DNA of 64,000 bases, taken from assembly GCF_014656375.1 (NCBI RefSeq), contig NZ_BNCH01000002.1, forward strand, positions 248,001 to 312,000. Reading direction: 5' to 3'. Shown one piece after another: positions 1-64,000 of the stretch. Source of the DNA: Aliiroseovarius zhejiangensis (GTDB taxonomy: Bacteria > Pseudomonadota > Alphaproteobacteria > Rhodobacterales > Rhodobacteraceae). Both the position numbers and the translations under genes were made by a program. Under the pieces are notes generated by a model that saw only the letters and a program-made list of their open reading frames with translations, was not told where the DNA came from and searched no databases. Every line of letters starts with the position of its first letter. Positions within the stretch are counted from its first letter, which is position 1.

Positions 1-918
1 GCCCATGACGGCGAGGTCGTGGTGCTGGAACTGTCCAGCTATCAGACCGAGCTTGCCCGCGCGCTGACGCCGGATGTGGCGGTGTTCACCAACCTGTCGC
101 CCGATCACCTGGATCGGCATGGCGGCATAGGGGGCTATTTCGCGGCGAAACGGCGCCTCTTTGCTGAGGGCGGTCCGGACCGCGCGGTGATCGGTGTGGA
201 CGAAGCCGAAGGCGTCTATCTGGCGGGACAGATGGCAGAAGGGCCGGCGGATGATCGGGTGATCCGCATCTCGGTCGACCGCAAGCTGACCGGGCCGGGC
301 TGGCAGGTCTATGCCCGTAAGGGGTTCTTGTCGGAATACCGCAAGGGGCGGCAGGTGGGGTCGATCGACCTGCGCCGGATCAAGGGCTTGCCCGGCACAC
401 ATAATCACCAGAATGCCTGCGCGGCCTATGCGGCCTGCCGCACCTTGGGTCTTGCCCCCAAGCAAATCGAGGCTGCGTTTCATGCCTTCAAAGGCCTGCC
501 ACACCGTTCGCAGTTGGTGGGCGAACAGGACGGGGTGGCCTTTGTCAATGACAGCAAGGCCACCAATGTGGACAGCGCCCGCGCCGCCCTGTCTGCGTTC
601 CGCCACATCCGCTGGATCGCGGGTGGTTTGGGGAAAGAGGGGGGCATCGAAAGCCTGTCGGCCAAGGATCTCTCTGGTGTCACAAAGGCTTATCTGATCG
701 GCCATTCAGCGCGGGAGTTCGCGCTTCAACTGGGCGATGTGCCGTATGAGATATGCGAAACCATGGCGCAGGCCGTGGCGCGGGCAGCCGGAGAGGCCCA
801 GCCCGGTGACACGGTTCTTCTGGCCCCGGCGGCGGCCAGTTTCGATCAGTATCCGGACTTCGAAAAGCGCGGTGAGGATTTCGCACGACAGGTCGCGTCG
901 CTCATGTCCGGTCGTTAG
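1..918 (+). CDS. murD: UDP-N-acetylmuramoylalanine--D-glutamate ligase, C-terminal part (5' truncated by window edge)
   Basis: Cytoplasmic Mur ligase that adds D-glutamate to UDP-MurNAc-L-Ala in peptidoglycan precursor synthesis. The frame is open from base 1, giving 305 residues; roughly the first third of the usual 450-residue enzyme lies outside the window. Visible family motifs are [17 protein letters not shown] in the central ATPase domain, the HNxxN motif (GTHNHQN), NDSKATN in the C-terminal domain, and [11 protein letters not shown] near the end, which corresponds to the family's LSPaxASFDxF. The next gene is not ftsW as in many division clusters, so the cluster is broken or rearranged here. 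The family call is firm; the start is unknown. Confidence 0.96.
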
Positions 919-956
919 GTTGCCAGTATTCCGCGGCATACGAAACATGATGAAAA

Positions 957-984
957 CCCCTTGTTATTAAGGGTTTGCAAGGGG
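957..984 (+). other. Stem-loop between murD and the DUF3422 gene
   Basis: CCCCTTG (957-963) is the exact inverse complement of CAAGGGG (978-984), around a 14-base loop. It lies 39 bases after the murD stop and 26 bases before the downstream Shine-Dalgarno. No run of T follows, so it would be a weak terminator or a 5' leader structure. It could also be chance. Confidence 0.25.
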
Positions 985-1025
985 TCTTGCCTCTGCTACC
1001 TGTGTCGCAGAAGGAGCAAACCCGC

Positions 1026-2312
1026 ATGTTGTCACTGGAAGATTACCCGCAGCGCTATGAGTTGGCGAACGAATTGCACGCCCGACCTTCGCCTGCATTG
1101 TCGGCGCCTGTCACGGCCGTTTATCTTGCCGTCAAATGCCCCGACCATGCGGCCAGCCGGGACCGGGATCAGGACCGCGCGCATCTGATCGACCTTCTGG
1201 ACCGGTTCGGCGCGCCCCATCCCAGCCCCGATGCAAACCACTATTTCGGCACGATCGGGCGCCATCACCTGAAATGGGAACAACATACCGAGTTCGTGAC
1301 CTATACAGTCTTTGCCGACGGCGTCGCCTCGCGGGCCTTCGAGCCGGCAGCTTTCGACGTGTTTCCCGAAGACTGGCTGCAACAGGCACCGGGCAAGCGT
1401 GTGACATCGATCCATCTTCGGGTCGACCTCATGCCCGACACCGAAGCCGAGATGAACGATGTGCTCAGGAACTGGTTTGTGGCCGAAAGCGTGGCGGCGA
1501 CGTGGGTGCTGGACCGGGCCGCGATGGTGGCCGGTGATTTCCGCATCGACACGGCCGGACATATCCGCTTTACCGCCTTTGTCGACAAGACCGCCGGGCC
1601 GCGCCGCATCGGCCGGATCGTGCAGCGCCTGTGCGAGATCGAAACCTACAAGTCCATGTCGATGCTGGGCCTGCCCCCCGCGCGCCACCTGCAAGCCAGG
1701 CTGGGCCATCTGGATGGTGAACTGACCAAGCTGGTGGGCGCCATGTCACGCGATGACGAAGCGCCCGAGGCGACATTGGACGAACTTCTGCAAATCTCGT
1801 CCGAGCTTGAGGATCTGACCGCCGCGACGTCGTTCCGGCTCAGCGCGACCAAAGCCTATGAGGCATTGGTGAATCAGCGCATTCAGGCGCTGCGCGAGGA
1901 ACGGTTCATGGGGCGCCAGACGATGAGCGAGTTCATGATGCGTCGCTATGACCCCGCGATGCGCACGATCAAAAGCGCCGAACGGCTGTTGGGCAGTATG
2001 GCTCAACGGGCGATGCGGGCGGGCGATCTGCTCAGAACCCGCGTCGATGTGCAGCGGTCCGAACAGAACCAGGCGCTGCTGGAGGGGATGAACCGCCGCG
2101 CCGACATGCAACTGCGCTTGCAGGAAACCGTCGAAGGTCTGTCGGTCGTCGCGATCAGCTACTACGCGGTGTCACTGGCGGGCTATCTGGCCTATCCCCT
2201 GACCGAACTGCTGGGTATTTCGAAAGGGATGCTGACCGCCGCGCTTACGCTGCCTGTGGTTGCGCTTGTGTGGTGGGGCGTGCGGCGGATCCGTCATTCG
2301 ATCGGGACGTAA
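1026..2312 (+). CDS. DUF3422 family protein with C-terminal membrane hairpin
   Basis: Protein of 428 residues resembling the DUF3422 family, recognised by the N-terminal YELANELHARPSPAL segment. ATG 1026 is chosen because AAGGAG lies 9 bases upstream; an in-frame TTG at 975 would extend it by 17 residues but has no such site. The central half (about residues 200-360) is rich in charged helix and probably coiled coil. Two hydrophobic segments close the protein, around VVAISYYAVSLAGYLAY and MLTAALTLPVVALVWW, followed by a basic tail. The function is unknown; the architecture suggests an inner-membrane-anchored cytoplasmic protein. Its last 68 bases overlap the convergent YeeE-type gene. Confidence 0.85.
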   Translation: MLSLEDYPQRYELANELHARPSPALSAPVTAVYLAVKCPDHAASRDRDQDRAHLIDLLDRFGAPHPSPDANHYFGTIGRHHLKWEQHTEFVTYTVFADGVASRAFEPAAFDVFPEDWLQQAPGKRVTSIHLRVDLMPDTEAEMNDVLRNWFVAESVAATWVLDRAAMVAGDFRIDTAGHIRFTAFVDKTAGPRRIGRIVQRLCEIETYKSMSMLGLPPARHLQARLGHLDGELTKLVGAMSRDDEAPEATLDELLQISSELEDLTAATSFRLSATKAYEALVNQRIQALREERFMGRQTMSEFMMRRYDPAMRTIKSAERLLGSMAQRAMRAGDLLRTRVDVQRSEQNQALLEGMNRRADMQLRLQETVEGLSVVAISYYAVSLAGYLAYPLTELLGISKGMLTAALTLPVVALVWWGVRRIRHSIGT

Positions 2313-3309
2313 AGCGCGCATCCACGCGCCCTGCCGCCCACGCGCCAGCCGAGATGGCGATCAATGCGAGCACCGCGGCCACCGATAGGGTCGCCACACC
2401 CGAGATGCCGGCACCAACGGTGCAGCCGCCAGCCAGAACCCCGCCGAAACCCATCAGCGCGCCGCCGGTCAGGTAACGGCCCATTTGGCCCGGACCGTCG
2501 AAACCCTGCCATTGGAACCGTCCCGCAATCAGCGCCGATGCCAGCGCACCCAATACCACGCCACCGATCAACCCGGTGCCGAAGTTGGCCCCGATGGCCG
2601 AAGATGCGCCGGTCCAGAACAGCGTGTCTGCCAGCGGTGCGGTGAAGGACAGGCTTTCAAAGGTGATCGGGTCGAACTCGTCTTGCAGCACCAGACCGGT
2701 GCCGACCCAGCCCAGCGGGATCAAAACGCCCAGAAGGGCCGCCAGGAGCAGCACACCGGCGCGTGGGCGCGCCTGACGGATCAGGAAGCCCGACAGCAGA
2801 ACCGGCAGGATCGCGGTCCAGAGCGGCAGGGTCGGGGCAGGGATCGTCACCCCCTCAAGCGCGACGCGGACCGGGGCAAGCAGCCCCTTCAGCGTCGCCA
2901 ATGCCGCAAGGGCGGCCACGAACAGCACCACCAGTGCGCGCAGGTTGCCCGAGGCTCCAAGCACCGCCAAACGTGACAGACAGCCCCGGGTCAGGACCAT
3001 GCCGATGCCAAACAACAGCCCGCCGATAACGATCGACAGATAGGGCAGGTCCGCGGCGAGGAACCGATGGGCCGAGAACTCGATCCATCCCGCCTGTACG
3101 ACGCCCTGGGTGCCCAGAACGGCCACAGCCAGGGCCGTCACCCAGATCGCAAGCGCGGACCGGTTGTCCTGTCCGCCACCGATCAGGCCACGCCGCAGAC
3201 AGAAACGCGTGATTTCCGCCAGCCCGCCGAAGGCCACGCCCAGCCCCAATCCGAACAGGATCGAGGCGGTGCGCGGGGTCAGGGTCTCGAAGCCAAGGGT
3301 CTCAAACAT
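2245..3309 (-). CDS. YeeE/YedE-type sulfur-compound transport membrane protein
   Basis: Polytopic membrane protein of 354 residues resembling the YeeE/YedE (TsuA) family, whose studied members move thiosulfate or related sulfur species. Both halves carry the family's Gly-Cys signature: TRGCLSRLAVLGASGN in the first and AGGCTVGAGISG in the second. These cysteines are thought to line the pathway. The start is placed at the ATG at 3309 because GGAG sits 8 bases upstream; the ATG two codons earlier leaves only 2 bases of spacing. It runs convergently into the DUF3422 gene and is separated by 200 bases from the upstream ABC genes. The substrate is not readable from sequence. Confidence 0.85.
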   Translation of the reverse strand: MFETLGFETLTPRTASILFGLGLGVAFGGLAEITRFCLRRGLIGGGQDNRSALAIWVTALAVAVLGTQGVVQAGWIEFSAHRFLAADLPYLSIVIGGLLFGIGMVLTRGCLSRLAVLGASGNLRALVVLFVAALAALATLKGLLAPVRVALEGVTIPAPTLPLWTAILPVLLSGFLIRQARPRAGVLLLAALLGVLIPLGWVGTGLVLQDEFDPITFESLSFTAPLADTLFWTGASSAIGANFGTGLIGGVVLGALASALIAGRFQWQGFDGPGQMGRYLTGGALMGFGGVLAGGCTVGAGISGVATLSVAAVLALIAISAGAWAAGRVDARFTSRSNDGSAARPTTQAQPQAA

Positions 3310-3400
3310 CTTCATGTCTCCGCATTTGGGAATGTGTTCCATCTGGCAAGTGATTTCGGCTCTGGCAAGGGGCGTGTCTGGGTGTTTGGTGTATATTCCA

Positions 3401-3413
3401 AGGAAATTTTCCT
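3401..3413 (-). promoter_or_regulatory. Possible operator dyad upstream of the YeeE-type gene
   Basis: AGGAAA-T-TTTCCT is a perfect 6-1-6 inverted repeat in an AT-rich pocket within otherwise GC-rich DNA, about 90 bases upstream of the YeeE-type start and just downstream of a candidate promoter. It could be a repressor site. No regulator gene is adjacent, so this rests on symmetry alone. Confidence 0.3.
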
Positions 3414-3436
3414 GCCTTTGGCGGGGCGCAGCGAAC

Positions 3437-3465
3437 GATATGCGGCGATGTGACGGGGCAGTCAA
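3437..3465 (-). promoter_or_regulatory. Candidate sigma-70-type promoter for the YeeE-type gene
   Basis: On the minus strand TTGACT (3465-3460) and CATATC (3442-3437) are separated by 17 bases. The -35 box matches consensus at 5 of 6 positions and the -10 at 3 of 6. The position fits transcription toward the YeeE-type gene with a leader of about 120 bases. Confidence 0.35.
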
Positions 3466-3509
3466 ACGGGCGTTGCTTCACAGGTGAACGAACCGTATCG
3501 GCGTTCTTT

Positions 3510-4421
3510 TTAACGCCTGACAGGACGGATCCAACGCGGATCAAGCGCGTCGCGCAGACCATCGCCCAGATAATTTACGCCAAGCACGGTCAGGGTGATC
3601 GCCAGTCCGGGCCAGATGGCCCGTGTAGGTGTCACGGTCATGTAATTGGTTCCGTCATACAGCATCCGTCCCCAGCTTGGCACATCGGACGGAAGGCCCA
3701 GCCCCAGAAAGCTCAGCGCGCTTTCGGTCAGGATGGCATGGCCCACGCCCAATGTGGCCGAGACAAGGATCGGGCCAAGAATGTTGGGCAGGACATGGCG
3801 GCGGATCATCGCAAACGGGCGCGTGCCAAGGGCGGTGGCGGCAAGGATAAACTCGCGCTCGCGCAGGGTCAGAACCTCGGCGCGGACGATCCGGGCGGTC
3901 TGCATCCAACTGGTCAGCCCGATCGCGCCCACGATCAACAGGAAAATGCCGATCTCCGGACCCAGTAGCGCCCGAAGGCTGTCGCGCCACAGCATGATGG
4001 CGGCCAGTAGCAGGGGCAGAAGCGGCAGGGACAGGAACAGGTCGGTCAGACGCATCAGCGGCGCATCCCAGCGGCGCAGAACGCCCGCCAGCACCCCGAC
4101 CAGCGTGCCAAGCCCGACCGCCAGCCCCATGGCGACCAGCCCGACCAGCAGCGACACCCGCCCCCCGGCCATCAGCCCCGCCAGCAGGTCGCGCCCCAGC
4201 TGGTCGGTTCCAAGCGGATGGGCCAGGCTGGGAGGTTGTGAGCGCGCCGCAATGTCGATCTGTGCCGGGTCCAGTGGCCACAGCCACGGCCCGATCAGCA
4301 CCCCGCCGACAATGGCAGATAGCAGAACCAGTCCCGCCACCGCACCACGATGGGCGACGAAGCGCCGCCAGAACCGCGACCGGCGCGCTTTGGCAGGAAG
4401 GGGGGCGGCGACCCTAGTCAT
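3510..4421 (-). CDS. ABC transporter permease, DppC/OppC type
   Basis: Inner-membrane permease subunit of a peptide/nickel-type ABC importer, 303 residues. It has the N-terminal helix and short periplasmic loop typical of DppC, the AHPLGTDQLGRDLLAGLM signature, and the cytoplasmic EAA loop that docks the ATPase (around EFILAATALGTRPFAMIRRH). The start is ATG 4421, which overlaps the stop of the partner permease by 8 bases and implies translational coupling. It is the last gene of a three-gene unit (binding protein, DppB-like, DppC-like). No ATPase gene follows. Confidence 0.9.
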   Translation of the reverse strand: MTRVAAPLPAKARRSRFWRRFVAHRGAVAGLVLLSAIVGGVLIGPWLWPLDPAQIDIAARSQPPSLAHPLGTDQLGRDLLAGLMAGGRVSLLVGLVAMGLAVGLGTLVGVLAGVLRRWDAPLMRLTDLFLSLPLLPLLLAAIMLWRDSLRALLGPEIGIFLLIVGAIGLTSWMQTARIVRAEVLTLREREFILAATALGTRPFAMIRRHVLPNILGPILVSATLGVGHAILTESALSFLGLGLPSDVPSWGRMLYDGTNYMTVTPTRAIWPGLAITLTVLGVNYLGDGLRDALDPRWIRPVRR

Positions 4422-5415
4422 AGCGGAGCCGGGGATCCAGCAGCCCATGCGCGATGTCGGCCAACAGGTTGAACGCAACGATCAGCACGGCAAACAGGAA
4501 GGTCAGCGTCTGCACCAGTGGCAGGTCGCCGCCATGGATGGCCGAAATCAGAAGCTGCCCCAATCCGTTCACGCGAAACACCTGCTCGGTCACGATCGCG
4601 CCGGCAAAGACCTGCGGAATGGTCAGCGCCAGCACGGTGATGACCGGCCCCATCGCGTGGCGCAGCGCATGACCCAGCAGCACCCGCGGCTCGCTCATCC
4701 CCTTGGCGCGTGCGGTGCGGATGAAATCGCGATGCAATGTGTCCAGCATCGACGCGCGCAGATAGCGGCTGAACTGGGCGGCGTTGAACAGGGCCAGCAC
4801 GGTGACAGGCATGACCATCTGGCGCAGTTGGAGTGTGAAGCTGTGCCAGTCCGCAACCCGAAGCGTGGTGTCATAAATCGACGGAAGCCACCCAAGATGC
4901 ACGGAAAAAAGCAGGATCAGCAGCACGCCCAGAAAGAAGCTGGGCACCGAAAAGCCGACCATCGCCGCGAAAGTGCCCAGTTGATCCACCCAGCCATAGG
5001 GCCTGCGGGCCGACAAGATGCCCACCGGCAGCGCGATCAACAGACCGATCACCAGCGACAACCCGACCACCCAAAGGGTCTGGGGCAGGCGCTGGGCGAT
5101 CAGGTCCGCCACCGGGGCATGGGTCGACCAGCTCAAAAGTCGCATCCTGTCGCTGTCCCGCCCGATCAGGCCATCCAGAAGGTTCAGGGGTTCGTTCACA
5201 AAAAACTGTTTGCACCACAGAAGATAGCGCACATGGGTCGGCGCATCCAGGCCAAGCCCGGTGCGGATCTGGTCACGAACCTCGTCCGGGATGGTCAGGG
5301 GCAGGCTGGCGGTGGGATCGTTGGGGGCCAGGTCGATCAGCAGGAAAATCACAAGGCTGATCGCGATCAGCAGCGGAACGGAAAAGGCAAGTCGTCGCAG
5401 CGTATAGGTAAACAT
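4414..5415 (-). CDS. ABC transporter permease, DppB/OppB type
   Basis: First permease of the same importer, 333 residues. The N-terminus FTYTLRRLAFSVPLLIAIS and the periplasmic domain with the sequence GLDAPTHVRYLLW are typical of DppB-family proteins, and the EAA loop (DFIRTARAKGMSEPRVLLGH) is intact. Several hydrophobic helices follow. It lies 65 bases downstream of the binding-protein gene and overlaps the second permease at its 3' end. Substrate specificity (peptide, glutathione, nickel or another solute) cannot be told from the sequence. Confidence 0.9.
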   Translation of the reverse strand: MFTYTLRRLAFSVPLLIAISLVIFLLIDLAPNDPTASLPLTIPDEVRDQIRTGLGLDAPTHVRYLLWCKQFFVNEPLNLLDGLIGRDSDRMRLLSWSTHAPVADLIAQRLPQTLWVVGLSLVIGLLIALPVGILSARRPYGWVDQLGTFAAMVGFSVPSFFLGVLLILLFSVHLGWLPSIYDTTLRVADWHSFTLQLRQMVMPVTVLALFNAAQFSRYLRASMLDTLHRDFIRTARAKGMSEPRVLLGHALRHAMGPVITVLALTIPQVFAGAIVTEQVFRVNGLGQLLISAIHGGDLPLVQTLTFLFAVLIVAFNLLADIAHGLLDPRLRYD

Positions 5416-5480
5416 GGCACGACCTGCGCTCTTTTGATGTCTGCGTCCATGGGACGGGTGTCGCGTTCAGTCTAGCGGTC

Positions 5481-7196
5481 TTATCTGGCGCGGGTCCAGT
5501 CCGCGATGTTCCAAAGCTCGCTGTCCCAGGAGTTCATTTTCACCCCCAGAAGCGTGTTCGAGATTGCCGAGACATCGCCGCGATGCACCAGCGGGATCAG
5601 CGCTCCGGCTTGCATCAGCATATCGTTCATTTGCCGCGCGATCGCCGCCCGGTCTTCCAGGGCCGAGGTTTTCGCCAACTCCGCCGCCAGCGCGTCATAG
5701 GTTGGGTTGCAATACCGCGGGATGTTGAACCCCAGCCATGAATTGGCGGGTTCGGGGATACCCTTGCAGGTCCAGTTGTTCAGATACGCCTCGGGGTCGG
5801 TGCCGGGGAAGAAATTGGTGAACATCTGGATGTCGGCATAGAATTTCTGGAACGTATCCGGGCTGGCCGGGTCGCCGCCAAAAAACACCGACGGGTCGAT
5901 CTGGCGCAACTCGGTCTCGATGCCGATATCGGCCCACCACGATTTCAACAGCGCCTGCGTGTCCTGCCGCACCGGGTTGATCGAGGTCTGGAACAGCACT
6001 GACAGGCGGATGCCGTTCTTCTCGCGCACGCCATCGCCATCGGCGTCGACCCAACCGGCGTTTTCCAGAATCTGGCGCGCCTGTTCAAGGTCTTGCGTCA
6101 GGCAGTCGTCATTGGCGCTTGAGGCATAGATCGCAGGCGCGGGCAGAATATCGCACGTCGGCTTGCCCGCCGCGCCATAGCCCAACGCGGCAACCGCCGC
6201 GCGGTCGATGGCAAGCGACATGGCCTTCAGAACGGCAGGGTCGGTCAGAAACGGGTGCGCTCCGCCTTCGCGGGTCGAGCGCCGCGCGCCAAGCGTGGGC
6301 GACGGATCGGTGCGGTTGATCATCAGCCGCTCCACCGGCGTGCCAAAGGACCGGATGATCTGACCCATGCCACCATCTGCCATGGCGTCAAGAACAGAGG
6401 GGTCCACCTGAAGGTTCCAGGCATAATCTGCCTCGCCTGTCTCCAGCACGGCCCGCGCCGCGCTGATCGCGTCGCCGCCGCCCTTGATCGTGACAGTTGC
6501 AAAGCCCGGTTTGTCAGGGTCGCGATAATGAGGGTTGGCGGCAAAGGCGACGACATCGCCGGCCCGAAATTCCGTGACCCGATAGGGTCCGGTGCCGATG
6601 GGCGCGGTATTCTGGGTGGTGCAGCTTTGCGCGGCGCCCCCCAGACAGGGCAGGAATTGCGCCTTTTGCAGGATCGGTGTTTCAACCCCGACCAGCGGGC
6701 CATAGGGAAAGGGTTTCGGTGCGGCGAAGGTCAGGCGCACGGTCAGGGCGTCCAGTGCCTCGACCGCGGTCACGTCGGAAAACTTGCCCGCCTGTTGGCA
6801 GCCACCTTCCTGTGTCATGCAGTATTTTGCCGTGAAAACAACATCATCTGCGGTGACCTTTGTGCCATCTGACCAGTATAGGTCAGGGCGCAGCGTCCAG
6901 GTGATCGTCGTCAGATCCTCGGAAATGCCGCCATTGGCGCGGGTCGGCATCTCTGCGGCCAGCCAGGGCACCATGGCACCTGTTTCATCGTAACGCGCCA
7001 ACGGTTCCAAGACCAGCGAGGCGGGTTCGATGTCTTTCGGGCCACTGGACAGATACGGGTTCAGGATGGTTGGCGCTTGCCAATACAGGATGTCCAGATG
7101 ACCCGAGGCCCCGCGTTCGGCGCTGGCGGCGACCGGCAACAGTGTCATGACGAACGCCGCCGCCCATCCCCGGGAAAACCCTTTGTTGTTGGTCAT
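5481..7196 (-). CDS. ABC transporter substrate-binding protein, family 5
   Basis: Periplasmic solute-binding protein of 571 residues, in the SBP family 5 used by oligopeptide and dipeptide importers. The ATG at 7196 is preferred because AAGGGGG lies about 9 bases upstream; a GTG three codons earlier falls inside that spacing. A signal peptide is clear, with a basic start, a hydrophobic core WAAAFVMTLLPVA and a cleavage site after ASA. Family traits include the early YWQAPTILNPYL segment and LRPDLYWSDGTKVTADDVVFT. It is probably transcribed first, ahead of the two permeases, and divergently from the M20 hydrolase gene, which suggests shared handling of N-acyl amino acids or peptides. Confidence 0.9.
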   Translation of the reverse strand: MTNNKGFSRGWAAAFVMTLLPVAASAERGASGHLDILYWQAPTILNPYLSSGPKDIEPASLVLEPLARYDETGAMVPWLAAEMPTRANGGISEDLTTITWTLRPDLYWSDGTKVTADDVVFTAKYCMTQEGGCQQAGKFSDVTAVEALDALTVRLTFAAPKPFPYGPLVGVETPILQKAQFLPCLGGAAQSCTTQNTAPIGTGPYRVTEFRAGDVVAFAANPHYRDPDKPGFATVTIKGGGDAISAARAVLETGEADYAWNLQVDPSVLDAMADGGMGQIIRSFGTPVERLMINRTDPSPTLGARRSTREGGAHPFLTDPAVLKAMSLAIDRAAVAALGYGAAGKPTCDILPAPAIYASSANDDCLTQDLEQARQILENAGWVDADGDGVREKNGIRLSVLFQTSINPVRQDTQALLKSWWADIGIETELRQIDPSVFFGGDPASPDTFQKFYADIQMFTNFFPGTDPEAYLNNWTCKGIPEPANSWLGFNIPRYCNPTYDALAAELAKTSALEDRAAIARQMNDMLMQAGALIPLVHRGDVSAISNTLLGVKMNSWDSELWNIADWTRAR

Positions 7197-7398
7197 CTCT
7201 GTCACCCCCTTGGCGAAAACCCATACCGCCGCCGCATAGTAAAGTCACGTCATCGCGCACGGATATGCCCGAAATATCCCGTCCGAATGGGCTGGACAGT
7301 TGAACCGGATCGGGAACCCTCGCATTGTCAGACAGGCGGCAGGGATTCGAATGCCTTCAGCCAAACCCGAATGTTACGATCAGCAGAAAGGGCGCGTC

Positions 7399-8562
7399 GT
7401 GCCGATCAGGAACCGATTTCACGAGTTGAAAGATGACATCACCGCCTGGCGGCGCGATTTTCACGCCCACCCGGAACTGATTTTCGACACGCACCGCACC
7501 GCCGGGATCGTGGCTGATAAGTTGCGCGCCTTCGGCTGTGACGAGGTGGTGGAAGGCATCGGGCGCACGGGTGTGGTCGGCGTCATCAAGGGGCGCAGTG
7601 ACAGCGCGGGGCGGGTGGTCGGCTTGCGCGCTGATATGGACGCTCTGCCGATCGACGAGGCGACGGGGCTGGACTATGCTTCGACCACTCCCGGCAAGAT
7701 GCATGCCTGCGGCCATGACGGGCATACCGCGATGTTGCTGGGGGCGGCGCAATACCTGGCCGAGACGCGCAATTTCGATGGCACCTGCATCGTGATCTTC
7801 CAACCCGCCGAAGAAGGCGGTGGTGGCGGGCGTGTGATGTGCGAGGACGGGTTGATGGACCGGTTCGGCATTCAGGAAGTTTATGGCATGCACAATTGGC
7901 CGGGCCATGACGCAGGCACGTTTGCGATCCGTCCCGGCCCGTTTTTCGCGGCGACAGACCTGCTGGATATCCGATTCGAAGGGCGCGGGGGGCACGCCGC
8001 CAAGCCGCATGAAACGATTGACCCGGTGGTGATGGCGTCGCAGGCGGTGCAGGCCTTGCAGACCATCGCCTCGCGCAGTGCCGACCCCACCGATCAGGTG
8101 GTTGTCTCTGTCACATCGTTCCAGACAAGTTCGAATACATTCAATGTGATACCGCAAGAAGCTCATCTTCTCGGTACGGTGCGCACGCTGTCAAATGATG
8201 TTCGGGATCTGGCCGAAGACCGGGTTTATGCGATCTGCAACGGCATCGCGGCGGCGTTTGGTGGCACGGTCACAGTGCGATACGAACGAAACTATCCGGT
8301 GATGGTGAACCATGACCGGGAAACCGCGTTCGCCGCAGAGGCCGCTCGGGCAGTTGCGGGCAATTGCGAGGACGCGCCCCTGATCATGGGCGGCGAGGAT
8401 TTCGCCTATATGCTGGAAGAACGACCCGGCGCCTATATCCTTGTCGGCAACGGCGACACGGCGATGGTTCACCACCCCGAATACAATTTCAACGACGAGA
8501 TCATCCCGCAGGGCTGTTCGTGGTGGGTCGAGGTGGTCGAGCAGCGAATGCCCCTGACCTGA
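7399..8562 (+). CDS. M20 family amidohydrolase (hippurate hydrolase / N-acyl amino acid deacylase type)
   Basis: Metal-dependent amidohydrolase of 387 residues in the M20D subfamily. Members hydrolyse N-acyl amino acids, hippurate or related amides in the cytoplasm. Visible motifs are RRDFHAHPEL, GLRADMDALPIDE, the metal and catalytic HACGHDGHTAMLLG, the EEGGGGG metal-ligand region and MGGEDFAYML near the end. GTG 7399 is chosen as start because GAAAGGG precedes it at good spacing and the protein then matches the family length; upstream in-frame starts add 33 unlike residues. It is divergent from the ABC importer, which may bring in its substrate. Confidence 0.88.
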   Translation: MPIRNRFHELKDDITAWRRDFHAHPELIFDTHRTAGIVADKLRAFGCDEVVEGIGRTGVVGVIKGRSDSAGRVVGLRADMDALPIDEATGLDYASTTPGKMHACGHDGHTAMLLGAAQYLAETRNFDGTCIVIFQPAEEGGGGGRVMCEDGLMDRFGIQEVYGMHNWPGHDAGTFAIRPGPFFAATDLLDIRFEGRGGHAAKPHETIDPVVMASQAVQALQTIASRSADPTDQVVVSVTSFQTSSNTFNVIPQEAHLLGTVRTLSNDVRDLAEDRVYAICNGIAAAFGGTVTVRYERNYPVMVNHDRETAFAAEAARAVAGNCEDAPLIMGGEDFAYMLEERPGAYILVGNGDTAMVHHPEYNFNDEIIPQGCSWWVEVVEQRMPLT

Positions 8563-8574
8563 CGCGCGTGGCGA

Positions 8575-9582
8575 TCAGCCGCCCGTATGGTTCATGTGCC
8601 GGATCGTCTGCCCCTGCACCCCCTGCCGGGAATAATCGAAATCATGGCCCTTGGGCTTGCGTCCGATGGCGGCATGGATGGCGTCGATCAGCACCGCATC
8701 GCTTTCCGAGGCGCGTAGGGGCGCGCGCAGGTCTGACATGCCGTCATGGCCAAGGCAGGTGTAAAGCTGGCCGGTGCAGCTCATCCGCACACGGTTGCAG
8801 CTTTCGCAGAAATTATGGGTCAGCGGCGTGATCAGGCCGATTTTCTGTCCGGTTTCCTTGACCCGCAGGTAACGCGCTGGACCGCCCGTCGTCTCGTCCA
8901 GTTCGGTCAAGGTCAGACGTTCGGCCAGTTGTGCGCGCAGGTCGGACAGGGGCCAGTATTGATCCAGGCGGTCTTCCTCGCCCATATCGCCCATGGGCAT
9001 GACCTCGATAAAGGTCAGATCCAGGCCTTTTTGCGCACACCAGTCGACAAGATCGAACAACTCGCTGTCATTGAAGCCTTTCAGCGCGACGGCGTTGATC
9101 TTGACCTTCAGACCCGCCGCCAAGGCCGCGTCAATGCCGCGCATGACCTGCGGCAGGCGACCCCACCGCGTGATGCGCGCAAACTTGTCTGCGTCCAGCG
9201 TATCGAGCGAGATGTTCACCCGCCGCACCCCTGCCGCGTAAAGGTCATCGGCAAAGCGATGCAGTTGCGACCCGTTGGTGGTCAAGGTCAACTCGTCCAG
9301 CGCGCCGCTGTCCAGATGGCGACCCATGCCTTCGAAAAAGCCCATGATTCCCTTGCGCACCAGTGGTTCGCCCCCGGTGATGCGCAGCTTGCGCACACCA
9401 AGGCCGATGAAGGCGGAACAGACGCGGTCCAGTTCCTCCAGGGTCAGCAGGTCTTTCTTCGGCAGGAAGGTCATGTTCTCGGACATGCAATAAGTGCAGC
9501 GGAAATCGCACCGGTCCGTAACGGACAAACGCAGATAGGTGACAGGCCGCTGGAACGGATCGACAAGACGAGAGGTGTTCAT
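8575..9582 (-). CDS. moaA: GTP 3',8-cyclase, molybdenum cofactor biosynthesis protein A
   Basis: Radical SAM enzyme that, with MoaC, converts GTP to cyclic pyranopterin monophosphate in molybdenum cofactor synthesis. At 335 residues it is full length. The N-terminal cluster motif C25-x3-C29-x2-C32 binds the SAM-cleaving 4Fe-4S cluster. The C-terminal motif ([10 protein letters not shown] followed by a further Cys in GQLYTCLG) binds the second cluster that contacts GTP. The protein ends in Gly-Gly, the conserved MoaA tail essential for activity. It is a single gene, convergent with the M20 hydrolase; no other moa gene is in view. Confidence 0.97.
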
Positions 9583-9676
9583 GGCCTGAACCTAAGCGCG
9601 GGCGAACCGGCGCGCAAGTCGCGGCAAGGTAAATTCTGCCGTTGAAACGGCGCAAGAATTGCGCCACGCTGCGGAT

Positions 9677-10144
9677 ATGAAACATGTCATTCTTGTGCCT
9701 GCGATTTGTCTGACCCTGGCCGGGTGTTCCGGTCTGGATATGAACAATATCATGCCCCGCCCACCGCATTTGCAGACCCAGCCCACCTTTCGTGACGACC
9801 TGCCGCCACCGCCGCCGGACGACGCGATCACGGTGGACGAGCTGGACACCGCCACGGACGAAGACCGGATGGCCGCCGCGACCACTGCGCCGAATGTGGC
9901 CGCTGGATCACTGGGGGTCACCGTGGCCAGTCTGGGCGACCCCACATCGCCGGGGTTTTGGGTTGAAACGCCCCTGGTCTCGTCTGAAATGCAGGGCCGC
10001 GTGCAGTCGAAAGCGACGGGCCGGACGGTGAAAGTCACCTTGCGGCCTGCCACGGGTGGCGGCAGCCGCGTATCGCTGTCGACGCTTCAGTTGCTGGACC
10101 TCGACATCTCGGGCCTGCATGAACTGGTTGTCTTTGGCTCGTGA
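9677..10144 (+). CDS. Small predicted lipoprotein of unknown function
   Basis: Protein of 155 residues starting at ATG 9677. The start MKHVILVPAICLTLAGCSG is a lipoprotein signal with an LAGC lipobox, so it is probably lipidated on Cys and anchored facing the periplasm. A proline-rich stretch (DDLPPPPPDD) follows, then a Thr/Val-rich C-terminal part with alternating hydrophobic residues that suggests beta structure (GFWVETPLVSS, RTVKVTLRPA). I do not recognise a domain. It overlaps the following acyl-CoA synthetase gene by 4 bases (GTGA), so the two are probably co-transcribed. Confidence 0.75.
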   Translation: MKHVILVPAICLTLAGCSGLDMNNIMPRPPHLQTQPTFRDDLPPPPPDDAITVDELDTATDEDRMAAATTAPNVAAGSLGVTVASLGDPTSPGFWVETPLVSSEMQGRVQSKATGRTVKVTLRPATGGGSRVSLSTLQLLDLDISGLHELVVFGS

Positions 10145-11796
10145 CCCTATCGCCCCCGTCTGATGCGGACTGGCTGGCCCACGGACGGGCCCGCAAGCTG
10201 ATCGCGCATTGGGGCGACTGGCACGAGATGCGGGACAGGTTCGTCTGGGACATCCCCAAGGCGTTCAACATCGCCGAACGCTGCTGTGACAGTTGGGCGG
10301 CGCTGGATCCAACCCGCGTTGCCCTGACCCATGTGGCGCCTGACGGCACCGCGCATGACTGGAGCTTCGGTGCGTTGAAAGATGCCTCGGACCGACTGGC
10401 GACGGTGCTGCGTGCCCGTGGAGTGCAGAAAGGCGACCGGATTGCGGTGCTGCTGGGGCAGGGGCCAGAGGTTCTGATCTCTCATTTCGCGGCCTACAAG
10501 CTAGGCGCGGTGGTGCTGCCCTTGTTCACCCTGTTCGGCGCGGATGCGCTGGCCTATCGTCTGTCCGACAGTGGCGCGCGGATCGTGGTCACAGAGGCTG
10601 ACAGCCTGCCGAAGCTGGACGAGATTCGAAACGACCTGCCGAACTTGGCCGACGTTTTCACCACGACCACGTCACCCGGTGCGCGTGATTTCTGGGCCGA
10701 CATCGCGGCTGCCGACCCCTTGCCCACGCCCGTCAACACCCTGGCCGAGGATCCGGCGGTGATGATCTATACCTCGGGCACCACCGGGCCGCCCAAGGGG
10801 GTGCTGCATGCACATCGGTTCCTGTTGGGTCATCTGCCCTGTGTCGAGACCTATAACGAGGATTTCCCCCAGTCCGGCGACAAGGGGTGGACACCAGCGG
10901 ACTGGGCTTGGATCGGCGGACTGATGGATCTGGCCCTGCCATTTCTGTATTTCGGCGTGCCCATCGTCAGCCACCGGATGCGCAAGTTTGACGCCGCTGC
11001 CGCCTATGCGCTGATAGCAGACCAGAAGATCCGTAACCTGTTCCTGCCGCCCACCGCGCTAAAACTCATGCGCCAGTCAGATGCGCCCCCGGCGGGTATT
11101 GATATTCGATCAATCGGGTCCGGCGGCGAAAGCCTTGGGGCCGGGCTTCTGGACTGGTCGCGTGATGTGCTGGGTGCCCCTGTGAACGAATTTTACGGCC
11201 AGACCGAATGCAATTTGGTACTGTCCTCGGTGGCGGGTGCGATGGCGGTCAAACCGGGCAGCATGGGCCAGCCGGTTCCCGGTCATGAGGTGGCCGTGAT
11301 CGACGCGGATGGCACACCGTGCCCCCCCGGCAGGATGGGCGAAATTGCCGTGCGCGCGGGCGATCCAGTGATGTTCCTGCGCTACTGGAACCTGCCTGAC
11401 AAGACCGCGGCAAAATTCGATGGCGACTGGATGCGTACCGGTGATCTGGGGGTATGTGACGCAGATGGCTATTTCACCTTTGCCAGCCGGGACGACGACG
11501 TGATCACCTCGGCCGGCTATCGTATCGGGCCAAGCGAGGTCGAAAACTGCCTGCAAACCCATCCCGATGTGGCCATGGCGGCGGTCATCGGCGTGCCCGA
11601 CCCGGTGCGCACCGAAGCGGTGAAAGCCGTCGTCGTGCTGCGTGACGGGGCGAAACAGGCGGGCTTGGCCGACGCGCTGATCCAACTGGTGCGCGACCGG
11701 ATCAGCCCTCACGTCGCCCCTCGCTATGTAGAGTTCGTCGCCGAACTGCCCATGACGGCGACCGGCAAGATCATGCGAAGGACGTTGCGTGAATGA
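10141..11796 (+). CDS. AMP-forming acyl-CoA synthetase (acetyl-CoA synthetase-like)
   Basis: Adenylate-forming ligase of 551 residues that activates a carboxylic acid with ATP and CoA. Motifs in order: the P-loop YTSGTTGPPKG, the adenylate-binding EFYGQTE, the hinge region MRTGDLGVCDADGYFTFASRDDDVI, the GYRIGPSEVE motif and the catalytic lysine region TATGKIMRR at the C-terminus. The overall pattern resembles medium-chain or acetyl-CoA-synthetase-like enzymes, but the chain-length preference is not readable. The GTG start overlaps the upstream lipoprotein stop (GTGA), indicating translational coupling. Confidence 0.9.
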   Translation: MTLSPPSDADWLAHGRARKLIAHWGDWHEMRDRFVWDIPKAFNIAERCCDSWAALDPTRVALTHVAPDGTAHDWSFGALKDASDRLATVLRARGVQKGDRIAVLLGQGPEVLISHFAAYKLGAVVLPLFTLFGADALAYRLSDSGARIVVTEADSLPKLDEIRNDLPNLADVFTTTTSPGARDFWADIAAADPLPTPVNTLAEDPAVMIYTSGTTGPPKGVLHAHRFLLGHLPCVETYNEDFPQSGDKGWTPADWAWIGGLMDLALPFLYFGVPIVSHRMRKFDAAAAYALIADQKIRNLFLPPTALKLMRQSDAPPAGIDIRSIGSGGESLGAGLLDWSRDVLGAPVNEFYGQTECNLVLSSVAGAMAVKPGSMGQPVPGHEVAVIDADGTPCPPGRMGEIAVRAGDPVMFLRYWNLPDKTAAKFDGDWMRTGDLGVCDADGYFTFASRDDDVITSAGYRIGPSEVENCLQTHPDVAMAAVIGVPDPVRTEAVKAVVVLRDGAKQAGLADALIQLVRDRISPHVAPRYVEFVAELPMTATGKIMRRTLRE

Positions 11797-11887
11797 ACGA
11801 CCTTGGACCCAAGAATGATCAGCCACCACATTTGAGTCGGCAAAGGTGCAAGACAACCGAAAGCACGCCAGAAACGGTCTGGGTGAT

Positions 11888-12898
11888 ATGAAAAAGGTAA
11901 TCTTTCACCTCGGAACTTACAAAACCGGAACGTCATCGATCCAGAATCACCTGTTTGACCATCGCTCACAACTGCTTGAGCGTGGTATCCTCTATCCGGC
12001 CTCCGTGACGAGCGCTCAACGAAAGACCGGTCATCGCCATTCCGAGATGTTCTTGAATTTCCGATCTTTGAAAGACGACGCCACACCGCAGCGACTGATT
12101 GATGAGATCGAAGCCTTAGACGCCGATATCTTGATCCTGTCATCCGAAGTCTGGAGCTCACCTTTTTCGCTTCGACATTTGATGCGCGTGGTGAATGACC
12201 TCAAGGCAATGGGCTATGGTGACGCGCTTGGTGTCCTGTATCTGCGCAACATCGCTGATTATCGCGTCAGTTTCTATCGCGAGATGACGTGCAACCAGCG
12301 AAACAAACTTTCTTACAACACGTATATATCCGGGCGGCTCGGTCTTTTTGACTATCAGTTTCTCGTCCGATTCTACCGCGCGCTGTTTGGTGTCAAGTTG
12401 CAGGTGTTGGCGCATGAAGAAACGGACAGCGTCCGCGCGTTCAGAGACATTGTTGGTGCGAGTTTGTTTGACGGCATTGCTTTGCCGGACAAACGCTTCA
12501 ACACGAAATCCGTGGATGCCGTGGACGTCGAGATCTTTCGACTTCTGAACGCGGCCGGTATGAGTCACGATCTGGCACAAAAGGTCCGCGACAGCCTGGC
12601 GCCCGCGCTTCAGACCACCGATGATTGGACAGAGCGGCAGGCAGGTGACCACGAAATGATGCCCAGTGGTTACGCCACGGACCTTGCCGCGTTGATTGGG
12701 TGGCCCCTGCACAAGACCGAGCTGCTGTTACAGGACGCGCCCATACGTGGCATGCATGTTTCACATCTGAGCGATGCCATTCGCACGTCAATCAAAGAGT
12801 TAAAGGCTGAAATGAGGGGCGCGAAGGCAGATGAAGAACCGAAAGCGCCAAAGCGCGACCGACCATCAAAGCTGACGAGATGGTTCAAATGGACATGA
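11888..12898 (+). CDS. Sulfotransferase-like P-loop protein
   Basis: Protein of 336 residues starting at ATG 11888. The N-terminus KKVIFHLGTYKTGTSSIQ fits the PAPS-binding P-loop of sulfotransferase-fold proteins, in the variant found in many bacterial surface-polysaccharide proteins. LGVLYLRNIADYRVSFYRE fits the second, 3'-phosphate-binding motif. The C-terminus is Lys/Arg-rich (APKRDRPSKLTRWFKW). The gene is visibly lower in GC, with more AT-ending codons than its neighbours, so recent acquisition is likely. A GTG at 11846 could add 14 residues. Acceptor substrate unknown. Confidence 0.7.
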   Translation: MKKVIFHLGTYKTGTSSIQNHLFDHRSQLLERGILYPASVTSAQRKTGHRHSEMFLNFRSLKDDATPQRLIDEIEALDADILILSSEVWSSPFSLRHLMRVVNDLKAMGYGDALGVLYLRNIADYRVSFYREMTCNQRNKLSYNTYISGRLGLFDYQFLVRFYRALFGVKLQVLAHEETDSVRAFRDIVGASLFDGIALPDKRFNTKSVDAVDVEIFRLLNAAGMSHDLAQKVRDSLAPALQTTDDWTERQAGDHEMMPSGYATDLAALIGWPLHKTELLLQDAPIRGMHVSHLSDAIRTSIKELKAEMRGAKADEEPKAPKRDRPSKLTRWFKWT

Positions 12899-12983
12899 GC
12901 GACAGGTCCTCTGAGGAAGACCATCGGACCGAGCAATCTGCCGCTCGAATGCCTGTGCCAGCCACTTCGGAAAGGGAAGAAGG

Positions 12984-13184
12984 ATGAAAAAACTCTTGCG
13001 CACAGTCGGTCTGGTGGCCCTGGTTTTTGCGGTCGCCTCAGGGTTGGCCGAGCGGACGTTTTACGGCGACCTGGATGACAGTGGCGTGCTTCAGGAAAGC
13101 TTCTTTCTGCCCTTGTCGGTGCTCCTGGGCATTGTCGGGTTGATCTGCCTTGTCCTGTCTTTCGTGCTGCGGGCGACCCGTTAG
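12984..13184 (+). CDS. Small two-helix membrane protein
   Basis: Protein of 66 residues with two hydrophobic segments (VGLVALVFAVASGLA and FLPLSVLLGIVGLICLVLSFVL) separated by a short loop with FYGDLDDSGVLQES. The pattern resembles DUF3955-type small membrane proteins, a tentative match. A purine-rich GGAAAGGGAAGAAGG lies directly upstream. Its stop codon overlaps the stop codon of the convergent alkylation-repair gene (shared TTAG at 13181-13184). Confidence 0.7.
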   Translation: MKKLLRTVGLVALVFAVASGLAERTFYGDLDDSGVLQESFFLPLSVLLGIVGLICLVLSFVLRATR

Positions 13185-13858
13185 GCTAGGTATTTCCCCG
13201 CTTCTTTCCGGGCAAAGGCTTTCATCTTCTCGCCATGTGCCTCAAGGAAAGCGCGGGTGCGGTCGGGGTCGTGTTTGGACAGATCGCGCAGCCACCAGGC
13301 GATGGCTTTCTGGATGAACCACTCGGGATCCTCGACGTAACCCGCCGCCCAGCCAAGGACGCGATCGCGCACGGCAAGTTCGTCGGGCTTCGGGTTGTTC
13401 TGTTTGGTCCAGGGCAGGGTGATGACCAGTGCGGCGCGGCGGGTCCACATATGGTCGGATCGGGTCCAGGCCTCGACCGTGTCGATGCGGGTCGGGTCGG
13501 CGAGCAGCCGCTTCTGCCCGGCCATGCAGGCATGATCGGCAATCGCCCAACTGTCGAAATCGGGCACCCAGCTTTGAATCAGTGTCCAGGTGGTGTCATC
13601 CGGGCGCAGGCGGGCTTGGGTCAGAAGTTTGGCGGCGGCGATGCGGGCTTCAAAAATGTCGGTCTGCCAGAGTTGATCGGCCAGCGCCACGCGCTCCACG
13701 ACCGACAGGCTTTGTCGCCAGCTTCTGGTCAGATCATTCAGCGCCGGGTTCGGGATGCCCAGCACCTCGCGTGTTTGTTTGTGATAGGCGGTCATGCCCT
13801 CGGCGCGGCCGTCTTCGGTGCAACCGCGTAGGGCAGAGAGCGCCTCGTCCAACGTCAT
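13181..13858 (-). CDS. DNA alkylation repair protein (AlkD-like HEAT-repeat family)
   Basis: Protein of 225 residues resembling the AlkD/AlkC-like DNA alkylation repair family, glycosylases built from HEAT-like helical repeats that remove alkylated bases. Helix-rich repeats and the conserved late segment WFIQKAIAWWLRDLSKHDPDRTRAFLEAH are typical. An Asp and aromatic residues around VPDFDSWAIADHAC may form the lesion-binding cleft. The start overlaps the glmS stop by 4 bases (ATGA), so it is translated from the glmU-glmS transcript. Whether it is an active glycosylase is not proven by sequence. Confidence 0.82.
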   Translation of the reverse strand: MTLDEALSALRGCTEDGRAEGMTAYHKQTREVLGIPNPALNDLTRSWRQSLSVVERVALADQLWQTDIFEARIAAAKLLTQARLRPDDTTWTLIQSWVPDFDSWAIADHACMAGQKRLLADPTRIDTVEAWTRSDHMWTRRAALVITLPWTKQNNPKPDELAVRDRVLGWAAGYVEDPEWFIQKAIAWWLRDLSKHDPDRTRAFLEAHGEKMKAFARKEAGKYLA

Positions 13859-15675
13859 TCGACCGTGACCGACTTGGCCAGATTGCGCGGCTGGTCCACA
13901 TCGGTGCCTTTGGCAATCGCGGTATGATAGGCCAACAGTTGCGCGGGGATGGCATAGAGGATCGGTTGCACAAGCTCGGGTGCTTCGGGCAGGGCCAGTG
14001 TCTGCCAGACGCCGTCGCCGGCCTCTTTCGCTGCGCGTGCGTCCGATACCAGCACAACGCGCCCGCCGCGGGCCATGACCTCTTGCATGTTTGACACGGT
14101 CTTGTCGAACAGCCCGTCATGCGGGGCCATCACCACGGTTGGCGTGGCCTTGTCGACCAACGCGATGGGGCCGTGCTTCAATTCACCTGACGCATAACCT
14201 TCGGCATGTATGTAGCTAATTTCTTTCAATTTTAATGCACCTTCCAGTGCCAGCGGGAACATCTGCCCACGGCCCAGAAACAGCACGTCGCGTGCCTCAG
14301 CCAGCTTGGAGGCAATCTCTTTCGTGGCGGTGTCGATGGTCAGCGCGTGGCTCATCAAGCCCGGCAACTGGCGCAGGTCGGCCAAATGCGCGGCAAGTGC
14401 GTCGTCGTCCAGATGCCCACGGTCATGGGCCGCTTTCAGTGCCATGATGGCAAAGCAGGTCAACTGGCAGGTGAACGCTTTGGTCGAGGCGACCGACACT
14501 TCCGGCCCGGCATGAATTTCCACCGCCACATCGCTTTCGCGCGCGATCGAGCTTTCGGGGACGTTGATCAGGCTGACGATCTTGTCGACCTTGCCCGCCG
14601 AGTAGCGCAGGGCTGCCAGCGTGTCGGCGGTTTCGCCCGACTGGCTGACAAAGACGCCCAAGGTTTTGGGCGCGAAGGGCGCTTCGCGATAGCGAAATTC
14701 CGACGCCACGTCGATGTCGACGGGCAGCCGGGCATAGCGTTCGAACCAGTATTTTGCGACCAGCCCGGCGTAATAGGCGGTGCCGCAGGCGACGATGGAC
14801 AGGCGATCCACACCGGTAAAGTCGATGCCGCCCAGGTCCATGGCGATCTGATCGCCTTTGACATAGGCGTTCAGCACCTCGCCCACCACGGTGGGTTGCT
14901 GGGCGATTTCCTTCGCCATGTAATGCTTGTATCCGCCTTTCTCGATCCGCGCTGCGTCCAGCTGCACGCGCTTCATCGGTCGGTTGGCACGACGACCTTC
15001 GGCGTCGTAAATCTCGGCCCCCGCGCGGGTGATCACGGCCCAGTCGCCTTCTTCAAGATAGGTGATCTTGTCGGTCATCGGGGCCAGGGCGATGGCGTCG
15101 GAGCCGACGAACATCTCGCCATCCCCGTGACCGATGGCAAGCGGGCTACCTTTGCGGGCCGCGATCATCAGGTCGTCGTCCCCATGAAACAGGAAACACA
15201 GCGCAAAGGCGCCGTCCAGTTCGGCCAGCGTGGCGGCGACGGCCTCTTGTGGGGATTTGCCGCGTGCAACATGGCTTTGGGCCAGCAAGGCCACCGTTTC
15301 GGTGTCGGTTTCGGTCGAGAATTCAATACCTTCTTCGGCGAGCTTCGTGCGCAAATCGCGGAAATTCTCGATAATTCCGTTATGCACCACCGCGACCGGC
15401 CCCGCCTGATGCGGATGGGCGTTTTCCGTCGTGGGTGCGCCATGAGTGGCCCAGCGGGTGTGGCCGATGCCGGATTTGCCCGCCAGCGGGTTGTGGACCA
15501 GCAGATCAGACAGGTTCACCAGTTTGCCGACCGCGCGGCGGCGGTCCAATTGGCCCGCATCGTTGATCGTTGCAATCCCTGCGCTGTCATATCCGCGATA
15601 TTCCAGCCGCTTCAGCGCCTCGACCAGAATGGGCGCGGCTTCGTGATTGCCCAGAACGCCTACGATACCACACAT
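13855..15675 (-). CDS. glmS: Glutamine--fructose-6-phosphate aminotransferase (isomerizing)
   Basis: Makes glucosamine-6-phosphate from fructose-6-phosphate and glutamine, the first step toward UDP-GlcNAc. The start at 15675 gives MCGIVGVLG, whose Cys after Met is the class II glutaminase nucleophile. At 606 residues it matches the family. The glutaminase domain (about 1-240) shows RWATHG and HNGIIENF; two SIS sugar-isomerase domains follow with SQSGETADT and the C-terminal DQPRNLAKSVTVE. Only 2 bases separate it from glmU, with a Shine-Dalgarno inside the glmU end. No glmS-ribozyme-like leader can fit in this gap. Confidence 0.98.
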   Translation of the reverse strand: MCGIVGVLGNHEAAPILVEALKRLEYRGYDSAGIATINDAGQLDRRRAVGKLVNLSDLLVHNPLAGKSGIGHTRWATHGAPTTENAHPHQAGPVAVVHNGIIENFRDLRTKLAEEGIEFSTETDTETVALLAQSHVARGKSPQEAVAATLAELDGAFALCFLFHGDDDLMIAARKGSPLAIGHGDGEMFVGSDAIALAPMTDKITYLEEGDWAVITRAGAEIYDAEGRRANRPMKRVQLDAARIEKGGYKHYMAKEIAQQPTVVGEVLNAYVKGDQIAMDLGGIDFTGVDRLSIVACGTAYYAGLVAKYWFERYARLPVDIDVASEFRYREAPFAPKTLGVFVSQSGETADTLAALRYSAGKVDKIVSLINVPESSIARESDVAVEIHAGPEVSVASTKAFTCQLTCFAIMALKAAHDRGHLDDDALAAHLADLRQLPGLMSHALTIDTATKEIASKLAEARDVLFLGRGQMFPLALEGALKLKEISYIHAEGYASGELKHGPIALVDKATPTVVMAPHDGLFDKTVSNMQEVMARGGRVVLVSDARAAKEAGDGVWQTLALPEAPELVQPILYAIPAQLLAYHTAIAKGTDVDQPRNLAKSVTVE

Positions 15676-15677
15676 GA

Positions 15678-17033
15678 TCAGGATCCTTCCTGGCGCTTGG
15701 CCTTGGCAGCCTTGAGTTTTGAAAACAGTTTGACGGCAAGGCCGGGTTTGACCTCCATCTTGGCGCGGCCCACGGCCATGGCACCTGCCGGCACATCTTT
15801 GGTGACCACGGTGCCGGTCGCGGTCATGGCCTCGTCCCCGACGGAAACAGGCGCGACCAGGCAAGTGTTCGAACCGATGAAGCTGCGCGCGCCGATGTCC
15901 GTATGGTGCTTGGATACCCCGTCATAATTGCAGGTGATGGTGCCCGCGCCGATATTGGCATGTTCGCCCACGCGCGCGTCGCCCACATAAGACAGGTGGT
16001 TGACTTTCGCGCCATCTTCGATCTGGGCATTCTTGATTTCCACGAAGTTCCCGACCCGTGCGTCATTGGCCAGTTCGGCACCGGGACGCAGGCGGGCATA
16101 GGGGCCGACGATACAGCCGCGTGACACGTGACAGCCTTCCAGATGCGAAAACGCCCGGATGCGCGCCCCGCTTTCGACCGTCACGCCCGGGCCAAACACC
16201 ACGTTGGGTTCAATCACCGTGTCGCGCCCGATCACCGTGTCATGAGCGAAATAGACCGTGTCGCGGGCAATCAGCGTGACGCCATCTTCCAGAGCAGCGT
16301 CGCGGGCGCGGGTCTGAAACACCTGCTCGGCTGCGGCCAGTTCCGCACGCGAGTTGATGCCAAGGGTTTCGGCCTCGTCGCAGGTGACGACGGTCGCACT
16401 CAGGCCTCGGGCGCGGGCGACTTCCACGATGTCAGGCAGATAGTATTCGCCCGCCGCATTGTCATTGCCAACCGCGTCCAGCAGGTCGAACAAGAGCGTG
16501 GCGTCTGCCGCGATAACGCCGCTGTTGCAAAGGGTTATGGCGCGTTCTTCATCCGATGCGTCCTTGTATTCCACGATCCGGTCCAGCGCATCCCCCTTGA
16601 CCACCAGCCGACCATAGCGGCCAGGGTCTGCGGCCTCGAACCCCAGCACGACCACATCGGCGCCTTGCACCCGTGCAGCGGCCATCGCGTCCAAAGTCTC
16701 GGGTCGAATGAAGGGCGTGTCACCGTAAAGCACAATGGCGTCACCCGTGAACCCGTCTAATGCGGCGCGCGCCTGTTGCACGGCGTGGCCGGTGCCCAGT
16801 TGCTCTTCCTGCACGGCGACGGCGATGTCGGGGTCGAGGTCCTGCGCGGCGGCTTCGACCATCTCGCCCCCGTGGCCCACGACCAGCACCGTGCGTTCGG
16901 GCGACAAGGCCGCGCCCGAGGCCAGCGCATGGGCAAACAGCGGTGCGCCCGCAATCTCGTGCATCACTTTCGGCAGGTCTGAATTCATCCGTGTTCCCTT
17001 GCCAGCGGCAAGGACAATCAGGGCGGTCGCCAT
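15678..17033 (-). CDS. glmU: Bifunctional UDP-GlcNAc pyrophosphorylase / glucosamine-1-phosphate acetyltransferase
   Basis: Catalyses the last two steps to UDP-GlcNAc, the precursor of peptidoglycan and LPS. The N-terminal uridyltransferase domain has LAAGKGTRMNSDLPKVMH, and the C-terminal left-handed beta-helix acetyltransferase domain shows hexapeptide repeats (VGNFVEIKNAQIEDG, LSYVGDARVGEHANIGAGTITCNYDG). ATG 17033 gives 451 residues; an in-frame TTG at 17051 would add six. It leads the minus-strand glmU-glmS-alkylation-repair unit and is divergent from gph across about 130 bases. Confidence 0.97.
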   Translation of the reverse strand: MATALIVLAAGKGTRMNSDLPKVMHEIAGAPLFAHALASGAALSPERTVLVVGHGGEMVEAAAQDLDPDIAVAVQEEQLGTGHAVQQARAALDGFTGDAIVLYGDTPFIRPETLDAMAAARVQGADVVVLGFEAADPGRYGRLVVKGDALDRIVEYKDASDEERAITLCNSGVIAADATLLFDLLDAVGNDNAAGEYYLPDIVEVARARGLSATVVTCDEAETLGINSRAELAAAEQVFQTRARDAALEDGVTLIARDTVYFAHDTVIGRDTVIEPNVVFGPGVTVESGARIRAFSHLEGCHVSRGCIVGPYARLRPGAELANDARVGNFVEIKNAQIEDGAKVNHLSYVGDARVGEHANIGAGTITCNYDGVSKHHTDIGARSFIGSNTCLVAPVSVGDEAMTATGTVVTKDVPAGAMAVGRAKMEVKPGLAVKLFSKLKAAKAKRQEGS

Positions 17034-17163
17034 GTCTATCTGCTCTTTCAATTTCTTTTCGCCCGTTTTACCCCTTGGGGCGCGGCTCGCAAGCGAAAGC
17101 TGTTCAATTAACCTTACGCGAGGTTACAGGCTTTGCGTGGGAAATCCAAAGGCAGAAAACGAC

Positions 17164-17856
17164 ATGGCACAGAACGCAGCGCCGGGGCGGCGCACGGTGA
17201 TTTTCGATCTGGACGGCACCTTGGCGGATACGTCGGGCGACTTGATCGCGGCGGCGAACGCCTGTTTCACCGCGTTGGGACATGGCGAGGTGCTGGATGC
17301 GGGCGCTGACCAACTGACCGCCTTTCACGGTGGCCGCGCGATGCTGCGCCTGGGGTTTTCGCGGGTCAATGGCGGAACGGTCAACGAGGCGGACGTGGAG
17401 CGCGAATTTCCCAACCTGCTGATCGCCTACGAGGATGATATCGACCGGCACACCCGCTTGTATCCGGGCGCGTTGGAGGCGGTGGCCCGGCTGCATACGG
17501 CGGGATACGCGGTGGGCATCTGCACCAACAAGCCCGAGGGGCTGGCGCGGCTCTTGCTGACGCGATTGGGCATTCTGGACCGGTTCACGTCGATCATCGG
17601 AGCCGATACCCTGCCGACCCGCAAGCCGGACCCCGCGCCCTTTATGGCAGCCGCGCGGGAGGCGGGCGGTGATCCGGCCCGCGCGCTGCTGGTGGGCGAC
17701 ACCGAAACCGACAGGCTGACGGCGCGGGCGGCGGGCGTGCCGTGCATCCTTGTGGGATTTGGGCCGGAAGGCCCGGGGGTGGCGCGGTTGGTCCCCGAAG
17801 CGATGCTGGATCATTTCGACGATCTGGATCAAGTTGTTGCTGACCTGATCGGGTGA
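17164..17856 (+). CDS. gph: Phosphoglycolate phosphatase-like HAD hydrolase
   Basis: HAD-superfamily phosphatase of 230 residues that probably removes phosphate from 2-phosphoglycolate. Motif I is FDLDGTLADT with the nucleophilic Asp, motif II is CTNKPEG, the motif III Lys is in RKPDPAPF, and motif IV is VGDTETDRLTARAAG. The helical cap between motifs I and II has the size expected for this class. ATG 17164 begins just before the conserved start of the domain; much longer upstream extensions in the frame lack family similarity. The exact substrate is inferred from overall similarity only. Confidence 0.85.
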   Translation: MAQNAAPGRRTVIFDLDGTLADTSGDLIAAANACFTALGHGEVLDAGADQLTAFHGGRAMLRLGFSRVNGGTVNEADVEREFPNLLIAYEDDIDRHTRLYPGALEAVARLHTAGYAVGICTNKPEGLARLLLTRLGILDRFTSIIGADTLPTRKPDPAPFMAAAREAGGDPARALLVGDTETDRLTARAAGVPCILVGFGPEGPGVARLVPEAMLDHFDDLDQVVADLIG

Positions 17857-17895
17857 TACGTTGACGCCGCGCCCAAGCCAGCGCAGGCTCGGACC

Positions 17896-19101
17896 ATGAC
17901 CGAGCGATTCACCGGCAATTTCACGCAGCAGGAACCCATCCCGGACGAGGGGATTAAGGCCGCGCTGGACGTGCTACGCCACGGGCGTTTGCATCGCTAT
18001 AACGTGGCCGAGGGCGAGGTGTCAAAAACCGCGCTGCTGGAGCAGGAATTCGCCGCGCTGATGGGGGCGAAATACGCGCTGGCGGTGGCGTCGGGCGGCT
18101 ATGCGATAGCCACTGCACTTCGCGCGGTGGGGGTCGGGCCGGGGGATCGGGTGTTGACCAACGCCTTCACCCTGGCTCCTGTGCCGGGCGCAATTGCGTC
18201 GGTGGGGGCCGTGCCGGTGTTCGTTGGCGTAACCGAGGCGCTGACCATTGATCTTGCGGATCTGGAACAGAAGCTCGCCGCGCCGGATGCGCCCAAAGTG
18301 CTACTGCTCAGCCATATGCGGGGGCATATCTGCGACATGGACCGGCTGATGGCGATCACGGATGCGGCCGGTGTCACGGTGATCGAGGATTGCGCGCATA
18401 CGATGGGCGCGCGCTGGAATGGCACCCTGTCAGGACGGCACGGCGCGATGGCGGCCTATTCAACCCAGACTTACAAGCACGCAAATTCCGGCGAGGGGGG
18501 GCTTCTGATCTCGGACGATCCCGACCTGATGGCGCGGGCGATTGTGTTGTCGGGCAGCTATATGCTCTATGACCGGCATCTGGCAGGACCGCCGCCCGAG
18601 GCGTTTGAACGGGTGAAGTTCGTCACCCCCAACATCTCGGGCCGGATGGACAATCTGCGTGCCGCGATCCTGCGGCCGCAACTGGCGAACCTGTTCGAGA
18701 ACTGTGCTGCGTGGAACGCGCGTTATCGCGTGGTTGAAGACGGTTTGCGCGAGACGCCCGGTTTAACGATTATCGAACGCCCCGCAAAGGAAGAGTATGT
18801 CATGTCATCCTTCCAGTTTCTGCTTCTGGATTGGGCCGAGGAGGATGTGCTGAACGTGGTGCGCCGCTGTGCGGATCGGGGAGTGGAGTTGAAGTGGTTT
18901 GGTGGCGCGGAACCTCAGGGTTTCACCAGCCGCTATGACAGTTGGCGCTATGTCGATGCACCTGCAATGCCCGCGACGGATCGCGTGTTGTGCGGGATCC
19001 TTGACCTGCGCCTGCCGCTGACCTTCAGCCTGGACGATTGTGCCCTGATCGCCCGGATCATTCGGGATGTCGTATTGAAGCTGTATCAACGGGTGGAGTA
19101 G
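17896..19101 (+). CDS. DegT/DnrJ/EryC1/StrS-type PLP aminotransferase
   Basis: PLP-dependent sugar aminotransferase-fold protein of 401 residues. The internal aldimine lysine is in STQTYKHANSGEGG, which corresponds to the family's K-x-x-x-x-GEGG motif. Other features are ASGGYAIATALRAVGV near the cofactor phosphate site, the TNAFTLAPVPGAIASVGAVPVFV segment and VIEDCAHTMGA with the PLP-ring Asp. Members make amino-sugars for surface polysaccharides. It stands alone 39 bases after gph with no sugar-nucleotide genes nearby, so the substrate is unknown. Confidence 0.85.
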   Translation: MTERFTGNFTQQEPIPDEGIKAALDVLRHGRLHRYNVAEGEVSKTALLEQEFAALMGAKYALAVASGGYAIATALRAVGVGPGDRVLTNAFTLAPVPGAIASVGAVPVFVGVTEALTIDLADLEQKLAAPDAPKVLLLSHMRGHICDMDRLMAITDAAGVTVIEDCAHTMGARWNGTLSGRHGAMAAYSTQTYKHANSGEGGLLISDDPDLMARAIVLSGSYMLYDRHLAGPPPEAFERVKFVTPNISGRMDNLRAAILRPQLANLFENCAAWNARYRVVEDGLRETPGLTIIERPAKEEYVMSSFQFLLLDWAEEDVLNVVRRCADRGVELKWFGGAEPQGFTSRYDSWRYVDAPAMPATDRVLCGILDLRLPLTFSLDDCALIARIIRDVVLKLYQRVE

Positions 19102-19115
19102 GGGCCTTGCCCCTC

Positions 19116-19160
19116 TGCGCGGACGCGCATTCACCCCAGGATATTTTGGGCCAGAAGAAG
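19116..19160 (+). repeat. Hairpin-plus-tail intergenic element, copy 1
   Basis: TGCGCG-GA-CGCGCA forms a tight hairpin (19116-19129), and the tail CCCCAGGATATTTT..GCCAGAAGAAG follows to 19160. The same layout occurs at 22602-22670 (reverse orientation) and 48937-48987. Here it follows the aminotransferase stop, preceded by a further small GGGG/CCCC stem, so it may act as a transcription terminator or mRNA 3' end. Confidence 0.6.
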
Positions 19161-19203
19161 CCGGGCGTATAACATCGTGACGCTGCGTGAGTTTGGGTGC
19201 GTA

Positions 19204-19247
19204 TTGACCCGAATCGGAGCATTTGCGATTAACTGAACAAGCGTTCA
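19204..19247 (+). promoter_or_regulatory. Candidate promoter and TetR-like operator of the leucine-degradation operon
   Basis: TTGACC (19204-19209) and GATTAA (19227-19232) are spaced by 17 bases and could be -35 and -10 boxes. Immediately after them TGAAC-AAGC-GTTCA (19234-19247) is a perfect 5-4-5 inverted repeat that would cover the transcription start. Such a dyad resembles sites of TetR-family regulators of acyl-CoA metabolism. No regulator gene is adjacent. Confidence 0.4.
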
Positions 19248-19287
19248 ATAACGGCGGCGGCCGGGCCGGCCAAATGGAGGATTTCGG

Positions 19288-20448
19288 ATGTTCAACCACA
19301 GCATGAATTTTGATCTTGGCGAGGACGTCAACGCGCTGCGCGAGATGGTACATCGGTTCGCGCAGGACCGCATCAAGCCCATCGCGGCCGAGGTGGATCA
19401 GAAGAACGAATTTCCCAACGAGCTGTGGCGCGAGTTTGGCGAACTTGGACTGCTGGGCGTAACCACCCCCGAAGAATATGGCGGGGCGGGCATGTCGTAT
19501 CTGGCGCATGTGGTGATCGTTGAGGAAATCGCGCGGGCGTCGGCCTCGGTCTCGCTGTCATACGGCGCGCATTCGAACCTGTGTGTGAACCAGATCCGCC
19601 GCAACGCCACGGAAGAGCAGAAGCAGAAATATCTGCCCAAGCTGATTTCGGGCGAACATATCGGTGCTTTGGCCATGTCCGAGGCAGGCGCGGGGTCGGA
19701 CGTGGTTTCGATGAAGCTGCGGGCCGAGAAGCGCAACGGCTACTACGTGTTGAACGGCACCAAGTTCTGGATCACCAACGGCCCGGATGCGGATACGCTG
19801 GTCGTTTATGCCAAGACCGACCCCGAGGCAGGCCCCAAGGGAATTACCACCTTCATCATCGAGAAAGACATGAAGGGGTTCTCGACTTCGCCCCATTTCG
19901 ACAAGCTGGGGATGCGTGGGTCGAACACCGCCGAGTTGATCTTTGAAGACGTCGAAGTGCCGTTCGAAAACGTGTTGGGCCAAGAAGGCAAGGGCGTCGC
20001 CGTTTTGATGTCGGGTCTGGATTACGAGCGCGTCGTGCTGTCTGGTATCGGCACCGGCATCATGGCCGCCTGCATGGACGAGATCATGCCGTATATGAAA
20101 GAGCGCAAACAGTTTGGCCGCCCCATCGGCGATTTCCAACTGATGCAGGCGAAGATCGCGGATATGTATACCGCAATGAACTCGGCCCGCGCTTATGTGT
20201 ACGAGGTCGCCAAGGCCTGTGACCGGGGCGAGGTAACCCGTCAGGACGCCGCCGCCTGCGTGCTTTATGCGTCTGAGGAAGCGATGAAACAGGCCCATCA
20301 GGCGGTGCAGGCGATGGGCGGATCGGGTTACATGAATGAAACGCCCGTCAGCCGCATCTTCCGCGACGCCAAGCTGATGGAGATCGGCGCGGGCACGTCG
20401 GAAATCCGCCGGATGCTGATCGGGCGTGAGTTGATGGGGGCGCAGTGA
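19288..20448 (+). CDS. ivd: Isovaleryl-CoA dehydrogenase
   Basis: FAD-dependent acyl-CoA dehydrogenase that oxidises isovaleryl-CoA to 3-methylcrotonyl-CoA in leucine degradation and passes electrons to electron-transfer flavoprotein. It has 386 residues. YGAHSNLC in the middle is typical of isovaleryl-CoA dehydrogenases, and Glu247 in [10 protein letters not shown] sits at the catalytic position characteristic of that subgroup rather than the usual later Glu. GGAGG lies 9 bases before the ATG. It heads an operon with both methylcrotonyl-CoA carboxylase subunits, HMG-CoA lyase and methylglutaconyl-CoA hydratase, which supports the call. Confidence 0.95.
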
Positions 20449-20984
20449 TGAGCTTCCGGGGCGCACTCTTCGCTGTGTTGGTGGTTTTGGCACCTCCGGC
20501 CACGGCGCAGGACATGACCTACAGCTTCCACCCCACCACCGATTGTCTGTCTGCGATGGGGGAAGATGGCGACCCGATGCGCTGCGTTGGATCGGCGGCA
20601 AATTATTGCATGGAGGCGACCGAGGGCGGGTCAAGTACCGCCGGCATGGCGTCTTGCCTTGGGTTGGAATACGAAGACTGGGATCGCCGCATGAACCGCG
20701 CCTATGGTCTGTTGATGACCCGGTTGAAGGCCGAGGATGAAGAACTGGCGACGCTGGGCTCTGCAGCGCCCAGGCAGGCACCAGCGCTTCTGGACATGCA
20801 GCGCGCGTGGATCACGTTCCGTGACGCGTCTTGCGACTATGAACGTACGAAATGGGGCGGGGGTACGGGCGGTGGCCCTGCGTCCATCGCCTGCATGCTG
20901 CACCTGACCGCCCGCCAGTCCCTTGTGCTGGAGGCCGACCTGAACCGGTATGGCGACACGATCTGCAACCACGAAGGATGCTGA
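20448..20984 (+). CDS. Secreted LprI-like (DUF1311) protein
   Basis: Exported protein of 178 residues with a signal peptide ending APPATAQ and a C-terminal region resembling the LprI/DUF1311 domain ([50 protein letters not shown]). LprI itself inhibits lysozyme, but the family is broader and this role is not shown here. Six or more cysteines suggest disulfides in the periplasm. ATG 20448 shares one base with the ivd stop, so it is co-translated with a cytoplasmic leucine-degradation enzyme to which it has no obvious functional link. Confidence 0.82.
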
Positions 20985-20985
20985 G

Positions 20986-22590
20986 ATGAAATTGAATTCC
21001 CAAGCCACGCCTGGTTCCGAGGCGTATAAAGCCAACCGTGAGGGCCATCTTGAGGCGTTGAAAATCGTGCAGGAGGCTGCCGAAGCCGCGATGATGGGCG
21101 GCGGGCAGAAATCGCGCGAACGTCACCTGTCGCGCGGCAAGATGCTGCCGCGCGACCGGGTGTCGAACTTGCTGGACCCCGGCTCGCCTTTCCTGGAAAT
21201 CGGCGCAACAGCGGCGCATGGCATGTATGATGGTGCGGCCCCGGCGGCGGGCGTGATTGCCGGTATCGGTCAGGTGCACGGGCAAGAGGTGATGGTTGTG
21301 TGTAATGACGCCACCGTCAAAGGCGGCACCTATTACCCGATGACCGTCAAGAAGCACCTGCGCGCGCAGGAGATTGCGGAAGAATGCAATCTGCCCTGCA
21401 TCTATCTGGTGGACAGCGGCGGCGCGAACCTGCCCAATCAGGACGAGGTGTTCCCGGATCGTGACCACTTTGGCCGCATCTTCTACAATCAGGCGCGGAT
21501 GAGCGCCAAGGGCATCCCGCAGATCGCGGTCGTGATGGGATCCTGCACAGCAGGCGGCGCCTACGTGCCCGCCATGTCGGACGTGACCATCATCGTGAAA
21601 GAACAAGGCACCATCTTCCTTGCCGGTCCCCCCTTGGTGAAGGCCGCAACCGGCGAAGTTGTATCAGCCGAAGACCTTGGCGGCGGGGACGTGCACACGC
21701 GTCTGTCCGGTGTGGCCGATTACCTGGCCGAGGATGACGCCCACGCACTGGCGCTGGCCCGTCGCGCGGTGGAAAGCCTGAACCGTAAGAAACCAATGAC
21801 AGTGAAGTGGCAGGAACCGGAAGACCCCGCCTATGACCCTGAAGAATTGCTGAGTGTGGTGCCTGCCGACCTGAAAACGCCTTATGACATCCGCGAAGTG
21901 ATCATGCGCATCGTGGACGGCTCGCGCTTTGATGAGTTCAAGCCCCGCTTTGGCGAAACGCTGGTCACGGGTTTTGCGCATCTGAAAGGTTGCCCCATCG
22001 GGATCATCGCCAACAACGGCGTGATTTTCTCGGAAGCCGCCCAGAAAGGCGCGCATTTCGTCGAACTGTGCAGCCAGCGCAACATCCCCTTGGTGTTCCT
22101 GCAAAACATCACCGGCTTCATGGTGGGCCGGAAGTACGAGAACGAAGGCATCGCCCGTCATGGTGCCAAGATGGTGACGGCTGTGGCCACCACCAACGTG
22201 CCGAAGGTGACGATGGTTGTTGGTGGCTCTTACGGCGCCGGGAACTACGGCATGGCCGGGCGCGCCTATCAACCGCGCTTCATGTGGTCCTGGCCCAATT
22301 CGCGGATCTCCGTGATGGGTGGCGAACAGGCCGCCGGTGTGCTGGCGACCGTGAAACGTGACGCCATCGAACGGCAAGGTGGGGAATGGTCAGCCGAGGA
22401 GGAAGCCGCTTTCAAGCAACCCACCATTGATATGTTTGAGGAACAGAGCCACCCGCTCTACGCCTCGGCGCGTTTGTGGGATGATGGCGTGATCGACCCG
22501 CGCAAATCGCGCGAGGTGCTCTATCTATCGCTGCTGGCTGCCCTGAACGCCCCGATCGAGCCGACGAAGTTCGGCGTGTTCCGGATGTAG
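20986..22590 (+). CDS. mccB: Methylcrotonyl-CoA carboxylase beta subunit (carboxyltransferase)
   Basis: Carboxyltransferase subunit (liuB in liu nomenclature) that moves carboxyl from biotin to 3-methylcrotonyl-CoA. At 534 residues it matches the family. [34 protein letters not shown] in the first crotonase-like half is strongly typical of MccB and separates it from propionyl-CoA carboxylase beta. A second crotonase-like half carries the glycine-rich [12 protein letters not shown] and [18 protein letters not shown] 20986 has an upstream GAAGGA; the next frame start upstream lies inside the previous gene. The operon context and the mccA partner downstream confirm the call. Confidence 0.96.
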
Positions 22591-22601
22591 CCCACCCGTT
22601 G

Positions 22602-22670
22602 CTTCTTCTGGCTCGAAATATCCTCGGGGGTCGCCATTGTGGCGCCATTGGTCCGAGAAACAATGGCGAC
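22602..22670 (-). repeat. Hairpin-plus-tail intergenic element, copy 2 (inverted relative to the operon)
   Basis: A perfect 11-base inverted repeat, GTCGCCATTGT (22630-22640) and ACAATGGCGAC (22660-22670), has a 19-base loop. On the minus strand it is followed by CCCCGAGGATATTT..GCCAGAAGAAG (to 22602), the same hairpin-then-tail order as the other two copies. It sits in the 127-base gap between mccB and mccA, so on the plus strand it could attenuate or process the operon mRNA. Confidence 0.65.
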
Positions 22671-22717
22671 GGGGCGGATAGCCCCCGGTTCCGCCGCCCG
22701 ACAAAAGGAACAGACCT

Positions 22718-24655
22718 ATGTTCACGAAAATCCTGATTGCCAACCGCGGCGAAATTGCCTGCCGCGTGATCGACACAGCCCGCAATCTGGGCGTGGCGAC
22801 CGTTGCGGTCTATTCCGACGCCGACGCCGCCGCGCGGCATGTGAAAATGGCCGATGAAGCCGTGCATATCGGCCCGCCGCAGCCCGCACAGTCCTATCTG
22901 AAGGGCGACGTGATCATCCAGGCGGCGCAGGACACCGGCGCACAGGCGATCCATCCGGGCTATGGGTTCCTGTCGGAAAACCCGGATTTCGTAGAGGCTG
23001 TGGAAAAGGCCGGGCTGACCTTCATCGGCCCCTCGGCCGAAGCGATCCGCGCCATGGGTCTGAAAGACGCCGCCAAGAAGCTGATGGAGGAGGCCGGCGT
23101 GCCGGTCGTCCCTGGCTATCACGGGGACAATCAGGACGCCGCATTTCTGGCTGAACAGGCTGAACAGATCGGCTATCCCGTTCTGATCAAGGCCGTCGCG
23201 GGCGGTGGTGGCAAGGGGATGCGCCGCGTTGATAACCCCAAGGATTTCGCCGATGCTCTGGCCAGCGCGCAGGGCGAGGCGCAGACGGCCTTCGGCAACC
23301 CCGATGTACTGATCGAGAAATACGTCCTCAGCCCCCGCCATATCGAAGTACAGGTGTTTGGCGACGGCTCGAAAGCGGTCCATCTCTTTGAACGCGACTG
23401 TTCGTTGCAACGGCGGCACCAGAAGGTTATCGAGGAAGCCCCGGCCCCCGGCATGACAGCCGAGGTGCGCGAAGCGATGGGGCAGGCGGGCGTGCGCGCG
23501 GCCGAAGCCATCGGCTACAAGGGCGCCGGCACGGTGGAGTTCATCGTGGACGGCTCGGACGGGCTACGCACCGACGGGTTCTGGTTCATGGAAATGAACA
23601 CACGCCTGCAGGTGGAACATCCCGTCACCGAAGCCATCACGGGCGTCGATCTGGTCGAATGGCAGTTGCGCGTCGCCAGCGGAGAAGGGCTGCCCAAGCA
23701 ACAGGACGAGTTGACCATCAACGGACATTCGTTTGAGGCACGACTTTATGCGGAAGACGTGCCCAAGGGCTTCTTGCCCGCCACCGGCACGCTGACCCAC
23801 CTGAAATTCCCCGACGGCGCGCGGGCCGATACCGGCGTGCGGGCGGGTGACACGATCAGCCCGTTCTATGACCCGATGATCGCGAAGATCACCGTCCATG
23901 CGGGATCGCGGGCCGCCGCCTTGCGTCAGTTGTCCTCGGCGCTGACCCATACCGAGGTTGCGGGGTCCGTGACCAACCTTGCTTTCCTTGGCGCGCTGAC
24001 GCGGCACGACGGGTTTGCCGCCGGTGATGTGGACACCGGGTTGATAGAACGCGATCTTGCGGCGCTGACCGCCGACCCCGGCCCAACGATGGCCGATGTG
24101 GGGGCGGCGGCGCTGTGTGCACTGGGGCTTTTGAAACGCGAAGGCTCGGGCTTTACGCTTTGGGGCGGGCTGAACCACTTTGTCACGCTCACGCATGGCG
24201 AGGACACTTACGAGGTCGTCGTGACCTCTTACGGCGCGGATCGGCACGTGATCACCATTGGCGAGGACAGCATCGAAGCCACCTGCATTCACGGCCAGTG
24301 GAAAATGGGCGGCGACCGTGGCCCGCGCGTGACCAAGGCGGGCAATGTGGTGACCGTCTTTGCCCAATCGGGGCTGGAGTTCCACGTCGCCGACCCCTTG
24401 GATCAGGATGCGGGCGCAGGCGCAGGGGCGGGCGTGGTCGAGGCGCCGATGCCGGGTCTGGTCAAGGCCGTCTTTGCCAAGTCCGGGCAAGAGGTCAAGC
24501 AGGGCGACCGGCTTGCCGTATTGGAAGCCATGAAAATGGAACACAGCCTGACCGCCGCGCGGGACGGCGTCGTGGCCGAAGTGCTCTGCGCTGAGGGCGA
24601 TCAGGTGGAAGCGGGCGCGCCCCTCGTGCAGCTTGAGGAAGAAGAGGAAAGCTGA
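22718..24655 (+). CDS. mccA: Methylcrotonyl-CoA carboxylase alpha subunit (biotin carboxylase and biotin carrier)
   Basis: Biotin-carboxylating subunit (liuD in liu nomenclature), 645 residues. The N-terminal biotin carboxylase domain has ILIANRGEIACRVI, the ATP-grasp glycine loop AVAGGGGKGMR and FMEMNTRLQVEHPVTE. The C-terminal biotin carrier domain has EAMKM with the biotinylated lysine at about residue 606. The middle region links them and should contact the beta subunit. AAAGGA precedes the ATG. Biotin would be attached by BirA, whose gene lies after nuoN in this window. The protein ends in an acidic run of Glu. Confidence 0.95.
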   Translation: MFTKILIANRGEIACRVIDTARNLGVATVAVYSDADAAARHVKMADEAVHIGPPQPAQSYLKGDVIIQAAQDTGAQAIHPGYGFLSENPDFVEAVEKAGLTFIGPSAEAIRAMGLKDAAKKLMEEAGVPVVPGYHGDNQDAAFLAEQAEQIGYPVLIKAVAGGGGKGMRRVDNPKDFADALASAQGEAQTAFGNPDVLIEKYVLSPRHIEVQVFGDGSKAVHLFERDCSLQRRHQKVIEEAPAPGMTAEVREAMGQAGVRAAEAIGYKGAGTVEFIVDGSDGLRTDGFWFMEMNTRLQVEHPVTEAITGVDLVEWQLRVASGEGLPKQQDELTINGHSFEARLYAEDVPKGFLPATGTLTHLKFPDGARADTGVRAGDTISPFYDPMIAKITVHAGSRAAALRQLSSALTHTEVAGSVTNLAFLGALTRHDGFAAGDVDTGLIERDLAALTADPGPTMADVGAAALCALGLLKREGSGFTLWGGLNHFVTLTHGEDTYEVVVTSYGADRHVITIGEDSIEATCIHGQWKMGGDRGPRVTKAGNVVTVFAQSGLEFHVADPLDQDAGAGAGAGVVEAPMPGLVKAVFAKSGQEVKQGDRLAVLEAMKMEHSLTAARDGVVAEVLCAEGDQVEAGAPLVQLEEEEES

Positions 24656-25332
24656 TGACCTTCCGGCTTCACCACGTTCAATACGCCCGGTCCATCCGGG
24701 TGCTCTGGCTGATCGAGGAAATCGGGCTGGAGGACAAGCTGGGCCGCACGCTTGAGGTTGTGGAATACCAGATCGGCTCGAAACAGATGTACGAGGGTGA
24801 TTTGCCTGAAGTGTCCCCCGCATCGCGGGTGCCTGCCTTGGAAATCGGTTCCAAACGGATCAGCGAAAGCGGCGCCATCGTGCAATTTCTGATCGAGGAG
24901 TTTGCCCCCGAACTGGGTGTGAACCCCGGTGAAGCCGAACGGACCGATTACCTGCAATGGATTCACTACTCGGAAACCATGGCCAGCCTGATTGAGCAAT
25001 TGAACCTGCAAATGGTCTTTCTGCGCCCGCCCGCCAAACCCAGCCCCATCGTGATCAAGCTGAACGTGGCGCGGCTGCGCCATACGCTTCTGGGGCTCGA
25101 GGCGCGGCTTGAGGGGCGCGACTGGCTGCTGGCTCGCGGGTTTTCCGGTGCCGATATCATGCTGGGCTTCAACCTGTTTGCCGCGCCTTACTATGTGAAA
25201 CTGGACGAGTTTCCCAATATTCTGGCCTACAAGGCACGGATCGAGGCAATGCCGTCTTACCAGCGTGTGATAGACCGCGAGGGCGAACAACGCTTCTATG
25301 ACCGTGCGTTCTATCCCGTTCCACAGGAGTAA
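24655..25332 (+). CDS. Glutathione S-transferase-like protein
   Basis: GST-fold protein of 225 residues. The N-terminal thioredoxin-like half begins FRLHHVQYARSIRVLWLIEE, in which Ser is the likely activating residue, and VPALEI carries the cis-Pro that orients glutathione, followed by ISESGAIVQFL. The C-terminal half is all-helical. It shares one base with the mccA stop (TGATG), so it is translationally coupled within the leucine operon. A role with leucine intermediates is not known to me; protection against a reactive intermediate such as an enoyl compound is only a guess. Confidence 0.85.
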   Translation: MTFRLHHVQYARSIRVLWLIEEIGLEDKLGRTLEVVEYQIGSKQMYEGDLPEVSPASRVPALEIGSKRISESGAIVQFLIEEFAPELGVNPGEAERTDYLQWIHYSETMASLIEQLNLQMVFLRPPAKPSPIVIKLNVARLRHTLLGLEARLEGRDWLLARGFSGADIMLGFNLFAAPYYVKLDEFPNILAYKARIEAMPSYQRVIDREGEQRFYDRAFYPVPQE

Positions 25333-25337
25333 CCCCG

Positions 25338-26192
25338 ATGGATTACGTCGAGATTTTCGAGGTCGGCCCACGCGACGGGCTGCAAAACGAAAAGCGCCAG
25401 ATCCCGACCGAGGACAAGATCGCGCTGGTCGATCTTCTGTCCGGTGCAGGGTTCAAACGCATCGAGGTCGCCAGCTTCGTCAGCCCGAAATGGGTGCCGC
25501 AAATGGCGGATTCAGCCGAGGTGCTGGCAGGCATCACGCGCGCCAAGGACGTGTCCTATGCCGCCCTGACCCCGAACCTGCGGGGTTTTGAAGGCGCGAT
25601 GGCGGCCAAGGCGGACGAGATCGCGATATTCGGCTCGGCATCTGAAGGGTTTTCCAAGGGCAATATCAATTGCACCATCGCCGAAAGCCTGGAACGGTTC
25701 CAGCCCGTGGCGGATGCGGCAAACGAGGCCGGGATCATGATGCGCGGCTATATCTCCTGCGTGACGGATTGCCCGTTCGACGGGCCGACGCCTCCCGACA
25801 AGGTGGCGTGGGTGGCCGAGCAACTGATCGCGATGGGCTGCTATGAAATCTCGCTGGGCGACACGATCGGGCAGGCAACCCCTGACACGATCGACGCGAT
25901 GCTGGATGCAGTGCTGGGTGTGGCGGGGCCGGATATGTTCGCGGGCCATTACCACGACACGGCGGGCCGCGCGTGTGACAACATCGAAGCGTCGTTGAAG
26001 AAAGGGCTGCGTGTGTTTGACGCCGCTGTGGGCGGACTGGGCGGTTGCCCCTATGCGCCCGGCGCGCAGGGCAACGTGGCGACCGAGGCGGTGCATGACC
26101 GCGTGACGGCGCTGGGCTATGCGACCGGGCTGGATCGCGACATTCTGGAAAAGGCCGCCGATATGGCGCGGCAGATGCGGGCAGGGGAGTGA
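25338..26192 (+). CDS. mvaB: Hydroxymethylglutaryl-CoA lyase
   Basis: Cleaves HMG-CoA to acetyl-CoA and acetoacetate, the last step of leucine degradation (liuE in liu nomenclature). It has 284 residues and a TIM barrel of the DRE-type lyase family, with EVGPRDGLQNE near the start and the metal-ligand pair H204 and H206 in GHYHDT. The lyase signature VGGLGGCPYAPGAQGN near the C-terminus carries the catalytic Cys (C237). It begins 5 bases after the GST gene and ends 3 bases before the hydratase gene. Confidence 0.95.
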   Translation: MDYVEIFEVGPRDGLQNEKRQIPTEDKIALVDLLSGAGFKRIEVASFVSPKWVPQMADSAEVLAGITRAKDVSYAALTPNLRGFEGAMAAKADEIAIFGSASEGFSKGNINCTIAESLERFQPVADAANEAGIMMRGYISCVTDCPFDGPTPPDKVAWVAEQLIAMGCYEISLGDTIGQATPDTIDAMLDAVLGVAGPDMFAGHYHDTAGRACDNIEASLKKGLRVFDAAVGGLGGCPYAPGAQGNVATEAVHDRVTALGYATGLDRDILEKAADMARQMRAGE

Positions 26193-26195
26193 GCC

Positions 26196-26978
26196 ATGAC
26201 CTATGAGACCATCTCGATTTCGACGGACGAACGCGGCGTGGCCACCCTGCTTCTGAACCGTGCCGAGAAGCACAATGCCATGTCTGCCAAGATGATCGAG
26301 GAACTGACCCACGCGGCCCACGCGCTGGGAGGCGATGACGGTGTTCGCGTCGTGATCCTGACCGGCGCGGGCAAAAGTTTCTGCGCTGGCGGTGATCTGC
26401 GTTGGATGCAGGATCAGATGGCGGCGGACCCCGTGACGCGCGGTGTCGAGGCCAAGAAACTGGCGATGATGCTGAATGCATTGAATGAAATGCCGAAACC
26501 TCTGATTGCCCGTGTGCAGGGTCAAGCCTTTGGCGGGGGTGTCGGGATGGCGTCCGTTTCGGATGTCTCCATCGGTGTGACGGGGGCAAAATTCGGCCTG
26601 ACCGAAACCCGCTTGGGTCTGATCCCGGCCACTATCGGCCCCTATGTGCTTGCCCGTCTGGGCGAAGCCATGGCGCGCCGCGTGTTCATGTCGGCGCGCA
26701 TCTTTGACGCGGACGAAGCAGTGACGCTGGGCCTTCTGGCCAAAGCCGTTGCGCCCAAGGATCTGGACGCCGCCGTGGAAGCCGAGGTGAAACCCTACCT
26801 TTCCGTGGCCCCCGGCGCGGTGGCCGAGGCCAAGGCACTGGCACGCAGACTTGGCCCACCCATCACCGAAGACATCATCGACGAGACCATTGCCGGTCTG
26901 GTCGCCCGCTGGGAAAGCGCCGAGGCGCAGGAGGGCATCGCAGCCTTCTTCGACAAGCGCAAACCAAGCTGGGCGTAA
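26196..26978 (+). CDS. liuC: Methylglutaconyl-CoA hydratase (enoyl-CoA hydratase family)
   Basis: Crotonase-fold protein of 260 residues. It probably hydrates 3-methylglutaconyl-CoA to HMG-CoA, the step between the carboxylase and the lyase encoded beside it. ILTGAGKSFCAGGDLRWMQ and GQAFGGGVGMASVSDVSI carry the oxyanion-hole backbone amides, and FGLTETRLGLIPATIGPYV is typical of this hydratase group. Domain similarity alone would say only enoyl-CoA hydratase; the specific role is taken from its place in the operon. Confidence 0.88.
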   Translation: MTYETISISTDERGVATLLLNRAEKHNAMSAKMIEELTHAAHALGGDDGVRVVILTGAGKSFCAGGDLRWMQDQMAADPVTRGVEAKKLAMMLNALNEMPKPLIARVQGQAFGGGVGMASVSDVSIGVTGAKFGLTETRLGLIPATIGPYVLARLGEAMARRVFMSARIFDADEAVTLGLLAKAVAPKDLDAAVEAEVKPYLSVAPGAVAEAKALARRLGPPITEDIIDETIAGLVARWESAEAQEGIAAFFDKRKPSWA

Positions 26979-26994
26979 CGCGAGGCGGTTCGTC

Positions 26995-27360
26995 GTGGTC
27001 GTGGCCGGATATATCTATGTCGCGCTGATTGTCGTGCTCATGCTGTTTCAGGCCTGCATGGCGGCTGGCGCGCCGTGGGGGCATCTGGCAAATGGTGGCA
27101 AGTGGCCCGGTCGGCTGCCGGTCTACATGCGGTTTGCGGCCGTGGGGCAGGGGGCGATCCTGGGTCTGATGGGGTGGGCGATGGCCGCGCGGGCCGGTCT
27201 GGTCACCGCGCTGCCCGTCTGGACCTTCTGGGCGGCCTTCGCGGTGACGGTGCTGACCTGTGTGGCAAACCTTGCCACCCCGTCGCGGCCCGAGCGGATG
27301 CTCTGGGGCCCGGTGACGGTTGTGCTGACCTTGTGCGCACTGCGACTTGCCTGGGGTTAG
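26995..27360 (+). CDS. Small polytopic membrane protein of unknown function
   Basis: Protein of 121 residues with four probable transmembrane helices (around YIYVALIVVLMLFQAC, VGQGAILGLMGWAMAA, VWTFWAAFAVTVLTC and WGPVTVVLTLCAL). The GTG at 26995 is preferred because GAGG lies 9 bases upstream; GTG 27001 is an alternative. It follows liuC by 16 bases and appears to be the last gene of the leucine operon. I do not recognise a family. Confidence 0.65.
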   Translation: MVVAGYIYVALIVVLMLFQACMAAGAPWGHLANGGKWPGRLPVYMRFAAVGQGAILGLMGWAMAARAGLVTALPVWTFWAAFAVTVLTCVANLATPSRPERMLWGPVTVVLTLCALRLAWG

Positions 27361-27660
27361 CTCAACAGATTTTCAAGCTGGTGAGTCTCTTTTCCCAACC
27401 CGGTTCAGCCCGCCATTTGCTGCGCGACGGCGAAACTTGCTGGAATTTTGGTTAACAGGTGACGAATTTCTGCACGCGCAAAATGCTTAACCTGTGCCCG
27501 AACCCCTTGCAAACAACGGTATACTGAAAGGCCAGCCCTGGGTTTTGCGCTCGCATTCATAAACTCGAATGCGATATGCACTCGGTTGACCCTGCCCCCC
27601 CCTGACGGTAAACCGCAATGAGCTAGCGACAGGCGGGTAAACCGTTCAAAGGAGCCACAC
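27361..27660 (+). promoter_or_regulatory. nuo operon upstream region with candidate -10, inverted repeat and direct repeats
   Basis: This 300-base gap holds no gene I can support. TATACT (27520-27525) is a good -10 box but lacks a clear -35 at normal spacing. Downstream, TCGCATTC (27551-27558) and GAATGCGA (27567-27574) form a perfect 8-8-8 inverted repeat. Two copies of GGTAAACCG follow at 27607-27615 and 27636-27644, 29 bases apart. AAGGAG precedes the nuoA GTG. The repeats could bind a regulator or fold in the leader. Confidence 0.4.
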
Positions 27661-28026
27661 GTGGAAGACCTTCTCAGAGAATATCTCCCCATCATCATTT
27701 TCCTCGGATTAGCGATTGTTATCGGTCTTGTTCTGATCCTTGCCGCCGTTGTGTTGGCGGTCCGCAATCCCGATCCCGAAAAACTCAGCGCCTATGAATG
27801 TGGCTTCAACGCCTTTGACGATGCGCGGATGAAGTTCGACGTCCGGTTCTATCTGGTGTCGATCCTGTTCATCATTTTCGACCTCGAAATCGCCTTCCTG
27901 TTCCCGTGGGCCGTGGCCTTCAAGGATGTGGGCATGGTCGGGTTCTGGTCGATGATGGTGTTCCTGGCCGTCCTGACGATCGGCTTTGCCTATGAGTGGA
28001 AGAAAGGGGCGCTGGAATGGGAGTGA
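27661..28026 (+). CDS. nuoA: NADH-quinone oxidoreductase subunit A
   Basis: Membrane subunit of complex I at the junction with the peripheral arm, 121 residues with three transmembrane helices. The family marks are [41 protein letters not shown], of which the YECG loop and the FDLE at the second helix are conserved. The GTG start has AAGGAG 8 bases upstream. First gene of the nuo operon; it overlaps nuoB by 10 bases. Confidence 0.97.
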
Positions 28027-28550
28027 TGACCGGACCAAACACCGCCGAAGGCGATCGCGAACACGCCACGCGGCTTCTGAACGATCAGCTGGCCGACAAG
28101 GGTTTTCTGCTGACTACCACCGATGACATCATCAACTGGGCGCGCACCGGCAGCTTGCACTGGATGACCTTCGGTTTGGCCTGCTGCGCGGTCGAGATGA
28201 TGCACGCATCCATGCCGCGTTATGACCTTGAACGCTATGGCGTTGCGCCGCGCGCCTCTCCGCGTCAGTCGGATGTGATGATCGTGGCGGGCACGCTGAC
28301 CAACAAGATGGCACCGGCCCTGCGCAAGGTTTACGACCAGATGCCCGATCCGCGCTATGTGATCTCGATGGGGTCGTGTGCCAATGGCGGCGGCTATTAC
28401 CACTATTCCTATTCCGTGGTGCGCGGCTGTGACCGGATCGTGCCCGTGGACATTTACGTGCCCGGCTGCCCCCCGACCGCCGAGGCGCTGGTCTATGGCA
28501 TCCTGCAACTGCAACGCAAAATCCGCCGCACCGGCACGATTGTGAGGTAA
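28017..28550 (+). CDS. nuoB: NADH-quinone oxidoreductase subunit B
   Basis: Holds cluster N2, the last Fe-S cluster before ubiquinone in complex I. It has 177 residues with the four ligands in the conserved pattern: adjacent cysteines in GLACCAVEM, Cys in [12 protein letters not shown] and Cys in [14 protein letters not shown] 28017 is preferred because AAAGGGG lies 7 bases upstream; ATG 28026, sharing a base with the nuoA stop, is the alternative. Confidence 0.97.
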
Positions 28551-28553
28551 GCG

Positions 28554-29165
28554 ATGAGTGACGCCCTGAACGAACTTGGCGCCCTGCTGGAAGCCAAACG
28601 CCCCGATTGCGTGCTGGGCTGGGACATTGCCTTTGGCGAGTTGACCGTCACCGTGCCGCTGTCGGCCATTCCGTCTTTCATCGAGTTTCTGAAGACCGAC
28701 ACCGCCTGCAAATTCTCGACGCTGGTGGACATCACCGCTGTGGATTACCCGTCGCGCGAAGATCGCTTCGACGTGGTTTATCACTTCCTGTCGATGTACA
28801 CGAACCTGCGCATCCGTGTGAAAGTCGCGATCCGCGAAGACGACATGGTGCCGTCGATCACCGAGGTTCACCCCTCGGCTGGTTGGTTCGAACGCGAAGT
28901 GTTCGATATGTTCGGCATCCTGTTTTCGGGTCACCCGGATCTGCGCCGGATCCTGACCGACTACGGTTTCCGCGGTCATCCGCTGCGCAAGGATTTCCCG
29001 ACCACGGGTTATACCGAAGTGCGCTATGACGAGGTCGAGAAACGCGTGGTCTATGAGCCCGTATCGCTGACCCAGGAATATCGCCAGTTCGACTTCATGT
29101 CGCCGTGGGAAGGGGCCAACTATATCCTGCCCGGTGATGAAAAATCTGACGAGGCCAAGGGCTGA
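28554..29165 (+). CDS. nuoC: NADH-quinone oxidoreductase subunit C
   Basis: Peripheral-arm subunit of complex I (30 kDa subunit), 203 residues. The conserved block [46 protein letters not shown] is unmistakable. It is separate from nuoD, unlike the fused NuoCD of enterobacteria. It starts 3 bases after nuoB and is followed, after 5 bases, by the inserted sulfotransferase gene. Confidence 0.97.
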
Positions 29166-29170
29166 ACCAG

Positions 29171-30010
29171 ATGAGCGGGCAAACCTTCATATTCTGCCTT
29201 GGGGCAACGAAAGCTGGCACTAGCTGGCTGTTCGATTACCTGTCTGGCCACCGGGAGTGTCATCTTCCGGCGATGAAGGAATTGCATTACTTCGACGCGT
29301 TGGAGCATGGCACGGGCGATTTCTATCGCAAGCAGGCGCAAGCGCGGCTTGAGGCCGCCCGAAAAGACAAGCCGACCGCATGGCAGAAACGGCTGATTTC
29401 TGATCTGGAACGCTGGCTGGCGGTGTTTGACGGGAAGACGCGCAATGACGCGGCCTATCTGCGCTATGTGCAGGATGGCGGTGCCAAGGCGCGTGTAGTT
29501 GGTGACTTCACCCCTGCATATGGCTTGCTGAAAGAAAAAACGCTGAAAACCATGGCGGCGCTGACCGACAAGGTGCGGTTTGTCTATCTGATGCGCGATC
29601 CGGTGGATCGGATCTGGTCAAACATCCGCATGATGGCGGGCGGTGACGGGGCGACGCTGGATGCGAAGGTGGATGGCGTGCTGAACGGCACGGCAGAGAA
29701 TATCCTTGATCGGTCGAACTATCGTCGCACGCTGAACCGGTTGACCCGCGCGATCCCGCGCGAGGCTCTGCATATCGAATTTTACGAACGGCTGTTCACG
29801 CCCGCCGCCATCGAACGTCTGTGCGCGTTTCTGGGGATCGCCCCCCAGCCCGCATCGTTCGACCGTGTGGTGCATGAAAGCGTGAAAGCCGACCTGCCCA
29901 TGGGCCAACGCGCCCAACTTCAGGCAGCCCTTAAACCGCAATACAATTTCGTCGAGAAGTTCATGGGTGAGCTTCCGCCGGAATGGACCCAGAAGATGGT
30001 GAGCGCATGA
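29171..30010 (+). CDS. Sulfotransferase family protein inserted between nuoC and nuoD
   Basis: Protein of 279 residues with both PAPS-binding signatures of cytosolic-type sulfotransferases: the P-loop-like [17 protein letters not shown] at the N-terminus and [14 protein letters not shown] for the 3'-phosphate. A Glu/Lys/His patch ([12 protein letters not shown]) lies where the acceptor site is expected. It starts 5 bases after nuoC, and its stop overlaps the nuoD start by 4 bases (ATGA), so it is fully embedded in the operon and coupled to nuoD. GC content looks like that of its neighbours, so it is not an obvious recent arrival. The acceptor is unknown. Confidence 0.85.
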
Positions 30011-31230
30011 TGGACGGATCCAAGGATTTCAACGACGCCCTGACCGGCGAACAGAAGATCCGCAACTTCAACATCAACTTCGGCCCGCAACACCCGGCCG
30101 CCCACGGCGTGCTGCGCATGGTGCTGGAGCTGGACGGCGAGATTGTCGAACGGGCCGACCCGCATATCGGCCTGTTGCACCGTGGCACCGAAAAGCTGAT
30201 GGAAAGCCGCACCTATCTGCAAAACCTGCCGTATTTTGACCGGTTGGATTATGTGGCCCCGATGAACCAGGAACATGCCTGGTGTCTGGCGATTGAAAAG
30301 CTGTGTGGCGTCGAGGTTCCGCGTCGCGGTTCGCTGATCCGCGTGCTGTTTTCGGAAATCGGCCGCATTCTGAACCACCTTCTGAACATCACCACGCAGG
30401 CGATGGATGTGGGCGCGCTGACGCCGCCGCTCTGGGGCTTCGAAGAGCGTGAGAAGCTGATGATCTTCTATGAACGCGCTTGCGGCGCGCGCCTGCACGC
30501 CAACTATTTCCGCCCCGGCGGTGTCCATCAGGACCTGCCGCCCGAACTGATCGACGATATCGAGACATGGGCCAACGAGTTTCCCGCCAAGATCGACGAT
30601 ATTGACGGGCTGTTGACCGAAAACCGCATCTTCAAACAACGCAACGCCGATATCGGCATCGTGACTGAAGAAGACATCCTGAACTGGGGCTTTTCGGGCG
30701 TGATGGTGCGTGGGTCGGGCTTGGCCTGGGACCTGCGCCGCGCGCAGCCCTATGAATGCTATGACGAGTTCGAGTTCCAGATCCCTGTCGGCAAGAACGG
30801 TGATTGCTATGACCGCTATCTTGTCCGCATGGAAGAGATGCGCCAGTCGCTGAAGATCATGCACCAGGCGATCGCGAAACTGCGCGCGCCGGACGGGCAG
30901 GGCGACGTGATGGCACGTGGCAAGCTGTCGCCGCCGCCACGGGGCGAGATGAAACGCTCGATGGAAGCGTTGATCCACCACTTCAAGCTGTACACCGAAG
31001 GCTTCAAGGTGCCTGCAGGCGAAGTGTATGCCGCCGTGGAAGCGCCCAAGGGCGAGTTCGGCGTCTATCTGGTGGCTGACGGGACCAACCGCCCCTACCG
31101 CGCCAAGATCCGCGCGCCGGGATACCTGCACCTGCAAGCTATGGACCATGTGGCCGGTGGCCACCAACTGGCCGACGTCGCCGCCATCATCGGCACCATG
31201 GACGTCGTGTTTGGGGAGATCGACCGCTAA
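30007..31230 (+). CDS. nuoD: NADH-quinone oxidoreductase subunit D
   Basis: 49 kDa-type subunit of complex I that forms the quinone site with NuoB, 407 residues. Conserved segments include [15 protein letters not shown] near the start, the quinone-site [26 protein letters not shown], and the C-terminal [12 protein letters not shown] 30007 overlaps the sulfotransferase stop (ATGA); ATG 30010 is also possible. Its stop shares one base with the nuoE start. Confidence 0.97.
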
Positions 31231-32375
31231 TGCTTCGCCGTTTGCATCATGAACAACCCGAAAGTTTTGCCTTCACCCCGGCCAACCAGGCCTGGGCCGA
31301 AGCGCAGATCACGAAATATCCCGAAGGGCGTCAGGCCTCGGCTGTGATCCCGCTGTTGTGGCGGGCGCAGGAACAGGAAGGCTGGCTGACCAAGCCCGCG
31401 ATCGAGCATGTGGCGGATATGTTGGGCATGGCCGATATTCGCGTGCTGGAAGTCGCCTCGTTTTACTTCATGTTCCAGCTGCAACCTGTTGGGTCTGTTG
31501 CGCATATCCAGATTTGTGGCACCACGTCCTGCATGATTTGCGGCGCGGAGGACCTGATCGCAGTCTGTCGCGAAAAGATCGCCGACAAGCCGCATGTCGT
31601 GTCGACCGATGGCAAGTTCAGCTGGGAAGAGGTTGAATGCCTGGGCGCCTGCACCAACGCGCCCATGGCCCAGATTGGCAAGGACTATTACGAAGACCTG
31701 ACCGCAGAAAGCCTTGGCAAGCTGCTGGATGACCTGGCTGCAGGCAAGGTGCCTGTGCCGGGCCCGCAAAACGGGCGCTATGCATCCGAGCCGCTGGGCG
31801 GGCTGACCTCGCTGACCGAATATGAAAGCGGCAAGACGCAGTATAACGCAAGCGTCCAACTGGCGACCGATCTTGGTGACACGATCAAGCGGATTGACGG
31901 CACCGAAGTGCCCCTGCTGACGCCGTGGCTTGGCAAGAACGCCACCAGCGGCAAGGCGCAACCGCCAAAACCCGCCGTGGACCCCAAGCCTGCCAACAAG
32001 CAAAAGCCTGTGCGCAAGGTGCCCGAGGATGACAGCAAGAAAATTGCCAAGCCCCCGGTCAAACCGGCAGCCGAACCGGTTGCCCCTGAGAACACCAAGA
32101 AACCCCGCACGATGAAAGCCCCCCGCAAGTCAGGCGCGGACGACCTGAAACTGCTGAAGGGCGTTGGCCCCAAGCTGGAAGGTGTCCTGAACGGGCTTGG
32201 CTTCTGGCATTTCGACCAGATCGCCAAATGGAATGCGGAAGAGATTGCCTGGGTTGACGATCAACTGTCCTTCAAGGGCCGGATTGAACGCGACGGCTGG
32301 GTCGAGCAAGCCAAAATCCTTGCAGAAGGCGGTGACACCGCGTTTTCGCGCAAGAACAAGAAGGGCGAGGTCTGA
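31230..32375 (+). CDS. nuoE: NADH-quinone oxidoreductase subunit E with C-terminal helix-hairpin-helix extension
   Basis: The N-terminal 24 kDa-type thioredoxin-like domain (about residues 1-185) binds 2Fe-2S cluster N1a through C96, C101, C137 and C141. The protein is 381 residues, well over the 160-240 of most NuoE. Beyond the Fe-S domain lies a region rich in Lys, Pro and Ala (about 235-300), then a helix-hairpin-helix-like domain (301-381) with [20 protein letters not shown] and [12 protein letters not shown]. The latter is like the C-terminal extension of alphaproteobacterial ribosomal protein L21. The next gene encodes the same domain on a membrane anchor. Confidence 0.94.
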
Positions 32376-32493
32376 CTGGAACCAGGTATGTTGACGGGTC
32401 GAATGGAACATAAGCGTCTGACAAGGCAGAAAAATGCCAACGCATCCGTGCGACCTGTTTTTGTGTCCACCATCAACAACAGGGATAGGGACA

Positions 32494-33252
32494 ATGACTA
32501 AAGATACCGGGTTTTTCACCTGCAAGAATATCTGCTGGATCATCGGCGCGCTGCTTGGTTTTGCGCTGTTTCTGATGATCTCGGGCATCATCGGCCTGAT
32601 CATCGGGATCGCCGTGGCCATTGGCTTGGCGATTTTCTTGCAGAAGGTCTTTTGCAGCGATGTGACCAGCACTGCGGTCGGAGAGATCGCACAGGCAGGC
32701 GATGACGTCGCGCCGGATGAGCGTGGGTCGGACGAGGTTGCGGCCTCGGCGGCCAGCATTCCGGCTGCGGCGATGGATGGGGCACCCGTCCCGGTCGAGG
32801 CCGCGACCGCCCCTCAGGCCCCCGCCGAGAAGACGGACGCCAAGCCTGCTGTGAAAAAGCCTGCTGCGAAAAAGACAGTCTCGGATACACCAGTGGCCAA
32901 GAAAGCCACGCCGAAAGGCTCTGCCGCCAAAGCAGCCAAACCGGCCGCAGCCGCACCGACCGGCCAGCCCAACAAGCCACACACCATGGATGCACCGCGC
33001 GCCTCGGGCGCCGATGATCTAAAGCAACTCAAAGGCGTCGGGCCGAAACTGGAGCAGACGTTGAACGCGCTTGGCTTCTGGCATTTCGACCAGATCGCCC
33101 AATGGGGCCCGGACGAGATCGCCTGGGTTGACGACAACCTGAGCTTCAAAGGTCGGATCGAACGGGACGGTTGGGTGGAACAAGCCAAGACCCTGGCCGA
33201 AGGCGGGGAAACCGCGTTCTCGAAGAAGGTCAAAAAGGGCGATGTTTATTAA
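32494..33252 (+). CDS. Membrane-anchored protein with a C-terminal NuoE-like helix-hairpin-helix domain
   Basis: Protein of 252 residues. Residues 12-53 form a hydrophobic hairpin with GxxxG-like glycines (IIGALLGFALFLM, IIGLIIGIAVAIGLAIFLQ). Residues 60-170 are low-complexity Ala/Lys/Pro, probably disordered and basic. Residues 171-252 match the NuoE tail at about 67 of 81 positions by hand count, including [17 protein letters not shown] and [17 protein letters not shown]. The start ATG 32494 has AGGGA close upstream. Placed between nuoE and nuoF, it is probably an assembly or tethering factor for the NADH module, which is inference. Confidence 0.8.
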   Translation: MTKDTGFFTCKNICWIIGALLGFALFLMISGIIGLIIGIAVAIGLAIFLQKVFCSDVTSTAVGEIAQAGDDVAPDERGSDEVAASAASIPAAAMDGAPVPVEAATAPQAPAEKTDAKPAVKKPAAKKTVSDTPVAKKATPKGSAAKAAKPAAAAPTGQPNKPHTMDAPRASGADDLKQLKGVGPKLEQTLNALGFWHFDQIAQWGPDEIAWVDDNLSFKGRIERDGWVEQAKTLAEGGETAFSKKVKKGDVY

Positions 33253-33267
33253 AGGATGACACAGATC

Positions 33268-33492
33268 ATGCACACCGATCCGAAAAACAGCTTACAGCGG
33301 GAAGGGCGCCTGGCGGGTCTTGTCATCGCCTTCACCGGTGCGCTGTGGGTCGGTGGCACCTGGGCGGGAAACCACTTTGGTTGGTCTCAATCAATCAGAG
33401 GTTTGTTGGACTTGTGCGCTTTGGCCGGGTTCGTGTTTGGCCTGGTGGTAACGTATCGGATCTGGCGCAAGCGCCGGGCGGATGAAGGATAA
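33268..33492 (+). CDS. Small two-helix membrane protein in the nuo operon (DUF5337-like)
   Basis: Protein of 74 residues with two transmembrane segments (LAGLVIAFTGALWVGGTW and LLDLCALAGFVFGLVVTY) and a basic tail WRKRRADEG. It resembles small proteins found in the same place in other Rhodobacterales nuo clusters (DUF5337-like, from memory). ATG 33268 has AAAGG 12 bases upstream; ATG 33256 is in frame but lies on top of that site. It starts 15 bases after the HHH protein and ends 6 bases before nuoF. Function unknown. Confidence 0.7.
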   Translation: MHTDPKNSLQREGRLAGLVIAFTGALWVGGTWAGNHFGWSQSIRGLLDLCALAGFVFGLVVTYRIWRKRRADEG

Positions 33493-33498
33493 GAACGA

Positions 33499-34794
33499 AT
33501 GCTGCAGGATAAAGACCGGATCTTTACCAACCTTTATGGCATGCACGACCGCACCCTTGCGGGCGCCAAACAGCGTGGCCATTGGGATGGCACCGCCGGG
33601 ATCATCAAGAATGGGCGCGAGTGGATCATCGAGCAGATGAAAGCCTCGGGCCTGCGGGGTCGTGGTGGTGCGGGCTTCCCGACCGGTCTGAAATGGTCCT
33701 TCATGCCCAAGGAAAGCGACGGCCGTCCGGCCTATCTGGTGATCAACGCGGACGAATCCGAACCCGGCACCTGTAAAGACCGTGAGATCATGCGCCACGA
33801 TCCGCACACGCTGATCGAGGGCGCGCTGATCGCGTCTTTCGCGATGAATGCGAACACCTGCTATATCTATCTGCGCGGCGAATATATCCGCGAGCGCGAG
33901 GCGCTTCAGGCGGCGATTGACGAATGCTATGATGCGGGGCTGCTGGGCAAGAACGCCGCGAAATCCGGCTGGGATTTCGACCTGTTCCTGCATCACGGGG
34001 CAGGCGCATATATCTGTGGCGAGGAAACCGCGCTTCTGGAGAGCCTTGAGGGCAAGAAAGGCATGCCACGCATGAAGCCGCCCTTCCCGGCGGGGGCGGG
34101 TCTGTATGGCTGCCCGACCACCGTGAACAACGTGGAAAGCATCGCCGTCGTGCCGACCATTCTGCGCCGCGGGCCGGAATGGTTTGCAGGCTTTGGCCGC
34201 CCCAACAACTCCGGCACCAAGCTGTTTGGCATCTCGGGCCATGTGAACAACCCCTGCGTTGTCGAAGAGGCAATGTCGATTTCCTTTGAGGAACTGATCG
34301 ACAAGCATTGCGGCGGCATTCGCGGTGGCTGGGACAACCTGAAAGCCGTGATCCCCGGCGGCTCGTCGGTGCCGTGCGTGCGCGGTGAAAACATGCGCGA
34401 CGCGATCATGGATTTCGACTATCTGCGCGGCGAGCTTGGCTCGGGTCTTGGCACCGCGGCGGTGATCGTGATGGACAAGCAGACCGACATCATCAAGGCG
34501 ATCTGGCGTCTGGCGAAATTCTATAAGCACGAAAGCTGTGGTCAGTGCACGCCGTGCCGGGAAGGCACCGGCTGGATGATGCGCGTGATGGATCGCCTGA
34601 TGCGCGGCGAAGCCGAGGTCGAGGAAATCGACATGCTGTGGGACGTGACCAAACAGGTCGAAGGTCACACGATCTGCGCCCTTGGCGACGCGGCCGCCTG
34701 GCCGATCCAGGGTCTGATCCGCAACTTCCGCGACGAAATCGAGGATCGCATCCGTGTGAACAAACAGGGTAAGGCCAGCATCGCGGCAGAATGA
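33499..34794 (+). CDS. nuoF: NADH-quinone oxidoreductase subunit F
   Basis: 51 kDa-type subunit of complex I that binds NADH and FMN and holds cluster N3, 431 residues. The glycine-rich [16 protein letters not shown] binds [19 protein letters not shown] and [13 protein letters not shown] line the FMN site, and the cluster ligands are in [15 protein letters not shown] plus the later [21 protein letters not shown] precedes the ATG. It follows the two small membrane-protein genes and precedes the leader ORF and DUF5333-like gene. Confidence 0.97.
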
Positions 34795-34825
34795 TGCCGA
34801 CCCGTGGCGAGCAAAGGAAATGATG

Positions 34826-34945
34826 ATGAACATGCAGATCAACATACTGAAAACAGGCGGTTTTCCGTCCGTTTTCGCGCGTTGTTATTGCATGACAACA
34901 CCCGCGCTCCCCATCTCCTTTTCAAGAAAAGGAGATATGGAATGA
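34826..34945 (+). CDS. Candidate 39-residue leader peptide upstream of the secreted DUF5333-like gene
   Basis: Short frame in the 147-base gap after nuoF. It is preceded by AAAGGA, 7 bases before ATG 34826 (in-frame ATGs at 34820 and 34823 also exist). It runs through both arms of the hairpin at 34913-34936, and its stop overlaps the next start as ATGA (34942-34945). Its sequence (beginning MNMQINILKTGG) has no recognisable domain. A leader whose translation melts the hairpin would explain the layout. No conservation evidence is available here. Confidence 0.45.
   Translation: MNMQINILKTGGFPSVFARCYCMTTPALPISFSRKGDME
34913..34936 (+). promoter_or_regulatory. Perfect hairpin sequestering the ribosome binding site of the DUF5333-like gene
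   Basis: ATCTCCTTTTC (34913-34923) and GAAAAGGAGAT (34926-34936) are exact inverse complements separated by two A, giving a stem of 10-11 pairs. The right arm contains AAGGAG (34929-34934), the Shine-Dalgarno of the ATG at 34942, so initiation should be blocked unless the stem is opened. No T tract follows, which argues against a simple intrinsic terminator. Confidence 0.7.
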
Positions 34946-35361
34946 TGAAACTTCGCCCCTTTGTGCTTGCCTCGGTCCTTGCCGCAACTGCGACGGCCGG
35001 ATCAGCTTCGGCCACCGATTACTCGGTGTTACGCAAAGACGACCGGATGCACGCCGAATTGTTGAGTGCGTCGATCGCCTATCTGATCGACGAGAACTGT
35101 CCGACCCTGCGGTTGCGCAAGTTGCGCCTGCTGAACAAGGCGTTTTCGCTGCGCAAACACGCTGTGTCACTGGGATTCACGACGAAAGAAGTCATGGCCT
35201 ATGTGGACAGCAAGGCTGAACAGGACCGCTTTCGCGCCATCGCCGAGCCCATGCTGGCCAAGCGTGGCGCAACGGCAGGCGACGAAGAAAGCTATTGCGC
35301 CATCGGGCGCGAAGAAATGGAAAAAGGCACCTTCGCAGGGTCATTGCTGACCAAACGCTAG
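34942..35361 (+). CDS. Secreted small protein in the nuo operon (DUF5333-like)
   Basis: Exported protein of 139 residues with a signal peptide whose core is FVLASVLAATATAG and predicted cleavage after SASA. The mature part is helical, has two Cys (NCPTLRLRKLRLLNK and SYCAIGREEM) that could pair, and resembles the DUF5333 family seen in Rhodobacterales (from memory). ATG 34942 is selected by the AAGGAG 8 bases upstream. That site lies in a perfect hairpin, so translation may depend on the upstream leader ORF. A periplasmic protein between nuoF and nuoG is unexpected; the function is unknown. Confidence 0.75.
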   Translation: MMKLRPFVLASVLAATATAGSASATDYSVLRKDDRMHAELLSASIAYLIDENCPTLRLRKLRLLNKAFSLRKHAVSLGFTTKEVMAYVDSKAEQDRFRAIAEPMLAKRGATAGDEESYCAIGREEMEKGTFAGSLLTKR

Positions 35362-35419
35362 GGGCTGACAGGTGCGGAGACGGGGAAAACCCCGCTTCGC
35401 GAATTGAAAAGGGACCGTG

Positions 35420-37441
35420 ATGAGCGACTTGAAAAAGATCGTCATTGACGACATGGAAGTTGAAGTTGATGGCGCGATGACGCTGATTCAGGCCTGTGAA
35501 GTGGCCGGGATCGAGGTGCCGCGTTTCTGCTATCACGAACGCCTGTCGATTGCCGGCAACTGCCGCATGTGTCTGGTCGAGGTCGTTGGCGGCCCGCCCA
35601 AGCCCGCGGCGTCCTGTGCGATGCAGGTGCGTGACCTGCGCCCCGGTCCCGAAGGGGAACCGCCGGTCGTGAAAACCAACTCGCCGATGGTCAAGAAGGC
35701 CCGCGAAGGCGTGATGGAGTTCATGCTGATCAACCACCCGCTGGATTGCCCGATTTGCGATCAGGGCGGCGAGTGTGACTTGCAGGATCAGGCAATGGCC
35801 TATGGCATGTCCGGGTCGCGGTTCAGGGAACAGAAACGCGCGGTGGATGATCTGGATCTGGGGCCGCTTGTGGGCACCGCGATGACGCGCTGCATCAGCT
35901 GCACCCGTTGCGTGCGCTTCACCACCGAGATCGCCGGGATCACCCAGATGGGCCAGACCGGTCGCGGTGAGGATGCCGAGATCACCAGCTATCTGAACCA
36001 GACGCTGGATTCGAACCTTCAGGGCAACATCATTGACCTCTGCCCGGTCGGCGCGCTGACCTCGAAACCCTATGCGTTCACCGCCCGCCCGTGGGAGCTG
36101 ACCAAGACCGAAACCATCGACGTGATGGACGCGCTTGGGTCGAACATCCGCGTGGACACCAAGGGTCGCGAAGTGATGCGCATCCTGCCGCGCAACCATG
36201 ATGGCGTGAACGAGGAATGGATTTCCGACAAGACGCGCTTCATCTGGGATGGTCTGCGCCGCCAGCGGCTGGACGTGCCTTATGTGCGTGAGGGCGGCAA
36301 GCTGCGCAAAGCCACGTGGGGCGAGGCGCTGGCCAAGGCTGCCGAGGCCATGAAGGGTGCCAAGAAGGTTGCCGGTCTGGTCGGCGATCTGGCCTCGACC
36401 GAAGCCGCGTTCAGCCTGAAAATGCTGATCGAAGGGCTGGGTGGCAATGTTGAATGCCGCACGGACAATGCGCGCCTGCCAATCGGCAACCGCTCGGGCT
36501 ATGTCGGCACGGCGCGGGTCGAGGACATCGACAACGCCAAGTTCATCCAATTGATCGGCACCAACCCGCGCGTTGAAGCGCCGGTTCTGAATGCCCGCAT
36601 CCGCAAGGCGTGGCTGAAGGGGGCGCAGGTCGGTCTGGTCGGCGAACCGGTCGATCTGACCTATGACTACGCGCATGTCGGCAATGACCGTGCGGCGCTG
36701 GAAAGCATCGTAGGCAAGGAATACAGCGCGGTGAAGGATGCGCCGTCGGTCGTGATCGTCGGCATGGGCGCTTTGCGTGAAGCCGATGGTCTGGCGGTTC
36801 TGTCCAACGCGATGAAGCTGGCCGAGGATACCGGCTCCAAGCTGATGATCCTGCACACGGCTGCTGGCCGCGTGGGTGCGATGGACGTGGGTGCTGTGAC
36901 CGAAGGTGGCATGGAGGCCGCGACGACGGGCGCCGATGTGATCTTCAACATGGGTGCGGACGAGATCGACATAGATGCCGGTCCCTTCGTGATCTATCAG
37001 GGCAGCCATGGCGACCGGGGCGCAATGCGCGCCGACGTGATCCTGCCGGGCGCGGCCTATACCGAAGAGGGCGGGCTGTTCGTCAACACCGAAGGGCGCC
37101 CGCAACTGGCGCTGCGTGCGAACTTCGCACCGGGTGAGGCCAAGGAAAACTGGGCGATCCTGCGGGCATTGTCGGCGGAACTGGGCGCGACGCTGCCATG
37201 GGACAGCCAGGCGGGCCTCCGCCGCGCCATGGTCGAGGCCGTACCGGTTCTGGCCGGGGTCGATCAGGTGGCTGAGAATGAATGGCAACCGCTGCCGGTC
37301 GAGAAAATGGGAGCGGCCAGCTTCCGTTACGTGATTGGCGATTTCTATCTGACCAACCCGATTGCACGGGCGTCGGAAGTGATGGCAGAGCTGTCCGCTC
37401 AGGCGCGCGCACGCGCGTCGTCGAAGCTGGCGGCGGAATAG
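35420..37441 (+). CDS. nuoG: NADH-quinone oxidoreductase subunit G
   Basis: 75 kDa-type subunit of complex I that carries electrons from the flavin toward NuoB, 673 residues. The N-terminal 2Fe-2S cluster ligands are in [21 protein letters not shown] and AASCAMQV; further cluster ligands are in [30 protein letters not shown] and [12 protein letters not shown]. The rest is the molybdopterin-oxidoreductase-like fold without cofactor. ATG 35420 has AAAAGGGA upstream. The 58-base gap before it contains a CGGGG-AAAA-CCCCG mini-hairpin. Confidence 0.97.
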
Positions 37442-37462
37442 GAACAAGGGCAGGACCGGGAC

Positions 37463-37597
37463 GTGTTTGATCAGGAAAACGGCAACAAACCGGGGGTGGC
37501 GCTCTGTGCGGGCGGTGTCTGCGGTTTTGCCCATCCCATTGGTTCTGCAACAGAAAATGAATACCGACGGTCCGAGGGCATGACGCGACATGGTTGA
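37463..37597 (+). CDS. Candidate 44-residue small ORF between nuoG and nuoH
   Basis: GTG-initiated frame in the 148-base nuoG-nuoH gap. AGGA lies 8 bases upstream of the GTG, and the frame ends 8 bases inside nuoH, the close overlap typical of coupled genes in this operon. The peptide contains [11 protein letters not shown], a CxxxxC motif that might bind metal. It could equally be a chance frame in GC-rich DNA. Confidence 0.3.
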
Positions 37598-38627
37598 ATT
37601 CTTCACGACAACAAATCTGGGCATCGCCCTTCTGATCATCGGACAATGTCTGTTGATCGTGGTTCCGCTTTTGGTGGCGCTGGCGTTCCTTTTGTATTTC
37701 GACCGCAAGGTCTGGGCGGCGGTGCAGATGCGCAAGGGCCCCAACGTTGTGGGCGCGTTTGGCGTGCTGCAGAGCTTTGCCGACTTCATCAAATACGTGT
37801 TGAAGGAAATCGTGGTGCCCGCGGGCGCGGATCGGTTCGTCTTCTTCCTGGCCCCAATGATGAGCTTTGTGCTGGCCATGGTCGCCTGGTCGGTGATCCC
37901 GTTCAACGATGGCTGGGTTCTGGCCGATGTGAACGTGGCGATCCTGTTTGTCTTCGCGGTCTCCTCGCTTGAGGTTTACGGCGTGATCATGGGCGGCTGG
38001 GCCTCGAACTCGAAATACCCATTCCTAGGCTCGCTGCGGTCTGCCGCACAGATGATTTCCTATGAGGTGTCGATCGGTCTGATCATCATCGGCGTGATCC
38101 TGTCCACCGGGTCGATGAACTTTGGCGACATCGTGAACGCGCAGGACGGCAAAGGGCTGCTGAGCTGGTATTGGTTGCCGCATTTCCCGATGGTCTTCCT
38201 GTTCCTGATCTCGGCGCTGGCCGAAACCAACCGCCCGCCGTTTGACCTGCCCGAGGCTGAATCGGAACTGGTGGCGGGGTATCAGGTGGAATACTCCTCG
38301 ACGCCCTTCCTTCTGTTCATGATCGGTGAATATGTGGCCATCGTTCTGATGTGCACGCTGATTTCGATCCTGTTCTTCGGTGGCTGGCTGTCGCCGGTCG
38401 AGGCGCTGCCGGATGGTATCCTGTGGCTGTTTGCGAAGATCTTCTTCTTCTTCTTCGTCTTCTCGATGATCAAGGCGATCACGCCGCGTTATCGCTATGA
38501 CCAGTTGATGCGCATTGGTTGGAAAGTCTTCCTGCCCTTGTCGCTGGCATGGGTTGTTCTGGTCGCATTCTTCGCCCAATACGGGGCATTCTGGGGCACC
38601 TACGCCCGCTGGACAGTGGGGGGCTGA
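37590..38627 (+). CDS. nuoH: NADH-quinone oxidoreductase subunit H
   Basis: Membrane subunit of complex I that completes the quinone chamber, 345 residues and about eight transmembrane helices. Conserved loops are [48 protein letters not shown] and [28 protein letters not shown], whose acidic residues are implicated in coupling. Purine-rich GAGGG lies about 10 bases before the ATG. Confidence 0.97.
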
Positions 38628-39122
<495 letters not shown>

Positions 39123-39142
39123 GTGATCGCTAAGGAAAACCG

Positions 39143-39550
39143 ATGAACGATTTCTCCAAACTATACGCTCAGATGATGGAGCAGGGGCAGGAAATGCTCC
39201 GCAACTTCAATCCTGCCCTGGAGACGTTCAAGCCCCAGGGGTTTGACAAGCTGTTGCCCACCATGCCGAAGGACATGATGGACATGATGTTTGGCAACGC
39301 CTTCAACAAGGATGGTCTGGATGCCAAGACGCGAATGTTGATCACGCTGGCCGGGCTGACCGTCTTGGGCGCGCAGGCTGATACGCAGATCAAGCTGACC
39401 GTGCGCCATGCTTTGGAAGCGGGCGCGACCGAGAAAGAGATCGCCGAGGTGATCTATCAAATGTCGATGCTGGGCGGCCTGCCGGCCATGACCCGTGCAT
39501 TGGAACTGGCGCAAGCCGTGTTTGACGACAACGAGGAGGGGGACGCATGA
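39143..39550 (+). CDS. Carboxymuconolactone decarboxylase (CMD) family protein in the nuo operon
   Basis: All-helical protein of 135 residues with the CMD/AhpD fold signature: [57 protein letters not shown], in which an acidic residue and a His fall near the usual active-site region. The CxxC pair of AhpD-type peroxidase partners is absent, so thiol peroxidase chemistry is unlikely. The protein is rich in Met near the N-terminus. It follows nuoI by 20 bases and overlaps nuoJ by 4 bases (ATGA). Its role with complex I is unknown. Confidence 0.82.
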
Positions 39551-40161
39551 GCGTTGCCGATTTCGCATTTTACCTCTTTGCCCTGACCACCGTGGTGGGC
39601 GGGTTCTTTACCGTTATGGCAAGAAACCCCGTGCATTCGGTCCTGTGGCTGATCACCGCTTTCGTCGGCGCCACCGGGCTGTTTGTCCTGCTGGGGGCCG
39701 AGTTCGTGGCGATGCTTCTGATGATCGTCTATGTGGGCGCGGTTGCGGTTCTGTTCCTGTTTGTCGTGATGATGCTGGACGTGGACTTTGCCGAGCTGAA
39801 GGCCGAGATGGCAAAATCGCTGCCACTGGCGCTTCTGATCGGTGTGATCCTGTTGATGGAACTGGCGACCATCTTCGGCACTTGGCAGTTTGCCGATGGC
39901 GCGGACGCCGCGCGGGCGGCTGTTGCGCCCGCTCTGGACGTGGCCCACAACACCCAGGCGTTGGGGCAGATCCTCTATACCGACTACATTCTGCTGTTCC
40001 AGTTGGCGGGTCTGATCCTGCTGGTGGCCATGATCGGTGCGATCGTGCTGACGCTGCGCCACCGCACGAATGTGAAACGTCAGAACGTGATTTCCCAGAT
40101 GCACCGTGACCCCGCGAAGGCGATGGAAGTGATCGACGTGAAACCGGGGCAGGGGCTTTGA
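39547..40161 (+). CDS. nuoJ: NADH-quinone oxidoreductase subunit J
   Basis: Membrane subunit of complex I, 204 residues with five hydrophobic helices. Typical segments are [51 protein letters not shown], with the conserved pi-bulge Gly/Tyr region of helix 3. ATG 39547 overlaps the CMD gene stop. A 93-base gap without a convincing gene follows before nuoK. Confidence 0.96.
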
Positions 40162-40254
40162 TCGGGTCAGAAAGCAGAACTGTGATGAATACGCATAACA
40201 AGACTTGGGCGCGCTGCACCGGCAGCCAAGCCCGGAACGAAGGGACGCACGCAC

Positions 40255-40560
40255 ATGGTAGGACTTGAACATTATCTCGCGGTCGGGGCGGCCCTGTTCG
40301 TCATCGGCATTTTCGGGCTGTTCCTGAACCGCAAGAACGTCATCATTTTGCTGATGTCGATCGAATTGATGCTGCTGGCGGTGAATATCAACCTTGTCGC
40401 CTTCTCGTCCTATCTGGGTGATCTGGCTGGGCAGGTGTTCACCCTGTTCGTCCTGACCGTGGCCGCCGCCGAGGCCGCCATCGGCCTTGCGATCCTGGTC
40501 AGCTTCTTCCGCAACCGTGGCACGATTGATGTCGAAGACGTCAACGTGATGAAAGGCTAA
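40255..40560 (+). CDS. nuoK: NADH-quinone oxidoreductase subunit K
   Basis: Small membrane subunit of complex I (MrpC-like), 101 residues and three helices. The conserved glutamates of the coupling pathway are in [22 protein letters not shown] and [16 protein letters not shown]. It lies 6 bases before nuoL. Confidence 0.97.
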
Positions 40561-40566
40561 CGGCAA

Positions 40567-42732
40567 ATGGTACAGATCATCCTTTTTGCCCCGCTCATCG
40601 GTGCGCTGATTGCGGGCTTCGGCCATCGGATCATTGGCGATAAGGGCGCACAGGTGTTGACCACTGCGCTGTTGTTCCTGTCCGCGCTTCTGTCCTGGGT
40701 CGTGTTCCTGGGCCTGGGCACCGAGACACAGCATATCCACCTGATGGACTGGGTTCAGTCGGGCACATTGTCGGTTGACTGGTCGATCCGTCTGGATCGT
40801 CTGACCGCGATCATGCTGATCGTCGTCACCACGGTGTCGTCGCTCGTGCACCTGTATTCCATGGGCTATATGGCCCATGACCCGCAGTTCGAAGGCGAAA
40901 GCTATCGCCCCCGTTTCTTCGCCTATCTCAGCTTCTTTACCTTCACGATGCTGATGCTGGTGACGGCGGATAACCTGCTGCAAATGTTCTTCGGCTGGGA
41001 AGGCGTGGGCGTGGCGTCCTATCTGCTGATCGGGTTTTACTACAAGAAACCGTCCGCAAACGCCGCCGCGATCAAGGCCTTCGTGGTAAACCGGGTCGGT
41101 GACTTTGGTTTTATCTTGGGCATCTTCGGGCTGTTCTACCTGACCGACAGCATCCGTCTGGACGACGTGTTCGCCGCAGCCCCCGCGCTGGCGGAAACGC
41201 AGTTGCACTTCCTCTGGACCGAGTGGAACGCGGCCAATCTTCTGGCCTTCCTATTGTTTGTCGGCGCAATGGGTAAATCGGCGCAGCTGTTCCTGCACAC
41301 CTGGTTGCCGGATGCGATGGAAGGCCCGACCCCGGTATCGGCCCTGATCCACGCCGCGACCATGGTGACGGCGGGTGTTTTCCTGGTCTGCCGGATGTCT
41401 CCGCTGATGGAATACGCGCCCGAGGCCACCAATTTCATTGTGTTCCTGGGTGCCACCACCGCGTTTTTCGCGGCCACGGTGGGTCTGGTGCAAAACGACA
41501 TCAAACGCGTGATCGCCTATTCGACCTGTTCGCAGCTGGGCTATATGTTCGTGGCCGCAGGCGTCGGCGTCTATTCGGTCGCGATGTTCCACCTGCTGAC
41601 ACACGCTTTCTTCAAGGCGATGCTGTTCCTTGGCGCAGGTTCCGTGATCCACGGCATGCACCACGAGCAGGACATGCGGAACTATGGCGATCTGCGCAAG
41701 AAACTGCCCGTGACCTTCTGGGCAATGATGATCGGCACGCTGGCGATCACCGGGGTCGGCATTCCGCTGACCACGATCGGCTTTGCAGGCTTCCTGTCAA
41801 AAGACGCGATCATCGAAAGCGCCTATGCCGGCACAAACGGGGGCTATGCGTTCTGGATGCTGGTCATCGCGGCGCTGTTCACCAGTTTTTACAGCTGGCG
41901 CCTGATGTTCATGACCTTCTATGGCAAGGCGCGCGGCGACAAGCACACGCATGAGCACGCGCATGAAAGCCCGATGGTCATGCTGGTGCCGCTGGGCGTT
42001 CTGGCGCTGGGGTCGATCTTTGCCGGGATGATCTGGTATGGCTCGTTCTTCGGCGATCACCACAAGGTAAACCACTTCTTCGGGATCGAGGCTCATGCCG
42101 AAGCCGGGGAACATGCCGAGGCGGCTGACGATCACGGCGACAGCACCGAAGTTGCCGCTGAGACTCACACCGAAGCCGCACCTGCAGATGCAGACCACGC
42201 CACGGACGAGGATCACGCCGAAACCATGGCTGATCCGGACCACGCCCCGGTGGCCGCCGCCCATCACGGCGAGGCCCCGAAAGGCGCGATCTTCATGGCC
42301 CCGGACAACCACGTGATTGACGACGCGCACCATGCGCCCGCATGGGTCAAGGTGTCGCCCTTCATCGCGATGCTGATCGGCTTTGTCGTGGCCTTCTGGT
42401 TCTACATCGTGAACACGAGCCTGCCGAAACGGTTGGCCGAGACGTTCCCGCATGTCTATCAGTTCCTTCTGAACAAATGGTACTTCGACGAGATCTATGA
42501 CGTGATCTTCGTGAAGCCCGCCTTTGCGATCGGTCGGTTCCTGTGGAAACGCGGCGACGGCAATGTCATTGACGGCTTCCTGAACGGGGTCGCAATGGGC
42601 GTCGTGCCGTGGTTCACCAAACAGGCTGGCCGGGCACAGTCCGGTTACGTCTTCACATATGCCTTCGCGATGGTCCTTGGCATCGTCGCGCTGGTGACAA
42701 TCATGATCCTCTTCAGCGGTGGAGCGCACTAA
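40567..42732 (+). CDS. nuoL: NADH-quinone oxidoreductase subunit L with a long His/acid-rich loop
   Basis: Antiporter-like proton-pumping subunit of complex I at the end of the membrane arm, 721 residues against about 613 in E. coli. The core carries [18 protein letters not shown], the lysine and histidine helices around [36 protein letters not shown], and the long lateral helix toward the C-terminus. The extra length is mostly two His-rich stretches, a short one near residue 460 (KHTHEHAHE) and a long one at about 506-593 full of His, Asp, Glu and Ala. The long loop could bind metal or protons. Confidence 0.96.
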
Positions 42733-44276
42733 TGAACAACCTGCTTTCCATCATCACCTTCCTGCCGCTGGTCGCAGCCGTCATTCTTGCGCTGTTTCTG
42801 CGCGGCGATGACGAAGCGGCTGCGCGCAATGCCAAGTGGCTTGCGCTTGCGGCAACCGTGGCGACCTTCCTGTTCTCGCTTCTGCTGCTGACCGGGTTCG
42901 ACCCTGCCGACACGGGCTTTCAGTTCGTGGAAGAGGGCAGCTGGATCATGGGCCTGAAATACAAGATGGGTGTCGACGGGATCTCGGTCCTGTTCGTCTT
43001 GCTCACCACCTTCATGATGCCCCTGACGATTTATGCCAGTTGGGGTGTCACGTCGCGCGTTAAGGAATACATGATCGCCTTCCTGCTTTTGGAAACGCTC
43101 ATGCTGGGCGTGTTCATGGCGCTGGATCTGGTGCTGTTCTATCTGTTCTTCGAGGCAGGCCTGATCCCGATGTTCCTGATCATCGGCATCTGGGGCGGCA
43201 AGGAACGCATCTATGCCGCGTTCAAATTCTTCCTCTATACCTTCCTTGGGTCGGTTCTGATGCTGGTCGCGATGGTCTATATGTATGTGGACGCAGGTAC
43301 GACCGACATTCCGACACTGATGAGCCACAAGTTCGGGTCGGATACGTTCAGCCTGTTGGGCATTCAGATCGTGGGCGGCGCGCAGACCCTGCTGTTCTTG
43401 GCCTTCTTCGCCAGCTTCGCGGTGAAAATGCCGATGTGGCCGGTGCACACCTGGTTGCCCGACGCCCACGTTCAAGCCCCCACGGCGGGGTCTGTCGTGC
43501 TGGCTGCGATCCTTCTGAAAATGGGGGGCTATGGCTTCCTGCGGTTCAGCCTGCCGATGTTCCCCATCGGCGCGGATGTGATGGCAACTTTTGTGCTGTG
43601 GCTGTCGGTGATCGCGATTGTCTATACCTCGCTGGTGGCGCTGGTGCAGGAGGACATGAAAAAGCTGATCGCTTATTCCTCGGTCGCGCATATGGGCTAT
43701 GTGACCGCCGGTATCTTTTCGCTCAACCAACAAGGCGTCGACGGCGCGATCTTCCAGATGCTGAGCCACGGCTTCATCTCGGGCGCGCTCTTCCTTTGTG
43801 TTGGCGTCATCTATGACCGGATGCACACGCGCGAGATCGACGCTTATGGTGGCCTTGTGAACCGGATGCCGGCCTATGCGTTGATCTTCATGTTCTTCAC
43901 CATGGCCAATGTTGGCCTTCCGGGAACTTCGGGCTTTGTCGGTGAATTCCTGACGCTGGTCGGCATGTTCCAGGCCAACACCTGGGTCGCACTGATTGCT
44001 GCGTCAGGCGTGATCTTCTCGGCGGCCTATGCGCTGTATCTCTATCGCCGCGTCGTCTTTGGCGATCTGATCAAGGAAAGCCTGAAGTCGATCACCGACA
44101 TGGACCGTCGCGAGAAGATGATCTTCGCACCGCTCGTGTTCATGACCTTGCTTCTGGGCGTCTATCCCAGCCTTGTGACCGACCTGATCGGCCCCTCGGT
44201 CGAGGCGCTTCTGACCAACTTCCACGCTGCCATCCCTGCCGAAGTCGCAGAGATGGCGCAGACCGCATCGCATTAA
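42732..44276 (+). CDS. nuoM: NADH-quinone oxidoreductase subunit M
   Basis: Second antiporter-like subunit of complex I, 514 residues and about 14 helices. Family marks are the catalytic Glu in [35 protein letters not shown], and [37 protein letters not shown] with the central Lys/His residues. The start ATG shares one base with the nuoL stop. Confidence 0.97.
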
Positions 44277-44288
44277 GGAGAGCGAGAT

Positions 44289-45725
44289 ATGAGCTCTGTT
44301 GATATTCAAACGGTTCTGCCCGAGCTGATCCTGTCGGTCTATGCGATGATCGCCCTGTTGGCGGCGGTCTATACCAGCAAGGATGGGCTGGCCAAACCGC
44401 TGACCTGGCTGACCGGGGCCGTGATGGTCGTGGTCGCGCTGCTGGTCGCCGGGGGCGACGGGGCACGGGCTGCTTTTGGCGGCATGTTCCTGGACGATGC
44501 CTATGCCCGCTTTGCCAAGGTCGCCATTTTGCTTGCCGCCGCCGCCGTTCTGGTGATGGGCGAGGCGACGATGTCGCGCCGTGGCCTTTTGCGGTTCGAA
44601 TACCCCATCCTCGTGACACTGGGCACGGTCGGCATGATGATGATGGTGTCGGCGGGCGACCTGATGGCGCTTTACATGGGGTTGGAGCTTCAATCCCTGT
44701 CGCTTTATGTGGTGGCGTCGTTGAACCGCGACAGCGTGAAATCGACCGAAGCCGGTCTGAAGTACTTTGTGCTGGGCGCCTTGTCATCCGGTCTGCTTCT
44801 TTACGGTGCCTCGCTGACCTATGGCTATGCCGGGACGACGCTGTTCTCGGGCATCATCCAGGCCGCCAGCGACGGTCACGTCGGGCTTGGCCTGCTGATC
44901 GGTCTGGTCTTCGTGACGGCTGGTATGGCCTTCAAGGTCTCGGCCGTGCCGTTCCACATGTGGACGCCGGATGTGTACGAAGGCGCGCCGACCCCGGTCA
45001 CCGCCTTCTTTGCCACCGCGCCGAAGCTGGCCGCAATGGGCCTGTTTGCGCGCGTGTTGTTTGATGCATTCGGTCAAGCCGTGGGCGACTGGCAACAGAT
45101 CATCGCGCTGCTGGCAGTGTTGTCGATGTTCCTTGGTGCGATTGCCGCCATCGGACAGACCAACATCAAGCGCCTGATGGCCTATTCGTCGATCGCGCAT
45201 ATGGGATTTGCGTTGCTGGGCCTGGCGGCGGGCAGCGCCTATGGCGTGCAGGCGATGCTGCTGTATATGGCGGTTTACCTGACGATGAACATCGGCACCT
45301 TTGCCTTCATCATGTCGATGGAGCGTGACGGGCGTCCGATTGCCGACATCTCGGCCCTGAACCAGTTTGCGGTGAAGGACAAGCTCAGGGGGCTGGCAAT
45401 GCTGATCCTCTTGTTCTCGCTGGCCGGTGTGCCGCCAATGCTGGGCTTCTTTGCCAAATACGGCGTGCTGATCGCCGCGGTGCAGGCGGGGCTGACCTGG
45501 CTGGCCGTGGCCGGTGTGGTCGCTTCGGTCATCGGGGCGTTCTATTATCTGCGCATCGTCTATTACATGTATTTCGGCGAAGAAGGCGAAGGGCTGGAAC
45601 TGAAGATGTCGCCTGCGGCCTGGGTGGCGCTGGTCGGGTCGGCTGCGATCGTCGTTCTGGGCGTCGTGAACTTCTTTGGCATCGAAACCGCCGCTGCGGC
45701 TGCGGCCGAAGCCCTTGTCAACTAA
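44289..45725 (+). CDS. nuoN: NADH-quinone oxidoreductase subunit N
   Basis: Third antiporter-like subunit of complex I, 478 residues. Conserved segments are [46 protein letters not shown] and [45 protein letters not shown] precedes the ATG. It is the last complex I gene; birA begins inside its final codons. Confidence 0.97.
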
Positions 45726-46479
45726 GGCGGGCACGGCCTGGCCCGAAGGCGTTGGAAAACGTGTTCTGGATCAGGTCGACAGCACCAATGAAGAGGCCCG
45801 GCGCATCGCGCCGGGTCTTTTGGGTCCGACATGGATCCTGGCCCATCGGCAAACCGCAGGCCGCGGGCGCAGGGGCAGGGCATGGGCCGACCCCAAAGGG
45901 CATTTTTCCGCCACGCTTGTCATGCGCCCGTCCGAGCCGCCTGCCAAAGTCGCGCTCAGAAGTTTCGTGGCGTCGCTGGCGCTTTACGACGCGTTCGTCA
46001 TGGCCACGGGGCGGACCGATGCGTTTTCGCTGAAATGGCCCAATGACGTGCTTCTGAACGGTGGCAAGGTGGCGGGGATCCTGCTGGAAAGTGCCGGATT
46101 GGGAGCGCAGGTCGGGCATTTTGCCATCGGCATCGGCGTAAACCTGATCGACGTGCCGGAAGGGGCTGCCATCGAGGGGCGGGCTGTCGCGCCGGTCAGT
46201 CTGGCGGGGGAAACCGGCGTGCACCTGACGCCGGAGGCATTTCTGGACCTTCTGGCCCCGGCCTATGCCCGGCACGAGGCGACCTTCACCACCTATGGCT
46301 TTGCTCCGATCCGCGAAGCCTGGCTGGCGCGCGCGGCCCGTCTGGGCGAGGTGATCACCGCCCGCACCACGCGGACCGAACATGCGGGTCGGTTTGACAC
46401 GGTGGACGCCGACGGCAACCTTGTCTTATCAACAGCCACATCCCGCGTGGTGATCCCCGCGGCCGAGATTTTTTTCTAA
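45715..46479 (+). CDS. birA: Biotin--[biotin carboxyl-carrier protein] ligase, without DNA-binding domain
   Basis: Attaches biotin to carrier-domain lysines of carboxylases such as MccA in this window. It has about 254 residues and lacks the N-terminal winged helix of E. coli BirA, so it is probably not a repressor. The biotinoyl-AMP loop is [35 protein letters not shown] supplies the central site, and a small C-terminal domain follows. No ATG exists near the domain start; the TTG at 45715, inside the last codons of nuoN (11-base overlap), is the most reasonable start but has no strong Shine-Dalgarno. Confidence 0.9.
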
Positions 46480-46490
46480 GGGGGGCACAT

Positions 46491-47270
46491 ATGCTTCTGG
46501 CCATCGACTGCGGCAACACGAACACGGTCTTTTCGATCTGGGATGGCGACAAGTTCTTGTGCACGATGCGCACCTCGACCCATCATTCGCGCACGGCGGA
46601 TGCCTATTTCACCTGGTTTTCGACCTTGTTGAACCATTACCGGATCAAACCCGACATCACCGGGGTTGTGGTCAGTTCAACGGTGCCGCGCGTCGTGTGG
46701 AACCTGCGCGTCTTTGCCGACCGCTTCTTTGGCTGCCGCCCGCTGGTGGTCGGCAAGCCGGATTGCCTTCTGCCGGTGGCGCCGCGCGTCGATCAGGGCG
46801 CTAACCCCGGCCCGGACCGCTTGGCCAATGCGGTTGCCGCATTTGAAAGCTATGGCGGCGACTGCATGGTGGTTGATTTCGGCACCGCCACCAATATCGA
46901 TGTGGTGGCGCATGATGGGGCCTATATCGGAGGCGTGATCGCGCCGGGGGTGAACCTGTCGCTTGAGGCCCTGCACCAAGGAGCTGCCGCGCTGCCGCAT
47001 GTGGATGTGACCCAGCCCGACAAGGTGATCGGCACCAACACGGTCGAATGTATTCAGTCCGGTATTTTCTGGGGTTATGTCGGCCTTGTTCAAGGGCTGG
47101 TGCAGAAGGTGAAAGACGAATACGGTCTGCCGATGAAAGTGATTGGCACCGGCGGGCTGGCTCCGCTGTTCGAGCAGGGCGCCCATCTGTATGACGAGAT
47201 CGACCACGACCTGACCCTTCACGGGTTGGTTCGTATTTACAATTATAACGAGGAACAGGGCAATTTATGA
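46491..47270 (+). CDS. coaX: Type III pantothenate kinase
   Basis: Phosphorylates pantothenate in the first step of coenzyme A synthesis, 259 residues. The ASKHA-fold marks are LLAIDCGNTNTVFSIWDG at the N-terminus for the phosphate loop, PGPDRLANAVAAF, DFGTATNIDVV and GGVIAPGVNLSLEALHQGAAALP. AAGGGGGG lies upstream of the ATG. The stop overlaps the RNase J start by 4 bases (ATGA). The order nuoN-birA-coaX-rnj links cofactor genes to the nuo transcript end. Confidence 0.96.
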   Translation: MLLAIDCGNTNTVFSIWDGDKFLCTMRTSTHHSRTADAYFTWFSTLLNHYRIKPDITGVVVSSTVPRVVWNLRVFADRFFGCRPLVVGKPDCLLPVAPRVDQGANPGPDRLANAVAAFESYGGDCMVVDFGTATNIDVVAHDGAYIGGVIAPGVNLSLEALHQGAAALPHVDVTQPDKVIGTNTVECIQSGIFWGYVGLVQGLVQKVKDEYGLPMKVIGTGGLAPLFEQGAHLYDEIDHDLTLHGLVRIYNYNEEQGNL

Positions 47271-48928
47271 CCGCTGACCGTCTGATTTACCTCCCGCTGG
47301 GGGGCGCCGGCGAGATCGGCATGAACGCCTATGTCTATGGCTATGGCAAACCGGGCAAGGAACGTCTGATCCTTGTCGATCTGGGTGTGACCTTTCCCGA
47401 TATGGACACCACGCCGGGTGTGAACCTGATCATGCCTGACGTCAGTTGGCTGGCCGAAAATGCCGACCGGCTTGAGGCGATCTTCATCACCCACGCGCAC
47501 GAGGATCACGTGGGCGCCGTGGGGCGGCTCTATTCGCGTCTGAAAGCACCGATCCACGCGCGCCCCTTTACCCGCTATCACGCGCAACGCAAGATGGAGG
47601 AAGCGGGGCAGGTGCCCGAAGTCGTGATCGCGGCAGACAGCTATCCGCAAGTGATCGAGGCAGGGCCGTTCAAGGTCAGCTTCCTGCCGCTCAGCCACTC
47701 GATCCCGGAAAGCGCGGGTCTGGTGATTGATACGCCCGCAGGCCGGATCGTGCATACGGGCGACTTCAAACTGGATGAAACCCCGGTGCTGGGCGATCCG
47801 TTTGACGAGGCGCTGTGGCGCGAGATTGCGAAGCCGGGCGTCAAGGTGCTGGTCTGCGATTCCACGAACGTGTTTTCGACCCATCCCGGCCGGTCCGAGG
47901 CCGAGGTCGGCCCCGAACTGGTCAAGCTGATCAGCGAGGCGCCGCATATGGTGGTGGCGACCACTTTTGCCTCGAACGTGGCGCGGGTGAAACAACTGGC
48001 CGAGGCTGGTAAGGCGGCGGGCCGCTCGGTCTGTTTGTTGGGTCGTGCGATGCGGCGCATGATTCAGGCGGGTGTGGAAACCGGCGTGCTGGGCGACTTT
48101 CCCGCGACGATCACGGTCGAAGATGCACGTGACGTGCCGCGCGAAAACCTGATGCTGATCGTTACCGGAAGTCAGGGCGAACGGCGCGCGGCGTCGGCGC
48201 AACTGGCGCGCGGCAAATACATGGGCCTGTCGATGGCGGAAGGGGACATGTTCCTGTTCTCATCCAAGACCATTCCCGGCAATGAGCGCGGCGTGATCCG
48301 CATCATGAATGCGTTCTCGGAAATGGGTGTCGACCTGGTGGCGGAAAGCGACCGTTACCACGTCTCGGGCCATGCCAATCGCCCTGACCTGCAACGGGTG
48401 CACGACATTCTGGATCCACAGATGGTGATCCCGATGCATGGCGAACACCGGCATCTGCGTGAACATGCCAAACTGGCGGCAGAGGGCGGGCGCGAGGCGT
48501 TGGTCGTGGTGAACGGCGCGGTGTGTGATCTGACCGGCGATGCGCCGCATGTGGTCGAGCATGTGGATACGGACCGGATCTATCTGGATGGCGACATCCT
48601 GATCGGGTCGCTGGACGGCGTGGTGCGCGATCGCATCCGGCTGGCGCTGAACGGTCATGTCATCGTGAATGTGATCGTGGAAGGGGATGAGCCACTTGGC
48701 GATCCCTGGGTCGAGATCATGGGCCTGCCCGAGATCGGATCATCCAAAGCGCCTCTGGTCGATGTGCTGGAGGAAGATCTGGGTCAGTTCCTGATGCGCG
48801 CCGGACGCAAGACTTTGCGGGATGACGACAAGCTGGGGGAAGAGCTGAAGCGCCTGGCCCGCAAGACCGCCAGTGACGAGATCGGGCGCAAGCCCGAGGT
48901 GACCGTGGTGGTCAGTCGCCTGGAATAG
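47267..48928 (+). CDS. rnj: Ribonuclease J
   Basis: Metallo-beta-lactamase/beta-CASP ribonuclease with endonuclease and 5'-3' exonuclease activity in RNA processing, 553 residues. The zinc motif H76-x-H78-x-D80-H81 is in ITHAHEDHVGAV, followed by LSHSIPES and HTGDFKLDE. The beta-CASP region contains TGSQGERRAASAQLARG, and the C-terminal HVSGHANRPDLQRVHDILDPQMVIPMHGE has the last metal and phosphate ligands. It is translationally coupled to coaX. A hairpin element follows the stop. Confidence 0.95.
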   Translation: MTADRLIYLPLGGAGEIGMNAYVYGYGKPGKERLILVDLGVTFPDMDTTPGVNLIMPDVSWLAENADRLEAIFITHAHEDHVGAVGRLYSRLKAPIHARPFTRYHAQRKMEEAGQVPEVVIAADSYPQVIEAGPFKVSFLPLSHSIPESAGLVIDTPAGRIVHTGDFKLDETPVLGDPFDEALWREIAKPGVKVLVCDSTNVFSTHPGRSEAEVGPELVKLISEAPHMVVATTFASNVARVKQLAEAGKAAGRSVCLLGRAMRRMIQAGVETGVLGDFPATITVEDARDVPRENLMLIVTGSQGERRAASAQLARGKYMGLSMAEGDMFLFSSKTIPGNERGVIRIMNAFSEMGVDLVAESDRYHVSGHANRPDLQRVHDILDPQMVIPMHGEHRHLREHAKLAAEGGREALVVVNGAVCDLTGDAPHVVEHVDTDRIYLDGDILIGSLDGVVRDRIRLALNGHVIVNVIVEGDEPLGDPWVEIMGLPEIGSSKAPLVDVLEEDLGQFLMRAGRKTLRDDDKLGEELKRLARKTASDEIGRKPEVTVVVSRLE

Positions 48929-48936
48929 GATCGGGT

Positions 48937-48987
48937 GCCGCGCGGTGCGCGGCGGCCTCCGGCGGGGATATTTTGAGCCAGAAGAAG
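48937..48987 (+). repeat. Hairpin-plus-tail intergenic element, copy 3 (probable terminator of the nuo-rnj unit)
   Basis: GCCGCGC-GGT-GCGCGGC (48937-48953) is a perfect 7-base stem with a 3-base loop just after the rnj stop. The tail GGCGGGGATATTTT..GCCAGAAGAAG then runs to 48987. It matches the other two copies in order and tail. Its position after the last gene of a long operon supports a 3'-end or terminator function. Confidence 0.6.
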
Positions 48988-49012
48988 GCGGGGGTCGTCA
49001 TGGATGAGCGGG

Positions 49013-49678
49013 TCAGCCGCGTCTGGCCTTGCGTTTGATCATCCATTGCCCTGCCGGTCCGCAGGTGACGATCTGCCAGTTTGTTTCAGCCACGAACTTC
49101 TGGACGGCCCGGAACACACCGTGCTGGTGACTGGTTGGGTCTGGGCGCCAGTCGTCGCCCAGGATGGCGCCATCGCGTTTGACCAGTCGGGCCAGGGCGC
49201 GCAATTCGGCAAGGGTTTCCTGAAAGCCGTGGCTGGCATCGAGATAGGCCCAGTCCAGTTTGTGGTCGATCAGGGGCGCGCAATCCGGGAAGAAGCCTTC
49301 AATCACGGTGGTTTGGGTGCCGGGGTGATTTGCGGCCCTGAGGCAGGCTTCGTCCTTGGCCATTCGGGTGGTCAGGGCGCCGTTGCTGACATATTTGCCA
49401 TTGCCCCAACCAAACCAGTCGCCCAGCAAGGTCCACGGATCGATCATATAGAAATGCGACGGTTTGACCGTGTCCAGGATCACGTCGGCGAAATGGCCGC
49501 GAAACACACCGATTTCGGCGCCAACGGATCCTTTTGCCAGCGTTTCAAGGATGTAGCGGCGTTTGTCCAGCCGCCAGAGTTCCGTCTGGGGGAAGGGCGC
49601 GGCAGCCCCAGATACCTTGAGCGTCGCCTTGCGCGCGTCCACGGATAAGTCGTTGGGAACGGCGATGCGGCGGGCCAT
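49013..49678 (-). CDS. Class I SAM-dependent methyltransferase-like protein
   Basis: Protein of 221 residues with a Rossmann-type methyltransferase core. Motif I is GAEIGVFRGHFADVIL, an acidic residue follows in FYMIDPW, and LDWAYLDASHGFQETLAELRALARLVKRDGAILGDDW matches the Methyltransf_24-type family that often accompanies glycan or small-molecule modification. Start ATG 49678 lies 1 base after the helicase stop, so it is co-transcribed with the DEAD-box gene. The substrate is unknown. Confidence 0.78.
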   Translation of the reverse strand: MARRIAVPNDLSVDARKATLKVSGAAAPFPQTELWRLDKRRYILETLAKGSVGAEIGVFRGHFADVILDTVKPSHFYMIDPWTLLGDWFGWGNGKYVSNGALTTRMAKDEACLRAANHPGTQTTVIEGFFPDCAPLIDHKLDWAYLDASHGFQETLAELRALARLVKRDGAILGDDWRPDPTSHQHGVFRAVQKFVAETNWQIVTCGPAGQWMIKRKARRG

Positions 49679-49679
49679 G

Positions 49680-51101
49680 TCACCCGGTGCGGCGTTCGTC
49701 GAAGCTCTTGGCGATGAAATCCGGCAGGTGGTCGCCCATGCCAACGGATTTGCTGTCGTTTTTCGCGGCGCGACGATCGCCGCGGGCGCGGGGCTGCTTC
49801 TTGTCTTTCGCAGGTTGCGGCGCGGCATCATTGGGGGAGGTGTCTTTTGCCTTGGCATCGCCCTTGGCGTCGCCCTTGTCACGGCGCGCGCGTTTTGGCG
49901 GGGCGCTGTCCTTCGCCTTTTCGTCTTGTTCACGGCGCGGCGCGGGTTTTTCGCCCAGGGGGTTGTCGACGCGGGGGATCTTGGTTTCGATCAGCCGTTC
50001 GACCGCATCGAGATTTTTTTCATCGCGCGGTTCGCAGATCATGATGGCCTTGCCGTCGCGCCCGGCGCGCCCCGTGCGTCCGATCCGGTGCACATAGTCT
50101 TCGGCATGGCCGGGAACGTCATAGTTGAACACGTGGCTGACATTCGGGATGTCCAGCCCACGCGCCGCCACGTCCGAGGCGCACAGGAATTTGAGCGTGC
50201 CAGAGCGGAAACCGTCCAGCACCTCCATCCGTTTGGACTGCTCCAGATCGCCATGAATGGGCGCCGCATCATAGCCGTATTTCTTCAGGCTCTTGGCGGT
50301 GATGTCCACATCGGTCTTGCGGTTGCAGAAGATGATGGCGTTGGTGCAGGCGTCCCCTTCGCGGTCGATCAGCGCGCGCAGGAGTTTGCGTTTTTCGCTG
50401 GCGGCACGGTCGCGGCGCGAGGCTTTGAACATGCACAGTTCCTGTGTGATGGTCTCGGATGCGGTCGCTTGGCGAGCGACCTCGATCCGGGCAGGGTTGG
50501 ACAGGAAAGTATTGGTGATCCGCTCAATCTCGGGCGCCATGGTGGCCGAGAAGAACAGGGTCTGGCGGGTGAATGGGGTCAACGAGAAGATTTTCTCGAT
50601 ATCCGGGATGAAGCCCATGTCGAGCATCCGGTCGGCTTCGTCCACCACCATGATCTGCACGCCAGTCAAGAGCAGTTTGCCGCGTTCGAAATGGTCAAGC
50701 AGACGGCCCGGCGTGGCAATCAGCACATCGACGCCACGGTCGATGGCCTGATCCTGTTCCTTGAAGCTGACGCCGCCGATCAGAAGCGCCTTGGTCAGTT
50801 TCACGTGTTTGGCATAGGTGTCGAAGTTTTCCGCCACCTGCGCGGCCAGTTCGCGTGTGGGGCACAAGACCAATGAGCGCGGCATGCGCGCGCGCGCCCG
50901 GCCACGAGCCAGGGCGGTGATCATCGGCAAGGTAAAGCTGGCGGTCTTGCCGGTGCCGGTCTGGGCTATGCCCAGCACATCACGGCCTTCCAGCGCGTGC
51001 GGGATGGCGCCTTCCTGAATGGGGGTCGGGGTCTCGTAACCCGCTTCGTCGATTGCTTTCAGCACTTTAGGGCTGAGTTTCAAGTCAGAAAATTTGGTCA
51101 T
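49680..51101 (-). CDS. DEAD-box ATP-dependent RNA helicase (RhlE-like)
   Basis: RNA helicase of 473 residues. Q motif YETPTPIQ, motif I AQTGTGKT, motif II VDEAD, motif III SAT and motif VI HRIGRTGRAGR are all intact. The C-terminal tail of about 100 residues (EEKPAPRREQDEKAKDSAPP onward) is Lys/Arg/Pro-rich and probably disordered and RNA-binding, as in RhlE-type helicases. AGGAC lies 4 bases before the ATG. It heads a unit with the methyltransferase gene. Confidence 0.93.
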   Translation of the reverse strand: MTKFSDLKLSPKVLKAIDEAGYETPTPIQEGAIPHALEGRDVLGIAQTGTGKTASFTLPMITALARGRARARMPRSLVLCPTRELAAQVAENFDTYAKHVKLTKALLIGGVSFKEQDQAIDRGVDVLIATPGRLLDHFERGKLLLTGVQIMVVDEADRMLDMGFIPDIEKIFSLTPFTRQTLFFSATMAPEIERITNTFLSNPARIEVARQATASETITQELCMFKASRRDRAASEKRKLLRALIDREGDACTNAIIFCNRKTDVDITAKSLKKYGYDAAPIHGDLEQSKRMEVLDGFRSGTLKFLCASDVAARGLDIPNVSHVFNYDVPGHAEDYVHRIGRTGRAGRDGKAIMICEPRDEKNLDAVERLIETKIPRVDNPLGEKPAPRREQDEKAKDSAPPKRARRDKGDAKGDAKAKDTSPNDAAPQPAKDKKQPRARGDRRAAKNDSKSVGMGDHLPDFIAKSFDERRTG

Positions 51102-51256
51102 GTATGTCCTGTTTCACGGACATCACTGGCCCGTGCGGATGAGAAGGAAAGGCCCGGATGGCCGGTGCGCTGAACAGCGCCCCTTCGATATGCCATCTGG
51201 GTAAAGAAAAACCGGGGCGTGGTCAATCACATGGGTGGGAATGTGGACAATCAGTG

Positions 51257-51898
51257 TCAGGCGTTGCGATTGTTGCCACATTTTTCAGCGGTCGTATGCA
51301 GAACGGGCGTGTACCCAGCATGCAGCACGTCGATGATGGGGGCCGGGGTCAAGACGGTCTGCGGCCCGGTTGGCCTGCGGAGTTTTAGGCCATATCCGTC
51401 TTTCAAAAAGGGAAGAATGTGGCTCTCCAAGACCAGATGCGGGGTGCCATTGTACAAGATAAAGCTGCCATCTGGTAATGACGCGCCGTTAGCGGTGTAG
51501 CGGATTTGCGCCCGGGTGCGATCGACCCGACTTTGGTGCAGCGCGCGATCAATCTCGTTATGGTAATCTGTGCTGTGCCGGGCTTCGTTCCAAGCCGATT
51601 TAAATGCGCGATAGGCGTCTGGGCGACAATAGGCGCAAGGGCGATGCCCTGCGGCCAGACCGACGGCTTCGTCCAGAAAAAACAGGGGTGTCCATGCGCG
51701 TGCTGGCATGGGGCCGTGATACCGGCCCTTGGGATGTGTCAGGTCACAGATGATCCAGTGGTGATGTTTCCATCGCGAGGTGCCAAGACGACCGTCTTTG
51801 AAGGGCAGGTTTCCCCGGTTCCCTGTAAACATCCCCCGCGCGGGATCGGCAACGATTTCGCCCGTGGGCAGAACTCGATTTTGAAGCGGGCGCTGCAC
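51257..51898 (-). CDS. Conserved-looking protein of unknown function with a CxxC motif
   Basis: Protein of 213 residues, GTG start at 51898 (8 bases after the upstream gene's stop). It has blocks that look conserved: LPFKDGRLGTSRWKHHHWIIC, a His-Arg-Pro-Cys segment with CAYC (residues near 90) that could bind zinc, and a C-terminal region LILYNGTPHLVLE-like that is rich in beta-forming residues. I do not recognise a domain. No signal peptide is visible. It follows the periplasmic protein gene on the same strand. Confidence 0.62.
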   Translation of the reverse strand: MQRPLQNRVLPTGEIVADPARGMFTGNRGNLPFKDGRLGTSRWKHHHWIICDLTHPKGRYHGPMPARAWTPLFFLDEAVGLAAGHRPCAYCRPDAYRAFKSAWNEARHSTDYHNEIDRALHQSRVDRTRAQIRYTANGASLPDGSFILYNGTPHLVLESHILPFLKDGYGLKLRRPTGPQTVLTPAPIIDVLHAGYTPVLHTTAEKCGNNRNA

Positions 51899-51906
51899 GG
51901 CCGCCG

Positions 51907-52359
51907 TCAGTTCCGCACCACCTTTGCACCGGTCATGCGCGCGGCCTGCCAGGTTTCGGTGTCGGTGACGCGCGCCAAGGTGCCTTGCACCGAAATGCGG
52001 CTGCCTTCTTCGAACCCTGTCAGGGGCTCATCCAGGGTGACCTGCAGCGTTGCCCCGTGATCTGGCGACCCGCACAAGGGGCAGAATCCGGTGTCCGAGG
52101 ACAGCAACAGTTCCCGAACCTCGTCACCCGGATAGAGCGGAACGGCAAATCCCGTGATCTCGACCATTCTGGGGGTCGCGGGAATGCCATCCGGCCAGGA
52201 CTTGTCGACGCGATAGGTGTCGCCCGAGATGACTTCCTGCACCTCGATCTGGGACAGCAGCTGCCATACATCTTCCTGTTGGGCGTTGCTGGTCGTCGCA
52301 AATGCGGGTGCGATCTGGGTGCCGAGCACGGCAGCGAAGGCAAGGGAACTTGTTTTCAT
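51907..52359 (-). CDS. Periplasmic protein of unknown function (DUF3299-like)
   Basis: Exported protein of about 150 residues. A signal peptide MKTSSLAFAAVLGTQIAPAFA is clear from the ATG at 52359; the in-frame ATG at 52371 would add four residues. The mature part has VEITGFAVPLYPGDEVRELLLSS followed by GFCPLCG and HGATLQVTLDEPL, a pattern resembling DUF3299-type periplasmic proteins where the CxxC follows a Gly-Phe strand. The Cys pair may bind metal or be redox-active. It precedes the CAYC protein on the same strand with an 8-base spacing. Confidence 0.7.
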   Translation of the reverse strand: MKTSSLAFAAVLGTQIAPAFATTSNAQQEDVWQLLSQIEVQEVISGDTYRVDKSWPDGIPATPRMVEITGFAVPLYPGDEVRELLLSSDTGFCPLCGSPDHGATLQVTLDEPLTGFEEGSRISVQGTLARVTDTETWQAARMTGAKVVRN

Positions 52360-52465
52360 ATCAGTGCTCATAGTTGTGTTGAGGCATAGTGACGTTGTTT
52401 GTGGTTCAATGAAAGCCAAGGTTGTCACATCGGCGAAAAGCCACCAATGTGCCGAAGAGAGCCAC

Positions 52466-54073
52466 CTATACCATCATTTCCTTCGTCGCCGACAGTTTCA
52501 AGGCGGGATAGTCACGTTCAACACGGTCGATATCCCATTGAAGACGCGTCAGAAACACCGGGTCTCCGTCGTTGTCATAGGCGATGTGCTGTTTGTTGGC
52601 TTCGACCAGTTTTTCGACCTCGTCTTTGTCGCCCAGAACCCAGCGGGCCGAGGTGAACTGCGAGGCTTCAAAGCGCACGGGCAACCCGTATTCCTGTTCA
52701 ATCCGACTGGCGAGCACTTCAAACTGAAGTGCGCCGACGACGCCGACGATGAAGCCTGACCCGATATTGGGTTTGAACACCTTGGCCGCGCCTTCTTCGG
52801 CAAACTGCATCAGCGCCTTTTCAAGGTGCTTGGCCTTCATCGGGTCGCCCGCGCGCACGCCTTGCAAAAGCTCGGGCGCGAAGGAGGGGATACCGGTGGC
52901 GCGGATCATCTCGCCCTCGGTCAGCGTGTCACCGATGCGCAACTGCCCGTGGTTCGGGATGCCGATGATGTCGCCCGCCCAGGCTTCTTCCGCCAGTTCA
53001 CGGTCAGAGGCCAGGAACAGAACCGGGTTTGACACGGCCATCGGCTTTTTCGTGCGCACATGGGTCAGTTTCATGCCGCGTTTGAAGTGGCCCGAGGCCA
53101 GCCGCATGAACGCCACGCGGTCGCGGTGTTTTGGGTCCATATTGGCCTGCACCTTGAACACGAAGCCCGCGACCTTGGTTTCTTCGGGCGCGATGGCGCG
53201 GGGGCTGGCCTGTTGAGGCTGTGGCTCAGGCCCATAGGTGGCGATGCCCTGCATCAGTTCCTGCACCCCGAACGAGTTGATCGCCGAGCCGAACCAAATC
53301 GGCGTCATGTGGCCTTCCAGCACCGATTTCGGGTCAAGTTTGGGCAGCAATTCGCGCGCTATTTCGACCTCTTCCAGGAAGGTGTCCAGCAAGAGGGCGG
53401 GGACGTGTTCGGCCAGTTTGGGGTCGTTCAGCCCGTTGATCTCGATGGTTTCGGCGACCACGTTCCGGTCGGCGCGGTCCATCAGCTCCAGCCGGTCGTT
53501 CAACAGGTCGTAACAGCCAAGAAAATCTCGCCCCATGCCGATCGGCCAGCTTGCAGGCGTCACGTCGATGGCAAGGTTTTCCTGTATTTCATCAATGATA
53601 TCAAACGTATCCCGGCTTTCGCGGTCCATCTTGTTACAGAAGGTCAGGATCGGCAGATCGCGTAGGCGGCAGACTTCAAAGAGTTTCTGCGTCTGGCTTT
53701 CCACGCCTTTCGCCCCGTCGATCACCATCACGGCGGCGTCCACGGCCGTCAGCGTGCGATAGGTGTCTTCGGAAAAGTCCGAGTGGCCGGGCGTGTCCAC
53801 CAGATTGAACCGGTACTTGCCGAAATCGAACGACATGGCCGAGGCCGAGACCGAGATGCCCCGGTCCTGCTCCATCTTCATGAAGTCCGAGCGTGTGCGC
53901 CGCGCTTCGCCCTTGGCGCGCACCTGTCCGGCCATCTGGATGGCACCACCATACAGAAGGAACTTTTCGGTCAGGGTCGTCTTGCCGGCGTCCGGGTGGC
54001 TGATGATCGCGAAGGTGCGACGGCGCGCAATTTCGGGCGGCAGTTCGGGGCGGTTTGATGCGGTGTCCAACAT
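52466..54073 (-). CDS. prfC: Peptide chain release factor 3
   Basis: GTPase that recycles RF1 and RF2 from the ribosome after termination, 535 residues. The G1 motif is SHPDAGKTT, the switch II motif is DTPGHSDFSEDTYR, the G4 motif is NKMDRE, and RGISVSASAMSF is the switch I region typical of RF3. EF-Tu-like domains II and III follow. ATG 54073 starts the family-like LDTASNRPELPPEIARRRTFAII; another ATG at 54130 would add 19 unlike residues. A single gene, divergent from the SDR. Confidence 0.95.
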   Translation of the reverse strand: MLDTASNRPELPPEIARRRTFAIISHPDAGKTTLTEKFLLYGGAIQMAGQVRAKGEARRTRSDFMKMEQDRGISVSASAMSFDFGKYRFNLVDTPGHSDFSEDTYRTLTAVDAAVMVIDGAKGVESQTQKLFEVCRLRDLPILTFCNKMDRESRDTFDIIDEIQENLAIDVTPASWPIGMGRDFLGCYDLLNDRLELMDRADRNVVAETIEINGLNDPKLAEHVPALLLDTFLEEVEIARELLPKLDPKSVLEGHMTPIWFGSAINSFGVQELMQGIATYGPEPQPQQASPRAIAPEETKVAGFVFKVQANMDPKHRDRVAFMRLASGHFKRGMKLTHVRTKKPMAVSNPVLFLASDRELAEEAWAGDIIGIPNHGQLRIGDTLTEGEMIRATGIPSFAPELLQGVRAGDPMKAKHLEKALMQFAEEGAAKVFKPNIGSGFIVGVVGALQFEVLASRIEQEYGLPVRFEASQFTSARWVLGDKDEVEKLVEANKQHIAYDNDGDPVFLTRLQWDIDRVERDYPALKLSATKEMMV

Positions 54074-54175
54074 GGGGTGGCATATAGCGATGGGCGCGGG
54101 GCGGCGCAATATGGATGGTTCTTCCATCACAAAGGTGGGCCTGCTAGGTCTTGGGCTGGATGTAGGGAGGACAAG

Positions 54176-54955
54176 ATGGATCTGGGAATTGCCGGTAAAC
54201 GCGCTTTGGTCTGCGCATCGTCAAAGGGCTTGGGGCTGGGCTGTGCGCAGGCGCTGGCGCGCGAGGGTGTGGCGCTGGTGATGAACGCGCGCAGTGGCGG
54301 ACCACTGGAAGACGCCGCCGAGGCCATACGCGCCGAAACCGGGGTCGAGGTCGTGACCGTCGCCGCCGATGTGACAACCGAGGAGGGGCGCGCGGCGTTG
54401 CTTGAGGTGGCAGGCGAAGTGGACATCCTTGTCACCAATGCCGGTGGACCACCGCCCGGCATGTGGCCGGACTGGGACCGTGATGATTTCATCGCGGCGT
54501 TTGATGCGAACCTGCTGGCCCCGATTGCGCTGATGCAGGCGCTGATCCCCGGCATGGCGGATCGCGGCTGGGGGCGGGTGGTGAACATCACCAGTTTTTC
54601 GGTGAAGGCCCCGATCCCGGTGCTGGGTCTGTCCAACACCGCGCGCACCGGGCTGACCGGGTTTGTCGCGGGCACCGCGCGGCAGGTGGCAGGGCAGGGT
54701 GTGATCATCAACAACCTGTTGCCTGGCATCCACGACACGGATCGGGCTACCGCGCTGGACAAGGGTGTGGTCGACGCACAAGGCGGCACGGTTGACGAAG
54801 CGCGCGCGGCGCGGCAGGCGACCATCCCGGCGGGGCGATATGGCACGATTGAAGAATTCGGCGCGACCTGCGCTTTCCTGTGTTCGCAACATGCGGGGTT
54901 CATGGTGGGGCAGAATGTGCTTCTGGATGGCGGTGCGGTGAACGCGACGTTCTAG
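54176..54955 (+). CDS. SDR family protein lacking the canonical catalytic Tyr-Lys
   Basis: Short-chain dehydrogenase/reductase-like protein of 259 residues. The NAD(P)-binding ASSKGLGLGCAQALA and NAG (VTNAGGPPPG) motifs are intact and the catalytic Ser appears in NITSFSVKAP. The segment where YxxxK should be reads LSNTARTGLTG, so Tyr and Lys are missing. That fits an atypical SDR subgroup also seen in other bacteria. GGAGG precedes ATG 54176. It may use a different residue or lack reductase activity. Confidence 0.86.
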   Translation: MDLGIAGKRALVCASSKGLGLGCAQALAREGVALVMNARSGGPLEDAAEAIRAETGVEVVTVAADVTTEEGRAALLEVAGEVDILVTNAGGPPPGMWPDWDRDDFIAAFDANLLAPIALMQALIPGMADRGWGRVVNITSFSVKAPIPVLGLSNTARTGLTGFVAGTARQVAGQGVIINNLLPGIHDTDRATALDKGVVDAQGGTVDEARAARQATIPAGRYGTIEEFGATCAFLCSQHAGFMVGQNVLLDGGAVNATF

Positions 54956-55032
54956 GCGCGGCGTTTTGGGGTTGTTCTGCCGAATGCGATGCGCAACCCT
55001 GCCGCGCGAGCAGATGAAATAAGGATGAACCG

Positions 55033-56076
55033 ATGCGGATGAACAAACTGGCAGGTGGCAAGATCGAGGTCAGCGCGCTGTGCCTTGGCTCGATGCTCTG
55101 GGGGTCAACAAACACCGAGACCGAGGGGCACGCCCAGATCGACATGTCACTGGATCACGGGATCAACTTCATTGACACCGCCGAGATGTATCCGGTCAAT
55201 CCGATCAAGGCGGAACGCTGTGGCCGATCCGAAGAAGTGATCGGAAGCTGGATTGCCAAAAGCGGGCGGCGGAATGACGTGGTGATTGCCACCAAAGTCT
55301 CTGGCGACAACCCGGGCTGGAAGCGCGGTGGCAAGGGCTATGACGGCGCGATCATCCGCGAGGCGGTGGACGAAAGCCTTGTGAAGCTGAACACCGACTA
55401 TATCGACATCTACCAAACCCACTGGCCCATTCGCGGCAGCTATGCGTTTCGGCAGAACTGGACGTTTGACCCCTCTGGCCAGAACAAGGACGAGGTCGAG
55501 GCGCATATGCGCGATGTCTTGCAGGCGATGGCCGAGGTCGTGGCGGCGGGCAAGGTGCGCCATTTCGGCCTGTCCAATGAAAGCGCATGGGGCACGGCCC
55601 AGTGGTTGGGCATCGCGCGTGAAATGGGCGCGCCGGAAGTCATCTCGATCCAGAATGAATACAGCCTGATGCACCGCTTGGCCGATACAGATTTGGCCGA
55701 GCTTTGCATGAACGAAGGCGTGCGGGTGCTGGCCTATTCGCCGCTGGCCACCGGGCTTCTGACCGGCAAATACCAGAAAGGCGCGGTGCCCAAGGGATCG
55801 CGGCTGGACCTGTCGCCGGGTCTGGGCGGGCGGGCCACGCCACGGGCCTTCGAAGCCGTGGACGCCTATCTTGCGGTGGCCAAGAAACACGGGTTGGACC
55901 CGGTGCATATGGCGCTGGCGTTTTCGGTGTCGCGTCCCTTCATGGGGTCGACCATTTTTGGCGCGTCGTCGATGGAACAGCTTGGCCGCATTCTGGACGG
56001 CAAGGATCTGGTCCTGTCAGATGACGTGATGAAAGACATCGACCAGACCCATCGCGCCCATCCAATGCCATTTTGA
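55033..56076 (+). CDS. Aldo/keto reductase (Tas-like)
   Basis: NADP-dependent aldo/keto reductase of 347 residues with a TIM barrel. Catalytic residues appear as DTAEMYPVNP (Asp and Tyr), IATKVSG (Lys) and the His in IYQTHWP. The loop DTAEMYPVNPIKAERCGRSEEVIG is characteristic of the Tas/YajO-like subgroup. AAGGATG lies just upstream of the ATG, where a CGCAACCCTGCCGCG motif also occurs (54992-55006). The physiological substrate is unknown. Confidence 0.92.
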   Translation: MRMNKLAGGKIEVSALCLGSMLWGSTNTETEGHAQIDMSLDHGINFIDTAEMYPVNPIKAERCGRSEEVIGSWIAKSGRRNDVVIATKVSGDNPGWKRGGKGYDGAIIREAVDESLVKLNTDYIDIYQTHWPIRGSYAFRQNWTFDPSGQNKDEVEAHMRDVLQAMAEVVAAGKVRHFGLSNESAWGTAQWLGIAREMGAPEVISIQNEYSLMHRLADTDLAELCMNEGVRVLAYSPLATGLLTGKYQKGAVPKGSRLDLSPGLGGRATPRAFEAVDAYLAVAKKHGLDPVHMALAFSVSRPFMGSTIFGASSMEQLGRILDGKDLVLSDDVMKDIDQTHRAHPMPF

Positions 56077-56118
56077 AGAGGGATGGGTGTCGACCACCAG
56101 GACAAAGGGGATAAGGCC

Positions 56119-56640
56119 ATGAGGCGACGTCAGATACTGACCATGGCAGGGGCGGCTGCCCTTACGGCGAGCCTGACCGCCTGCGTGGGCGGCGGCGCGG
56201 GTGTCGAGTTTCATCGCGGCAAGTCCCGGCCGCTCAGCTCGACCACACGGTTCGATGCGTCGCGCTTTGCCGGACGTTGGGAAATTCGCGGGGAGTTCGT
56301 CTATCCCGGTGAAAAGCCGTCATACGGGGCGGTGAACCTGACCCACAGCAATGGAAAGATTACAGCGATGGACGTTTATGGCCCATCGGGGTTGCTTGAA
56401 CGGTATCCAACCAAGCAGCCCGCGCCCGGGCGGATCACCGTCGGCACGCCGCCCTTTGACACGCAATACTGGGTGCTGTGGGTGGACGCCGATTATCGCA
56501 CCGCGGCCATCGGCACCCCATCGGGCAGTTTCGGCTGGATCATCGACCGGTCCCGTTCGGGCGGCGAGGATCGGATCAAGGCAGCACGTGATGTGCTGGG
56601 CTTCAACGGCTATAACCTGTCGCGGCTGCAAATACGCTAG
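56119..56640 (+). CDS. Lipocalin-like outer-membrane lipoprotein (Blc-type)
   Basis: Protein of 173 residues. The N-terminus MRRRQILTMAGAAALTASLTACVGG is a lipoprotein signal with an LTAC lipobox. The lipocalin fold follows: FAGRWEIRGEF is the GxW motif, and YWVLWVDADYRTAAIGTPSGSFGWIIDRS is the later conserved block with the last Arg. Blc-type lipocalins bind lysophospholipids and fatty acids at the outer membrane. AAAGGGG precedes ATG 56119. Downstream of the aldo/keto reductase by 42 bases. Confidence 0.88.
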   Translation: MRRRQILTMAGAAALTASLTACVGGGAGVEFHRGKSRPLSSTTRFDASRFAGRWEIRGEFVYPGEKPSYGAVNLTHSNGKITAMDVYGPSGLLERYPTKQPAPGRITVGTPPFDTQYWVLWVDADYRTAAIGTPSGSFGWIIDRSRSGGEDRIKAARDVLGFNGYNLSRLQIR

Positions 56641-56681
56641 GGCCGCTGGCGTTTTCGCCATGGCCGTGCCAAAGGGACATC

Positions 56682-57587
56682 ATGCAAGCCTGGATCCCCA
56701 TCACCATCGCCGCGGCGTTTTCGCAAAACCTGCGGTTCATGCTGCAAAAACGGCTGAAGGATACGCGGCTGTCCGCGACCGGGGCCACGCTGGCACGGTT
56801 CGTTTATTCCGCGCCGCTGGTGGCGCTGATCCTTGTGATCTATCTGTCCGCGACCGATCAGGCGGCACCGGTGCCCGGAGGACGGTTCTTTCTGTTTGCC
56901 CTGACCGGCGGTGTCGCCCAGATCCTCGCCACGGTCTGCGTGGTCGCTCTGTTTGCCGAACGCAATTTCGCCGTCGGCATCACCTTCAAGAAAACCGAGG
57001 TCGTGCTGACCGCGCTTGTAGGCCTGGTTGTTCTGGGCGAAGGGGTGGGGCTGGCTGGCGCGTTGGCGATTGGTGTGGGCTTCCTGGGCCTGATCCTGCT
57101 GTCCGACCCGCCCGAGGGCGGCAAGTCCGGATGGAGGCGCTTTTTCAACCGGGCTGCCGCCCTGGGGCTGGGGGCGGGCCTGTTGTTCTCGGTCTCGGCC
57201 ATTGGCTATCGCGGCGCGGCCTTGTCGTTGCCCGCACAGGATGTGATCGCGCGGGCGGGCTTCACGCTTGCGGTGGTCACGGCCTTCCAGTCCGGGATCA
57301 TGATCGTCTGGATGTCCCTGCGGGAAAAAGGTGAAATCACGCGCGTCTTTGCGGCGTGGCGGGTCGGCGCCCTCGTGGGGCTGAGTTCGATGATCGGCAG
57401 TTTCTGCTGGTTCACTGCCTTTGCCTTGCAAAACGCGGCGCTGGTCAAGGCGCTGGGGCAGGTGGAGCTTCTGTTCTCTTACGCCGCCACGCTGTTTGTG
57501 TTTCGTGAAAAGGTCACAGGGCGCGAATATGCCGGGACTGCGCTGATCCTGATTTCGGTGCTGGTGCTGGTTCTGTTCCTGAACTAG
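56682..57587 (+). CDS. EamA-family membrane transporter (DMT superfamily)
   Basis: Drug/metabolite transporter family protein of 301 residues with about ten transmembrane helices. The helix pairs repeat the EamA pattern twice, with the conserved VVLGEGVGLAGALAIGVGFLGLILL at the end of repeat 1 and ALGQVELLFSYAATLFVFREKVTGREYAGTALILISVLVLVLF at the end of repeat 2. The substrate cannot be read. It begins 41 bases after the lipocalin gene and runs convergently toward the Nudix gene. Confidence 0.88.
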   Translation: MQAWIPITIAAAFSQNLRFMLQKRLKDTRLSATGATLARFVYSAPLVALILVIYLSATDQAAPVPGGRFFLFALTGGVAQILATVCVVALFAERNFAVGITFKKTEVVLTALVGLVVLGEGVGLAGALAIGVGFLGLILLSDPPEGGKSGWRRFFNRAAALGLGAGLLFSVSAIGYRGAALSLPAQDVIARAGFTLAVVTAFQSGIMIVWMSLREKGEITRVFAAWRVGALVGLSSMIGSFCWFTAFALQNAALVKALGQVELLFSYAATLFVFREKVTGREYAGTALILISVLVLVLFLN

Positions 57588-57590
57588 CGT

Positions 57591-58331
57591 TCAGCCCATC
57601 GCGCTCAGTGGTCCGACACCGCCCAGCCGTTCAAACAGGCTTTCCTCGTCCGAGTTGTTGAAAAACGGCACCTGTGCCGGCGCGCCCAGATCCGGCAGGT
57701 TGCCGACAATCTCGGCCAGCACCACCTCGGTGATGAAGGGCAGGTCGAAGCGGCGCACATCGTCCAGCGCGATCCATTGCAGGTGGCTGAGTTCATCCGA
57801 AGCGCGCGAGAAATCGTCGATATCGGTGCGCAGCTCGTCCGCATCCACGGCAAAGAACCGGGCGTCGAACCGGCGCGTGCGCCCCTTGGGCGTGATCGCG
57901 CGAAAGACAAAGGCCATGCCGCGCGCTGACGGGATCAGGCCTTCAGTCGCAAAGGCTTCCCACCCCTTGGGAACGGGTCCGTCCCAATCCCCGGGGGCCG
58001 CCAGCATCTGTCCGGTTTCTTCCCAAAGCTCACGAATGGCCGCCACCAACAGCGCCGAGGACAGCGCCGGATCAGCCTGTTCGCCCAGTCGCGTCAGGCA
58101 CGGTTCCGCCCCCCCTTCCGCCAGCGGGACGAGCCCGTCACTGGGGTCGACCGCCCCACCGGGAAAGACGAACTTGTTGGGCATGAAGGCTGCCTTGGCC
58201 CCGCGTTGCCCCATCAGAACCTGCGGCCGTGTGGTCTTGTCACGGATCAGGATGACGGTTGCCGCATCCCGGACGACCTTCGACTTGTCCACTGCACCGC
58301 CGTTCGCCGCCTTGTCCATGGGTTTGTCCAT
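57591..58331 (-). CDS. Nudix hydrolase
   Basis: Protein of 246 residues. The Nudix box helix is present as REL-WEETG (AIRELWEETGQML), preceded by a long insertion between the glycine strand VFPGGAVDPSDG and the box, as in the larger NUDT-type hydrolases that act on CoA or nucleotide diphosphates. The N-terminus is Lys-rich (MDKPMDKAANGGAVDKSK). It overlaps no gene and starts 3 bases after the DUF983 stop, so the two are co-transcribed. Confidence 0.85.
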   Translation of the reverse strand: MDKPMDKAANGGAVDKSKVVRDAATVILIRDKTTRPQVLMGQRGAKAAFMPNKFVFPGGAVDPSDGLVPLAEGGAEPCLTRLGEQADPALSSALLVAAIRELWEETGQMLAAPGDWDGPVPKGWEAFATEGLIPSARGMAFVFRAITPKGRTRRFDARFFAVDADELRTDIDDFSRASDELSHLQWIALDDVRRFDLPFITEVVLAEIVGNLPDLGAPAQVPFFNNSDEESLFERLGGVGPLSAMG

Positions 58332-58334
58332 TTC

Positions 58335-58763
58335 TTATCCCTCGGTTCTGTTCTTCACCGCGAAACCGTGCATGCGCTTGGCCCACTGAAAGCCGACCAT
58401 GAACCCCTTGAATCGCGGCAGCAGATAGAGCGAGGCCGCCACAGTTCCAACCGTGAAGATCGAGGCCAGCACCATCGGTTCCTGCACGAAGTTCACATAG
58501 GTGATGTGCAAAAGCGGTGCCATCAGGTGCCCGACCACCAGAATGGTCAGATAGGCCGGACCATCATCGGCGCGGTGGTGATACAGTTCTTCCCCGCACA
58601 CCGTGCAGCTGTCATGGACCTTCAGATAGCCCTGAAACATCTTGCCTGTGCCGCAGCTTGGGCAGCGTTTGCTCCAGCCTTTCCGGATCGCGGGCTTCAA
58701 CTCGCGTTCCTGCCCGTCATCTAGGGTGGTCAGGTCTGGTGTCATGGATATCGTGTCGGTCAT
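58335..58763 (-). CDS. DUF983 family zinc-ribbon membrane protein
   Basis: Protein of 142 residues. A zinc-ribbon-like cluster is present near the N-terminus (RCPSCGTGKMFQGYL and CTVCGEEL), followed by two hydrophobic helices (LTILVVGHLMAPLLHI and PMVLASIFTVGTVAASLYLL). This matches DUF983, a small membrane protein family common in Alphaproteobacteria with no known function. A Nudix gene follows 3 bases later. Confidence 0.9.
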   Translation of the reverse strand: MTDTISMTPDLTTLDDGQERELKPAIRKGWSKRCPSCGTGKMFQGYLKVHDSCTVCGEELYHHRADDGPAYLTILVVGHLMAPLLHITYVNFVQEPMVLASIFTVGTVAASLYLLPRFKGFMVGFQWAKRMHGFAVKNRTEG

Positions 58764-58962
58764 TCAAAATTCCTCTGTCGCGCATCCACATATACTAGGT
58801 GATGGCCTGCGGAAAATCATGCCACGATTTCAGACTTGCGGCGGGATGTCGCGATTTATTTCGCCGGAGCGCGACGGAAACGCAACCCTGTCGCGTTCAA
58901 GGACTATGACGCCGGACAGAAACCCGCCCGGCGCGTACAGGCAAAAGATGAAGGAACACGAC
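58764..58962. promoter_or_regulatory. Divergent intergenic region with a possible ECF-type promoter element
   Basis: This 199-base gap holds no gene and drives the DUF983 gene leftward and the EF-hand gene rightward. CGCAACCCTGTCGCG (58881-58895) contains GCAACC, like a -35 of ECF sigma factors (consensus-like GGAACC), and CTATGA follows 16 bases later. The same 15-mer with one change lies at 54992-55006 before the aldo/keto reductase. The link to the ECF sigma gene nearby is inference. Confidence 0.3.
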
Positions 58963-59574
58963 ATGAGAATGACGAAAAAACACGCTGCAACAGCCATCGC
59001 ATTGACCCTTGGGGCGGCGCTGACACTGGGGGCGACCTCCGCCGTGGCCTTTGGTGGCAAGGACGGCCGGGCAATGGGTGGCCCGCGGGGCGGTTTCATG
59101 CAGATGGAATTTGCCGATCTGGACCTTGATGCAAATGGACAGATCACCGTTGAAGACCTGCAGGCCAGCGCACAGGCGCGGTTTTCGGCTGCGGATGCGG
59201 ACGGGAACGGAGAATTGACGGTGGACGAGGCGCAAGCCCATCGCGCCGCGAAGATGGCTGCGCGGCAATCCAATGCCGGTGAACAGGGGCAAAACGCGGG
59301 TCCGATGGCGGAAAAGCGGATGGGCTGGATGGTCGAGAAGATGATCGCCAAGCGTGACACCAATGGCAATGGCACGCTGAGCGTGGACGAAATGGCCCCT
59401 GACCAGGCCCGGCTGGAACGCATAATCGACCGGTTCGACACCGACGATGACAATGCCATTTCCCAGGCCGAGTTCGATACCGCACAGAAAGAAGCCTTCA
59501 TGCGCGGGCAGGGCAAGCAGGGTCACGGTCATGGCCATGGTCATGGGGGCAAAGGCGCGCGCAACGGCGGATAA
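58963..59574 (+). CDS. Secreted four-EF-hand protein with a His/Gly-rich tail
   Basis: Exported protein of 203 residues. A signal peptide is clear (HAATAIALTLGAALTLGATSAVA). Four EF-hand loops follow: residues 54-65, 78-89 and 132-143 have the full Dx[DN]xxGx[IL]xxx[DE] pattern, and 159-170 has Asn in place of Gly at position 6. The tail HGHGHGHGGKG could bind transition metals. It should bind Ca2+ in the periplasm. AAGGA lies 8 bases before ATG 58963. It precedes the sigma-factor unit by 77 bases, with a stem-loop between. Confidence 0.85.
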   Translation: MRMTKKHAATAIALTLGAALTLGATSAVAFGGKDGRAMGGPRGGFMQMEFADLDLDANGQITVEDLQASAQARFSAADADGNGELTVDEAQAHRAAKMAARQSNAGEQGQNAGPMAEKRMGWMVEKMIAKRDTNGNGTLSVDEMAPDQARLERIIDRFDTDDDNAISQAEFDTAQKEAFMRGQGKQGHGHGHGHGGKGARNGG

Positions 59575-59583
59575 AAGACGGCA

Positions 59584-59608
59584 CCGCCCCCGTGTTCTGC
59601 GGGGGCGG
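59584..59608 (+). terminator. Stem-loop after the EF-hand gene
   Basis: CCGCCCCCG (59584-59592) and CGGGGGCGG (59600-59608) are exact inverse complements with a 7-base loop, 10 bases after the EF-hand stop. It is a very stable stem but no T run follows, so it may be a Rho-independent-like block, an mRNA stabiliser, or a partial terminator before the sigma gene. Confidence 0.55.
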
Positions 59609-59651
59609 GCCAGCCGTTGCCACTTGTCGGCAGAGGGGCTAGGCAGGACGG

Positions 59652-60239
59652 ATGAAGATGGCCTTGGATGCGTATTCAGACGCCTCGGATGACGCGCTGC
59701 TTGTTCTTTACGGCAACGGCGACCCGATGGCGGCCGAGTTGCTGACCCGCAGGCTCGCGCCCCGGGTGCTGGGGTTTGCCGCGCGCCTGCTGGGCGGTGA
59801 TCGTGCTGAAGCCGAAGACGTCACGCAAGAGGCAATGCTGCGCCTGTGGAAGATTGCCCCGGATTGGCGCAGTGGCGAGGCCAAGGTGACCACCTGGCTG
59901 TTTCGGGTCGTGACCAATCTGTGCACCGACCGGCTGCGCAAGCGTCGGACGGTCGATATCGACCTGATCGACGACCCCGCCGATCAGGCGCCCGGGGCTG
60001 TCGAGACATTGATCCAGGCGGATCGCGCCGCGGCTTTGCAGGCCGCGCTGATGGGCTTGCCCGACCGGCAAAGGATCGCGGTCACGCTGCGCCATATCGA
60101 GGGGGAAACAAACCCCGACATCGCGCAGATCATGCAGATCAGCGTCGAGGCGGTGGAAAGTCTGACCGCAAGGGGCAAAAAGGCGCTGGCCGCAGCCCTG
60201 GCCGGGAAGCGAGAGGAGTTGGGATATGGCGAAGACTGA
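59652..60239 (+). CDS. ECF-type RNA polymerase sigma factor
   Basis: Sigma factor of 195 residues with only regions 2 and 4, so it is of the extracytoplasmic function type. Region 2 shows GDRAEAEDVTQEAMLRLWK and TTWLFRVVTNLCTDRLRKRR. Region 4 shows ALMGLPDRQRIAVTLRHIEGETNPDIAQIMQISVEAVESLTARGKKAL, a helix-turn-helix for -35 binding. AGGACGG precedes the ATG. It overlaps by 14 bases a membrane-protein gene and then a periplasmic sensor gene, the arrangement of ECF/anti-sigma/sensor sets. Target promoters are unknown. Confidence 0.9.
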   Translation: MKMALDAYSDASDDALLVLYGNGDPMAAELLTRRLAPRVLGFAARLLGGDRAEAEDVTQEAMLRLWKIAPDWRSGEAKVTTWLFRVVTNLCTDRLRKRRTVDIDLIDDPADQAPGAVETLIQADRAAALQAALMGLPDRQRIAVTLRHIEGETNPDIAQIMQISVEAVESLTARGKKALAAALAGKREELGYGED

Positions 60240-60696
60240 CAGGAAGAAGACAGACGGGATCAAGCAAAACGACATGCTGGATGATCGCGCCTTGCAGGCG
60301 TTCTTTGACGCGGCCAGGGATGACACGATCACACCCTCGGACGCGCTGATGACAGCCATCCTGGACGATGCGGCGGCTGAGCAGCCGCAGCCCGCCATGT
60401 CGGCGGTGGCGCCTCCGCCGGATCTGGCCCTTGCCACCGCGCGTGACCTGCGCCGGGCGCGGGGGGTCTGGGCTGATCTGAAGGCGATGATTGGCGGCTG
60501 GCCCGCGCTGGCAGGCATGGCCACGGCGACCCTTGCCGGCGTCTGGATCGGGTTTTCCGCCCCGATCCAGCTTGAGCAATGGTCTGGCGGGCTGATCCTG
60601 AGCGGCGATTACACGACGACCGAAGCGACCTTTGCGCTGGAAGATATGGCCCCCAGCTATCTGGGCACAGGTCTTTTGATGGAGGACGAGGGATGA
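60226..60696 (+). CDS. Single-TM protein, probable anti-sigma factor
   Basis: Protein of 156 residues. The N-terminal half is acidic and helical (DRALQAFFDAARDDTITPSDALMTAILDDAAAEQ), as in sigma-binding anti-sigma N-domains. A hydrophobic helix GWPALAGMATATLAGVWIGF is followed by a periplasmic tail ending in acidic residues. It overlaps the sigma gene by 14 bases and the sensor gene by 4, so all three are translationally coupled. I do not recognise a named family; the anti-sigma role is inferred from position and layout. Confidence 0.75.
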   Translation: MAKTDRKKTDGIKQNDMLDDRALQAFFDAARDDTITPSDALMTAILDDAAAEQPQPAMSAVAPPPDLALATARDLRRARGVWADLKAMIGGWPALAGMATATLAGVWIGFSAPIQLEQWSGGLILSGDYTTTEATFALEDMAPSYLGTGLLMEDEG

Positions 60697-61208
60697 GCAC
60701 AGCCCCGACCACCCCCCCGACAGATCAACCCGGTGCGCGGCGCCGGATGGGTTGGCGTATCCTTCTGGTCGTGTCACTGACCCTGAACCTTTTGGTTCTT
60801 GGGCTGGTGATCGGTGCCAAATGGGGCGGCCATCGTGATCACGGATTCGATGCGCACGGCCCCAACCGCGGTGCGATCCGTGATCTGGGGTTTGCCCCGA
60901 TGGCCGGGGCGCTGGACCGCAAAGACAGGCGCGAGATCGGCAAGGCCCTGCGCGCGCAGAGCGGTTCGTTCGCCGAGAACCGGCGGGCGCTCGAGGCCGA
61001 GTTTCAGAGCATGTTGTCCGCCCTGCGGGCAGACCCCTTCGATGCGGGCGCGCTGCTGGCGGTCATGGACGGTCAGGCGGAACGGTTGCGTCAACGCGGT
61101 GATCTTGCCCGCACAGCCCTTGTGGACCGGATTGAAAGGATGAGCGCCGAGGAACGACGCGCCTTTGCGGATCGGGTGGAGAAATCCGTGCGCAAGCGTG
61201 CGCCATAG
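60693..61208 (+). CDS. Periplasmic heavy-metal-sensor-like protein (Spy/CpxP/CnrX type)
   Basis: Protein of 171 residues with an N-terminal membrane anchor (RILLVVSLTLNLLVLGLVIG) and a periplasmic helical domain. LDRKDRREIGKALRAQSGSFAENRRALEAEFQSMLSALRADPFDAGALLAVMDGQAERLRQRG resembles the Metal_resist domain shared by Spy, CpxP and CnrX. His, Asp and Arg are dense after the anchor (GGHRDHGFDAHG), which might bind metal. ATG 60693 overlaps the previous stop (ATGA). With the sigma and TM protein it looks like the CnrHYX arrangement. Confidence 0.82.
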   Translation: MSTAPTTPPTDQPGARRRMGWRILLVVSLTLNLLVLGLVIGAKWGGHRDHGFDAHGPNRGAIRDLGFAPMAGALDRKDRREIGKALRAQSGSFAENRRALEAEFQSMLSALRADPFDAGALLAVMDGQAERLRQRGDLARTALVDRIERMSAEERRAFADRVEKSVRKRAP

Positions 61209-61253
61209 ACCCGCCGGAACAGCCAAGGCAACCAGCCGTGGCGTCGAAAGGCG

Positions 61254-62639
61254 TCAGGCCGCGTCGGAAACGAACATCACCTGATTGCGACCGTCAGATT
61301 TCGCCCGGTACAGCGCCTGATCGGCGAATTGCAAAAGGTCATGGGCTGACCCGGCAGCCTGTGTCATGTCGCTGGACACCGCCACGCCGATTGACAGGGT
61401 GACCGCGATGCCACCCGCGACCTTGCCCGCAGCCACGGGTTGGTCGCTGACTGCCCGCCGCAGCCGTTCGGCCATGGCTTGTGCCTGAGTGTGCGTGACG
61501 CCGGGCAGGGCGATCAGAAACTCTTCGCCCCCATATCGCGCCAACAGGTCCATATCGCGCAGTTTGCCCTTCAACCGTTTCGCCACTTCGACAAGAACCT
61601 CGTCACCGACGGGATGGCCGTAGGTGTCATTGATGGATTTGAACCGGTCCAGATCCAGCACCATGATCGCATAGGGCTGACCTTTCGCGCCCGCTTCCCG
61701 TTCAAGCCGGTCCAAATAGCTTTGGGCGAACCGGCGGTTGTGCAAACCGGTCAGCGGGTCACGCAGTGCCAGCGCCAGGTTGGTGTCGAAGTTTTTACGC
61801 AGGTCGTCGCCTTCGAATTTCCGGGCCAGCAAGCGTGTCAGGCGCAACGCCAGTTCCCGCGCGTCGAAGCCGGGTCGCAACACGGCATTTGCCCCCAGAT
61901 CCAATGCCATCGAACTGGGCGACGGCGTTTCTCCGCAATCCTGCACCACGATGACGGAATGGCGCGTGGTCTGGCGCGATCTCAACTCGCTGACCAGACG
62001 CAACCCGTCCGATGTGTCCTTGAGGGTCGAGGCAATCACGAAGGCATCCGGCACGGCCTTCATCGCGCCGACCTCCTCCAACGCCTGGGAATGCGTCATG
62101 ATATCAATGCGGTGGCGGATCTCGGTCGCCAGATGCATCCGCCAATAGATCCCCGTCTCGGCGTCCGGGGCGATCAGCGCGATACGCGCGTGGCGGGCGA
62201 ACAGGGCAGGGGCTTCGGCCAGTCCGAAATCACGCGACAGTTCGCGCCGCCTGAGCACCTCGTTCTCGGCCCCCCGCGCGCGGATCAGGTTGCGCACCAT
62301 CGCCATCAGGGTGGCTTCGTTCAGCGGTTTGGAAAAGACGTCATCGGCACCTGCGGTGATTGCTTCCAGCCGGGCGCGCTGGTCGTCCTGATCCGACACG
62401 ATGATGATCGGGATCATCCCCAGCACCGGATCCGCCTTGAGCGTCCGACAGGTGGCCAGGCTGCAATCCGACGCCCCACGCCCCAGTATGATCAGGTCCG
62501 GCTGGGTGTCGCGCGCCAGTTTGGGCACCTCGTCGCACCGATCGGTCTGAATGACCTCATAACAGGCGACGGTCAGCTTGACCTTCAACACGATGCGATT
62601 GGTCGCAAGGTCATCCGCGATCAGGATTCTCTCACTCAT
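61254..62639 (-). CDS. PleD-like diguanylate cyclase with a degenerate first receiver domain
   Basis: Protein of 461 residues with the PleD order receiver, receiver-like, GGDEF. In PleD the phospho-acceptor is Asp53 in the sequence LLDVMMPG; here the equivalent reads ILGRGASD with Gly53, while Asp9, Asp10 and the Lys in SKPL are kept. The cyclase motif GGEEF (370-374) and an upstream RDMD inhibitory site are intact, so c-di-GMP synthesis and product inhibition look possible. Activation would need to occur without phosphorylation at that site. Single gene, divergent from the DUF3572 gene. Confidence 0.9.
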   Translation of the reverse strand: MSERILIADDLATNRIVLKVKLTVACYEVIQTDRCDEVPKLARDTQPDLIILGRGASDCSLATCRTLKADPVLGMIPIIIVSDQDDQRARLEAITAGADDVFSKPLNEATLMAMVRNLIRARGAENEVLRRRELSRDFGLAEAPALFARHARIALIAPDAETGIYWRMHLATEIRHRIDIMTHSQALEEVGAMKAVPDAFVIASTLKDTSDGLRLVSELRSRQTTRHSVIVVQDCGETPSPSSMALDLGANAVLRPGFDARELALRLTRLLARKFEGDDLRKNFDTNLALALRDPLTGLHNRRFAQSYLDRLEREAGAKGQPYAIMVLDLDRFKSINDTYGHPVGDEVLVEVAKRLKGKLRDMDLLARYGGEEFLIALPGVTHTQAQAMAERLRRAVSDQPVAAGKVAGGIAVTLSIGVAVSSDMTQAAGSAHDLLQFADQALYRAKSDGRNQVMFVSDAA

Positions 62640-62739
62640 ATCGTCAACTCGCCCTTGTCATTGTGCTCAGGTTTAAGGTCTGTTCATATTGCTGCCAGAT
62701 TGGTTAAGAAAACCTTTCCAATCGTTAAGGAGATCAGGG

Positions 62740-63018
62740 ATGACGCCGGAAAACGCCGAAACAACCGCGCTAAAGGCGCTGGCATGGTTGGTCGCGGATG
62801 ACGAATTGTTGCCGGTGTTCATGGGGGCGACGGGCGTGGACCAGGATGCGCTGCGCGCCAGCGCGGGGGATCCGGGTTTTCTTGGTTCGGTGCTGGATTT
62901 CCTCTTGATGGATGATGCCTGGGTGATCCGTGCCAGTGATGCATTGAGCCTGCCTTATGACCAGTTGGCAATGGCTCGGCAGATGCTTCCCGGTGGGGCG
63001 CAGATACATTGGACCTGA
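62740..63018 (+). CDS. DUF3572 family protein
   Basis: Small helical protein of 92 residues matching DUF3572, a family found mainly in Alphaproteobacteria (ALKALAWLVADDELLPVFMGATGVDQDALRA, FLGSVLDFLLMDDAWVI). AAGGAG precedes ATG 62740. In other alphaproteobacteria it often lies next to pleD-like genes (from memory); here it is divergent from one across 100 bases. Function unknown. Confidence 0.85.
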   Translation: MTPENAETTALKALAWLVADDELLPVFMGATGVDQDALRASAGDPGFLGSVLDFLLMDDAWVIRASDALSLPYDQLAMARQMLPGGAQIHWT

Positions 63019-63070
63019 CTGAAAAAATGAATCATTACAGTATATTGTGATCTAACCGGAAAGGGCCGAT

Positions 63071-63766
63071 ATGAGCATCGACGCACTGCTTTTCGACAAG
63101 GATGGCACCTTGTTTCTGTTCGAGGCAACGTGGGAATCCTGGGCGCATGCGGTGCTGATGCGGCTGACCGATGATGATCCGGAGCGCGCCCGCGTGATCG
63201 GTGCGGATATCGGATTCGACATCGATTCCAGACAGTTCCACCCCGCCAGCGTGGTGATCGCCGGCACGCCGGGTGAGGTCGTGGCGCAGCTTCGGCGGCA
63301 TGTCGCCTATACCGACGCGGCGCTGGAAACAATTCTTAACGAAGAAGCCGCCATCGCCCCGCAGGTCGAGGCCGTCGCCCTTGCGCCGTTTCTGACCGAT
63401 CTGCGCCGGCGCGGGCTGAAGATCGGTGTGGCGACCAATGACGCTGAACGCCCGGCGCGGGCGCATCTGGATGCGGCAGGCGTGACGGGGCTGTTCGACT
63501 TCATTTCAGGCTATGACAGCGGGCATGGTGTGAAGCCCGCGCCGGGGCCGTGCCTGGCCTTTGCCGCTGCGACAGGTCTTGCCCCAGAGCGCGTGGCGAT
63601 GGTGGGCGACAGCCTGCACGACCTGCGCGCCGGACGTGCCGCGGGCATGCGGACCATCGCGGTTCTGACCGGGATCGCAGGCGCCGACGAGCTTGCCCCG
63701 TTTGCCGACATCGTACTGGATGATATCAGCCATATCCCGGACTGGCTGGACAATGGGCAGACCTGA
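63071..63766 (+). CDS. HAD-superfamily hydrolase
   Basis: Phosphatase-like HAD protein of 231 residues. Motif I is FDKDGTLFLFE with the nucleophile Asp, motif II is VATNDAER, the Lys of motif III is in GHGVKPAPGP, and motif IV is VGDSLHDLRAGRAAG. The presence of Lys in the D-x-D-G motif position two does not remove the second Asp. The overall shape resembles phosphoglycolate-phosphatase-like enzymes. TATATT (63041-63046) lies 30 bases upstream and could be a -10 box. Substrate unknown. Confidence 0.88.
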   Translation: MSIDALLFDKDGTLFLFEATWESWAHAVLMRLTDDDPERARVIGADIGFDIDSRQFHPASVVIAGTPGEVVAQLRRHVAYTDAALETILNEEAAIAPQVEAVALAPFLTDLRRRGLKIGVATNDAERPARAHLDAAGVTGLFDFISGYDSGHGVKPAPGPCLAFAAATGLAPERVAMVGDSLHDLRAGRAAGMRTIAVLTGIAGADELAPFADIVLDDISHIPDWLDNGQT

Positions 63767-63848
63767 ACACTGCGGCGTCCCGACCTGATCGGCTGTTTCC
63801 GATTTGTTTACACTCGGCTGCTAGGCTCAGGCCGGAAACGAGTGTGAT

Positions 63849-64000
63849 ATGACGATTCATGGATTGATATTCTGGTGCTTCGAAGGGTTCCTGATCTTCA
63901 CCTATGGGATCGGCCGCTGGCGTTCGATCATGGGTGAACTGGAATTGGGGTATGACAGTTTCGAACCCCTGTTTCGATATGACGTGGATCTGGCGAACCG
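63849..64000 (+). CDS. Unidentified ORF, 3' truncated by the window edge
   Basis: Frame open from ATG 63849 to the end of the window, about 50 residues. The N-terminus IHGLIFWCFEGFLIFTYGIGRW is hydrophobic, and the visible part then becomes polar and acidic. I do not recognise it. A GGAAACGAG purine run lies about 7 bases upstream. The assignment as a gene is weak because only the first 50 codons are in view. Confidence 0.4.
   Translation, partial: MTIHGLIFWCFEGFLIFTYGIGRWRSIMGELELGYDSFEPLFRYDVDLAN

Follow-up and report, generated by a model that had tools for sequence, protein, structure and literature searches.

A putative internal promoter within a hairpin over the ribosome binding site of a DUF5333 gene in the complex I operon of Aliiroseovarius

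The window analysed here, a stretch of 64,000 nucleotides from Aliiroseovarius zhejiangensis, carries a gene of the DUF5333 family (34942 to 35361, + strand; 139 aa; Pfam PF17267, E = 2.5e-29) between two genes of the nuo operon, nuoF upstream (33499 to 34794, + strand) and nuoG downstream (35417 to 37441, + strand, with the GTG start at 35417 given in the ORF list). The N-terminus of its product resembles a signal peptide when inspected by eye. Searches recovered the gene from 20 of 21 Aliiroseovarius genomes and from 141 of 198 Rhodobacteraceae genomes, one match at a contig end (G153) being left out of the upstream set. Five family genomes (G059, G109, G118, G143 and G179) have two matches each, which are adjacent in G059, G109 and G143. 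Upstream DNA was taken from 159 DUF5333 loci, 144 of which were oriented by tblastn with the window protein; the other 15 enter no count. The name DUF5333 appeared in no paper of the open-access literature searched. A palindrome, GGGGAAAACCCC, lies at 35382 to 35393 in the gap between DUF5333 and nuoG.

The preliminary description of this DNA had pointed to an 11-base inverted repeat over the AAGGAG of the DUF5333 gene. We confirmed this repeat, hereafter hairpin H3 (34913 to 34936, + strand), which is made of the perfect arms ATCTCCTTTTC-AA-GAAAAGGAGAT, with a 5' arm at 34913 to 34923 and a 3' arm, the SD arm, at 34926 to 34936 that holds the AAGGAG. In alignment A1, which comprises 19 distinct sequences of the genus (L003 was omitted as the same stretch as L002), 84.7% of the H3 cells are paired. 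The local fold of H3 reaches -14.6 kcal/mol compared with -7.5 for shuffled sequences (z = -2.9), and the surrounding 166-nt region also folds more strongly than its shuffles (z = -3.8). When the window was searched for inverted repeats with perfect arms of 10 bp or more and loops of 2 to 8, 5 matches at 3 sites were returned, whereas order-1 Markov simulations of 64 kb gave a mean of 1.3 matches (0 to 4 over 20 runs), so that an inverted repeat per se is not very rare in 64 kb. H3 alone among these 3 sites carries AGGAG in its 3' arm, and it is distinguished by its placement on the SD, not by the length of the repeat. Another perfect 11-bp inverted repeat, GTCGCGCGGCA..TGCCGCGCGAC, is located at 21129 to 21156.

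The earlier proposal that H3 hides the ribosome binding site is borne out by structure prediction. On the long RNA, the predicted cost of opening the SD averages 8.5 kcal/mol in the genus and is at least 6.0 kcal/mol in 17 of 20 loci; the exceptions, L002, L003 and L014, lack a strong hairpin and have a low opening cost. The ribosome binding site of DUF5333 is therefore predicted to be sequestered on long transcripts in most of the genus. Covariation in the stem, which had been suggested as a check, was observed in one loop-proximal pair that changes on both sides, but only in that one of 10 pairs. The loop-closing pair (columns 97/102 of A1) is UA in 7 sequences, GC in 5, CG in 2 and other or unpaired in 5, and most H3 columns double as SD or -10 columns.

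Two more hairpin-forming sequences, absent from the preliminary description, are found 5' of H3 in the same gap, at 34850 to 34875 and as a palindrome at 34882 to 34898. The first one, H1 (34850 to 34875, + strand; AAAAC.GGCGG-TTTT-CCGTC.GTTTT), has 86.8% of its cells paired and a two-sided change in 4 of 10 pairs in A1. It is a candidate processing signal or weak attenuator; tried as an intrinsic terminator, it did not score as one. Taken together, H1 and H3 gave a joint covariation score of 0.169, compared with 0.099 for shuffles and a maximum of 0.111 when slid, and 5 pairs with two-sided changes versus 3.0 in shuffles, a number reached in 29 of 500 shuffles. The covariation term given by RNAalifold for the whole gap is only -0.2.

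The second one is centered on a 15-bp palindrome, TGTTATTGCATGACA (34883 to 34897, + strand), with the family consensus TGNTAT-TGM-ATANCA, which we read as a putative regulator site overlapping a -35 element. The -35-like hexamer, TTGCAT (TTGMAT in the family), occupies 34888 to 34893 on the + strand and is nearly always found in this orientation. It is followed after 17 bp by a -10-like hexamer, CCATCT, at 34911 to 34916 on the same strand, embedded in CCCATCT and lying partly in the 5' arm of H3. Spacing from this -10 box would place the transcription start at 34924 (+/-2 nt, + strand), in the CAAG of the H3 loop. A scan with the plain sigma-70 consensus found no promoter at this gap; its -10 box is a poor one.

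Scored on the 144 DUF5333 loci from which it was itself drawn, the degenerate consensus occurs without mismatch on the + strand of 98 upstream regions (19 of 20 in the genus and 79 of 124 outside it) and has no full match at 46. A reverse-strand match was seen at 1 of the 144 loci; within one mismatch the number rises to 94, as the motif is palindromic. A narrower pattern, TGHTATTGMATADCA, with matches assigned to DUF5333 by coordinates, gave 76 matches in the 198 family genomes, while its reversed control gave one on the + and one on the - strand. The exact pattern occurs 0 to 2 times per genome in the genus. Furthermore, ATTGMAT is strongly oriented upstream of DUF5333, with 95 forward versus 5 reverse occurrences, compared with 2 in 168,725 bases downstream.

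Conservation at core positions +5 to +7 (T 100%, T 90%, G 100%) is partly due to selection, as loci were picked by their likeness to the window core: those matching it at fewer than 10 of its 15 positions were dropped, together with L085, L104, L105, L119 and L128, removed by eye. The same selection applies to the core-pair covariation, SD opening-cost, flank-swap and local-pairing tests. The tables of core conservation and core-pair covariation kept 3 of the 20 genus loci. At DUF5333 loci, CCCATCT lies at a fixed distance, core +27 to +33, with each base conserved at 51 to 64% except that at +32. When we scanned a collection holding one genome per species for the motif followed by N12 and CCCATCT, 63 stretches were recovered, all but two of Rhodobacterales type judging by title. 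Of these, 54 have DUF5333 downstream, and nuoF was found within 1.5 kb upstream in 43 of those 54.

The motif also precedes other genes. Apart from DUF5333, we compiled 53 motif sites; L182, L222 and L231 were left out of the tests on 50 sites, and the pattern match in G042:C292 is not in the set. By eye, 43 of the 53 precede a gene with a signal-peptide-like N-terminus and 10 have no exported-looking gene. The gene types include CYADYKAK-type small proteins (15 sites), CXXCH-bearing proteins, glycine-zipper proteins (an assignment above the Pfam cut-off for 1 of 2 tested) and short lipoprotein-like proteins; four other motif-site proteins, when tested, matched no Pfam family within E = 0.01. 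The -10 box at the 50 non-DUF5333 sites has the shape C, A or C, A, N, T or G, T, and T is present at core +33 in 80% of them. The window's own genome has a second exact pattern match (L186, C4:315425-315439), which precedes a gene whose 124-aa product looks exported; a product similar to it is encoded after the motif in L167. What sequence comparison shows directly is the hairpin and the motif, together with the motif's orientation, spacing and further target genes.

In 12 of the 15 CYADYKAK-type genes, the ATG lies at core +40 to +43, which coincides with the predicted +1. These mRNAs are likely to be leaderless or nearly so. In L216, L220, L227, L254, L256 and L259, all of CYADYKAK type, the ATG is within about 2 nt of the predicted start.

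This placement bears on a quite unlikely reading, in which the palindrome acts as an RNA hairpin that binds a protein or a ligand and, with CCCAUCU, forms an unlisted RNA element controlling translation. Genes with their ATG at the predicted +1 would leave the motif outside the mRNA. Nonetheless, the palindrome has some properties of an RNA stem: its arms are perfect or extended at length in L093, L092, L094 and L148, its loop keeps one orientation, its flank-swap z is -2.7 and pair -1/15 scores 0.62 against 0.47 in shuffles. Pairing across it also exceeds block-swapped controls (6.3 vs 5.2) at DUF5333 loci of other genera, though not at the other sites. Against this, the core pairs show no clear covariation (2/12, 0.59 vs 0.52; 0/14, 0.72 vs 0.71), and nothing in the window reaches the gathering score of an Rfam family; with the limit relaxed to E = 1 on 14 loci, two matches below that score were all that appeared, one to a snoRNA and one to a fluoride aptamer. 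Since the core pairs hardly covary, the palindrome fits a DNA site better than an RNA stem.

As a DNA site, it bears a resemblance (GTTATNNNATAAC) to the Zur operator. No zinc-uptake gene was recognised by eye among the 53 other motif sites. The half-sites of the palindrome vary, with T, A or C at core +2. The promoter-like part can be compared, tentatively, with the RpoHI and RpoHII promoters of Rhodobacter sphaeroides, described as having TTG in the -35 element and a -10 element with A-12 and T-9 (PMC3441632). DUF5333 loci are similar in their TTG at -35 and in the conserved A and T of the -10 box (CCATCT), and the distance from the first T of TTG to this A is 24 to 25 here and 24 in those promoters; the excerpts of that paper compared here mention no palindrome at -35. 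At non-DUF5333 sites, the -10 shape is more general than that of RpoH. CenR was considered as the owner of the motif, as its regulon is described, in the part of the source available, as rich in envelope and exported proteins (PMC9275681), which are also among the targets here. However, the CenR site given there is a direct repeat, TGA-N8-TGA, whereas TGNTAT-TGM-ATANCA is an inverted repeat, and this candidate was rejected.

The preliminary description had also proposed that DUF5333 is made only when ribosomes translate a leader ORF running through the stem. The frame is there (34820 to 34945, + strand; putatively translated): it has 41 codons if read from its first ATG, or 39 if the third is taken, with AAAGGA in front, and its stop and the DUF5333 ATG at 34942 overlap as ATGA. 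According to this reading, ribosomes on the leader would melt the hairpin, or terminate at ATGA and reinitiate, so that the long nuo mRNA would yield DUF5333 only if its leader is translated; such coupling, which we consider unlikely, may coexist with an internal promoter. The proposed check on the conservation of the leader gave a divided answer. All 20 genus loci keep the frame open, and it stops at the DUF5333 start or overlaps it, with 16 ATGA overlaps, 3 one-base overlaps and one end at +8, and the leader has fewer stops than column shuffles (0 vs about 3; 3.3 with P = 0.014 for the longest stretch, P = 0.014 to 0.03 overall). The AAAGGA ahead of the window's leader ATG also agrees with translation. 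However, no codon-phase signal was detected, as variability upstream of the palindrome is 0.30/0.31/0.35 by codon phase, and the SD in front of the leader varies across genus loci. Furthermore, the palindrome falls in frames 0, 1 and 2 relative to the DUF5333 gene in other genera, where the frame is not kept, and in L021 the leader frame continues into the DUF5333 gene. Given the lack of codon phase, the variable leader SD and the loss of the frame outside the genus, leader-driven unfolding of the hairpin is possible but weakly supported, and the claim that DUF5333 is made exclusively upon leader translation is not supported in that form. In its layout, the locus is reminiscent of leader-peptide attenuation or coupling, with a short ORF through a hairpin and overlapping stop and start, but it differs in that we saw no conserved regulatory codons and no peptide constraint other than those set by the promoter-like motif and the SD. 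A cysteine-sensing peptide, suggested by the CYC codons, was rejected, as the palindrome TGTTATTGC accounts for these letters and other genera do not keep the frame.

We favor an internal promoter for DUF5333 in the gap, embedded in the hairpin that masks its ribosome binding site, as a reading that is, on balance, probable. This promoter would possibly also serve the nuo genes located after DUF5333. On a long nuo transcript, the 5' arm (34913 to 34923) would pair with the SD arm (34926 to 34936), and DUF5333 would be poorly translated. Because the 5' arm coincides with the -10 box and discriminator of the promoter, it would be missing from a short transcript initiated at about 34924; without this anti-SD arm, the SD would be free. 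DUF5333 output would then be under the control of whatever reads the palindrome and uncoupled from transcription of the operon. Promoter function, start position, regulator binding and the translational effect are what we infer from the sequence comparisons.

Opening-cost predictions are consistent with this scheme in the genus, where moving the transcript start to core +40 lowers the mean cost of opening the SD from 8.5 to 1.8 kcal/mol, with a decrease of more than 4 kcal/mol in 17 of 20 loci. Hairpins spanning +41 exceeded flank-swapped controls at the DUF5333 promoters of the genus (n = 20, z = -3.7, 0/300), of other genera (n = 78, z = -6.0, 0/300) and of the named genomes (n = 49, z = -4.1, 0/300). 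In contrast, no such excess was seen at non-DUF5333 motif promoters (n = 50, z = -0.2; n = 9, z = +0.9). Loci that were too short or had no recognised SD or start were excluded from the opening-cost, flank-swap and local-pairing tests. As the excess is found at DUF5333 loci and not at other motif sites, the hairpin seems to be a feature of the intra-operon copy of the promoter. CCTTT directly after the -10 box is likewise conserved in the genus and not at other motif sites.

These results also bear on a very improbable alternative, in which the promoter signal has nothing to do with the hairpin, itself an RNA thermometer or a passive device for low translation. The stem that holds the SD is indeed short, contains AU and has a predicted energy of about -15 kcal/mol. 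However, the position of H3 follows the promoter motif, and other motif promoters have no hairpin excess. RNA thermometer stems typically contain mismatches, and the H3 stem has none.

Outside the genus, the arrangement of promoter and hairpin is looser, which argues against a uniform design. The SD opening cost dropped by more than 4 kcal/mol in only 15 of 70 loci from other genera, and the local pairing excess peaks near +48 to +51 instead of +41, so that part of the hairpin would stay on the short transcript.

The proposed promoter resembles an arrangement described for phage T4 gene e, soc and I-TevI, whose late transcripts lack the 5' strand of a hairpin masking the ribosome binding site (PMC3014915, PMC2988022; both compared in part). 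As in T4, the ribosome binding site would lie in a hairpin on a long readthrough mRNA, with a promoter just upstream that encodes the 5' strand and a short transcript that is, by prediction here, structure-free. The locus described here differs from T4 by its position in a complex I operon on a bacterial chromosome, by the recurrence of the palindrome at other exported-protein genes, by its transcripts being predicted from sequence and by the leader ORF through the stem, of which the T4 descriptions compared make no mention. A broader reading, which we put forward tentatively and which could well be wrong, is that an undescribed Rhodobacteraceae regulator reads the palindrome across the -35 element of exported-protein promoters, and that the nuo copy gained a selected hairpin around its start, so that output would track the regulator instead of the transcription of complex I, as a family-wide bacterial form of T4-style silencing. 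If this were true, a respiratory operon would carry a gene uncoupled from operon transcription by geometry alone. In the literature compared, itself partial, such logic is described for phage T4; a bacterial precedent may exist. The motif would offer a precise, searchable DNA signature for exported-protein genes, with no more than two exact matches in any genome of the genus, and an entry point to DUF5333.

In Roseovarius and related loci (L276, L284, L297 and L321), the palindrome is followed by CCCATCTGC..GCAGATGGG. There, CCCATCT(GC)..(GC)AGATGGG forms a predicted hairpin over the -10 box and start region, with the SD located outside it.
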